This document shows positions 1 to 32,694 of a stretch of DNA of 32,694 nucleotides, piece by piece (within the stretch, counting starts at the first letter, position 1; each line of letters starts with the position of its first letter). Source of the stretch: a virus; the IMG/VR virus record IMGVR_UViG_3300026320_000019, positions 1-32,694 of that record, one strand, 5' to 3'. Under the pieces are notes generated by a model. It saw only the letters and a program-made list of their open reading frames with translations, was not told the DNA's origin and did no database searches. A program made the translations under genes and the position numbers.

Positions 1-14
1 ACTACATCCGCAAG

Positions 15-575
15 ATGCAGCGCGATATTCATAAGCGCGGCGTGCCCGTGACGATCAAGAATTTAGAAGACGAGCCGACTGGCACGCCGGTGTTCGCGCG
101 CATCTGGCAGGGTCAATGGATTGCGGACTGCGAATGTAATGGCGCCTGTTTTGTGGACCCGGATGAGCCGGTCTTTTTCTGTTTCACCTGTGGCAATCGC
201 GCGAATGGGCAGAAGCCGCGCCCGGTGAAATTCCCGCCTGAAGATGAACGCCAAGAGATCGAGCGTTTGTTGCTGGAACGCCCGGTGAACGATCTGGGAG
301 GCTTGAACGATCTGGAGCGGGCAGGTTTGGCGAAGCCAGTGTTGTTTGTGCAGGTGGTGGAAGAGCAGCAATTAGCAATCCCATCATCCCCTTTAGGGGA
401 CATAGGGGATGATATCAGCGATCGGGAATCAGCAAGCCCGCCTGTGGTGCAGACTCTGCCACTGACGCGCAGCTGGGAGCCAGGGGAAAGCATTGAAGAT
501 CTGCACAGGCAACAAGATAAACCGCTCGAAGAATGGCATCAATCGTTGAAGGAAGATTCACATGGCATATTCTAG
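15..575 (+). CDS. Cys-rich zinc-ribbon-like phage protein, possibly 5' partial
   Basis: A 186-residue protein of unknown function that I do not recognise. Five cysteines (about C39, C41, C45, C56, C59) form a CxC-x3-C...CxxC cluster that could bind zinc. The C-terminal half is acidic, rich in E, P and S, and probably disordered. The frame stays open to the left edge of the window (codons reading Y-I-R-K precede the ATG), so the true start may lie outside. The stop overlaps the next gene by 14 bp, which points to translational coupling with the fibre genes. It is therefore probably a late tail-region gene. A 10-bp inverted repeat lies inside the coding sequence at 383-413. Confidence 0.7.
   Translation: MQRDIHKRGVPVTIKNLEDEPTGTPVFARIWQGQWIADCECNGACFVDPDEPVFFCFTCGNRANGQKPRPVKFPPEDERQEIERLLLERPVNDLGGLNDLERAGLAKPVLFVQVVEEQQLAIPSSPLGDIGDDISDRESASPPVVQTLPLTRSWEPGESIEDLHRQQDKPLEEWHQSLKEDSHGIF
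383..413. repeat. 10-bp inverted repeat inside the first gene (REP-like)
   Basis: ATCATCCCCT at 383-392 is exactly complementary to AGGGGATGAT at 404-413, around an 11-nt loop that itself contains GGGG. It is translated as part of a low-complexity linker. It resembles the C/G-rich REP-type palindromes that colonise coding sequences; a second one is at 13157. Confidence 0.55.
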
Positions 576-1143
576 CGGCTTCACGGCGGTGACGGGCGCC
601 ACTTATACTGCGGCGCAATACAATACGAACACCCGCGACAACTTCACTGCGATCTGGGTCTATACCACGGCGGGCGATATCTCCTATGCGACCGGCGCCA
701 CCACGCTGGCGCGGCTGGCGATCGGTGCTAATGGTTATCATTTGGAATCAAATGGCAGTGCGCCGGTGTGGGCTACCTTCCGACGCTACATGTCGTTTTT
801 ATTGAATACAGATATCGCTCTCAATGCTGGGGAGGACGCTGTGCGATTCAGAATTCCCAATGCAATCAATGGCTGGAATGTCATATCCGTGGCCACCTCG
901 CGGAAATCAGGCACGGGCGTGCCATCTTTCGGGATCAGGAATGTCACGGATGGTGTTGAGGTTTTATCTACGAATTCGACCATCGACAGCGGCGAGACTG
1001 ATGCTTCCACCGCCGCCGTGCCGGCTGTTATTGATACAGCCCATGATGATGTAGCCACAGCCGATCAGTTTGCCATCGATGTAGATGATGCGGGAACCAA
1101 CACGCTCCACGCTTTTGTGGAAATCGGATTTCAAAAACCATGA
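562..1143 (+). CDS. Tail fibre / receptor-binding-like protein
   Basis: A 193-residue, Gly/Ala/Thr-rich protein. The N-terminus (SGFTAVTGATYTAAQYN) has the look of tail-fibre attachment segments. Residues about 38-70 read GDISYATGATTLARLAIG...NGSAPVW, a pattern common in phage fibre and needle shafts, where short repeats form trimeric beta structure. The remainder is predicted beta-rich and acidic with no catalytic motif. It overlaps the upstream gene by 14 bp and the downstream gene by 4 bp (ATGA), so the cluster is probably one transcript. A role in host adsorption at the tail tip is inferred from composition and position; receptor and structure are unknown. Confidence 0.65.
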   Translation: MAYSSGFTAVTGATYTAAQYNTNTRDNFTAIWVYTTAGDISYATGATTLARLAIGANGYHLESNGSAPVWATFRRYMSFLLNTDIALNAGEDAVRFRIPNAINGWNVISVATSRKSGTGVPSFGIRNVTDGVEVLSTNSTIDSGETDASTAAVPAVIDTAHDDVATADQFAIDVDDAGTNTLHAFVEIGFQKP

Positions 1144-1700
1144 GTACCAGCACTTTGACATTTTCGGATGGCGCTGGTGATTGCTGGGCGGATGCCATTG
1201 GATCCTTTGATAAAACAGGCGCGAATCTATGGATCGGCGCAACCGATGTTGGCGACCGCGATCCGCGGGACTGGATACCATTCGTCGTGACGCTGCAACG
1301 TGGGATCGTGGTGGCATCCGCCACGCTCAAGATCACAGCGGACCGCGCATCATCAAGTGTGACCTCGAACATCAAAACCGGCTGCGAGGCAGCGGATAAT
1401 CCCAGTGCGCCAACCACAAAAGCGGATCTGTTTGCCCGGGTGATGACCACGGCAAATAGTACCGTGACACTCGTGCAATACGTGCTCAATACTGTATATA
1501 GCTATGATGTCACGGCGGCGGTGCAGGAGGTACTCAACCGTTCCGGTTGGTTGGCAGGCAATACATTGGCTTGCATGATCCATGATGTGAGCACAGCCGA
1601 TAAACCCCATTCGGTTTATTCGTTCGAAGGCGGTGCCAATAAACCGGTGCTTGAAATTGTAATCAACAATATGATCCCGCGCAGTGCCGGGATGATCTGA
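1140..1700 (+). CDS. DNRLRE-like beta-sandwich adhesin, tail-associated
   Basis: A 186-residue protein. The arrangement TLTFSDGAGDCWADA near the N-terminus, ATLKITA in the middle and a C-terminal SVYSFEGGANKPVLEIV is what I would expect of a DNRLRE/CBM-like beta sandwich, in which the last strand ends in P-x-L-x-(I/V). Such domains decorate surface and fibre proteins and may bind glycans. The start is the ATG of an ATGA overlap with the preceding fibre gene. There is no signal peptide, consistent with a virion protein. Family assignment is by pattern only. Confidence 0.55.
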   Translation: MSTSTLTFSDGAGDCWADAIGSFDKTGANLWIGATDVGDRDPRDWIPFVVTLQRGIVVASATLKITADRASSSVTSNIKTGCEAADNPSAPTTKADLFARVMTTANSTVTLVQYVLNTVYSYDVTAAVQEVLNRSGWLAGNTLACMIHDVSTADKPHSVYSFEGGANKPVLEIVINNMIPRSAGMI

Positions 1701-1710
1701 GGATGAACCG

Positions 1711-2916
1711 ATGACCGATTTAACTTCCTTCAACAAGACCGACCTGGTCGATGACCATGTAGCTGGGGATGTCAATAAATTGATCGCGTCTGTGTGGCGG
1801 TCTGAATATGCCAACACGGAGACGATCTCAGCCACCCGGGTGCTTGCCGATATTGATTGTCAGTTGCAGTTCCTGACGGCCTCCGGAGCAGATCGGACGG
1901 TAAAGCTGCCACCCGAGGCGACCACAAATCATTTTTACATACTCTACAATTCGGGCGCCTCGAATAATGTCGTTGTGCAGGATGACAGCGGCACCTATAC
2001 GTTTGCTACGCTTGCCCCGGATGAGTATTGTATTTGTTACCCGTTGAACAATGAAAGTTGGCGGGTGGATAAATATATCGTCGAAACACAATACAAGATC
2101 GCTCCGACCGTTGCGTCCAACGCGTTGACCGTCAAGGTCACGCACCTGGATGGCACGGACCCGAGCCTGTTTCGTCCGCTGGCATTTACGATTGGAGGCG
2201 TGCGCCGATATATCACCGCTGCCACGAATTTCACGATTGCGGCGGGAACCTCGTATTTCAATCTTGGGGCAGTGGAATTCGCCACGATCGAGCAACAACT
2301 ATTTGTTTATGTGGTTTGGGATAGTAATAGTTCCATCGTGGCGCTCAGCGCAGCGCGCATTCCGTATGGACGGTTGGTCTCTGATTTCAGCGCCACCACC
2401 ACGAACGAAAAACATTTATACAATTATGCCAACTTCACAAGCACCGATGATGTGATCAACATTGGCAACTTCCATGTCACGAACTCTGGGACTGCGTCAT
2501 TCAACTGGAGCGTGCCCACATTTACGAGCCTCAATCTCAGGCATGAATATCAGCAGGAATCGGATTGGTTGACGTGGGCGCCGGTCTACACTGCGAGTGG
2601 ATCGTTGACTTATACATCCGTTTCAACGACCTTCGCAAAATATAAGCACACGCCCAATGGCATACGCTGGGAATTACGGGCCAGTGGAACATTGGGTGGA
2701 ACTGCCAGCACTCAACTTTTATGTACGGTCCCGTTCGAGGCATTGCAATCCGCGAACAGCCCGGCTTGTGGATTTGGCAATACTGCCGGTGTATCTGCCG
2801 TGATCTTTGTCACAGCCGCGACCCCGGACAAACTTACGTTCAGTAAATATGATATTTCGAACTATGCCACGAGCGGCGCTTGTGTCCTGAATGCCGCTGG
2901 TTTCTATGAAACCTAA
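1711..2916 (+). CDS. Large tail fibre protein
   Basis: A 401-residue protein. The N-terminal part (DLTSFNKTDLVDDHVAGDVNK) resembles attachment segments of fibres that dock to a baseplate or another fibre. It is followed by a beta-rich middle with many N, T, S and V residues (for example near HFYILYNSGASNNVVVQDDSG) and a C-terminal domain of about 120 residues beginning near DWLTWAPVYTASGSL. That last pattern is common in fibre tip domains of environmental phages. It sits 10 bp after the previous gene and 1 bp before the lysin. No reverse transcriptase or template repeat was seen nearby, so diversity generation is not supported. Confidence 0.65.
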   Translation: MTDLTSFNKTDLVDDHVAGDVNKLIASVWRSEYANTETISATRVLADIDCQLQFLTASGADRTVKLPPEATTNHFYILYNSGASNNVVVQDDSGTYTFATLAPDEYCICYPLNNESWRVDKYIVETQYKIAPTVASNALTVKVTHLDGTDPSLFRPLAFTIGGVRRYITAATNFTIAAGTSYFNLGAVEFATIEQQLFVYVVWDSNSSIVALSAARIPYGRLVSDFSATTTNEKHLYNYANFTSTDDVINIGNFHVTNSGTASFNWSVPTFTSLNLRHEYQQESDWLTWAPVYTASGSLTYTSVSTTFAKYKHTPNGIRWELRASGTLGGTASTQLLCTVPFEALQSANSPACGFGNTAGVSAVIFVTAATPDKLTFSKYDISNYATSGACVLNAAGFYET

Positions 2917-2917
2917 C

Positions 2918-4744
2918 ATGAATAATCCCATTCTTGGCATCGATACCTGGGAAGGGCAGCTTGAGATCGACGAAGCTGTGTTGAAGGCGAACAACGTCGC
3001 CTTTCTGTTCATCCGCCTCAATGACATGAACGGTGGACATCACAAGGATCTGGGGTTTGATAAGCAATGGGCAGAAGCGCAGAATTTTTATCGCGCGCCT
3101 TATTTTGTATATAACCCGTGGGTCTCGGGCTCTGCCAATTTCTTTTGGCTGCAAGACAACATGCCCGCGGATGCGAAAGCCGTGGCATTCGATATCGAAG
3201 TTTCTATGGGCGGTTATTCGCCGGTCACCTATGCATCAGAGGTCAAGAAATTTATCGAGCTGTGTAAACCGAAATGGAACTTCGTGATCTATACCGGCGA
3301 ATGGTTCATGTCTTATTTATCGAGCTGGGAAACGAAAGCGGATTATTGGTGGGCAGCGTATCCGAATGAGTTTCACCCATTGAATGACTGGATATTGACC
3401 TGGGATGAATTGCGAGCTGCGCTCGTGAAATATAACGCGCCTGGCAATGTTGCTGATATCCCTGGGCGGCTGCGGTTCTGGCAATTCAGCGGGGATCGAT
3501 TGATCCTGCCGGGCAACCAGCGCGAGATGGATGTGAATGTTTTTTTTGGGACGATGGCAGAGTTGACTGCATTTTTTGGAATACCCTCCTTACCGCCTCC
3601 GCCTTTGCCGGAGCCGATCGACATTCATCTCAAGCCCTACCCTGGCGTGGATTATTACGAGGTCAATCGTTTCGGGGTCAAGATCTATTTATTCCTGATC
3701 GATATGCACGGCAAGCGAGCTGAGGTGGTGTATGCCCCCTATTTGATGACCGTTTCACAGGCGGCATTATTGCGCGGCGCACAGATCGCAGTCAATGGGC
3801 ATGCCTGGGCGTGGCGCAATACGGCGCCCTATGGTCCCGATGATCTGGAAGGTTTGCTGATGAGCGATGGCGAGATCATCGTCAATCACAGGAGCGGCGC
3901 GCCATTTATCAATTTTACAAAAGACAATCGCATCTCGATGCCCTGGAATGATTACAGCAATCTTTATAATGCGGTCAGTGGATTTCGTTATCTGGTGGTG
4001 GATGGACTCAAACAGGCTTACCTCGATGACCCAACCAAAATCGATAATAAGGAGCGACACGCCCGCAGCGCAAAAGGGATTCATCAGGATGGGCGTTTGA
4101 TGTTGTTGGTGGCGGACGGGCTGCCGGATATGTCCTATGGGTTATTACTTACCCAACTGGCAGATGTATGGATCGAGTTTGGAGCCAGAGTCGCGATGGA
4201 TAACGATTCGGGCGGATCGGCTGCGTTGTGGCTCAAAGATCACATCGTGAATCAGCCATCGGATGGGCATGAGCGTGCCGTCGTCAGTCACTTATTGATT
4301 TACATAGGAGATCAAGATATGGAAAAATATACCGTCATTTCAACGACCAACAACATGAAGCTGCGCACCGATCACCTGGTGACGTTGGTGGATAACAGCA
4401 TCGAGACGATCCCGATGAATACGCCGATGGAGGCGGATACGTTGTATATCTTTCCTGCCAGTTCAATGGCAGGCGCCACACCGGCTTTCATGAAAGGCGA
4501 TATCTGGGCGCATGTAGTCAGTGTGAACGGCGTACCCAAAAACGGCTGGGTGGCGATCATTCACCTGGCGAAGCCTTATTGCACGTACAAGGAAAATGCA
4601 GTGATGCCACCCACTGCGCCAGCCTCTGTGTTCATCACGCATACGTTTGCGGATGAACTGGCGATCACGAAGCCGGATGGGACGGTGCAATTCTATAACG
4701 CGAACTTCACGGTGCCGAATGTGGAATATAAGCCGAAGCCATAA
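2918..4744 (+). CDS. Modular endolysin: GH25 muramidase + phosphodiester glycosidase (NAGPA-like) + C-terminal domain
   Basis: A 608-residue protein. Residues about 3-220 match GH25 lysozymes: GIDTWEG at the N-terminus, the catalytic DxE pair in FDIEVS (D92, E94), and WQFSG near the domain end. GH25 enzymes cut the MurNAc-GlcNAc bond of peptidoglycan. After a Pro-rich linker (PPPPLPEP), residues about 235-470 fit the phosphodiester-glycosidase (DUF2233/NAGPA) fold, with VNGHAWAW and the MDNDSGGS motif replacing the usual LDGGGS. The last 140 residues form a separate domain with its own possible internal start. There is no signal peptide, so release would need a holin. I start at ATG 2918, 1 bp after the preceding stop; an in-frame ATG at 2906 is possible. 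The unusual length suggests lysis plus hydrolysis of a modified wall polymer. Confidence 0.8.
   Translation: MNNPILGIDTWEGQLEIDEAVLKANNVAFLFIRLNDMNGGHHKDLGFDKQWAEAQNFYRAPYFVYNPWVSGSANFFWLQDNMPADAKAVAFDIEVSMGGYSPVTYASEVKKFIELCKPKWNFVIYTGEWFMSYLSSWETKADYWWAAYPNEFHPLNDWILTWDELRAALVKYNAPGNVADIPGRLRFWQFSGDRLILPGNQREMDVNVFFGTMAELTAFFGIPSLPPPPLPEPIDIHLKPYPGVDYYEVNRFGVKIYLFLIDMHGKRAEVVYAPYLMTVSQAALLRGAQIAVNGHAWAWRNTAPYGPDDLEGLLMSDGEIIVNHRSGAPFINFTKDNRISMPWNDYSNLYNAVSGFRYLVVDGLKQAYLDDPTKIDNKERHARSAKGIHQDGRLMLLVADGLPDMSYGLLLTQLADVWIEFGARVAMDNDSGGSAALWLKDHIVNQPSDGHERAVVSHLLIYIGDQDMEKYTVISTTNNMKLRTDHLVTLVDNSIETIPMNTPMEADTLYIFPASSMAGATPAFMKGDIWAHVVSVNGVPKNGWVAIIHLAKPYCTYKENAVMPPTAPASVFITHTFADELAITKPDGTVQFYNANFTVPNVEYKPKP
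4306..4321 (+). promoter_or_regulatory. Internal in-frame ribosome site and ATG within the lysin gene
   Basis: AGGAG at 4306-4310 lies 8 nt before an in-frame ATG at 4319. Initiation here would give a free C-terminal protein of about 141 residues beginning MEKYTVIST, exactly at the boundary of the last domain. Such nested products are known in some phage lysins, where the free binding domain joins the full-length enzyme. Spacing and strength match the best sites in the window. Confidence 0.5.
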
Positions 4745-4775
4745 GCGGACGCTCAGCCTCCAACTGAAGTCTGAC

Positions 4776-5432
4776 TTGCAAGCCAATGGCATCCTCCCGC
4801 CGCCCCCAGGTTGGAAGTTGTTCCGAGCCACGAAGTGGCCCATTATTGAGCTGGGGCTTTCTGCGGAAACATTCGGTGGGAGTTCGTTCGAGGTGGTGCC
4901 GTTGTGGGTACCTGAGACCGGGCAGTTCAGCGCGGTGAAGGGCAACTTCAGCATTTTGGATTCGGATGGGGTGAAACGCTTACAGACTCTACAGCCCAGT
5001 GATGGATATACCCTGCGCGTGAAGATGAATTGGCTGGTGGCGAGCGGGATTGGCGTTGCTCCGATGTGGACACATTCGCCCGCGGAATGGGATCAATCGC
5101 CGACTTATGAAGTGGGCACGATGTTATGGGGCGATCAAATCTTTGCGGCGAGCGAGGATGTTTTTTATCTGGCGACCTCCATCGGGTATGGAGGGTATCG
5201 CAAGGTGCTGCCATTCCGCAGGGCAGATTGGTCGAAGGACCCGAAACAATATCCATATCTTTTTCCGCGCGCTACCATCTGCCGGGCGAACGGCGGGATC
5301 TCGAATGATTTCGGACGTGGCGAGATCCGCACTATGTTGCAGGTGTTGGATGCGAGAGATTATAAGTTTGCAGGTGGACAAGTGCCAGGCGCGTTCTACA
5401 TCCCCGTGCAATGGTGCCAGGCTTATCCATAA
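4776..5432 (+). CDS. Hypothetical late protein after the lysin; start uncertain
   Basis: About 218 residues, unrecognised. The convincing coding part begins near LQANGILPPPPGWKLF and ends VPGAFYIPVQWCQAYP. The frame is open upstream to about 4647, but the translation there is Arg/Ser-rich and is merely the shadow of the lysin gene in another frame. A TTG at 4776 is the nearest plausible start; no good ribosome site precedes it. The gene lies in the +1 frame relative to the lysin and starts about 30 bp after its stop, so either weak initiation by coupling or frameshifting from the lysin should be considered. Composition is rich in W, P and G, suggesting an extracellular or virion protein. Confidence 0.5.
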   Translation: MQANGILPPPPGWKLFRATKWPIIELGLSAETFGGSSFEVVPLWVPETGQFSAVKGNFSILDSDGVKRLQTLQPSDGYTLRVKMNWLVASGIGVAPMWTHSPAEWDQSPTYEVGTMLWGDQIFAASEDVFYLATSIGYGGYRKVLPFRRADWSKDPKQYPYLFPRATICRANGGISNDFGRGEIRTMLQVLDARDYKFAGGQVPGAFYIPVQWCQAYP

Positions 5433-5442
5433 AAAGGCAACA

Positions 5443-5828
5443 ATATACTTGACACCACCAAAGCCCGCTCTGGCTGTTCAAATGGCAAAAAGGATGTGAA
5501 AAATGAGCTGGTCTGTAAGCACAGTAATAAAGCACAAACATACCGACATTGGTTTGCAAGAATCCCTTGACGTGCTCAACGCTCTTGTCGCTTCGGGAAA
5601 TGACCAAGCCGCAAAAGAACGAGACGAACAGCTTCAAGCTGCCACAGAGGCGTTTTTTAGGATTCTGGCTAATGGCGGAACATTGGACAACGCTGAAGAA
5701 ATTTCAGTTTCCTTTTCCGGTCACGCCAATGTTGACCATAAGAAAGTTCCTGAATGGGCTGATGAATACATTTCAATCAGTTGCTATGTAAAGAAATATC
5801 GAGAATAGTTTAGTGGTGTCAAGTATAT
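5443..5828. mobile_element. 386-bp element bounded by perfect 16-bp terminal inverted repeats
   Basis: ATATACTTGACACCAC at 5443-5458 is the exact reverse complement of GTGGTGTCAAGTATAT at 5813-5828. The repeats enclose one small gene (5503-5808) with almost nothing to spare. A terminal TA could be a duplicated TA target, as in Tc1/mariner-IS630-type insertions, leaving 14-bp ends. No transposase is encoded, so this would be a non-autonomous element (MITE-like) with a passenger gene. No GATC occurs inside, unlike the neighbouring phage genes. Confidence 0.55.
5503..5808 (+). CDS. Small hypothetical passenger gene within inverted repeats
   Basis: A 101-residue acidic protein, unrecognised. The N-terminal 15 residues (SWSVSTVIKHKHTDI) look like a beta strand pair. 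The middle is helical (ESLDVLNALVASGNDQAAKERDEQLQ split by charged residues), and the C-terminus is acidic and aromatic. It has no signal peptide, membrane segment or catalytic motif. GAAAAATGAGC precedes the start with a weak AGGATG ribosome site at about 5491. It sits between tail/lysin genes and the leftward accessory block, and its codon choice differs from the flanking late genes, which fits recent arrival. Function unknown. Confidence 0.55.
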   Translation: MSWSVSTVIKHKHTDIGLQESLDVLNALVASGNDQAAKERDEQLQAATEAFFRILANGGTLDNAEEISVSFSGHANVDHKKVPEWADEYISISCYVKKYRE

Positions 5829-5840
5829 GAAATTCCCCAT

Positions 5841-5880
5841 AAAAAGAGCACGCACCAACCCGGATAAGATGGTGCGTGCT
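5841..5880 (-). terminator. Rho-independent terminator of the leftward accessory block
   Basis: AGCACGCACCA (5847-5857) pairs perfectly with TGGTGCGTGCT (5870-5880), giving an 11-bp stem with a 12-nt loop. Read on the minus strand the stem is followed by CTTTTT (AAAAAG at 5841-5846 on plus), as expected of an intrinsic terminator. There is no T-run on the plus side. It would stop transcription of the hicB end of the leftward block before the late genes. Confidence 0.8.
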
Positions 5881-6076
5881 GATCGGCAAATTGACGTTCT
5901 ACTACTCTCGCCTCGTTCGTCTCTTTGCCTCCTCGATTCGCAATAGTATTATATCATTTTCCAGGGAGGTTTTGTTAAGGTTGTTAAGGAAGTGGAAGGC
6001 GGTCAGCTGTCAGCGCTCAGTGGTCCCTGTAGATAGATGCAGCTGCACTGGATCCAAATAATGATCATGATAGAAT
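5881..6076. other. Intergenic stretch with a 19-bp dyad copy and a short REP-like repeat
   Basis: No gene is supported here. TCAGCTGTCAGC near 6002-6013 also occurs, with a very similar flank, at about 32541-32552. Copy 1 of the dispersed GYAG-N10-CTRC dyad lies at 6029-6047. Confidence 0.5.
6029..6047. repeat. Dispersed 19-bp dyad, copy 1
   Basis: GTAGATAGATGCAGCTGCA fits the consensus GYAG-N10-CTRC shared by 12 sites in the window. It lies just beyond the 3' end of hicB, marking the left boundary of the hicBA-DUF6941 block. Confidence 0.55.
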
Positions 6077-6466
6077 TTATATATTGGGGGGTGTTTTTGA
6101 ATAAACTAATTCTCGCGCATCAGGCTGAACAATCTTAGTTAGGAAATCTTCAAAACCAGGAAGTGTAATAGCGGGAATATTCTTCACGATCACGTTCTTG
6201 TTTTCCTGTCTCGAATTCGCCACAGCGTGATTCGGTTTTGGAACAGGAAGATTATGTTCGAGCAAATGTTCAATGTGCTCGATACGTACTTCATCCAAAT
6301 TGCTGAGAGCTTCTTGTTCAGTTAATCCTTGTGCCATGCATCCATCTAGTTCTGGATTTTGGGCAAGGTAAATATACTCATCATCTGTAGTTTTATTTCT
6401 TAACAATTCTACCGTGTATGGTAGTTTTGCTAATTCAGTAGCTTGTTCTTGTATAGTCTTAGCCAT
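6077..6466 (-). CDS. hicB: HicB-like antitoxin
   Basis: A 129-residue protein. Residues about 30-75 hold the HicB signature: a strand (EYIYLAQNPELDGCMAQG) followed by TEQEALSNLDEVRIEHIEHL, the partly degraded RNase H-like fold that neutralises HicA. The region after residue 80 is longer than the usual short tail and has no clear DNA-binding motif, so autoregulation may differ from that of classical HicB. AAGGAG lies 8 nt upstream of the ATG, and the start overlaps the end of hicA by 8 bp. The order toxin then antitoxin is the usual one. A phage copy could stabilise the lysogen or abort infection by rivals. Confidence 0.8.
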   Translation of the reverse strand: MAKTIQEQATELAKLPYTVELLRNKTTDDEYIYLAQNPELDGCMAQGLTEQEALSNLDEVRIEHIEHLLEHNLPVPKPNHAVANSRQENKNVIVKNIPAITLPGFEDFLTKIVQPDARELVYSKTPPNI

Positions 6467-6728
6467 GTTGTGACTCCTTCAACTTCAATTCTTGAAGCTT
6501 GTCGATCAATTTTATAGCATTGTCAATGTTGTATTCACCGAGTTTGGTATGGCGTGGTAACCAGCCAAATAACTCTGGGTGGTCAGGATGATACACCTTA
6601 TCGTGTGGTGCTCGACCAGATTTAATTATAAATCCAAAGCCCTCGTAAAGGCTGTCAAGCTTTCTCCGATTCCAACCAGCCTTTGAGGCTCGTGCCTTCT
6701 CTAATAACTTGACGGAATCCTCCCCCAT
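6459..6728 (-). CDS. hicA: HicA-like toxin (mRNA interferase)
   Basis: An 89-residue protein of the HicA (YcfA) type, a small double-stranded-RNA-binding-domain ribonuclease that cleaves mRNA independently of translation. The pattern RRKLDSLYEGFGFIIKSG, then APHDKVYHP with the expected catalytic histidine (H42), then the conserved WLPRH segment, matches the family although this one is slightly longer. An excellent ribosome site (AGGAGGG) overlaps the last codons of the upstream DUF6941 gene. The stop overlaps the hicB start. All three genes are therefore probably translated from one leftward message. Confidence 0.8.
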   Translation of the reverse strand: MGEDSVKLLEKARASKAGWNRRKLDSLYEGFGFIIKSGRAPHDKVYHPDHPELFGWLPRHTKLGEYNIDNAIKLIDKLQELKLKESQHG

Positions 6729-6732
6729 TTCG

Positions 6733-7152
6733 TTACCCTCCTACTTGTGGCGGTTGCATTTGTTCTGCATATACCAATAAGCTGCCTTGATAATGGTTGT
6801 CAACATGCAGAATAAACTGATAGGTTCCCGGCTTTTCAAATCCAATTGCATTTGCGTTCAATATTATTACCGTATCTGGATTCAAACCACCTATTCTTGG
6901 TGGAAATTGAACCACTTGCTCCATCACCATAACTTGTTGTGAGTTATTATCCTCACCCGCAAAATAAAGGGTGACATTTCTGTCGGTTGGTCTCTCACCC
7001 GGTTCCAATGCAAGTTTTATTACTATAGTTGGACGGGGATAAATGGTTGGAAATTGAGGGGATTGTATCCTGTTGAAGATGGCAAAGATATTTATCTTGC
7101 CTTCTTGCGATAAATTGGCGTTTTCTGCAATAACGAAAATTTCAGTTTTCAT
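6733..7152 (-). CDS. DUF6941 family protein
   Basis: A 139-residue protein. The sequence MKTEIFVIAENANLSQEGKI, then IFAIFNRI, then IVIKLALEPGE and a C-terminal PGTYQFILHVD fits the DUF6941 family as I recall it, small beta-rich proteins of unknown function often found in defence and mobile regions. I chose the ATG at 7152 because AAAGGAG lies 8 nt upstream; an in-frame ATG 39 nt earlier has no ribosome site. It is the first gene of the leftward DUF6941-hicA-hicB unit. Two 19-bp dyads sit just upstream (7200 and 7234) and may control it. Confidence 0.65.
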   Translation of the reverse strand: MKTEIFVIAENANLSQEGKINIFAIFNRIQSPQFPTIYPRPTIVIKLALEPGERPTDRNVTLYFAGEDNNSQQVMVMEQVVQFPPRIGGLNPDTVIILNANAIGFEKPGTYQFILHVDNHYQGSLLVYAEQMQPPQVGG

Positions 7153-7199
7153 GAGCAGACTCCTTTCTGGGTGGTATATTTTTGATGACAAATGATCAC

Positions 7200-7252
7200 G
7201 TAGATATTTTTGTCTGCGCGATATCGGGATCCTGTAGATGGATGTGGCTACA
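7200..7252. repeat. Dispersed 19-bp dyads, copies 2 and 3
   Basis: GTAGATATTTTTGTCTGCG (7200-7218) and GTAGATGGATGTGGCTACA (7234-7252), 34 bp apart (about three helical turns). They lie between the DUF2513 gene and the start of the DUF6941-hicA-hicB unit, in the position expected for operators, or at the right boundary of that cassette. The segment between them contains CGATATCG. Confidence 0.65.
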
Positions 7253-7263
7253 GTTGCCGGAAG

Positions 7264-7641
7264 CTAACCCTTCATCTCATTCATAAAATTGCCAGCAAAA
7301 ATCCCAGCGATCCTTGCAATTGCTTCGAATGTATTTGGTGAATTTTTCGACTCTATTTCTGCTTTGGTCTTTTCCCAAATATCATTATTCCTGATCAACT
7401 CCAGATATTCGTATCCGGTGGTGGTTAAGTTTCCAATGCGAAAACTTTGAACTTTTCCACCACCAGTGATAGGTTTGTATGTTTTGATGAGTCCTTGCTG
7501 ATGAAGTAAATCGCAGTGCTCTGCAATTGTTTCCAGGTCATAGCCATCTATTTTAGGTCCCCACATGCTTTCTGTTCCAGGCTTATATTGATCTTCAATA
7601 GCAAAAAGAATTTTTCTGATCAGTTCCATATCGCGTTTCAT
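7264..7641 (-). CDS. DUF2513 family protein
   Basis: A 125-residue protein. The start MKRDMELIRKILFAIED is the hallmark of DUF2513. A winged-helix-like middle follows (IAEHCDLLHQQGLIKTYKP...RIGNLTTTGYEYLELI), and then a C-terminal helix. Members are found in phages and near defence genes, usually called putative transcriptional or DNA-binding proteins, without a proven role. AAGGAAA precedes the ATG, which overlaps the stop of the upstream membrane-peptide gene (ATGA), so the two are translationally coupled. GATC density in this block is near the random expectation, unlike the core phage genes. Confidence 0.75.
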   Translation of the reverse strand: MKRDMELIRKILFAIEDQYKPGTESMWGPKIDGYDLETIAEHCDLLHQQGLIKTYKPITGGGKVQSFRIGNLTTTGYEYLELIRNNDIWEKTKAEIESKNSPNTFEAIARIAGIFAGNFMNEMKG

Positions 7642-7814
7642 AAATATTTCCTTCTGTTGGGATCGGTGAGGAGGTAGAGTCCTAATGGGGTGACGTAGAA
7701 GAGCAGCCAGAGCAGCTCGTATTGGTTGAGAGTTTCCTGATCAATGCCGGATGCCAGGATGATCAGGATGGTGATCAATGCTATTACGGTAATATGTTTT
7801 TCGCGGTGGGTCAT
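7638..7814 (-). CDS. 58-residue two-helix membrane protein
   Basis: A small gene read directly from the sequence. It starts MTHREKHITVIALITILIIL, then a short polar loop (GIDQETLNQ), then a second hydrophobic stretch (LLWLLFYVTPLGLYLL), ending DPNRRKYL. Two transmembrane helices with a basic tail predict an inner-membrane protein with both ends in the cytoplasm. The start lies 8 nt after the stop of the HsdR-N-like gene, and its own stop overlaps the DUF2513 ATG, so the three genes form a tight cassette. Size and topology resemble membrane effectors of abortive-infection systems or holins, but nothing proves either. Confidence 0.65.
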   Translation of the reverse strand: MTHREKHITVIALITILIILASGIDQETLNQYELLWLLFYVTPLGLYLLTDPNRRKYL

Positions 7815-7822
7815 GATAGCGA

Positions 7823-8653
7823 TCAGCTTTCAGATGTTGGCGGTTCAGTGGCTTCAGATTCTTCTTCCGATTCGGGTTCGTCATTTGATGCAGATGATGC
7901 TTTTGTTACCCGCTTGACTGGTTTCTTCATAGCACGATTAACTTTCCGTTGGGCTTCATCGGCTTTTTCACCTTCCATGACTTCGCGTTTGATAATCTCC
8001 AACACCAATACATCCTTGATCTGATCGTTGTCAATTTTTACGTCTGGAGAAATCTTGCGAAGCTCGCGACGAATAACATCGAGGACAGGTTCGCTGAGCG
8101 TTATCGCTCCAATGAAGAAACGGCTGAGTGCCTGGCGCTGGGTATGATACTCACCGAGTACTGACCTACCGAGTCCTTCCTTGGTGAGCAGATACAGATT
8201 ATCGATATCATTGGAACTCTTGGCATTGAGACTCATAAAATCGATTTGCAGGACAAGATCGGAGCCAACGGGTTTGCCGTAAGTAACCTTATAGATTTGC
8301 CACAACCCGCCATTGGTGAGCACAACCCATTCGATACCTTCATTGGCGGCATAGTCCACTGCCTGTTTGATGTAGCTATCTTTTAGATCGAGCCCGATCG
8401 CTTTGACTTCGATTAGCAATTGGAGTTTGCCATCGAGCTTAATGGCAAGATCTACATAGGTGCCACGAATTGAATATTCAGATGTGATCTCGGAATATTT
8501 ATCGAAGCCATAGACATCGGCAAGCATATCCACAATGATCGTGACGGTGTCTGATTCGTTTACATCGCGCGATTTGGCGGAGGTGAGAATGGGTTGGAAT
8601 CTCTTGATGCTTGCACTTAATCGATCAGATACTTTTGTGGGGACGGTTGCCAT
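7823..8653 (-). CDS. Stand-alone HsdR N-terminal (HSDR_N-like) nuclease
   Basis: A 276-residue protein. The N-terminal 200 residues match the type I restriction HsdR N-terminal nuclease domain: VDLAIKLDGKLQLLIEVKA supplies the PD-(D/E)xK residues D68, E82 and K84, followed by QAVDYAANEGIEWVVLTNG and WQIYKV. Helicase motifs of full HsdR are absent. The last 45 residues are a basic then acidic, Glu/Ser-rich tail. AAAAGGAG lies 8 nt before the ATG at 8653; the longer frame upstream has no ribosome site. It is divergent from the ribbon-helix-helix gene and first in the cassette with the membrane peptide and DUF2513. A nuclease in defence or anti-defence is plausible. Confidence 0.75.
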   Translation of the reverse strand: MATVPTKVSDRLSASIKRFQPILTSAKSRDVNESDTVTIIVDMLADVYGFDKYSEITSEYSIRGTYVDLAIKLDGKLQLLIEVKAIGLDLKDSYIKQAVDYAANEGIEWVVLTNGGLWQIYKVTYGKPVGSDLVLQIDFMSLNAKSSNDIDNLYLLTKEGLGRSVLGEYHTQRQALSRFFIGAITLSEPVLDVIRRELRKISPDVKIDNDQIKDVLVLEIIKREVMEGEKADEAQRKVNRAMKKPVKRVTKASSASNDEPESEEESEATEPPTSES

Positions 8654-8693
8654 ATTGTTTTCTCCTTTTGAATTCTTTAAGGTTTTTCGACTA

Positions 8694-8728
8694 TTGACAA
8701 ACAATAAACAGTGTTATACACTTGTGTT
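8694..8728 (+). promoter_or_regulatory. Promoter with overlapping palindromic operator, driving a probably leaderless mRNA
   Basis: TTGACA (8694-8699), a 17-nt spacer and TACACT (8717-8722) form a good sigma70-type promoter. A 13-bp palindrome, AGTGT-TAT-ACACT (8710-8722), covers the -10 box, an ideal repressor site. Transcription should begin at about 8729, the A of the ATG, so the message would lack a leader. The reverse complement of the -35 region reads TTGTCA and could also serve the leftward nuclease gene. Confidence 0.65.
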
Positions 8729-8926
8729 ATGAAGAAGAAAAACTCCAATTCCCCGATCACCGGTATTCGTCTCACTAAAGACGATGAACGGGAAGTTAAA
8801 TTCGTCCAAGAACAATTGAGTGCGCCTGGTCTACGCGTGAGTAAGTCTGAAGCGTTGCGCCGGGCGCTATACGCTTTTGCCAATTCACTACGTTCGCAGA
8901 AACCTGGTCAGCAAGACAAATCTTGA
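8729..8926 (+). CDS. Ribbon-helix-helix DNA-binding protein
   Basis: A 65-residue basic protein. The segment TGIRLTKDDEREVKFVQEQL, then a short turn and SKSEALRRALYAFANSL, is a ribbon-helix-helix (Arc/MetJ/CopG) domain, which binds DNA as a dimer through a beta ribbon. The ATG at 8729 is preferred because the in-frame upstream ATG at 8711 lies inside the promoter; no ribosome site exists, consistent with leaderless translation. A palindrome over its own -10 box suggests autorepression, and it may also control the divergent nuclease cassette or the integrase. It could be the lysogeny regulator, since no CI-like repressor is visible, or the regulator of a defence cassette. Confidence 0.75.
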   Translation: MKKKNSNSPITGIRLTKDDEREVKFVQEQLSAPGLRVSKSEALRRALYAFANSLRSQKPGQQDKS

Positions 8927-8951
8927 ACCTAACTAGCTATTTAAAGCATAA

Positions 8952-8975
8952 GCGCCTGCTTTGGCGAGCAGGCGC
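8952..8975. terminator. Strong hairpin after the ribbon-helix-helix gene
   Basis: GCGCCTGCT (8952-8960) pairs with AGCAGGCGC (8967-8975) around TTGGCG, with AAGC/GCTT flanks extending the symmetry. It starts 25 bp after the stop codon. No T-run follows on either strand, so it may be a weak terminator or an mRNA 3'-end protector. Confidence 0.5.
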
Positions 8976-9017
8976 CTCAGCTTTGGCTGGATGCAAGGTG
9001 ATTGCAGCACCTTAACA

Positions 9018-9041
9018 ACTGAATAGTCAGAATACTGAATA
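9018..9041. repeat. Direct repeat ACTGAATA next to attP (candidate integrase arm sites)
   Basis: ACTGAATA occurs at 9018-9025 and 9034-9041, 16 bp apart, immediately beside the tRNA-derived core. Short direct repeats flanking the core are typical of arm-type sites of lambda-family integrases. Eight bases twice is weak evidence. Confidence 0.35.
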
Positions 9042-9056
9042 AACAGTCCCAGACAG

Positions 9057-9108
9057 AGCGGGTGATGGGACTCGAACCCACGATATCTTGCTTGGGAAGC
9101 AAGCGTTT
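9057..9108 (-). other. attP core: 3' half of tRNA-Gly(CCC)
   Basis: Read on the minus strand this is the 3' half of a glycine tRNA. An anticodon arm (CTTGC-TTCCCAA-GCAAG, anticodon CCC) is followed by a variable region, the T arm GTGGG-TTCGAGT-CCCAT and the acceptor strand CACCCGCT. The matching 5' acceptor GCGGGTG and a proper D arm are missing upstream, so it is not a functional gene. Temperate phages that integrate into tRNA genes carry exactly such a 3' segment to restore the gene. The integrase gene ends 26 bp away. Crossover is expected in or near the anticodon loop. An inverted repeat GAGAAC-GTCGT-GTTCTC (9119-9135) and the palindrome CTACGTAG (9111-9118) adjoin the core. Confidence 0.8.
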
Positions 9109-9133
9109 TACTACGTAGGAGAACGTCGTGTTC

Positions 9134-10018
9134 TCAAGTTAAACGAGGTTCCTGATTATACCCCTCGGAAGGGGATTTAGAATCATTTTTCATGAGGTTA
9201 TCGACCGCTAAAAAGCCGCGCATTTGCTCGAGTTGAATGTTGCGGGTGTAGCGCTTGATCATGTCGGAGTTTTTCCAGCGGCCCATTTCCATGAGGCTGC
9301 GCTCGGAGACTTTGTTGAGCACTCCGATAACCGCCATGGAGCGGCGCAAGTCATGGGGAGAGAGTGAAATGTTGATCCGTCTGCCCCATTCTTTGACGAT
9401 CATATATAAGCCCTCGGGTGTGAGACCTTTGCCGGTCTTTACATGGGTGAAGAGAAAGCCCTGCCCATCGGCGATGCGGCGATAGTGCAGCCAACGTTCG
9501 ATATGGGCACCCGTGTTTTCACCAAACACAGCCGCCTCCCACTGCCCTCCTTTTACGATCACTTGTAGTAGGCGATGTTCAAGATCTGTGTCAGCTAATT
9601 GGAGTCGACACAGTTCCGATTCGCGCAAGCCCGTATCGAGCGCGAGGGCGCAGATGGCGAGATCGCGGGCTCCCTTGGATGTGTAGGGGTCAAATGAGGC
9701 TAATAGTTTGAGAGCAACTTGGGGGTCGAGTGAGCGCTGCGGTTTTCCCAGGACACGTTTCAATTTAGCAGCTCGCGCTGGGTGTTGATTTCCATATGCC
9801 CAGGCGAGAAATTTTTTTATGGCTGCCAATGCCAGACATTGACGGGCGTTCCCCCATCCGCTCTTTGATAGCAAACGAATCAATTCTGCCGCCGTAAGGA
9901 TGGCAGGATCTGGCACCTGGTCGATGATCCGGGGAATTACATCGCGATAGGTGCGTTTGCTGGTTTCAGCATAGGGGTGCGCTGATGAGAGGAAATTTTC
10001 AATTTCTTCTTGGTTCAT
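9134..10018 (-). CDS. int: Tyrosine site-specific recombinase (phage integrase)
   Basis: A 294-residue protein. The N-terminal 85 residues resemble a SAM-like core-binding domain (TYRDVIPRIID...). The catalytic domain shows R132 in GLRESEL, a probable K156 in VIVKGG, H222 and R225 in HDLRR, W248 in GRW (replacing the common histidine) and the nucleophile Y257 in KRYTR. All expected residues are present, so it should be active. It is short and lacks an obvious N-terminal arm-binding domain. It is transcribed towards attP, and its last codon overlaps the GAGAAC/GTTCTC inverted repeat. It would integrate the phage into the host tRNA-Gly(CCC) gene. No excisionase was identified. Confidence 0.9.
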   Translation of the reverse strand: MNQEEIENFLSSAHPYAETSKRTYRDVIPRIIDQVPDPAILTAAELIRLLSKSGWGNARQCLALAAIKKFLAWAYGNQHPARAAKLKRVLGKPQRSLDPQVALKLLASFDPYTSKGARDLAICALALDTGLRESELCRLQLADTDLEHRLLQVIVKGGQWEAAVFGENTGAHIERWLHYRRIADGQGFLFTHVKTGKGLTPEGLYMIVKEWGRRINISLSPHDLRRSMAVIGVLNKVSERSLMEMGRWKNSDMIKRYTRNIQLEQMRGFLAVDNLMKNDSKSPSEGYNQEPRLT

Positions 10019-10375
10019 TTTTCACCTGGTTGTTTTATCGATGAAGCATAGCCAGGCGCTGATTACCCCAGTGCCTGAGGGAACTGGCGCCATGAGTGCC
10101 AGTATGCAAATCCCGCAGTGACTTGTTAGAGCAAATCGTTGCGGGGATCTGGTGAGCACTGCATCATCATGGCTGAACTTTTGGAGTTGCACTGATGACG
10201 CAATGCAGAAGTATTTTACACGATTCTAAAACGAATCGAGAAAGGAGGAAGTTCCAAGGAAATATAAAAAGGCTGCCACCTCGCTCGAAAGGACCCATCA
10301 CGATCAAAAAGAGCAAGGCAGCATTATCGCTATTGTACACGATTCGCTGTGTGCAAATCAAGAAAGGAACCCATC
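10019..10375. promoter_or_regulatory. Intergenic control region between int and the early genes
   Basis: No convincing gene; a plus-strand frame from 10195 looks spurious. It contains several inverted and direct repeats: CCAGGCGCTGA/CCAGTGCCTGA (near 10052 and 10070), CTGGC...GCCAG (near 10084-10103), and CTGCAT...ATGCAG (10158-10207). A perfect CGATTC-TAAAAC-GAATCG lies at about 10220-10237, and ACACGATTC recurs at about 10337. Two AAAGGA-type ribosome sites follow the two ACACGATTC copies. This is where the divergent int and early promoters and their operators should lie, but no clear -35/-10 pair stands out. Confidence 0.45.
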
Positions 10376-10603
10376 ATGTTTTCAGTCAGACTTTATTACT
10401 CACAAACCGAACTCACGAGGACGCATCCAGAGATCAAATCCTTCGCAGTCGTACACCATATGCAGAACGGTGAGACAACCGAAGAAACTGTTGCTGCACT
10501 TACAAAGAAACGCATCGAGGGCACGGTCTACCGGGTCGGCGGATTATTGCTACAACGAGCCGATACACTCCCGAAGGTGAACCATTATGAAGTCGCTCAG
10601 TGA
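10376..10603 (+). CDS. Small early protein, unknown
   Basis: A 75-residue protein beginning MFSVRLYYSQTELTRTHPE and ending NHYEVAQ. It is probably a small alpha/beta fold with strands near the N-terminus and around TVYRVGGLLLQRAD. I do not recognise a family. AAAGGA lies 7 nt before the ATG, which decides this start over an upstream in-frame one. It is the first gene of the rightward early operon, and its end overlaps the next gene by 17 bp. Confidence 0.65.
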   Translation: MFSVRLYYSQTELTRTHPEIKSFAVVHHMQNGETTEETVAALTKKRIEGTVYRVGGLLLQRADTLPKVNHYEVAQ

Positions 10604-10805
10604 TAAGCGACGCGATGCAGGAAGCAAGGGCGGAAAGACAACGGTGAAGCGTTATGGCAAGCGCCACATGAAAAAATTGGGCAAGTGGGGTGCGCATCGG
10701 ATGCATGCCACGTATCGTTTAGTGCCTGTCGATCTTAACGATTTTGCCCTAGTGCATCGAAAGACAGGCGAGACGAAAGCTTATTTATCTGGCAAGAAAA
10801 TTTGA
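10587..10805 (+). CDS. Small basic KGG-motif protein
   Basis: A 72-residue, Lys/Arg/Gly-rich protein. DAGSKGGKTTVKRYGKRHM followed by KKLGKWGA resembles the KGG/GGK repeats of small stress-induced proteins and of many tiny phage proteins. The second half is a beta-like segment (YRLVPVDLNDFALVHRKTGE). The high positive charge suggests nucleic acid binding, by inference only. GAAGGTG, inside the end of the previous gene, provides the ribosome site, so the genes are coupled. AAAGGAGG overlaps its stop codon and points at a very short downstream reading frame. Confidence 0.65.
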   Translation: MKSLSDKRRDAGSKGGKTTVKRYGKRHMKKLGKWGAHRMHATYRLVPVDLNDFALVHRKTGETKAYLSGKKI

Positions 10806-10933
10806 AAGGAGGCAGACAATCGATATCCCCAATTGTTCAGGATTTAAAAAACGAGCCGTCGTTTGAAAGGAAGGAATCCACCATAGAAGCCAACTCTCAA
10901 ACGACGGGTAAAAATATTTTACCTCAATTTTGA
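10805..10933 (+). other. Two tiny reading frames with strong ribosome sites but ATC and ATA in start position; 11-bp hairpin
   Basis: AAAGGAGG (10805-10812) is followed after 6 nt by ATC (10819), opening a 15-codon frame (10819-10866). A second site, AAGGAATCCACC, is followed by ATA (10883), opening a 16-codon frame (10883-10933). The same AAGGAATCCACC precedes a true ATG at 11154. The stop of the second frame abuts the GAAGGAG of the next gene. CCGTCGTTTGA (10856-10866) pairs perfectly with TCAAACGACGG (10897-10907), placing the second ribosome site and the ATA in a 30-nt loop. These are either eroded genes or leader peptides with non-AUG starts. Confidence 0.4.
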
Positions 10934-10945
10934 AGGAGATCCACC

Positions 10946-11143
10946 ATGATCAGATTTGTTAGACCCAGCGGCGACGCGAAAGCGATCGGCGCGCACAGCA
11001 CGATGACCACACGCGCGATCGTGCGACCCGGACTGATTGTCGAAATCACCGATCGCGCCGGCGAGACCATCAACGTTGCGAAAGTTGAAAAAGCTACGCA
11101 ACAGGATGATAAGTTGAACATTGAACTTGTCATGATTGCATAA
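10946..11143 (+). CDS. Small early beta-rich protein, unknown
   Basis: A 65-residue protein with alternating strands (RAIVRPGLIVEITDRAGE, then INVAKVEKAT and LNIELVMIA). It is unrecognised and may form a small barrel. GAAGGAGATCCACC gives an excellent ribosome site 5 nt before the ATG. The gene lies 10 bp before the membrane-protein gene, which uses a nearly identical ribosome-site sequence, as though the leader was duplicated within this operon. Confidence 0.65.
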   Translation: MIRFVRPSGDAKAIGAHSTMTTRAIVRPGLIVEITDRAGETINVAKVEKATQQDDKLNIELVMIA

Positions 11144-11153
11144 GGAATCCACC

Positions 11154-12023
11154 ATGAGTAACAAAAACAAAAAAATAGCGATGTGGGGATTTTATGTACT
11201 GATCGGTGTGCTGCTGGGATTCGCTGCCAGCCGCACATTTCATTTTGTAAGCAACGTGATGGACAATGCGATTCAAGGTTATATGTTTCTGTTCGCCACC
11301 GGCTTGGGTGCCTTGATCTGGTTGTATGTATATCTCAACTATGCGGAAGGTTCGAGCCAACGCGCGATCGCTTTTGTAATGGGCATCGTGGATCTGTGCG
11401 GCGAATTGATTTTGACCTATGCAGATATGCAGTACGTTGGAGACAAAGCCGGCCTGGTGAAGATGACCGAAAATGAAATGCAAATATTTTTTGCAGTGAG
11501 TGTTTTGGTTGTGGGATTGAACATCTTTGCTGGATACATCTTCAAACTTTCCGATCTGCATGCACAGCAAGAACAACACGCGCAGGATTTGGTCGATCAT
11601 GTGACCGACGAAACCATGAAGCATTTGAATACACCTGAAGCAAAATCACAAATGGTGCAGGAGCTGCTCCCCATTTTGAAGGCGTCGATCTCGGCACGCG
11701 TGCAGGCTGAAATTTTTTCGCGTGCAAGTCAGACTGCCGGGCTCGATGCGCGCGCAGTTGGCTGGCCGCTGCGCAATGAGACTGAAAAGAAAGAGGTGAC
11801 GGTCCCTTTAGTATTGGGGTTGGGGGAAAAGAATACCAACGGGACCTGGATGCAAGCCATCACGAAGAAGGACGGTTCACGGGTGCGCGCATTCTGCCTG
11901 ATGTGCATGAAGGAGGGCAAGAGTTGGATTGGCGGCGAGTTATGCGAACACTTCGACCAGGTCGAAACGGTGGGACCGAGTGGGAAGCTCGATCAGCCTT
12001 TGGAAAGCGCAGACCAAAAGTAA
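11154..12023 (+). CDS. Four-helix membrane protein with Cys-rich cytoplasmic tail
   Basis: A 289-residue protein. Four hydrophobic segments lie at about residues 8-27, 43-62, 70-90 and 107-129. A soluble C-terminal half of about 160 residues follows, containing a helical segment (HAQDLVDHVTDETMKHL...) and a CLMC...C-x2-H motif (near residues 250-267) that could bind zinc. I do not recognise the family. The start at 11154 is chosen for the AAGGAATCCACC site. Early position, membrane location and a cytoplasmic metal-binding tail might fit superinfection exclusion or membrane-anchored replication, both inferred. Confidence 0.7.
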   Translation: MSNKNKKIAMWGFYVLIGVLLGFAASRTFHFVSNVMDNAIQGYMFLFATGLGALIWLYVYLNYAEGSSQRAIAFVMGIVDLCGELILTYADMQYVGDKAGLVKMTENEMQIFFAVSVLVVGLNIFAGYIFKLSDLHAQQEQHAQDLVDHVTDETMKHLNTPEAKSQMVQELLPILKASISARVQAEIFSRASQTAGLDARAVGWPLRNETEKKEVTVPLVLGLGEKNTNGTWMQAITKKDGSRVRAFCLMCMKEGKSWIGGELCEHFDQVETVGPSGKLDQPLESADQK

Positions 12024-12190
12024 AACGCACATGCGAATGGTGCCAAGAGGAATGGATGACCAGTCAACCCAACGCGCGTTTTCATACTGAAGCATGCAGG
12101 AATGCTGCCTGGTATGCGGCGCGGCGCGAGCATGGCATCCAGAACGCTATAGAAGACAGATTTCCAACGGCACGTGCCGTTGGTGATTGA
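11924..12190 (+). CDS. Small zinc-finger-like protein; start uncertain
   Basis: The convincing part is the C-terminal half: KRTCEWCQEEWMTSQP...FHTEACRNAAWYAARREHG, a CxxC...H-x3-C arrangement typical of tiny phage zinc ribbons. The first 35 residues overlap the membrane-protein gene and look like shadow translation. I prefer the TTG at 11924 because GAAGGAGGG lies just upstream; GTG 11903 and ATG 11942 are alternatives. The product is about 88 residues, probably a nucleic acid binder, by inference. The 3' end contains a 20-bp perfect palindrome. Confidence 0.55.
   Translation: MDWRRVMRTLRPGRNGGTEWEARSAFGKRRPKVKRTCEWCQEEWMTSQPNARFHTEACRNAAWYAARREHGIQNAIEDRFPTARAVGD
12164..12183. repeat. 20-bp perfect palindrome at a gene 3' end
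   Basis: CCAACGGCAC followed directly by its reverse complement GTGCCGTTGG. It lies within the last codons of the zinc-finger gene. No T-run follows, so it is more likely a protein-binding site or mRNA-end hairpin than a terminator. A second inverted repeat, CCAGGG...CCCTGG, lies just downstream, near 12214-12243. Confidence 0.6.
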
Positions 12191-12310
12191 GAGTCTATGA
12201 TCAAAACTGTGCCAGGGTGTGTGGAGCGATCTACGTGCCCTGGATGGTCAATAACAATAACATCGTGTAGTCACTTAGGTCTGTGACTTTTGAGTAAAGG
12301 AGTTTACCAG

Positions 12311-13018
12311 ATGCAAGCATTGCAATTTACACATAACACCATCCGCATGTTGGGCGTGCATGGATTGGCTGTCTATATGCTGATGCGCTGTGCAGAACAA
12401 GAGGGGATCGTGCCCATTACTCATCAATGGATATGGGATCACATGCCCGGCAAGACTAGCGTAAACACAGTAACTGCGGAACTGCGCAGATTGACCAGCC
12501 TAGAATATCAGATCGCCGTGAGAGTAAAGGGTGGGTGGAGGCTGAATCGGGAGAATGCGTTTCAACTGCCATTGACTTATGAATTATCGGATGGTGCTGA
12601 AACCGAGAATCTCTCAGAGAGAGATTCTGTAGCTACTACTACTACTACTATGGAAGAGAGAAAATCAGATAAGTTAGTAGTAGTAGTAAAGAGTCCCGAG
12701 AATCTCTCAGAGAGAGATTCTGTGGTTTACGAAACACCTGGTGTGACCTTCGAAAGGAACTTGAAGGCATGCAGGGATTGCAATATTGGGGAACCAAAAG
12801 CATCGCAGATCTCAGAGATGCCATGGGTCTTTCCTGACTTCATCAAAGCGCATGTGGATAGCCTGTATGCCAGCGATGTGGTGGGACTAGCGATCAGACG
12901 CATTGAGGGAAATGAATTACCGCGGATTTGGAAGGAAGCCACAACCGTGCGTGATGGTCTCGACGATAAGATCGCGAGGCTGCGGGCACGGGATAATAAC
13001 GATGAAGAGGAAGAATGA
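12311..13018 (+). CDS. Putative replication initiator / helicase-loader-like protein with winged-helix N-terminus
   Basis: A 235-residue protein. Residues about 8-80 look like a winged helix: LGVHGLAVYMLMRCAEQEGI, then TVTAELRRLTSLEYQIAV and a wing GGWRL. A low-complexity linker of about 45 residues follows (ENLSERDSV, TTTTT, KLVVVVKSP, ENLSERDSV again). A C-terminal domain of about 85 residues (WVFPDFIKAHVDSLYASDVVG) completes it. This two-domain plan is that of phage replisome organisers such as lambda O and DnaD-like loaders, whose linker-coding DNA can carry the origin. AAAGGAG lies 9 nt before ATG 12311; a TTG at 12290 is less likely. The assignment is by architecture, not sequence identity. 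Confidence 0.55.
   Translation: MQALQFTHNTIRMLGVHGLAVYMLMRCAEQEGIVPITHQWIWDHMPGKTSVNTVTAELRRLTSLEYQIAVRVKGGWRLNRENAFQLPLTYELSDGAETENLSERDSVATTTTTMEERKSDKLVVVVKSPENLSERDSVVYETPGVTFERNLKACRDCNIGEPKASQISEMPWVFPDFIKAHVDSLYASDVVGLAIRRIEGNELPRIWKEATTVRDGLDDKIARLRARDNNDEEEE
12603..12723. repeat. Nested repeat/palindrome structure inside the initiator gene: candidate origin
   Basis: A 28-bp direct repeat occurs at 12603-12630 and 12696-12723, exactly 93 bp (31 codons) apart. Each copy contains a perfect palindrome (AGAATCTCTC-AGA-GAGAGATTCT, the first at 12606-12628). Between them, (CTA)6 at 12633-12650 faces (TAG)4 at 12675-12686, so the arms pair with each other around a 24-bp A-rich centre. The whole block is therefore symmetrical at two scales. 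It encodes the inter-domain linker of the putative initiator. Lambda-type phages place their iterons in the same position within the O gene. Confidence 0.7.
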
Positions 13019-13395
13019 AAAAAATACTAATTCTAATTTTTTGCCTGGCGCTGATGAGCCTGGCATGTTTGCAAACGACGGTGGTGGCACAGAATGTCAG
13101 TGTGACGGCATCGCCGACATTTGTTAAGGTTCAGGTGCCGGTGATTGTGACTGTGACCCTCACCCCAGCCCTCTCCCTGAAGGGCGAGGGGGCGACCTGT
13201 GCGCGGGTGATTGCGATCGAGGCTTTGAATGTACGCTTCGGTGCGAGCGATAAGGATGTTGTTTTTGCCTGGTTGAAAAGCGGGGAGTTGGTGCAGGTCC
13301 TTGATCAGTCGGATTCCAATTGGTGGTTTATCGAGCACGATGGGTTCAGTGGGTATGTGCGTTCGAGTTATTTGGAAGAAGTGGAGTGTGAGTGA
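13015..13395 (+). CDS. Exported SH3-domain protein, possibly lipoprotein
   Basis: A 126-residue protein with a clear signal sequence: MKK then a hydrophobic core ILILIFCLALMSLACL. The cysteine at 18 (SLAC) is a poor lipobox, so either lipidation or cleavage at VVAQ is possible. Residues about 65-125 match a bacterial SH3 (SH3_3) domain: ALNVRFGASDKDVVFAWLKSGE then WWFIEHDGFSGYVRSSYLEE. Such domains bind cell-wall material. The gene overlaps the preceding one (ATGA). An early phage gene for a surface SH3 protein could act in superinfection exclusion, by inference. A REP-like element is fused in frame between the signal region and the SH3 domain. Confidence 0.7.
   Translation: MKKILILIFCLALMSLACLQTTVVAQNVSVTASPTFVKVQVPVIVTVTLTPALSLKGEGATCARVIAIEALNVRFGASDKDVVFAWLKSGELVQVLDQSDSNWWFIEHDGFSGYVRSSYLEEVECE
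13157..13191. repeat. REP-like palindromic element inserted in frame in the SH3 gene
   Basis: CCCTCACCCCAGCCC at 13157-13171 begins an element whose arms CCCTCTCCCT (13169-13178) and AGGGCGAGGG (13181-13190) pair with one wobble. Sequences of this form are scattered as intergenic repeats in many bacterial genomes. Here it is translated as TLTPALSLKGEG, a linker with no counterpart in the SH3 fold. Confidence 0.6.
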
Positions 13396-13604
13396 TGGGC
13401 ACTCTAAAAATACAAGCAAAGGCTGGTGGATATCCATGGGCAGATCTGCGAGATCTGCCAAACTTCTCCACTGTTGATGATGCTCAATTATGGTTGCAAC
13501 AACACAACGCGGAAAAACTTCAGCTGGATGGGATGAGCTTCAGAGTCATGCCGGCAGAGTTTCCCTGTGAATTTATGGTGCAGCTGGTAAGGAATGGTGG
13601 GTGA
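13395..13604 (+). CDS. Small early protein, unknown
   Basis: A 69-residue protein (MGTLKIQAKAGGYPWADLR... FMVQLVRNGG), unrecognised. It starts at an ATG that overlaps the stop of the SH3 gene (TGATG) with GGAG nearby, and it ends in the same TGATG overlap with the next gene. It is probably a small alpha/beta protein: strand, helix (VDDAQLWLQQHNAEKL), strand, strand. The tight overlaps indicate an intact, jointly translated cluster. Confidence 0.6.
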   Translation: MGTLKIQAKAGGYPWADLRDLPNFSTVDDAQLWLQQHNAEKLQLDGMSFRVMPAEFPCEFMVQLVRNGG

Positions 13605-13867
13605 TGGCAGACTATAAACTCCCCAGGTGTTGGCTGGGTAATTATCGAAACATTCTCAGTGAGAATGCGACTGAAAGCGCCAGGATCACCGAGGATCAAG
13701 TCAATATGAACTGTCGTTGTGCCAATGAAATGTTTGCTTTCTTTTGCGAGTATGGTCATCTCACAGAATGTCATGTAGGGATGAGTTGCGAAGAGGCGGA
13801 GTGTTCGCATTATGAAGAAAGTGAAATTGAGTTTGGACCTTTTGATGGGGAGGATGATATCCCATGA
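13604..13867 (+). CDS. Small Cys-rich acidic protein
   Basis: An 87-residue protein with seven cysteines (C9, C37, C39, C48, C56, C62, C67) and nearby histidines, probably a zinc-binding fold. The C-terminal 20 residues are strongly acidic (EESEIEFGPFDGEDD). It is unrecognised. Coupled by overlap to genes on both sides (TGATG upstream, ATGA downstream). A small, negatively charged early phage protein with a metal site could be a DNA mimic or protein inhibitor, but that is speculation. Confidence 0.6.
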   Translation: MADYKLPRCWLGNYRNILSENATESARITEDQVNMNCRCANEMFAFFCEYGHLTECHVGMSCEEAECSHYEESEIEFGPFDGEDDIP

Positions 13868-14058
13868 CCATTCCGCTATGCCCGATCCATGAAACTGCGA
13901 TGATCGTTTGTGAAATCTCGCAAGAAGGACTCGTGTTGGGTTATATGTATGCCTGCCCGGAGAAGGATTGCGGCGAAGCGGAAGATTGCGAAACGCCGGA
14001 AGGATATCCGAATTCAGGTGAGCTATCGCGCTATGCATTGGAAAAAGATAGCGATTAG
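13864..14058 (+). CDS. Small Cys-containing acidic protein
   Basis: A 64-residue protein with CPIH at the start, C16, then YACPEKDCG and C42, resembling a small zinc ribbon. Strongly acidic, with a charged C-terminus. It begins at an ATGA overlap with the preceding Cys-rich gene, which it resembles in composition. Function unknown. Confidence 0.6.
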   Translation: MTIPLCPIHETAMIVCEISQEGLVLGYMYACPEKDCGEAEDCETPEGYPNSGELSRYALEKDSD

Positions 14059-14074
14059 TTTTGAAGGAGCCGAC

Positions 14075-14410
14075 ATGTTACGTCAATTATTGCAAGCGAT
14101 GTTGGATGAAGCCAGCCACAACGAAGGCACTGTTGTGAAAAAGAAGTTGAAGGGCAATTTACATGTTGCGTTGGTGGTGACGAAAAAGAATGTGCAGATT
14201 TCCGTCGCGCGGGACAATACATACCCAAGCCTGAGTGAGTGGAAGATGACGCTGGCAAACTTCCCTTATGTTGTACCAGCGGTGGAGCCGAAAAGTTTTA
14301 TTGATACCAATCGCCGGTTTGCCATGCGGGGGAAGCTGCCCAGGCGGGAGGATGTGCCTCAGCAGATGTCGTTCAGGGCACCGGAATCTAATGAAAATTC
14401 CGGGCAGTGA
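14075..14410 (+). CDS. Small early protein, unknown
   Basis: A 111-residue protein beginning MLRQLLQAMLDEASHNEG. It has a helical start, then a strand-rich basic centre (LHVALVVTKKNVQISVARDN) and a basic, probably disordered tail (MRGKLPRREDVPQQ). It is unrecognised. GAAGGAG lies 7 nt before the ATG at 14075, 16 bp after the previous stop; longer in-frame upstream starts are shadows of that gene. A perfect 26-bp palindrome follows its stop by 6 bp. Confidence 0.6.
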   Translation: MLRQLLQAMLDEASHNEGTVVKKKLKGNLHVALVVTKKNVQISVARDNTYPSLSEWKMTLANFPYVVPAVEPKSFIDTNRRFAMRGKLPRREDVPQQMSFRAPESNENSGQ

Positions 14411-14416
14411 CCAGAA

Positions 14417-14442
14417 GGGGTGATAAATCGATTTATCACCCC
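14417..14442. repeat. 26-bp perfect palindrome between early genes
   Basis: GGGGTGATAAATC is followed without a gap by its reverse complement (14430-14442). The stretch 14411-14520 around it has no well-supported gene. The A/T-rich centre, GC ends and absence of a T-run favour a dimeric protein-binding site, such as an operator, over a terminator. Confidence 0.65.
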
Positions 14443-14520
14443 CAAGGCGCAAAGCGCAGCGTGATTTCAGGCTACGAGCCGCGACTCTGGAAATCCCTTT
14501 ATTTGCCCATAGGAAGCCCA

Positions 14521-14721
14521 ATGTTGAAAATGACTGATGACCAACCAGGAGACCCTGAACAATTATCAATAGCTGTGGAAACGGCTGAGCGATATTATGA
14601 GAGATCACGTGCGCCCATCGTTGTCTATTGGGATGATGGGTTGAAGCGTTATCGTTTTTGTTACGAAGATGAATACGATCCATTGTATGGAATGATTGAA
14701 GTTGTGAGAATACCCTGGTGA
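14521..14721 (+). CDS. Small acidic early protein, unknown
   Basis: A 66-residue protein (MLKMTDDQPGDPEQLSIAVE... MIEVVRIPW), unrecognised. A helix (SIAVETAERYYERS) is followed by a beta hairpin (PIVVYWDDG/LKRYRFCYEDE). AGGAAG lies 5 nt before the ATG. A longer frame back to a GTG at 14407 would include the 26-bp palindrome and an Arg-rich stretch unlike coding sequence, so I reject that extension. The stop overlaps the next gene's alternative GTG. Confidence 0.55.
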   Translation: MLKMTDDQPGDPEQLSIAVETAERYYERSRAPIVVYWDDGLKRYRFCYEDEYDPLYGMIEVVRIPW

Positions 14722-14726
14722 AACAG

Positions 14727-15029
14727 ATGGAGAACATTCACCCGAATGCGCCGCGGCGATTGATCAATGCGGTGAGTAGGGCGGGCAGTGAACGGAAGTT
14801 TGCGCTGGCGTGTGGGATCAATCAGTCGTATGTGTCGCAGCTGCTGCATCGTGGGATCGAGCCAGGCAACCCGAGTATTCGAGTGATGTTATTTTTGCCG
14901 CGGCGAAAACGTAAAGCGCGAGAGTCCAAGCCTGAAGAATTCCCTGGACAAAAGCAGATCGTGAAGATCATCCGCAAGATGCACAGGGAAACAACGAAAA
15001 CGTTCAAGAGAAGTTTTGGCAATCAGTGA
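14727..15029 (+). CDS. Small helix-turn-helix DNA-binding protein
   Basis: A 100-residue, very basic protein. ERKFALACGINQSYVSQLLHRG has the helix-turn-helix layout of YdaS/XRE-type small phage regulators (A-x3-G-I-x-Q-S-Y-V-S-Q-L). The C-terminal 60 residues are Lys/Arg-rich and probably contact DNA non-specifically. ATG 14727 and GTG 14718 are both possible starts; neither has a strong ribosome site, and the gene overlaps or abuts the preceding stop. As the only Cro-like candidate in the early region, it might control the early operon or bind the 26-bp palindrome 300 bp upstream, by inference. Confidence 0.6.
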   Translation: MENIHPNAPRRLINAVSRAGSERKFALACGINQSYVSQLLHRGIEPGNPSIRVMLFLPRRKRKARESKPEEFPGQKQIVKIIRKMHRETTKTFKRSFGNQ

Positions 15030-15041
15030 AAGGAAAAACTA

Positions 15042-15332
15042 ATGAACATCATTGATAAAAATTTGGAGAGCCGTGCTCTCGAAGAATTGAAAGCGAATAG
15101 CAAAGCCGAGATCACGATCCAGTTGTCTTATCCGGATCTGATCTCCATCATTGGCGCGCTGCAATTGGCATTGAGACATCCATACAATAATAAAGGTCCA
15201 TTGCCGGAGAGAGTCAGACTCTTTATTAAAAACGTAAAACCGCTTTTTGCAGGAATGCCAGCTCTTCGAGAAGTGATCGAGCGGGGGGATGATCCAGTCT
15301 TCGACTGGGAGCCCGGAGAGGATGGGTCGTGA
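15042..15332 (+). CDS. Small early protein, unknown
   Basis: A 96-residue protein (MNIIDKNLESRALEEL... FDWEPGEDGS), mostly helical with an acidic tail. GALQLALRHPYNNKGPLPER suggests helices joined by a Pro/Asn turn. AAAGGA precedes the ATG. It is unrecognised and lies in the small-gene cluster that leads into the HerA-like ATPase. Confidence 0.6.
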   Translation: MNIIDKNLESRALEELKANSKAEITIQLSYPDLISIIGALQLALRHPYNNKGPLPERVRLFIKNVKPLFAGMPALREVIERGDDPVFDWEPGEDGS

Positions 15333-15333
15333 T

Positions 15334-15618
15334 ATGGCAATCACATGGAAGAATATTTTAGTAAGCAGTGGATATGGTGGAAAGACACGTGAACCATTCG
15401 TGGAGATCGAGATGGATTATCCAAAGGATCATCCGTTGCAGATCCATCCTGATGAGGCGCGTCAATTGGCAATGAATCTATTACAAGCCGCAGATGCAGC
15501 TGATACTGATTCTTTTCTTTTCGAATATGTCTCAAAGAATCTAAATGCAGGTGATAATGCAGGTGCGGGCATCCTGGTGGAGTATCGGAAGTTTCGGGAT
15601 GAAAGGCGGGGAAAATGA
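15334..15618 (+). CDS. Small early protein, unknown
   Basis: A 94-residue protein (MAITWKNILVSSGYGGKTRE... YRKFRDERRGK). Beta strands near the N-terminus (EPFVEIEMDYP) precede a helix (PDEARQLAMNLLQAADAAD). It is unrecognised. The ATG at 15334 follows the previous stop by 1 nt, with GGAG/GAGAGG upstream; an in-frame ATG at 15322 is possible. The stop overlaps the next gene. Confidence 0.6.
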   Translation: MAITWKNILVSSGYGGKTREPFVEIEMDYPKDHPLQIHPDEARQLAMNLLQAADAADTDSFLFEYVSKNLNAGDNAGAGILVEYRKFRDERRGK

Positions 15619-15881
15619 CAAGAAAAGAACTTAAAGTATTTGATTCTGCAAAACTTAGAAACGCTCACACCGCGAGTTTTGAGACGCGTAATCCTGAGAC
15701 CGGTTATGGTGAGCACCATTATTTTTATCGTGACAGTGATGGTGAATTGTTCATGATAGTAAACCATCGTCTTGATGCTTGTATCGAGGCGCGCAAGGAA
15801 TGGCAGAAGCTAAAACGATCAAAATCCACAGAGTTGAAACAGCTTGATCTTATGGAATCCGAGAAAACGAGTCCATCATGA
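15615..15881 (+). CDS. Small early protein, unknown
   Basis: An 88-residue protein (MTRKELKVFDSAKLRN... ESEKTSPS). A beta hairpin (EHHYFYRDSDGELFMIVNH) is followed by a long charged helix (DACIEARKEWQKLKRSKS). It is unrecognised. The start overlaps the preceding stop (ATGA) and its end overlaps the ATPase gene by 4 bp, so it is coupled directly to the ATPase and may be its partner. Confidence 0.6.
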   Translation: MTRKELKVFDSAKLRNAHTASFETRNPETGYGEHHYFYRDSDGELFMIVNHRLDACIEARKEWQKLKRSKSTELKQLDLMESEKTSPS

Positions 15882-17704
15882 AATTCACTATTGGCACATC
15901 CGATTCGAAGGCTGTCAAAGTTGATGCGATGGTGTTGGCAGATACGCGTGCGCTGATCTGCGCATCGAGCGGGTTAGGGAAATCATGGTTGTTGCGGTTG
16001 ATCTATGAGTCTGTGGCATCATCGGTGCAGACGATCATCATTGACCCGGAGGGGGAGTTCTCCACGCTGCGCGAAAAGTTGGATCTGTTGATCGTCTCTG
16101 AAAACGGCGATCTGCGAGCTGACATCCGGTCCGCTGGGTTGCTGGCGCGCAAGCTGGCAGAGACCGGCGTAAGTGCGGTGATCGATATTTATGATCTACC
16201 AGGCAAGGAAGATCCATGGGTGAAGCGGCGCATGTTCACAGCGGAGTTTGTCAGCGAGTTGATGAACCTGCCTAAGAAGTTGTATCACCCAATGGTGGTG
16301 ATGGTGGATGAAGCGCATCAGTTCGCACAGCAGGAAATAACGAACGACACATACATGCTGAACGGGAAGAAAGTCAATCCGTCGATGCTGTCACGCAGTG
16401 CGATCCGGAGTCTGATGAGCGCCGGCCGCAAACGTGGCATCGGCGGCATTCTGGCAACGCAGCGCGTTTCGAAGATCGATAAGGATGCGATCGCAGATGC
16501 GAGAAATGTCTTTATCGGTGGAACAACTTTGGACATCGATCAGAGGCGCGCGGGTGACATCCTGGGCATGAGTAAGGTTGAGTCGGTCAGTCTGCGCGAT
16601 CTGGAGCCTGGCACATTCTTTTCGTTCGGTCCCGCGATCGATGGAAAGGGGATCGTCCAATTCAAATCGAACCCAGTGCAGACGACGCATCCGAAGGCTG
16701 GGCAGCGGTCATCGATCGTGGTGCCGAAAGCATCCACGCAGATCGCCGATATTGCGGCACAATTTGGAGACCTGCCGGCAGCTGCTGAGGAGGAAGTGAA
16801 AACGTTGGATGCGTTGACCAGGGAGAATGCGGAGTTGAAGCGGACGCTGCGCGAGCGACCGGTGACGGTTCAGACTCAGCCGAAAGTGGAACGTGTTGAA
16901 GTGCCTGTGCTTGCGCCTGAGCAATATGATGGCATATTGAATTCGCTTTCGCATCTTCAGGAGCATGCGGAAGAAATCAAGGCTGTGGCGCAGACGATGT
17001 ATGCATACCCGGATGAGATTAAAGCGACATTGGATATGTTGAAGCAAACGATCCAGAAATATTCAACACCTCCGACTATTAACTCAATGCGGGCAAATAT
17101 GGGATATGAGCGGATGACTGGCGCGGTGGTACACAAAGATTCAACGGAGAAATTTGTATATGCTCAACCCAAAAAGGGATCGTTGATCGGCAAATCGCCT
17201 ATTGCCACTCTGAAAGAGATTGACGGAAATATTAGTGGGCCACAACAACGCATTCTGGACGCGATCGCATGGTTTGAGTCGATTGGCACTTATGTGCCAA
17301 AGCAGGTGGCAGTGGCTTTTTTGGCTGGTTATACCTATGGCGGAGGTGCGTTCAATAATCCACGTGGGGCGTTGCGCTCAACTGGCTTGGTTGATTATGC
17401 AGGAGATTCCATTTACTTGACCGAGACAGGCAAGAGATGTGCCAATTATCCAAACTCGCCATTGACTGCTGATCAATTGCAGACGCATGTGATGAAAGTT
17501 TTGCCGGGTCCACATCAGAAGATATTGCAGGTATTGCTGAGCAAATATCCCAATGCGATCTCGAAGGATGAATGTGCCTCGCTAGCGGGATATGCGACCG
17601 GTGGAGCTTTCAACAACCCGTTGGGAAGATTGCGATCGATGGGACTGGTCAATTATCCGCAGCCTGGATATGTGGTTGCGGAGTCGTTGTTGTTTTTGGA
17701 GTGA
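15878..17704 (+). CDS. HerA/DUF87-like ATPase with tandem C-terminal repeat domain
   Basis: A 608-residue protein. Residues about 1-250 form a HerA-FtsK-type P-loop ATPase: Walker A ASSGLGKS (29-36, with Ala where the first Gly is usual), IIIDPEGEF (53-61), Walker B VMVDEAHQF (141-149), and SAGRKRGIGGILATQR, the sensor-like segment of HerA proteins. A coiled-coil stretch (about 300-400) follows. The last 150 residues contain two related modules, each with GY...GGAFNNPxGxLRSxGLV(D/N)Y, likely winged helices. HerA ATPases form hexameric rings on DNA, usually with the NurA nuclease. No NurA was recognised here. A role in DNA translocation or end processing during replication is likely. Confidence 0.8.
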   Translation: MKFTIGTSDSKAVKVDAMVLADTRALICASSGLGKSWLLRLIYESVASSVQTIIIDPEGEFSTLREKLDLLIVSENGDLRADIRSAGLLARKLAETGVSAVIDIYDLPGKEDPWVKRRMFTAEFVSELMNLPKKLYHPMVVMVDEAHQFAQQEITNDTYMLNGKKVNPSMLSRSAIRSLMSAGRKRGIGGILATQRVSKIDKDAIADARNVFIGGTTLDIDQRRAGDILGMSKVESVSLRDLEPGTFFSFGPAIDGKGIVQFKSNPVQTTHPKAGQRSSIVVPKASTQIADIAAQFGDLPAAAEEEVKTLDALTRENAELKRTLRERPVTVQTQPKVERVEVPVLAPEQYDGILNSLSHLQEHAEEIKAVAQTMYAYPDEIKATLDMLKQTIQKYSTPPTINSMRANMGYERMTGAVVHKDSTEKFVYAQPKKGSLIGKSPIATLKEIDGNISGPQQRILDAIAWFESIGTYVPKQVAVAFLAGYTYGGGAFNNPRGALRSTGLVDYAGDSIYLTETGKRCANYPNSPLTADQLQTHVMKVLPGPHQKILQVLLSKYPNAISKDECASLAGYATGGAFNNPLGRLRSMGLVNYPQPGYVVAESLLFLE

Positions 17705-17707
17705 GAT

Positions 17708-18211
17708 ATGAATGAGTATTTGCGAAAGTTAAACTGGACGGATGATCCGTCTGATTATCCAATGTGGCAAGAGGATGGCAACATCTTAACCACACCGGAT
17801 GGGATTCGCTGGCGCATCGAGCAAACACCTACTGTCGGTGATTTGGTGCATGTCGGTGATACGATCTCCACGTCCTACGACACCGGCGGACTGGTGATCA
17901 ATGTGCATCATTATTCGATCTGTTGTTGTCCATATCGAGCGATCAGCACGACCAAGCTATGTTATGAGTCTTGGGACCCACCAAAACAGACTATGAAATA
18001 TCACCGCGAGTTGCCAGTTTGGAGCATCATCTTTGTTGAATCAGACGCAGTGCAATTCAAATCTGGAAAGTTCCGAGAGAGCGATTATTGTTATTTAAAT
18101 GAGTTGGTCTGTGTGGGTGGTCGCATCCTACAACTATTTGAGGCGAACGACGACGAAACGTTTGTGATCAAAGATGGTATTGAAAATCATTTACAGCTCC
18201 CTCTATTTTGA
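17708..18211 (+). CDS. Hypothetical protein, unknown
   Basis: A 167-residue protein (MNEYLRKLNWTDDPSDYPMW... ENHLQLPLF). It is rich in W, Y and C, with a CCC run (SICCCPYRA) and beta-type segments (GDLVHVGDTI, PVWSIIFVESDAVQF, VGGRILQLFE). I do not recognise it. It begins 3 bp after the ATPase stop and is probably the last gene of the early transcript, since promoters for the next units start shortly after it. Confidence 0.6.
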   Translation: MNEYLRKLNWTDDPSDYPMWQEDGNILTTPDGIRWRIEQTPTVGDLVHVGDTISTSYDTGGLVINVHHYSICCCPYRAISTTKLCYESWDPPKQTMKYHRELPVWSIIFVESDAVQFKSGKFRESDYCYLNELVCVGGRILQLFEANDDETFVIKDGIENHLQLPLF

Positions 18212-18263
18212 TAAATCTTGTAACCATACCAGAGATGCATCGTCTTACACAAAGAGAGAAAGG

Positions 18264-18269
18264 TATAAT
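18264..18269 (+). promoter_or_regulatory. Perfect -10 box (TATAAT) upstream of the 18337 gene
   Basis: TATAAT at 18264-18269 in AGGTATAATAGA. No good -35 element lies at the expected distance (GTCTTA-like only), so it may need an activator. Transcription would start near 18276 and give a leader of about 60 nt that includes the hairpin at 18303-18348. Confidence 0.5.
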
Positions 18270-18302
18270 AGAACGCATGAACTACATATCGAAAGGTATT
18301 CA

Positions 18303-18348
18303 TTTAGGTGACATGTTGCTTTTGCGGGGGACATGAATGTCATCTAAA
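18303..18348 (+). promoter_or_regulatory. Leader hairpin that hides a start codon
   Basis: UUUAGGUGACAU (18303-18314) can pair along its full 12 nt, with one G-U wobble, with AUGUCAUCUAAA (18337-18348). The right arm begins with the AUG of the next gene, and the purine-rich GCGGGGGAC ribosome-site region lies in the 22-nt loop. Translation would need the stem opened, which suggests regulation. Confidence 0.55.
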
Positions 18349-18675
18349 TCATTCCGTGAACGTAAATTTGTACTATGCACCGGTGAGATTGCCACACGTG
18401 AAAAACTGGCAGAGTATCGTGATAGTCATATTGTTGGCGAATTGCATCATTTGGTGCGAGACGGTATCGATCTCACTGTCTGCGCAGTGTATACCTCATC
18501 GTATCGTGTTACTCAAGTATTATCACCACCGCCTATGATCCGCTGGTATGCCATTGGTGATGCCATCATCCCGTGCGAGTTATGTGATCATCGTCGCGAT
18601 TGGAGCATCAGCCGAACCGGTCTCTTTTGGTTGATGGCACGAATTTACAAAAACTTTTCATCGAGCGGGATATAA
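18337..18675 (+). CDS. Hypothetical protein, unknown
   Basis: A 112-residue protein (MSSKSFRERKFVLCTGEIA... NFSSSGI), unrecognised. It contains a possible CxxC (PCELCDH, near residues 87-93) and a YRVTQVL strand. The start codon is in the right arm of a 12-bp leader hairpin, and a TATAAT box lies about 70 bp upstream. The end overlaps the -10 box of the next promoter (18671), so this is a single-gene unit between the early and packaging regions. Confidence 0.6.
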   Translation: MSSKSFRERKFVLCTGEIATREKLAEYRDSHIVGELHHLVRDGIDLTVCAVYTSSYRVTQVLSPPPMIRWYAIGDAIIPCELCDHRRDWSISRTGLFWLMARIYKNFSSSGI

Positions 18676-18768
18676 TAGTTTGTAGTTAGCTGTTGCAGTC
18701 CTGGCTTTGTCTGGGACAATCCGTCGGAATAATGCGCCCGACGACTCTATAGAGTCGTCGGGCGCATT
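18671..18768 (+). ncRNA. Promoter -10 and two-hairpin leader RNA, copy 1
   Basis: TATAAT (18671-18676) is followed after 22 nt by a structured leader. Hairpin A is TCCTGG-6 nt-CTGGGA (18699-18716). After 17 nt comes hairpin B, from GCGCCC at 18734 to GGGCGC at 18765, part of a 38-bp perfect palindrome (18731-18768). From hairpin A to the end of B is 67 nt, the same length as copy 2 at 24325. The two copies share 49 of 67 bases. The change in hairpin B (G-C here, A-T there) is compensatory, showing that the fold is kept. TTCGTTT follows, a poor terminator tail. It precedes the holin-like and terminase genes. Confidence 0.65.
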
Positions 18769-18799
18769 CGTTTAAGTCCAAATTCAAAAGGAGCTTCTC

Positions 18800-19228
18800 A
18801 TGCAATTAACACTCGAAGAACTATTGAAAGCGCTTGGTCTGCCCGTTGGTCTGGCTGTGGTCATTGCCGGCATTGCTACATATCTGGGCTTGCCATTGGA
18901 TCAGGCATTCCAGATGTTCGGTGTCCTCGTTGGACTACCGTTTGCTATTGGACTCATCGTCGATGTGCTCAAGCTGGTTGGTGTTGTCACTGATGGCACG
19001 GCGGGAGTCTGGTCCGCTGGATTTAATCTAGTTGCGATCATCGGACTTGCGATCCTATTCAAGTATATGCCGACCTTTGATGTCACCACCTGGGATGCGA
19101 AACTACTTGAGTTTGCCAAGGCTCTTGTTGTGATTGTTACTTGGATCACTCAACTCTTTGGAACCAAAGGTGCGCATCAGTTCTATACCCGTGGTTTAGG
19201 CATTACACGGTTTAGTTCTACTGGCTGA
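18800..19228 (+). CDS. Holin-like small membrane protein
   Basis: A 142-residue protein with three to four hydrophobic segments (about 14-32, 38-58, 70-88 and 104-120) and little else. This is consistent with a holin or another small phage membrane protein, although most holins are nearer 100 residues. AAAAGGAG lies 7 nt before the ATG. It is the first gene behind the two-hairpin leader and lies far from the GH25 lysin on this map, though both could be late. The overlap TGATG couples it to the HNH gene. The holin call rests on topology only. Confidence 0.5.
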   Translation: MQLTLEELLKALGLPVGLAVVIAGIATYLGLPLDQAFQMFGVLVGLPFAIGLIVDVLKLVGVVTDGTAGVWSAGFNLVAIIGLAILFKYMPTFDVTTWDAKLLEFAKALVVIVTWITQLFGTKGAHQFYTRGLGITRFSSTG

Positions 19229-19551
19229 TGCCGCATCGAGCACCACGTCCATGTGCTGCACATCCGTGGAACCTGATCAGTGATGGCACTGGCTGCCCAG
19301 ATTGTCTGGCACAGCCGGTGCTTGAACAGTATCGTAAGAAGTTCTTCAGTGTGCCACGTGTCTGTGCATGTGGCTGCGGACTGGCCGCCACCATCCACAA
19401 CGCGGACATCGATCATATCATAGCTGTCACTGGTCCAAGCGATCCGTTGTTCTGGAAACATTCGAACCATCAAGCCCTCATACATGGTCATCACTCACGA
19501 AAGACAGCAACAGAGAATAGAGTCTCCCCTCGGCGAGGTAGGGGGATGTAA
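19228..19551 (+). CDS. HNH endonuclease
   Basis: A 107-residue protein. The HNH core is ADIDHI (D62, H63), then N80 in KHSNHQALIHGHHSRKT, with H89 and K92 as the usual metal and phosphate contacts. Two Cys pairs (CPDC, CACGC) can hold a structural zinc. Small HNH proteins beside terminase genes are common in HK97-like phages, where they assist genome cutting for packaging. The position just before the small terminase fits that role. The C-terminal SPRRGRG comes from a CCCCTC...GAGG...GGGG palindrome that looks like another REP-like insertion. The start overlaps the holin-like gene's stop. Confidence 0.8.
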   Translation: MPHRAPRPCAAHPWNLISDGTGCPDCLAQPVLEQYRKKFFSVPRVCACGCGLAATIHNADIDHIIAVTGPSDPLFWKHSNHQALIHGHHSRKTATENRVSPRRGRGM

Positions 19552-19638
19552 ATCTTCATGGCTCTCGCACATAGACCGTAGTTTGTGCACCGGTAAAAGT
19601 TTTTCTCCCAATGTGAAAAATTCGCGACCATAGAAATT

Positions 19639-20202
19639 ATGCCAGCTAAAAAGGATTCATCACTCAATAAGCGACACGACACGAAAGCGGACAAAAAGAA
19701 GCGAGAGTCTGCTGAGGCAGCGATTAAACCCACCACAAAGCTGACCGTCAAGCCGCCGGCCGCGTTGACTGGACACAAGCACGCCAGTGCCATATGGACT
19801 CGGCTGTTGAGTCTGTACGCGGAAACGAAAGGCGAGATCATCACCGCCTTCGATGCGGATGAGTTGATCAAGTTATGTATGGCGGAGGAAGAGTTGGTGG
19901 AGTTACAAGAATTGCGTAGTGAGATCAAAGATGTTTGGGATCGACACATCAGATGGCTAAATAAACTAAAACCCAATAATGAAAATCTGAGCGATTATTT
20001 CAGCGCACTACAACAAGCGAATGCTTTGTTGCAGAGATTTCAGGGAATTGATGCGCGCCTGGATGGCAAACGGAAATTGATACATAGCCTGGCACAATCG
20101 CTATACCTTACGCCGCGATCGCGGGCGGGTGTGGCGCCACCAGAGAAGGAACCGGAAACGCCGAAGAGTGAAATGGACAAGATGCTTGATGGAAAGGATT
20201 GA
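19639..20202 (+). CDS. terS: Terminase small subunit (P27-like)
   Basis: A 187-residue protein. A basic N-terminus (KRHDTKADKKKRESAE) leads into LTGHKHASAIWTRLLSLYAETKGEIITAFDADELIKLC, which resembles the P27 family of small terminases (x-W-x-R-L...I-T-x-x-D). A helical second half ends acidic. It recognises phage DNA and recruits TerL. Position, directly between the HNH gene and terL, supports this. No strong ribosome site precedes the ATG; a short hairpin (AAGTTTTTC/GAAAAATT near 19597-19622) lies upstream and may limit translation. Confidence 0.7.
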   Translation: MPAKKDSSLNKRHDTKADKKKRESAEAAIKPTTKLTVKPPAALTGHKHASAIWTRLLSLYAETKGEIITAFDADELIKLCMAEEELVELQELRSEIKDVWDRHIRWLNKLKPNNENLSDYFSALQQANALLQRFQGIDARLDGKRKLIHSLAQSLYLTPRSRAGVAPPEKEPETPKSEMDKMLDGKD

Positions 20203-20205
20203 ATC

Positions 20206-20703
20206 GTGAAAAACCTATTTGACAAAATAGCTGCAAAAATTACAGACAAGATCGATCTCAAAGTCGTTGAGATTCTCAGGGCGGAGATTGTCAGGCTCGA
20301 ACTTAAACCAGGCGACATGATTGTGCTTAAATCAAAATTCGCTCTCACATCAATTGTCATGGAGCACTTGAAAAAACATATGGAAAAAATATTTCCAGAT
20401 CACGAGCATAAGATTATTATGCTTGAAAAAGATTTGGATTTGGTGGTACTCATAGACAACAGAAAAAATACATATCATTTGAGAGATGGATGGTTTTTTA
20501 GTCGCTTATCAAGCGGCGACGTTGCAATTGAGAAGCACAAAACCGATGATGAGACGTCGCCATTAATTGCATATATCAACATTCCGCCCAACGAATGGGC
20601 AAGCATTGTAGCGCAGGTATCGGTGCATGGCGATTTCATGCCGTATTTTCAACAGGCCCTTGATTTTCACAATGGCACAGAACCTTCCGATAATGCCACT
20701 TAA
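20206..20703 (+). CDS. Hypothetical protein between the terminase subunits
   Basis: A 165-residue protein starting at GTG (20206), unrecognised. The N-terminal half is helical and charged (FDKIAAKITDKIDLKVVEIL); the middle has strands (HKIIMLEKDLDLVVLID). There are no membrane segments or catalytic motifs. It lies 3 bp after terS and 14 bp before terL, an unusual insertion between two genes normally adjacent. It could be an accessory packaging factor or a recently inserted gene. Confidence 0.6.
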   Translation: MKNLFDKIAAKITDKIDLKVVEILRAEIVRLELKPGDMIVLKSKFALTSIVMEHLKKHMEKIFPDHEHKIIMLEKDLDLVVLIDNRKNTYHLRDGWFFSRLSSGDVAIEKHKTDDETSPLIAYINIPPNEWASIVAQVSVHGDFMPYFQQALDFHNGTEPSDNAT

Positions 20704-20717
20704 AGTACAACGTAAAA

Positions 20718-22352
20718 ATGTTCGATGAAGCGAAGGCTGAGCGTGCAGTTAAGTTCATGGAGCTGATGAAGTTGACGGGGGATTTTCATGGGCAGCCATT
20801 CAACTTGATGCCCTGGCAAAAGCAGATCGTCTGGGATGTGTATGGAACAATGAACCCGCGTAGGGTCCGTCAATATCGTTATGTCTATGTGGAGTGTCCA
20901 AAAAAGAATGCCAAGAGTCAGCTGACAAGTGGAATCGGGAATAAGCATCTATTCGATAAAGAAGAACCGAACGGGCAAATCTTTTTATGCGCAGGCGATA
21001 AAGAACAAGCAGAGCAAACGATTTATTTTCCCCTGGTGGAAATGATCGAGCAGGATCCATCGCTGATCAAGCGCGTCAAAATTACCGATAGCAAAAAGTT
21101 TATTGAGAATAAAGAGACGGGCACCACGTTGAAAGTGATCAGTGCAGAGTCCTATACCAAACACGGTTTGAATGTTTCATGTTGTATCTTCGATGAACTT
21201 CACGCTCAGCCTAATCGCGATCTATATGACGTGATGATCAAGAGCGCGGGTTTGGCGCGGCGCCAGCCGATCTGGTGGGTGATCACCACCGCGGGCGATG
21301 ACCCCGATAGAGTCTCCATCGGGTGGGAGGTGCACGAGAAAGCCGCATCCATTCTAAAGGCGCGTGAGTCGGGGGACGCGTCCAAGGATCTCAATACCTG
21401 GTACCCAGTCATTTATTCGTATGATGGTGAAAAAATTTATGATGAAAAAAACTGGAAAAAGGCAAACCCATCATTGGGGACCACGTTGCAGATTGAAGAC
21501 CTGCGCGATCTGGCGAATGAGGCGAAGCTGCATCCGGCGGATGAACGACTCTTCCGATGGTTTAATTTATGTCAGTGGGTGACCACCAAGCTCACATCCT
21601 GGCTGCCGTTGGATCTGTTCGATAGCACGAACGGCGAATGGAGTCGCACGGATCTGCTGGGTAAGGAATGTTATCTCGGCATGGATCTCTCGACGACGAC
21701 GGACCTGAGCGCGATCTGCCTGGTGTTTCCGCCACAGGATGATTTCGACGATTGGCGCGTGATCTGGGATTGTTGGATTCCTGAAAAAAATATGCAAGCA
21801 CGCATCAAAGAGGATCATGTGCCTTATGATGTTTGGGCAGCTGCGGGTTGGATCCAACCGACCGAAGGCGACACGATCGATTACACCATTATCGAAGAAC
21901 GGATTCAGGAAGTGCGCAAGCTCTACAAAGTGATCGAACTGGATGGAGATAAATCGTTTGCGACGATGCTATGGCAGCGCCTCGAAACGGACCATTTGAC
22001 CTGTGTCGATATTCCCCAGCAGTATGCCACGCTGACGGACCCTATCAATCAGATCGAAGTGTTACTGAAAGAGCGTAATAAATTCGAGTTGGATGATGGG
22101 ACGATCATCGAGGAACCGGCGCTGACTCACGAGGCGCACCCAGTGGCGCGTTGGTGTTTTGGTAATACGTCGGTTGTGAAGAACGGGAATGCGCAGATCA
22201 AATTTGTGAAGCAACATAAGGGCAGGGGCTTGGATCGGACGAAGCGCATTGATCTATCCATTGCGATGGTGTGTGCAATGGCACGCGCGCGATTCTATAA
22301 GACGATCAAGAGTGTGTATGAAAAGCGAGGGGTGAGAAGGGTGGGGGAATAA
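20718..22352 (+). CDS. terL: Terminase large subunit
   Basis: A 544-residue protein of the phage terminase (PF03354-like) type, the packaging motor and headful/site nuclease. The ATPase part shows an atypical Walker A (ECPKKNAKS, about 59-67) and Walker B CCIFDE (155-160), followed by the coupling segment VITTAGDD. The nuclease domain has GMDLSTTTDLSA with the first Asp near 323, ELDGDKSF near 400 and DLSIAMVCAMA near 520, giving the acidic metal-binding set. Length is normal for the family. By hand count the gene contains 26 GATC sites, about four times the random expectation. Confidence 0.92.
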   Translation: MFDEAKAERAVKFMELMKLTGDFHGQPFNLMPWQKQIVWDVYGTMNPRRVRQYRYVYVECPKKNAKSQLTSGIGNKHLFDKEEPNGQIFLCAGDKEQAEQTIYFPLVEMIEQDPSLIKRVKITDSKKFIENKETGTTLKVISAESYTKHGLNVSCCIFDELHAQPNRDLYDVMIKSAGLARRQPIWWVITTAGDDPDRVSIGWEVHEKAASILKARESGDASKDLNTWYPVIYSYDGEKIYDEKNWKKANPSLGTTLQIEDLRDLANEAKLHPADERLFRWFNLCQWVTTKLTSWLPLDLFDSTNGEWSRTDLLGKECYLGMDLSTTTDLSAICLVFPPQDDFDDWRVIWDCWIPEKNMQARIKEDHVPYDVWAAAGWIQPTEGDTIDYTIIEERIQEVRKLYKVIELDGDKSFATMLWQRLETDHLTCVDIPQQYATLTDPINQIEVLLKERNKFELDDGTIIEEPALTHEAHPVARWCFGNTSVVKNGNAQIKFVKQHKGRGLDRTKRIDLSIAMVCAMARARFYKTIKSVYEKRGVRRVGE

Positions 22353-22378
22353 ATGGCACCTATGGTATATTTCGCCAC

Positions 22379-22771
22379 ATGGCACGAAAAGATATTTCTG
22401 ATGAGTTGATTTGTTTAGCATATACTGAATATCATGAAAGGATGTTGGGCGGTCTTTATCCATATCAGGCTCTTGCCGAATGGACTGGTGAACATGAGAA
22501 GGTTTGCTGGCGTGCTTGTGAGAGAGCGGAGCGCCATGGATTGTTGATCACAGGCGTATCATTGCGAAGCGCATGGCTCACTGATAAAGGAAAGGAACTT
22601 CTCCAAAATAAAATTCGATCTGACAACAAATCTTTTGAAACAATCCCTATGGGTAAAAGTCCGATTGAAGATTCACTTGAATGGCTTGTTTTGGATGCAC
22701 ATCTAGTCAAAAAAATCGCGCTTATGTTTCACGTTCCAATTGAATTATTATATCCATCTAAAGGTGATTGA
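22379..22771 (+). CDS. Winged-helix-like hypothetical protein
   Basis: A 130-residue protein. EWTGEHEKVCWRACERAERHGLL followed by SAWLTDKGKELL resembles a winged helix, as in MarR/DUF2513-type folds. The C-terminal 45 residues (DSLEWLVLDAHLVKKIALMF) are hydrophobic and helical. It is unrecognised. It starts 26 bp after terL and may be a late-gene regulator, by inference. Confidence 0.55.
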   Translation: MARKDISDELICLAYTEYHERMLGGLYPYQALAEWTGEHEKVCWRACERAERHGLLITGVSLRSAWLTDKGKELLQNKIRSDNKSFETIPMGKSPIEDSLEWLVLDAHLVKKIALMFHVPIELLYPSKGD

Positions 22772-22776
22772 ACAGC

Positions 22777-22974
22777 ATGAAGCTGATCTGTGGCTTTCAC
22801 AGAAAGGGTCAATGGTGGTTTCGAGTCTTTGGGATTGGGCTTTCGTGGAAAAATATTCGGATTCATGGGTTGATGTTTTCAGAGCGCTATGGGCATCGAA
22901 AAGGTTTACGCTTGGGGTCTTGGATGTTTCATTTTCTCCCCTATGTTTCGTTTGTTGAACTTCATCGAGGGTAG
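22777..22974 (+). CDS. Small basic aromatic protein, unknown
   Basis: A 65-residue protein rich in W, F, G, R and H (MKLICGFHRKGQWWFRVFG... PYVSFVELHRG). Similar short W/F/R-rich proteins are common as unannotated genes in environmental phages, but I know no function. AAAGGTG provides a fair ribosome site; an in-frame TTG 9 nt earlier is less likely. Its stop lies inside copy 4 of the dispersed dyad, so this gene ends exactly at the boundary of the methylase cassette. Confidence 0.55.
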   Translation: MKLICGFHRKGQWWFRVFGIGLSWKNIRIHGLMFSERYGHRKGLRLGSWMFHFLPYVSFVELHRG

Positions 22975-23071
22975 ATGGTTTTGTCTGCACTGCAGGAATT
23001 ATCTGAAGCGTAGATATTTATGACTGCTAGGTCCACAAATATTTGTGGACCTAGCAGTCATTTTTGACTAC
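22971..23071. repeat. Dispersed 19-bp dyads, copies 4, 5 and 6, around a 42-bp palindrome
   Basis: GTAGATGGTTTTGTCTGCA (22971-22989), GTAGATATTTATGACTGCT (23010-23028) and, in inverse orientation, the copy at 23053-23071 (reverse complement GTAGTCAAAAATGACTGCT). Starts are 39 and 43 bp apart. Copies 5 and 6 face each other and their inner halves are the ends of a 42-bp perfect palindrome (23020-23061). A further small hairpin, CTACGGC-GCAT-GCCGCAG, follows at 23069-23086. They mark the 3' boundary of the methylase gene. Confidence 0.7.
23020..23065 (+). terminator. Rho-independent terminator after the packaging genes
   Basis: A 42-bp perfect palindrome (23020-23061: ATGACTGCTAGG... and its reverse complement) is followed by TTTTT (23061-23065), as required for termination of rightward transcription. 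On the minus strand no T-run follows. It separates the rightward terL unit from the convergent methylase gene. Confidence 0.75.
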
Positions 23072-23778
23072 GGCGCATGCCGCAGGAATTCCATCGCTTG
23101 CAACAGGACACGCTTTTCGAGGGTAGGCATGTTTGCTAGGCGTTCTTCCCAGCGTTTGATTTTGCGCTTGATGCGTTGGCGATCGGTGCGGTTTTCTCCC
23201 AGGAATGAATAATCATGCAGGGCAATAGGTTCGGGGTAATTCATCCATAGCCATTCTTTAGCGGGTCTGCCTGCGCGAGTCATCGCGTTATAAGAGAGTG
23301 TGCGCCAATCTTTTAATTCATTGGCATAGAGCTTTGACCAATAGCCTGAGATCATCACCATGCACTTCAGGGATTTGATCAAAGTCAATAGAGTCTGATG
23401 TTGTTCGACGGTATCAAATTCGTGTTCGTAAATATCGCCTTGCCAGGAGCGCACAGGCGTGCCATCGATGTCACGCTTTAGATAAGGCGGGTCGAGATAG
23501 ACAAAGCAATTCTCTTCAGGGTAGCCCGATGTGTCTACAGCGGCCCGCAGCGTTGTGATCACGTCGTCATTTATGACTACACCAGCTGGTAATGATTCGC
23601 GCAAAAGATTTGTTGAACCACTGTAGACATCAATAACTACAGTAACGTGGGCAGGGCGTTTCATGCGCGCGATGGTGCCAGAACCGGCGAAGCCTTCAAA
23701 GAAAGCATCGTGCGGCGGGATTTGGTTGATGATGGTCTGGAAGACTCCAGCTCCGTTTTTACTGCCTGGGTAATTCAT
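23068..23778 (-). CDS. D12-class (Dam-type) adenine-N6 DNA methyltransferase
   Basis: A 236-residue protein. MNYPGSKNGAG is the N-terminal motif of D12 methylases, FFEGFAGSGT (26-35) the SAM-binding motif, and DPPY (96-99) the catalytic motif. MVMISGYWS and the C-terminal helices also fit the family. All motifs are intact. D12 enzymes typically methylate GATC. The very high density of GATC in the phage core makes that specificity attractive here, where methylation could protect phage DNA from restriction or time packaging and replication. It is leftward against its neighbours and bracketed by nine copies of the 19-bp dyad, so it looks like an inserted cassette. Confidence 0.88.
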   Translation of the reverse strand: MNYPGSKNGAGVFQTIINQIPPHDAFFEGFAGSGTIARMKRPAHVTVVIDVYSGSTNLLRESLPAGVVINDDVITTLRAAVDTSGYPEENCFVYLDPPYLKRDIDGTPVRSWQGDIYEHEFDTVEQHQTLLTLIKSLKCMVMISGYWSKLYANELKDWRTLSYNAMTRAGRPAKEWLWMNYPEPIALHDYSFLGENRTDRQRIKRKIKRWEERLANMPTLEKRVLLQAMEFLRHAP

Positions 23779-23789
23779 GGTGATATCCT

Positions 23790-23983
23790 GTAGATGGATT
23801 TGTCTGCATCCGATCGAACGATCGTGGGTGCAGATGGAAATGACTGCGGCTCCGGAGTCGTAGTCGAATCTATCTGCGACACCATGGTGCTGTAGTTAGA
23901 AACGACTGCACTTACCGGTAAGTGTAGATGGGAATGTCTACATTGTCAAGAGTCTAGATCCCGCGCAGTTGGAAATGGCTACA
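23790..23983. repeat. Array of six 19-bp dyads upstream of the methylase (copies 7-12)
   Basis: Copies start at 23790, 23830, 23860, 23892, 23924 and 23965; steps are 40, 30, 32, 32 and 41 bp, close to whole numbers of helical turns (4, 3, 3, 3, 4). All fit GYAG-N10-CTRC; the most symmetrical is GTAGATGGGAATGTCTACA (23924). The spacers are themselves imperfect palindromes, for example CTGCACTTACC/GGTAAGTGTAG and GACTGCGGCTCC/GGAGTCGTAGTC, so the whole 194-bp region can fold into successive hairpins. It occupies the space between the methylase start and a rightward promoter. An operator array is the simplest reading; an origin or recombination site is possible. Confidence 0.7.
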
Positions 23984-23989
23984 GTTCCG

Positions 23990-24208
23990 GAGATGCTTGA
24001 CATTTTATTTTTGTTTTGCTATTATGTGCATGGCGGTGATCAGCTTGCCCCCCTCAAGCCAGAAGCCGCCCTTGACTTTGATACCTTTTTTGACTTTGGG
24101 GACTGGCTCGGTGTGCCGTCCGTTGAATGCAAGGAACGGATCTTGATTGTGAGAGCGAAAGTTTTGCATCACTTAGGCGTAAGTTGCATAGCCAGAGTCT
24201 ACGATTAG
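23990..24208 (+). CDS. Small acidic protein, weakly supported
   Basis: A frame of 72 residues from ATG 23990. The part from HGGDQLAPLKPEAALDFD to the end looks like real acidic protein, but the N-terminal 12 residues coincide with a near-perfect promoter. Other starts (GTG 24026, ATG 23975) are possible. There is no properly spaced ribosome site. It ends 1 bp inside a strong hairpin. It is unrecognised, and may be an inserted small gene of the methylase cassette. Confidence 0.35.
   Translation, partial: EMLDILFLFCYYVHGGDQLAPLKPEAALDFDTFFDFGDWLGVPSVECKERILIVRAKVLHHLGVSCIARVYD
23997..24025 (+). promoter_or_regulatory. Candidate strong promoter beside the dyad array
   Basis: TTGACA (23997-24002), 17 nt, TATTAT (24020-24025): a near-consensus promoter 14 bp after the last dyad. 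However, the same bases may instead be the first codons of a small gene (LDILFLFCYY). If it is a promoter, the adjacent dyads would be well placed to control it. Confidence 0.5.
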
Positions 24209-24238
24209 ACAACCGCCCATCTCACATCGGGCGGTTGT
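24207..24238. terminator. Hairpin terminator, weak T-tail
   Basis: GACAACCGCCC (24207-24217) pairs perfectly with GGGCGGTTGTC (24228-24238) around a 10-nt loop. It starts at the stop codon of the small gene. Neither side has a good T-run, so termination may be partial. It isolates the methylase cassette from the next promoter 32 bp downstream. Confidence 0.6.
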
Positions 24239-24269
24239 CGCTTAACCTAAAGGTCACACGTAACTGCAA

Positions 24270-24297
24270 TTGACTCTTTCCTTGATGGGGTTATAAT
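24270..24297 (+). promoter_or_regulatory. Promoter of the head-gene unit
   Basis: TTGACT (24270-24275), a 16-nt spacer and TATAAT (24292-24297). It is the best rightward promoter in the late region, with a predicted start near 24304, so the two-hairpin leader begins about 20 nt into the transcript. Confidence 0.75.
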
Positions 24298-24324
24298 TTG
24301 CCGCAGTTGAATATTTGATCGCAC

Positions 24325-24391
24325 TCCTGGTGTAGACCGGGAGAATGTTGGAACCTGATGCGCCCAACGACTCTATAGAGTCGTTGGGCGC
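24325..24391 (+). ncRNA. Two-hairpin leader RNA, copy 2
   Basis: Hairpin A TCCTGG-6 nt-CCGGGA (24325-24342), 17 nt, then hairpin B from GCGCCC at 24360 to GGGCGC at 24391, a 32-bp perfect palindrome. Geometry (6-6-6, 17, 32) is identical to copy 1 at 18699, while the linker and loop have diverged. In hairpin A, CCGGGA replaces CTGGGA, turning a G-U into a G-C pair. In hairpin B, an A-T pair replaces G-C. Downstream TTTCGTTT is too weak for a sure terminator. A cis-acting antitermination RNA, as in the put sites of phage HK022, or an attenuator would explain two promoter-proximal copies. Confidence 0.65.
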
Positions 24392-24412
24392 TTTCGTTTC
24401 CCAGGAGTAAAT

Positions 24413-24445
24413 ATGGTCCGTGTAAAAAAGGATGATCTCGGCTAA
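24413..24445 (+). CDS. Possible 10-residue leader peptide
   Basis: AGGAG lies 7 nt before an ATG that opens a 10-codon frame (MVRVKKDDLG, stop TAA at 24443). The next real ATG is 2 nt later at 24448. The small frame has the better ribosome site, so it may load ribosomes for the following gene by re-initiation. Confidence 0.35.
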   Translation: MVRVKKDDLG

Positions 24446-24447
24446 TC

Positions 24448-24939
24448 ATGGATTTTTTTTCTCTGATCGTCACGTTCATCGGCTCCTCGGTTTTCTCGTC
24501 ACTTGTAACTTTGTACTTCACACGATCCAACCTTGCGGCGCAGACCAAAGAGATCAACGCCAAGGCAGCCTCGGAGGAAATCGATACCACCAATAAGGCG
24601 TCCGATTTAATCAAAGAGAGTCAGGGACAGATCGTTGATCTGTATAAGCAAAATACTGAGCTTGAAAAAAGTAACACCGATAAAACGCGGACCATTGAAA
24701 TTTTAACATCGCGATTGGAATTGCGTGATCGGCAACTGGCAGCTTGCAATAAACAAATGGAGCGCCTGACAAGTTTGGCAAAACAGGCGCCCATCATTGA
24801 GACCCTGCGCACACAATTGGATTCTGTGAACAAGATCGCCACTGAGTTGCAGAAATTATTGATCGAAAAAGAAAAGACCTTGCAGGAATTATCGCAAACC
24901 AACCGTGATCTTGGAATGCATAAGCCGCCCGAATCATAG
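24448..24939 (+). CDS. Single-helix membrane protein with coiled coil
   Basis: A 163-residue protein. Residues about 4-24 form one transmembrane helix (FSLIVTFIGSSVFSSLVTLYF). The rest is highly charged and heptad-like (ELEKSNTDKTRTIEILTSRL and onward), indicating a long coiled coil. Layout and length resemble inner-membrane spanins or other phage lysis accessories, but no outer-membrane lipoprotein partner was found nearby. It is the first sizeable gene of the head-gene transcript and is followed by two further small membrane proteins. Confidence 0.6.
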   Translation: MDFFSLIVTFIGSSVFSSLVTLYFTRSNLAAQTKEINAKAASEEIDTTNKASDLIKESQGQIVDLYKQNTELEKSNTDKTRTIEILTSRLELRDRQLAACNKQMERLTSLAKQAPIIETLRTQLDSVNKIATELQKLLIEKEKTLQELSQTNRDLGMHKPPES

Positions 24940-24950
24940 AAAGGTGAACA

Positions 24951-25112
24951 ATGAAAAATATCACTGTGATGCAGATCGCGGAAATTATTTTTTGGGGCGC
25001 ATTGGCACTGCTCTATTTAAATGTTCGTTTTCAATATCAAGAGTTTTTGATCGGCATCTGTGCAGGTGCGATTTGCATTATCAAGATCGTGGGTGTGTTG
25101 CAACAACAATGA
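24951..25112 (+). CDS. 53-residue membrane protein
   Basis: Read directly: MKNITVMQIAEIIFWGALAL, then LYLNVRFQYQE, then LIGICAGAICIIKIVGV and QQQ. Two hydrophobic segments are separated by a short polar loop. GAAAGGTG lies 6 nt before the ATG. The stop overlaps the next ATG (ATGA), so translation is coupled. The family is unknown; it could be a holin/antiholin-like or virion-assembly membrane peptide. Confidence 0.6.
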   Translation: MKNITVMQIAEIIFWGALALLYLNVRFQYQEFLIGICAGAICIIKIVGVLQQQ

Positions 25113-25306
25113 AACGTTTTATCGCCTGGTTCAATGCACAGGAACGCAATGAGCGAGTCTATTGGCTGGCTCAGTTGTTTTTGTTTATTGGCTTGACAGG
25201 CTCCGCATCGATCTTCACAGCATTGACAGTGGTGGGCGCTGTGATGGTCGTTGAGAGTGTGATCACATCCTACATCGCAGCGTTGGTGAATGCGAGGATA
25301 TCGTAA
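25109..25306 (+). CDS. 65-residue membrane protein
   Basis: MKRFIAWFNAQERNERVYWL begins an amphipathic N-terminus, followed by two hydrophobic stretches (LFLFIGLTGSASIFTALTVVG and MVVESVITSYIAALV). It starts in an ATGA overlap, and its stop overlaps the portal ATG (TAATG). Three consecutive small membrane genes (24448, 24951, 25109) directly before the portal are unusual and may be a lysis cassette. Function unknown. Confidence 0.6.
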   Translation: MKRFIAWFNAQERNERVYWLAQLFLFIGLTGSASIFTALTVVGAVMVVESVITSYIAALVNARIS

Positions 25307-26955
25307 TGCCTTTGACCACCGATATGATTCGCACTTCGCTCGCCGAAAAAAATGTACGACCGGTGCGCACTTCATTACGCGAGCGCAGTTATAGCGATGA
25401 GACCATCACGGTCGAGTCAGCGATCACGGTTTCAGGCGTGATCGCCATCATCACGATCATCTCCCAGGATACCGCCAGTCTGCCATTGATCCTCTACGGC
25501 AAAAAGGGGCGCAATAAATTCCGTGCCACCGATAATCCTTATTACGCATTGATGCACGATCAACCGAACCCCGAACATAGCGCGATGACTTTCCGTGAGT
25601 TTATCGTCAGCCACATGATCGCCTGGGGTAATTTTTTTGGACAGATAATCGCCGATAAAGCCGGTACCGTGCAGGAAATCTGGCCGTTGCGGCCCGACCG
25701 CATGCAAGTGAAGCGCGTGGATGGACGAAAGATTTTTCTTTATCAAGATAGCGAAGGCAAACCGCGTGTTTTTTTTAGTGATGAGGTATTGCATATTCCG
25801 GCGTTTGGTTTTGATGGTCTGGTTGGACTTTCCCGTATCGCGCTGGCGCGACATGCGATTGGTTTGACTCAATCAACCGAGAAATATGGCTCCAAGTTTT
25901 TCGCGAATGATGCAGAGCCTGGCGTGATCTATAAACATCCGGGGTCACTAAGTGATCCTGCCTATACACATCTCAATGATACGTTGAAAGAGCGTTCGGG
26001 TGTTGAAAATAGTCATAAGCCGATCATCCTGGAAGAAGGCATGAGTATCGAGAAATTGGGCATTCCAAATGATGATGCACAATTTTTAGAGACGCGCAAG
26101 TTTCAGCTTTCCGAGATCAATCGCATTGTCGGACCTGTGCCGCCGCATATGATCGGCGATGTTGAAAAAAGCACCAGCTGGGGTTCAGGGATCGAGAATC
26201 AAGAACAAGGCTATGTTAATCATACGTTGCGACCCTATACCGTCCGCATGGAGCAGGGGCTGAATGGTCAGCTCTTATTGCAGTCCGATCGTCAGGCTGG
26301 TTATTTTTATGAGCATTTATTCGATGGCTTCCTGCGCGGCGATATTGCCACCCGTTATGAAGCCTATGTCAAAGGTATCAACAACGGTTTCATGAGTCGT
26401 AATGAAGTTCGAGCGAAGGAAAACATGAATCCCCGCAAGGGCTTGGATGATCTCTTGCAACCCTCGAATATGACCACCATCAACGGCAGCGGCGCAGCGG
26501 ATAGCGCCAGCCCAGACAGCCAGGACAATTCTTCCTATGCTCTCATGCCAATTTGGCAAGATACCGTCACACGAGTGATGAAGCGTGAATCGAATGATCT
26601 GCTGGGCGCTTCGAAGCGTTACCAGGCGAAGGGGCAGCAGGATGAATACGTTGAATGGCTCAATCAATTTTACAGTGTGGATCATCCTGCTTTTGTTAAG
26701 AAACAATTCCAGCCTGTGCTCGATGCGGAAGCGCGTTTATTTGGGATCGACCGACACAAGGAAGTGCATGCATTTGTTACTGAATTTTTATTTGAACGGA
26801 TCGATCAATCCCTGGCAATGAGCCATGAGGCATTATCAGCCACGCTGGATCGATATGTTGAAACCGCAACACAAAAATTTATCATGTTTTTAGACTGGAA
26901 TAATATGCTGCGCTCCGGCGCAGACGATCTGGAGATTGAATATGAAACCGAATAA
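25306..26955 (+). CDS. Portal protein (HK97-type)
   Basis: A 549-residue protein. VSGVIAIITIISQDTASLPL near residue 50, NPYYALMHDQPNPEHSAMTF, AWGNFFGQII and the conserved RDRTG-like block EIWPLRPDRMQV are typical of HK97-family portals, as are PPHMIGDVEKSTSWGSGIE and GFMSRNEVRAKENM. The portal forms the dodecameric DNA gate at one capsid vertex, docking terminase and connectors. It is longer than the usual 400 residues because of an additional C-terminal domain of about 130 residues after a Ser/Asp-rich linker. The end overlaps the protease gene by 14 bp. Confidence 0.9.
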   Translation: MPLTTDMIRTSLAEKNVRPVRTSLRERSYSDETITVESAITVSGVIAIITIISQDTASLPLILYGKKGRNKFRATDNPYYALMHDQPNPEHSAMTFREFIVSHMIAWGNFFGQIIADKAGTVQEIWPLRPDRMQVKRVDGRKIFLYQDSEGKPRVFFSDEVLHIPAFGFDGLVGLSRIALARHAIGLTQSTEKYGSKFFANDAEPGVIYKHPGSLSDPAYTHLNDTLKERSGVENSHKPIILEEGMSIEKLGIPNDDAQFLETRKFQLSEINRIVGPVPPHMIGDVEKSTSWGSGIENQEQGYVNHTLRPYTVRMEQGLNGQLLLQSDRQAGYFYEHLFDGFLRGDIATRYEAYVKGINNGFMSRNEVRAKENMNPRKGLDDLLQPSNMTTINGSGAADSASPDSQDNSSYALMPIWQDTVTRVMKRESNDLLGASKRYQAKGQQDEYVEWLNQFYSVDHPAFVKKQFQPVLDAEARLFGIDRHKEVHAFVTEFLFERIDQSLAMSHEALSATLDRYVETATQKFIMFLDWNNMLRSGADDLEIEYETE

Positions 26956-28207
26956 ATCCTATGTCCTGCAAGCCTTTATGCAAACTCCCTGGGCGATCCT
27001 GCCTAGTAAATTGGCTGAACTCGAAGAGATCATGGTCCGACATATCTCCGGCGAAAAGCTCGAAGCGGAAGAAATACAGGCGCGCATCCAGGGCGCAGCT
27101 GCGCGTCCGCAGAATCGCCAGGTGAACAGTGTCGCGGTGTTGCCACTCTTCGGGACCATCATCCCGCGTGCAGATTATTTTGAAGAATCTTCCGGCGCCA
27201 CTTCTGCGGAATCATTCGGCAAACAGTTTGCCAAATTATTGGCAGATCCATCGGTGGATGCGATCGTGATCGATGTCAACAGTCCGGGTGGGCAGGTGGG
27301 TGGTATCCAGGAAATATCTCAACAGATCTATGATGCGCGTGGTACGAAACCGATTATTGCGAGTGCCAATCAGTTGATGGCATCGGCGGCATATTGGGTT
27401 GGCACCGCTGCGGATGAGTTGGTAGTTACGCCCTCTGGAGAAGTTGGCTCGATCGGAGTCTTTGCCGTACATCAGGATATGAGTGCAGCACTTCAGGAGG
27501 CGGGACTGAAATTGTCCATCATCAGTGCGGGGAAATATAAGGTCGAAGGGAATCCATATGAACCACTCACCGAGGAAGCTCGTGGCGCAATTCAATCCAG
27601 CGTCAATGATTTCTATGATGCGTTTGTCAACGATATAGCTCGCAATCGGGGTGTGAGTCCGGATGCGGTCCGCAACGGTTTTGGCGAGGGGCGTGTGGTG
27701 AGTGCACGCCAGGCTGTGGATCTGGGGATGGCAGATCATATCGAGACATTGAACGAAACCATTAGTCGTTTATTCAGCGGGCAGGTGCCTGCTTCACAAT
27801 CCTCTGCCATGCAAGAGGCGCGGGCGCGCCTGGCGTTGGCAGAACAGAAAACCTATACAGGAGATTCAAATATGCTACGCAATTTACTCAAAGCCCGCGC
27901 GGATAAAGTCACGCGCGCGCAAGCATTGGCAGACAACGCGGATAAAGAGAACCGCGATTTCACTGAGGAAGAACGCGCTGAGTTTAATCAACTGCTCGAT
28001 GAGGTCGATGCATCTGATGTCCAGATCGAAAAGATGCAAGGCGAGCGCGAGCGGCTGCGCATTGCCGTAGACAAGAAGTTCGATGTCAACGAAGCGGTGA
28101 AGCCAAATGAGCAGAAGACCAACGCTATGAAGCGGGCGGAGTTCGACAAGCTCGATCCAGCTGTTCAGGCCGCCTTCATGCGCGGTGGCGGCAAACTCGA
28201 AGAGTAA
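26942..28207 (+). CDS. S49 (SppA-like) head maturation protease with C-terminal scaffold-like domain
   Basis: A 421-residue protein. Residues about 60-300 match S49 phage proteases: IVIDVNSPGGQVGG, the catalytic serine S148 in LMASAAYWVG, SGEVGSIGV, and the lysine in SAGKYKVEGNPYEPL (K198 or K200). The last 111 residues, MLRNLLKARADKVTRAQAL to the end, are helical and charged, like the delta/scaffold domain of HK97-type capsid proteins. Fusion of protease and scaffold recalls lambda C with nested Nu3. ATG 26942 is preferred because GGAG lies 7 nt upstream. It processes the prohead before DNA packaging. Confidence 0.85.
   Translation: MKPNKSYVLQAFMQTPWAILPSKLAELEEIMVRHISGEKLEAEEIQARIQGAAARPQNRQVNSVAVLPLFGTIIPRADYFEESSGATSAESFGKQFAKLLADPSVDAIVIDVNSPGGQVGGIQEISQQIYDARGTKPIIASANQLMASAAYWVGTAADELVVTPSGEVGSIGVFAVHQDMSAALQEAGLKLSIISAGKYKVEGNPYEPLTEEARGAIQSSVNDFYDAFVNDIARNRGVSPDAVRNGFGEGRVVSARQAVDLGMADHIETLNETISRLFSGQVPASQSSAMQEARARLALAEQKTYTGDSNMLRNLLKARADKVTRAQALADNADKENRDFTEEERAEFNQLLDEVDASDVQIEKMQGERERLRIAVDKKFDVNEAVKPNEQKTNAMKRAEFDKLDPAVQAAFMRGGGKLEE
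27859..28207 (+). promoter_or_regulatory. Internal ribosome site and in-frame start for a nested scaffold protein
   Basis: AGGAG (27859-27863) is 8 nt before an in-frame ATG (27872). Translation from there gives a 111-residue helical protein corresponding exactly to the scaffold-like domain. Several phages make excess scaffold from such a nested gene, so this is probably used. The site is as good as that of the coat gene. Confidence 0.65.
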
Positions 28208-28256
28208 TCGCTCTTCAAGACTCTATTGGATCAATCATCAACAAGGAACATATCTC

Positions 28257-29405
28257 ATGTCTAACACCCTTACCAATCTTATTCCCGATGCATATGCCGC
28301 ATTGGATGTTGTCTCACGCGAGCTGGTTGGATTCATTCCATCGGTAGCCCGCGATTCTTCCGCTGACCGTGTCGCGCTCGGCGCCACGCTGCGGATTGGA
28401 CAAACCCCACCGAATGCGGGAGGCACGAACATCACACCGGCGATGGCTTTCCCATCTGTCGCTGATCAAACGATCGGCAACAAATCCTTCACGATCACTA
28501 AGGCGCGAGCCTTCCCGTTTTCATGGAGTGGCAGCGAACAAAAAGCCATCAACACCGGTCCGGGCTTTCTGACGGTCAAACAGGACCAGATCGCGCAAGC
28601 CTTCCGCGCAGCCATCAACGAAATGGAAGTCGATATCGCCCTGGCTGCGAAAAATGGCGCATCGCGGGCATATGGCACGCCAGGCGCCACACCGTTTGCA
28701 TCATCCCTGATCGATCCCGCCAACGTCAAGAAGATTTTGGATGATAACGGTGCACCAGCATCTGACCGTCATTTGGAAATCGATACAACCGCAGGTGCGA
28801 AGTTGCGCACGCTGGCGCAGTTGACGAAAGCCAATGAAGCTGGCGGAGACCAATTGCTGCGCCAGGGCACGCTCTTGGATATTCATGGTTTTCAAATTCG
28901 CGAATCGGCGCAGGTGCAAAGTCACACCAAAGGCAGCGGCGCAACCTATCAACTGAATGGCGCGCACGCGGTGGGTGCTACCACGCTGGCAGTGGACACC
29001 GGTTCCGGGACCATTCTGGCTGGAGATACTATCACCATCGCCAATGGCACACCGGCAGATACCAACATCTACGTTGTCACCACGGCGCTAACAGGTGGCA
29101 ACGTGATCATCGCCGCACCTGGTCTGCGTTCTTCACACATCGACAACGATGCGGTGACAGTGGGCAATGCCTACACTGGCAACATTGCCCACAGCCGCAA
29201 CGCCATTCTGTTGGGCACTCGTTTGCCAGATGTACCAGAAGAGGGCGACCTGGCAATCGACCGCTATACGATCACCGATCCGGTCTCGGGTCTTTCGTTC
29301 GAACTGGCCATGTATCCCGGCTATCGCATGATCGTCTATCAGGTGCTCATTGTCTGGGGCGTGACGGTGATCAAGCCCGAGCATGTTGCGATCCTGTTCG
29401 GCTAA
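28257..29405 (+). CDS. Major capsid protein (P22 coat / gp5-like)
   Basis: A 382-residue protein. The N-terminus SNTLTNLIPDAYAALDVVSREL and following IPSVARDSS...GATLRIGQTPP match the P22 coat family. ARAFPFSWSGSEQKAI and MEVDIALAAKNGASRAYGT continue the fold. A beta-rich insertion of about 85 residues (GATYQLNGAH to VGNAYTGN) corresponds to the inserted (I) domain of P22-like coats, after which the fold resumes with NAILLGTRLPDVPEEGD. AAGGAA precedes the ATG at 28257; the earlier frame is the tail of the protease gene. P22-like coats normally need a separate scaffold, consistent with the nested product just upstream. Confidence 0.88.
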   Translation: MSNTLTNLIPDAYAALDVVSRELVGFIPSVARDSSADRVALGATLRIGQTPPNAGGTNITPAMAFPSVADQTIGNKSFTITKARAFPFSWSGSEQKAINTGPGFLTVKQDQIAQAFRAAINEMEVDIALAAKNGASRAYGTPGATPFASSLIDPANVKKILDDNGAPASDRHLEIDTTAGAKLRTLAQLTKANEAGGDQLLRQGTLLDIHGFQIRESAQVQSHTKGSGATYQLNGAHAVGATTLAVDTGSGTILAGDTITIANGTPADTNIYVVTTALTGGNVIIAAPGLRSSHIDNDAVTVGNAYTGNIAHSRNAILLGTRLPDVPEEGDLAIDRYTITDPVSGLSFELAMYPGYRMIVYQVLIVWGVTVIKPEHVAILFG

Positions 29406-29428
29406 TCTGTTTGTTTAGGAGCGAACCC

Positions 29429-29890
29429 ATGTCCAAAGTTAAGATGCAGAAAAGTGGCACAACGATCTCGGTCGCTGCCGCGGCGGTTGCTGAGCACATA
29501 GCCCTCGGCTGGTCGATCCAATCTGTTTCAAACGATCTGGCGAATGTTGATATCACGATCGGTGCGCAGGCAACTCATACGATCAACGTGTCGATCCAAC
29601 TGCAAGACGACAATGGTGTTGCCCTGGCAGAGTCCATGTCGATCCATGCCTATCTATCGGATGATAGTGCGGGTCTGGCTGTGACCGCCGCAGCACCCGA
29701 TGGGCACGTAGCGATCGGCACCGCCGGTGGCTGCATCCATTTGGTGACCGATAAGGCGTTTCTGTTCAATACCAACGCCGCGGGCCTGCTGGACGTGAAC
29801 GTGGTGAATTCCATTGCCGGGACATGGTATCTCGCTCTCGTATTCCCCAATGGCGAGCGCGTCGTTTCGGATGCGATCACGTTTGCATAA
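29429..29890 (+). CDS. Putative capsid decoration protein
   Basis: A 153-residue Ala/Val/Asp-rich, beta-type protein. The first 30 residues (MSKVKMQKSGTTISVAAAAV then HIALGW) resemble the start of the following gene's product. The remainder (NVSIQLQDDNGVALAES, then HLVTDKAFLFNTNAAG) reads like an Ig- or jelly-roll-type virion protein. AGGAG lies 8 nt before the ATG. It is located straight after the coat gene, the usual place for head decoration proteins. Function is inferred from position and composition. Confidence 0.6.
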   Translation: MSKVKMQKSGTTISVAAAAVAEHIALGWSIQSVSNDLANVDITIGAQATHTINVSIQLQDDNGVALAESMSIHAYLSDDSAGLAVTAAAPDGHVAIGTAGGCIHLVTDKAFLFNTNAAGLLDVNVVNSIAGTWYLALVFPNGERVVSDAITFA

Positions 29891-29921
29891 CGAAATGTAT
29901 TCTGTGGATAAGGAGTAAATC

Positions 29922-30179
29922 ATGGCTAAAGAAAAGTTTATCAAAATGTTCAAGCCTGGCGAAGAGCCGATTGAAGTCAATCCATCTGTGGTGGAGGATC
30001 ATAAGCGCCTCGGCTGGAAAGTTGTGGGCGAACCCCAAGAAGCCGCAGCAGGTGAGCCTGAAGCTGACACGACTCCAGAGTCAGAAGGTACTGAGACGGT
30101 AAAGGGCAAACGTACTGTACGCAAGCGAGTTGGAAAGAAAGGTCCATCCGCTGAAACTGAATCGGGAGAAGGCAAATAG
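29922..30179 (+). CDS. Small head-region protein with disordered tail
   Basis: An 85-residue protein. An ordered N-terminal 35 residues (KFIKMFKPGEEPIEVNPSVV then EDHKRLGWKVVGE) is followed by a low-complexity acidic then basic tail (EAAAGEPEAD..., KGKRTVRKRVGKKG). The N-terminal motif K-x-G-x-x-I-x-V-x-x-x-V-x-x-H-x-x-L-G-W also occurs at the start of the upstream decoration-like protein. Such proteins are common between coat and connector genes. Function unknown. AAGGAG precedes the ATG. Confidence 0.65.
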   Translation: MAKEKFIKMFKPGEEPIEVNPSVVEDHKRLGWKVVGEPQEAAAGEPEADTTPESEGTETVKGKRTVRKRVGKKGPSAETESGEGK

Positions 30180-30196
30180 ACCCGACCCCCACCCAG

Positions 30197-30240
30197 CCTC
30201 CCCCAAATGCACACAACGAACATGTGGCATTTAGGGGAGG
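30197..30240 (+). promoter_or_regulatory. Hairpin covering the ribosome site of the connector gene
   Basis: CCTCCCCCAAATGC (30197-30210) pairs with GCATTTAGGGGAGG (30227-30240) with one mismatch, extended by CACA/TGTG after a bulged A. The 3' arm contains the GGGGAGG part of the only ribosome site of the 30253 gene, so the stem should hold translation down until melted or bound. No T-run follows, so it is not a terminator. Confidence 0.55.
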
Positions 30241-30252
30241 AGAAAAACTCTC

Positions 30253-31296
30253 ATGACGATCAACTACGCTCAGCTCTTTTGCACCGTTGCCGATTTGGTG
30301 TCTGATAAACAATCACCAGGTCTTGATGAAGCGCGCATGTTCCAGGCGATCAAGGATGCATCTGATTATGTGCAGAAAGAGATCGGCTGGTTCCTGCCGG
30401 TGACCATGACGCGCCAATTGCAAGGATCGGGCACGCAGCGATTGTTTGTGCCACCCTTGCTATCGGTTACATCGGTGTTGAATTATGCGTTCATCGACAC
30501 GCCTGTGATATTGACCAATGATGATTACATGCTGCTGCCGAATAATGGATTCTGGGCGAATGGTCCCTACACGGAGATCGTGTTCAAGCCCAACCGGACG
30601 CGTGTCATCTGGTCAGATTATCCAAACGGCGTCCAGATCGCCGGAGGTTGGGGCAAATATGAACATAGCGGCGATACCGGTGCCACCGTGCAGGATGCGA
30701 GCGGACAAAGCTCCAGCCAGGTCACACTGTTGGTTTCTGATGGCGGCAAAATCTCACTCGGCATGGTGTTGAAGATCGGCGATGAGCAGGAATCCGTGAT
30801 CGGTTGGGAACCACCAACCACAGCCGTGACCGCGCTCAATGGTGCAGTGACCGCCTCCGATGAAGTCATCACCGTTGACAATGGCACGCTGGTGCACGTG
30901 GGTGAGATCGTGCGTGCGGAGTTTGAACAAATGAAAGTCCGCGACATCCGCGCGAATCAGTTATCGGTGACCCGTAGTTGGAATGGGACCGGCAAAGTGG
31001 CGCATGCCGACAATGTCACTTTAGATGTTTATCGAACCGTGAAGGTCGAGCGCGGCATGAATGGTACGACCGCTGCCATCCATGCGAAGGATACGGCCAT
31101 CTCACGCTATTTTGTACCCGATGATCTTCTGTTTCTCACTAAAGAGATCGCCACGCTGAGCGCGAATAAAGCGCAAGGCGGATACCAGGGACGCACGGGC
31201 AATGATCAAACCGGCGTGGTTTTTTATAACGATGCTTTCCCACAATTCGATATCCAGAAGATCAAAAATAATTATTACATTCCGAGGGTCCGATGA
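30253..31296 (+). CDS. Head-tail connector (gp6-like) with inserted beta domain
   Basis: A 347-residue protein. The N-terminus (ARMFQAIKDASDYVQKEIGW) is the helical signature of gp6-type adaptor proteins that join the portal to the tail. It is followed by LLSVTSVLNYAFID and GGWGKYEHSG. These adaptors are usually near 100-200 residues; here residues about 155-290 add a beta-rich segment (TLLVSDGGKISLGMVLKIGD and SDEVITVDNGTLVHVGEIV) that could be an Ig-like or barrel insertion. The C-terminus returns to a helical end. Translation is probably controlled by the hairpin at 30197. Confidence 0.7.
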   Translation: MTINYAQLFCTVADLVSDKQSPGLDEARMFQAIKDASDYVQKEIGWFLPVTMTRQLQGSGTQRLFVPPLLSVTSVLNYAFIDTPVILTNDDYMLLPNNGFWANGPYTEIVFKPNRTRVIWSDYPNGVQIAGGWGKYEHSGDTGATVQDASGQSSSQVTLLVSDGGKISLGMVLKIGDEQESVIGWEPPTTAVTALNGAVTASDEVITVDNGTLVHVGEIVRAEFEQMKVRDIRANQLSVTRSWNGTGKVAHADNVTLDVYRTVKVERGMNGTTAAIHAKDTAISRYFVPDDLLFLTKEIATLSANKAQGGYQGRTGNDQTGVVFYNDAFPQFDIQKIKNNYYIPRVR

Positions 31297-31511
31297 ACGA
31301 CTCTGACACCAAACCTGAAAACACCATTCCCATCACACTCTATGTGGAAAAAATAAACTTTCGCCCGGGCTTGGATCGGCGGAAGAAGGAGCATGTTGTG
31401 GATATAGAACTTACACCAGAAAATATGGTGTTGATTGTGAAAGAGATCCAAGCCCGGGACAATGTGCCAGGCTCGATGCGTATCCGGCTCTACGGAAAAT
31501 TGGTGCTCTAA
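31293..31511 (+). CDS. Small head-tail region protein, unknown
   Basis: A 72-residue protein (MNDSDTKPENTIPITLYVEK... MRIRLYGKLVL) with beta-strand character and a central helix (PENMVLIVKEIQARDN). It is unrecognised. It overlaps the connector gene (ATGA) and lies 1 bp before the neck gene, in the place where small adaptor genes are often found. Confidence 0.6.
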   Translation: MNDSDTKPENTIPITLYVEKINFRPGLDRRKKEHVVDIELTPENMVLIVKEIQARDNVPGSMRIRLYGKLVL

Positions 31512-31512
31512 A

Positions 31513-32055
31513 ATGATCAAAGTTGGAGTCCTGGCGCCGGATCTGGCGCGTCAGATCGAATTATTGCGAGCCTTCCCGGAGATCGTAACAAAACATTTTG
31601 GACCCACCATGAGACGGGATGTGAAAACTTTGGAAGAACGAATCCGTCCCACGATCCCTGTATTGAGCGGCAAGGCGCAACGGACCTTTGGTTCGAAGGT
31701 CACTGGCAAGGGTATCAATCTCACCGGAACAGTAGGCTGGTACAAGAAGGGTTCACCTGGGTATATCAACATTGTCGAGCATGGTGCGAAGCCGCATCCA
31801 CTCAATAAAGGTGTCTCGATTCGGCATAGCAACAAGCGGACCGCCCTCTTCAACGCCCACATCAGCAATCCCAACCGCATCAGCGTGGGCGGTGTGCATG
31901 TCAAGATCGGCGATCGTTGGGTGACCATGGAAGCCCACCCAGGCTTCAGCAAGCGTGGCTTTATGGCAGCTGGTTATTCAGCGATGGCTGGTTTGATCAA
32001 TGCCGATATGGCGCAGGCTAGTGAAGGCGTCGTGCAGGAGCTGGCGATCAAGTGA
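31513..32055 (+). CDS. Neck / head-completion protein (HK97 gp10-like)
   Basis: A 180-residue basic protein. The pattern of a helical N-terminus (FPEIVTKHFGPTMRRDVKTLEERI), then RPTIPVLSGKAQRTFGSKV, then YINIVEHGAKPH and a C-terminal helix fits the HK97 gp10/minor-tail family, which builds the neck between connector and tail. Start ATG 31513 follows the preceding stop by 1 bp, and the product runs into the next gene with a GTGA overlap. The assignment is moderate; the motif V-E-H-G-x-x-P-H is the most telling. Confidence 0.7.
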   Translation: MIKVGVLAPDLARQIELLRAFPEIVTKHFGPTMRRDVKTLEERIRPTIPVLSGKAQRTFGSKVTGKGINLTGTVGWYKKGSPGYINIVEHGAKPHPLNKGVSIRHSNKRTALFNAHISNPNRISVGGVHVKIGDRWVTMEAHPGFSKRGFMAAGYSAMAGLINADMAQASEGVVQELAIK

Positions 32056-32534
32056 CAATCTTAATGTCTTGGATCGATGAATTGGCGAAGATCTGGGAGT
32101 TCAGCGACGGAAGTTTTGGGACCGTGCGCTCCTACCGCCTGATCGAGAAAGCAGAATTCCCTGCATCCATCGATCCTTCTGACCTGGATCGCTCCCCGAT
32201 CGCGCTGACGGTACCCGCTTCACTCAAGCCTGAATATTCGTCGGGCGGGCCCTTGATCGCCTATTGGACGGGCGTCACTGAATTCCATGTGGCGCCAGAT
32301 GTTGATCATGGCCGCATACCAGCATTGATGCCCTGGTACGGCATGATCCTGAATGCTGCCGCGAGTCACATGAAGTTAAATAACACCGTTGAATTATTTC
32401 TGCTGGCAGACAGTGAAAATGCCATTGAAGGACCGATGGGTTTGAAATATGGCAGCGAGGCGGAACATTGGGGCTTCACGGTGCAATGGCAGGTGAAGCA
32501 ACATATCGAAGGTCAGATCACGATCAGTGCTTGA
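32052..32534 (+). CDS. Putative tail-completion / tail-terminator protein
   Basis: A 160-residue protein starting with GTG at 32052 (overlap GTGA) or ATG 32064. Helix DELAKIWEFSDG is followed by beta segments (YRLIEKAEFPASID, LIAYWTGVTEFHVAPD, HWGFTVQWQVKQ). The order connector, neck, tail terminator, tube is the rule in long-tailed phages, so a tail-terminator role is inferred from position; no sequence signature confirms it. The stop is followed by a REP-like TCAGCTGTCAGC repeat, also seen near 6002. Confidence 0.55.
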   Translation: MTILMSWIDELAKIWEFSDGSFGTVRSYRLIEKAEFPASIDPSDLDRSPIALTVPASLKPEYSSGGPLIAYWTGVTEFHVAPDVDHGRIPALMPWYGMILNAAASHMKLNNTVELFLLADSENAIEGPMGLKYGSEAEHWGFTVQWQVKQHIEGQITISA

Positions 32535-32573
32535 TAGCTATCAGCTGTCAGCAATCAGCGAAAGAGGTGATGT

Positions 32574-32694
32574 ATGAAATATAAATATATCGGTGATGGT
32601 GCGGGCGTACCTGGTCTGCCGCATGAGATCACAGACGAAGAAGCGCAGGCGCAGGGGCTTAGTGATTTATTGATGGCAGCCGTTGCGAATGGCA
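32574..32694 (+). CDS. Truncated small tail-region gene (runs off the window)
   Basis: An open frame from ATG 32574 with GAGGTGAT just upstream, beginning MKYKYIGDGAGVPGLPHEI and continuing acidic to the right edge (at least 40 residues). This is the start of a short protein often seen between neck and tail genes, which carries a membrane-independent beta motif (Y-I-G-D-G-x-x-x-x-G-x-P). The 3' end is outside the window. Confidence 0.55.
   Translation, partial: MKYKYIGDGAGVPGLPHEITDEEAQAQGLSDLLMAAVANG

Follow-up and report, generated by a model that had tools for sequence, protein, structure and literature searches.

A putative terminator/antiterminator leader RNA, found twice per phage ahead of the late operons of Chloroflexota phages, and a CxxC protein that may switch it

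The two late operons of a soil phage are each preceded by a leader RNA that we regard, with fair confidence and from comparative sequence analysis, as a terminator/antiterminator attenuator, probably switched by a phage-encoded CxxC protein. The window, i.e. the whole stretch of DNA analysed, corresponds to a linear virus record of 32.7 kb in IMG/VR. Leader 1 (18694-18773) lies 5′ of operon 1 and leader 2 (24320-24399) lies 5′ of operon 2, these and all features below being on the plus strand. The twin leaders are members of a conserved, undescribed RNA family. Because they combine a choice between a terminator and a competing fold with the co-occurrence of a zinc-finger-like protein, they are probably an on/off switch for the late genes.

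Operon 1 (18800-22352) encodes a small membrane protein, an HNH endonuclease, TerS, a hypothetical protein and TerL, its first gene opening with an AAGGAG ribosome-binding site and ATG (18788-18802). The start of operon 2 (24448-29405) encodes a coiled-coil-like protein, portal, protease and major capsid protein. Both leaders are real and lie where a preliminary description of this DNA had placed them, one for the packaging and one for the head genes, and the same arrangement is normally found in relatives covering both places. That description also had both elements close to a promoter. A TATAAT box is indeed found at each. The one at leader 2 belongs to a good sigma70-like promoter (TTGACT-16-TATAAT, 24270-24297, 11/12), whereas the -35 accompanying the leader 1 -10 box (18671-18676) is poor. 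Nearly all members of the family have a TATAAT-like box on their 5′ side, the mean best promoter score being 11.5 against 8.9 in shuffled upstream DNA. A conserved box, GTTGAATATTTG (24306-24317), found between promoter and leader 2, recurs in relatives. A terminator-like hairpin (24208-24239) closes operon 1 immediately ahead of the leader 2 promoter. Separately, a hairpin with the apical loop CCCCCCU (24032-24070) sits directly 3′ of a promoter at 23997-24025; it is a second C-loop hairpin, overlooked in the preliminary description.

Each leader consists of two hairpins, A and B, joined by a linker. In leader 1, hairpin A (7 bp, 18698-18717) is preceded by UGCA (18694-18697), which is complementary to 18733-18736, and followed by the linker pentamer GUCGG (18723-18727), complementary to CCGAC at 18738-18742. 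The partners of both strands (UGCG and CCGAC, 18733-18742) fall within the 5′ arm of B, which together with its U-rich tail AUUCGUUU forms a terminator-like structure at 18734-18773. Leader 2 repeats this plan, with CGCA (24320-24323) complementary to 24359-24362, a 7-bp hairpin A (24324-24343), GUUGG (24347-24351) complementary to CCAAC (24364-24368), and a terminator-like hairpin B with U-rich tail, UUUCGUUU (24360-24399). The two-hairpin geometry previously proposed stands, with amended dimensions: A has seven pairs and not six, the B stem of leader 2 is G+C-rich and 14 bp long, and in leader 1 B forms a perfect palindrome with 20-nt arms. Over B and the tail the copies agree at 39/42 bases. 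The window contains the B core GACTCTATAGAGTC at just these two sites (0.04 expected within 2 mismatches).

Homologues were sought by terminase search, pattern scans and a covariance model, R1, built on hairpins A and B only. Together these gave 53 matches above 50 bits in viral contigs and in MAGs of Chloroflexota; 48 of the matches are distinct. The virus records are fragments; most of those spanning the region carry two same-strand copies 3.5-8 kb apart. As judged by BLAST against the window proteins and simple ORF calling, one copy lies 5′ of the packaging genes and one 5′ of portal, even where portal likeness falls to 22%. A 400-genome sample of the phylum contained 8 genomes with any leader match, strong in one (G015) only; in the family of that genome, a strong leader was present in six of 152 genomes. 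Weak R1 matches (25-46 bits) are common in host genomes, and those inspected resemble ordinary terminators; matches on plasmids proved to be partial chance matches. The earlier statement that no described family has this sequence is borne out, since the leader reaches the gathering score of no family in Rfam 15 (nothing relevant at E<=5) and is absent from 50,697 phage records. Moreover, a literature search found no paper on the element.

Hairpins A and B are upheld by covariation. Paired bases occupy 99.1% of cells, 14/21 pairs have changed on both sides and 0/500 shuffles matched this, with slid controls reaching 26-52%. The compensatory changes already seen between the window copies (the first pair of A, G-C/C-G; in B, C-G/U-A) are real and are extended by the 48 distinct homologues. 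The tail of B averages 6.8 U per 9 nt. In sequence form, hairpin and tail together look like an intrinsic terminator, one that lies between the promoter and the gene opening the operon. In some members the leader 1 tail would make a poor terminator (GUUUGAUUC; the window has AUUCGUUUA).

The linker adds an alternative fold. Its pentamer (GUCGG, GUUGG, AUCGG and others) can pair with the 5′ arm of B in a helix, P2, whose two strands covary and which is absent from the model behind the alignment (R1). P2 is fully paired in 45/48 rows against 35.3 in shuffles. When each distinct linker/arm combination is counted once, so that the effect of relatedness is largely removed, 13/16 pair against 5.0 expected (0/50,000 shuffles; all members, including the divergent ones described below). 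GUCGG:CCGAC, AUCGG:CCGAU, GUUGG:CCAAC and GCUGG:CCAGC are examples, the third being the compensatory change that distinguishes leader 2 from leader 1. When all 2701 column pairs of this alignment are ranked, P2a1-P2b5 comes 12th and P2a3-P2b3 39th. The linker is not a mere copy of the 3′ arm of B, as the pairing of P2a1 with that arm lies outside the top 45, compared with 12th for the 5′ arm. Furthermore, 47/48 members have P2 in their minimum-energy fold when the RNA is cut at the end of the B 5′ arm. A second pairing, P0, joins the 5′ NGCA to the base of B (NGCA:UGCG). It is 95.3% paired (0/500 shuffles), includes the double changes GUG:CAC (L135) and CGCG:CGCG (L004), and contributes column pairs P0a4-P0b1 and P0a3-P0b2 at ranks 23 and 52. 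P0 is held less firmly than P2, because members of the GAGCG type can form just its two inner pairs. P0 and P2 cross and share the B 5′ arm, and therefore both exclude terminator B. Taken together, they constitute a putative pseudoknot-like antiterminator, mutually exclusive with B, in which a conserved alternative pairing sequesters the terminator arm (P2 by covariation, P0 more weakly). The U-rich tail and the complementarity of linker and NGCA to B had all been overlooked before, as had the CxxC protein described below. Two further candidates were rejected: pairing of the box UUGAAU with a downstream AUUCAA, since the two never occur in one leader, and a leader peptide, MRPTTL*, encoded in both window copies, since on reading the aligned members neither its AUG nor its frame is conserved (the AUG within UGAUGCGCCC is missing in L009, L010, L046, L047 and others).

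We then consider the factor that may operate this switch. The gene most widely shared upstream of leader 1 (13/15 records) is, in the window, 18337-18672 and encodes a 112-aa CxxC (zinc-finger-like) protein, our candidate regulator. The family (~100 aa; alignment A4) has invariant H31, G34, P66, G74, C80, C83, W89 and L99. It belongs to no Pfam or PHROGs family, and its profile found just marginal BIR-domain matches among PDB sequences (best E 0.014). An AlphaFold model (pLDDT 88) gave no significant fold match in the PDB (all E>2); among viral predicted models it matched a single one, without a name, at E=2.6e-4. These PHROGs, Pfam and PDB searches thus gave no indication of homology to lambda Q. 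A4 is too variable for a peptide scan across viral contigs. The protein was found in 19/25 leader records. Five of the remaining six are, judging from leader positions, apparent fragments short of the region upstream of leader 1, and the sixth (G003) has divergent leaders. In the 152-genome family the protein is present in 6/6 genomes with a leader and 2/146 of the remainder, and among 400 genomes of the order, in all 5 with a leader >50 bits and in 6 others. These counts concern a protein picked for its position, and part of the co-occurrence reflects shared phage ancestry, an effect limited by the fact that the terminase families differ. The protein could also serve some other function, its gene being linked to the leader within the late region. 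A regulator of the NusG/RfaH/LoaP type was sought and rejected (PF02357 in 0/18 records, which are fragments; control positive in 10/14 genomes).

Searching from the protein led to further leaders. Weak, same-strand R1 leaders lie downstream of the CxxC protein in four of the 6 other protein-bearing genomes of the order (G440, G754, G666 and G773), whose terminases belong to phrog_38 and not phrog_9. These leaders, beside distant homologues of the protein, are too divergent for the original match list, and each has a fresh 5-bp P2 (GCCGG:CCGGC, GACGG:CCGUC, GGUGG:CCACC and GGAAG:CUUCC, respectively). In another genome, G437, a leader 9 kb downstream of the protein has GGCGG:CCGCC, read by eye. 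All five were sought because the protein pointed there, and the idea of P2 had been formed without them. Longest-match tests of P2 on the divergent leaders are singly not significant (p 0.10-0.22); every one of these P2 helices lies in a fixed register, directly 5′ of an RUGAGCR stretch.

That the protein tracks the leader even among unrelated terminases argues for it over other possible triggers of the same attenuator, such as a small ligand, a host protein or the pausing state of RNA polymerase. We consider such a trigger unlikely, though it is the strongest of the alternatives: a pseudoknot-like fold coupled to an expression platform is reminiscent of riboswitches, and a tandem leader copy 5′ of an integrase operon, in another element in G015 (L152, 7130-7308), has a tandem-riboswitch-like appearance. 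The genes downstream are, however, phage structural genes in diverse phages, with no metabolic pathway among them.

Under the preferred reading, an attenuator switched by the CxxC protein, RNA polymerase would initiate a few dozen nt upstream and hairpin A would fold first. The linker and the 5′ NGCA would then capture the emerging 5′ arm of B, building the pseudoknot-like antiterminator. Were this not stabilised, the 3′ arm of B would displace it, B would form and transcription would stop at the U tract, ~70-100 nt into the RNA. Full-length B has a stability of -22 to -33 kcal/mol compared with -3 to -6 for P2; the default state is therefore probably the terminator, and antitermination would need kinetic or factor help. 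A trans-acting factor that holds the antiterminator fold would let polymerase continue into the packaging or head genes; the likeliest candidate is the ~100-aa CxxC protein, whose gene lies 5′ of leader 1. A single factor acting at both leaders would turn the late operons on together, in the manner of Q at lambda pR′. Of this scheme, the conservation, the helices A, B and P2, their mutual exclusion, the twin placement and the co-occurrence of the protein come from computation, whereas termination, the direction of the switch and the part played by the protein are inferred.

The leaders most likely act on transcription elongation, as the preliminary description proposed. A unit running from its own promoter to a terminator-like end might instead be a phage small RNA of ~75-100 nt acting in trans, the genes behind it being served by leak or other promoters. 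The strong conservation of linker and loop sequences would suit such an RNA. We think this very improbable, as the element occurs twice in a phage, each time tightly placed 5′ of the gene that opens a late operon, and its linker covaries in cis with the terminator arm and is not matched to an external target.

Slightly less probable still is the analogy drawn in the preliminary description, namely a put-like RNA that binds RNA polymerase and confers processive resistance to terminators without a protein. The leaders do resemble put of HK022 in being promoter-proximal, ~70 nt long, built of two stem-loops and present in two copies per phage (PMC9378689). Sequence and lineage differ, however, and the architecture does not support the analogy: B with its tail is itself terminator-like, and the linker competes through P2 for its 5′ arm. 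There also appears to be little for processive antitermination to overcome. No notable terminator was detected within the operons (with a hairpin detector limited to loops of 3-9 nt), and the strong terminator-like hairpins between or after the leaders, in relatives too, mostly end operon 1 just 5′ of leader 2. Local control is therefore favoured over put-like processivity. The further claim, that no protein antiterminator is involved, is probably wrong, given the co-occurrence of the leader with a dedicated phage protein. A plain terminator, the case that the preliminary description named as its own refutation, is also unlikely, as it leaves the conserved hairpin A, linker and NGCA unexplained.

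It is quite possible, if not quite probable, that leader and protein form a self-contained cassette of Chloroflexota phages, in which a new CxxC family directly recognises the antiterminator RNA at two late promoters and the pair moves between phages with unrelated terminase and portal. Late-gene control has been detailed for few phages, and to our knowledge for none of Chloroflexota. If our proposal is correct, the leaders add to the ways in which a late switch can be run: unlike Q, N/nut or put, they would pair an attenuator built on an RNA fold with a protein dedicated to it. RNA and candidate protein partner make a compact hypothesis that can be tested in vitro without host culture, and the RNA model and protein profile also mark the starts of late operons in uncultured Chloroflexota phages.

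Among known systems, putL and putR of HK022 resemble the leaders in size, position and number, being likewise two-hairpin RNAs. They lack a terminator and need no trans-acting protein; by binding RNA polymerase, through the zinc-binding domain of its beta′ subunit, they suppress distant terminators over kilobases (PMC9378689). The lambda-type Q/pR′ system (qut, tR′) has the same order of late promoter and close terminator with a small regulator gene upstream of the promoter, late genes that need antitermination, and a single factor able to serve several late promoters. Q relies on a DNA site and on a sigma-dependent pause (PMC9378689), whereas the leaders have a conserved RNA fold that competes with the terminator, occur twice per phage and belong to phages of Chloroflexota hosts. 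Lastly, generic attenuators and pseudoknot riboswitches share with the leaders an antiterminator and an intrinsic terminator that exclude one another and have the terminator 5′ arm in common; in contrast to these, the leaders fall in no Rfam family, are twinned and appear to control phage structural operons.

Besides the leader RNAs, a second conserved type of promoter-proximal hairpin was found, which carries a C-rich apical loop, CCCCCCU, and lies in the window at 24032-24070. It follows a TTGACA/TATAAT-like promoter after 7-10 nt, and CUUG/CAAG or GGGUG/CACCC often flanks its loop. More than 20 records contain this C-loop hairpin 30-500 nt 5′ of leader 2, the leader that precedes the portal-head operon, sometimes in two copies; examples among the family loci are L004 (12886), L005 (9694), L008 (8649), L022 (10071 and 8447), L030 (1420 and 1318) and L137 (13633). 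Across the leader records compared, the C-loop hairpin was not seen before leader 1, which precedes the packaging operon, and the window copy has no match in Rfam.

Two sequence boxes lie 5′ of the leaders. Directly upstream of P0, a pairing that competes for the 5′ arm of the terminator-like hairpin B, the conserved box GTTGAATATTT is found at 24306-24317 of the window and in many members, its position moving with the leader and not with the promoter. Between the promoter and leader 1, several records contain a perfect Shine-Dalgarno-like GAAAGGAGG (or AAAGGAGG) with no obvious start codon, on the upstream side (L028, 646; L034, 1702; L048, 2292; L095, 1501; L097, 1501; L027, 11591).

A divergent leader type with the hairpin ACCGAAAGGU occurs at L006 5699-5775 and 2665-2765, where P0 could possibly form as GCGU:ACGC. 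The phage carrying these leaders has a terminase that is 82% identical, and the CxxC protein, the candidate regulator of the leaders, was not detected in it. In L152, from contig 67 of the genome G015, two leaders stand in tandem (7130-7217 and 7220-7308) ahead of genes of another mobile element, among them those for a DNA-binding-like protein of 71 aa and an integrase; the first copy lacks the U tail, and its hairpin B is imperfect. The 67.7-kb viral contig G009 contains two leader pairs (20550/24105 and 56836/60571) and two related late regions, whose matching pieces are 69-84% identical in DNA, perhaps representing two adjacent prophages.

Elsewhere in the window, an exact 28-nt repeat, its copies 93 nt apart, flanks a run of TAC/TAG triplets (12603-12723) within the ORF at 12290-13018. 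An imperfect palindrome, TGTAGATGGATNTGTCTGCA, recurs between genes (6026-6057, 7231-7262, 22970-22990, 23787-23818 and 23923-23943) and possibly serves as an operator for the phage repressor. Lastly, a perfect 19-bp hairpin with a U tail (23020-23061), situated between the packaging operon and a convergent DNA methylase gene, is likely a bidirectional terminator.
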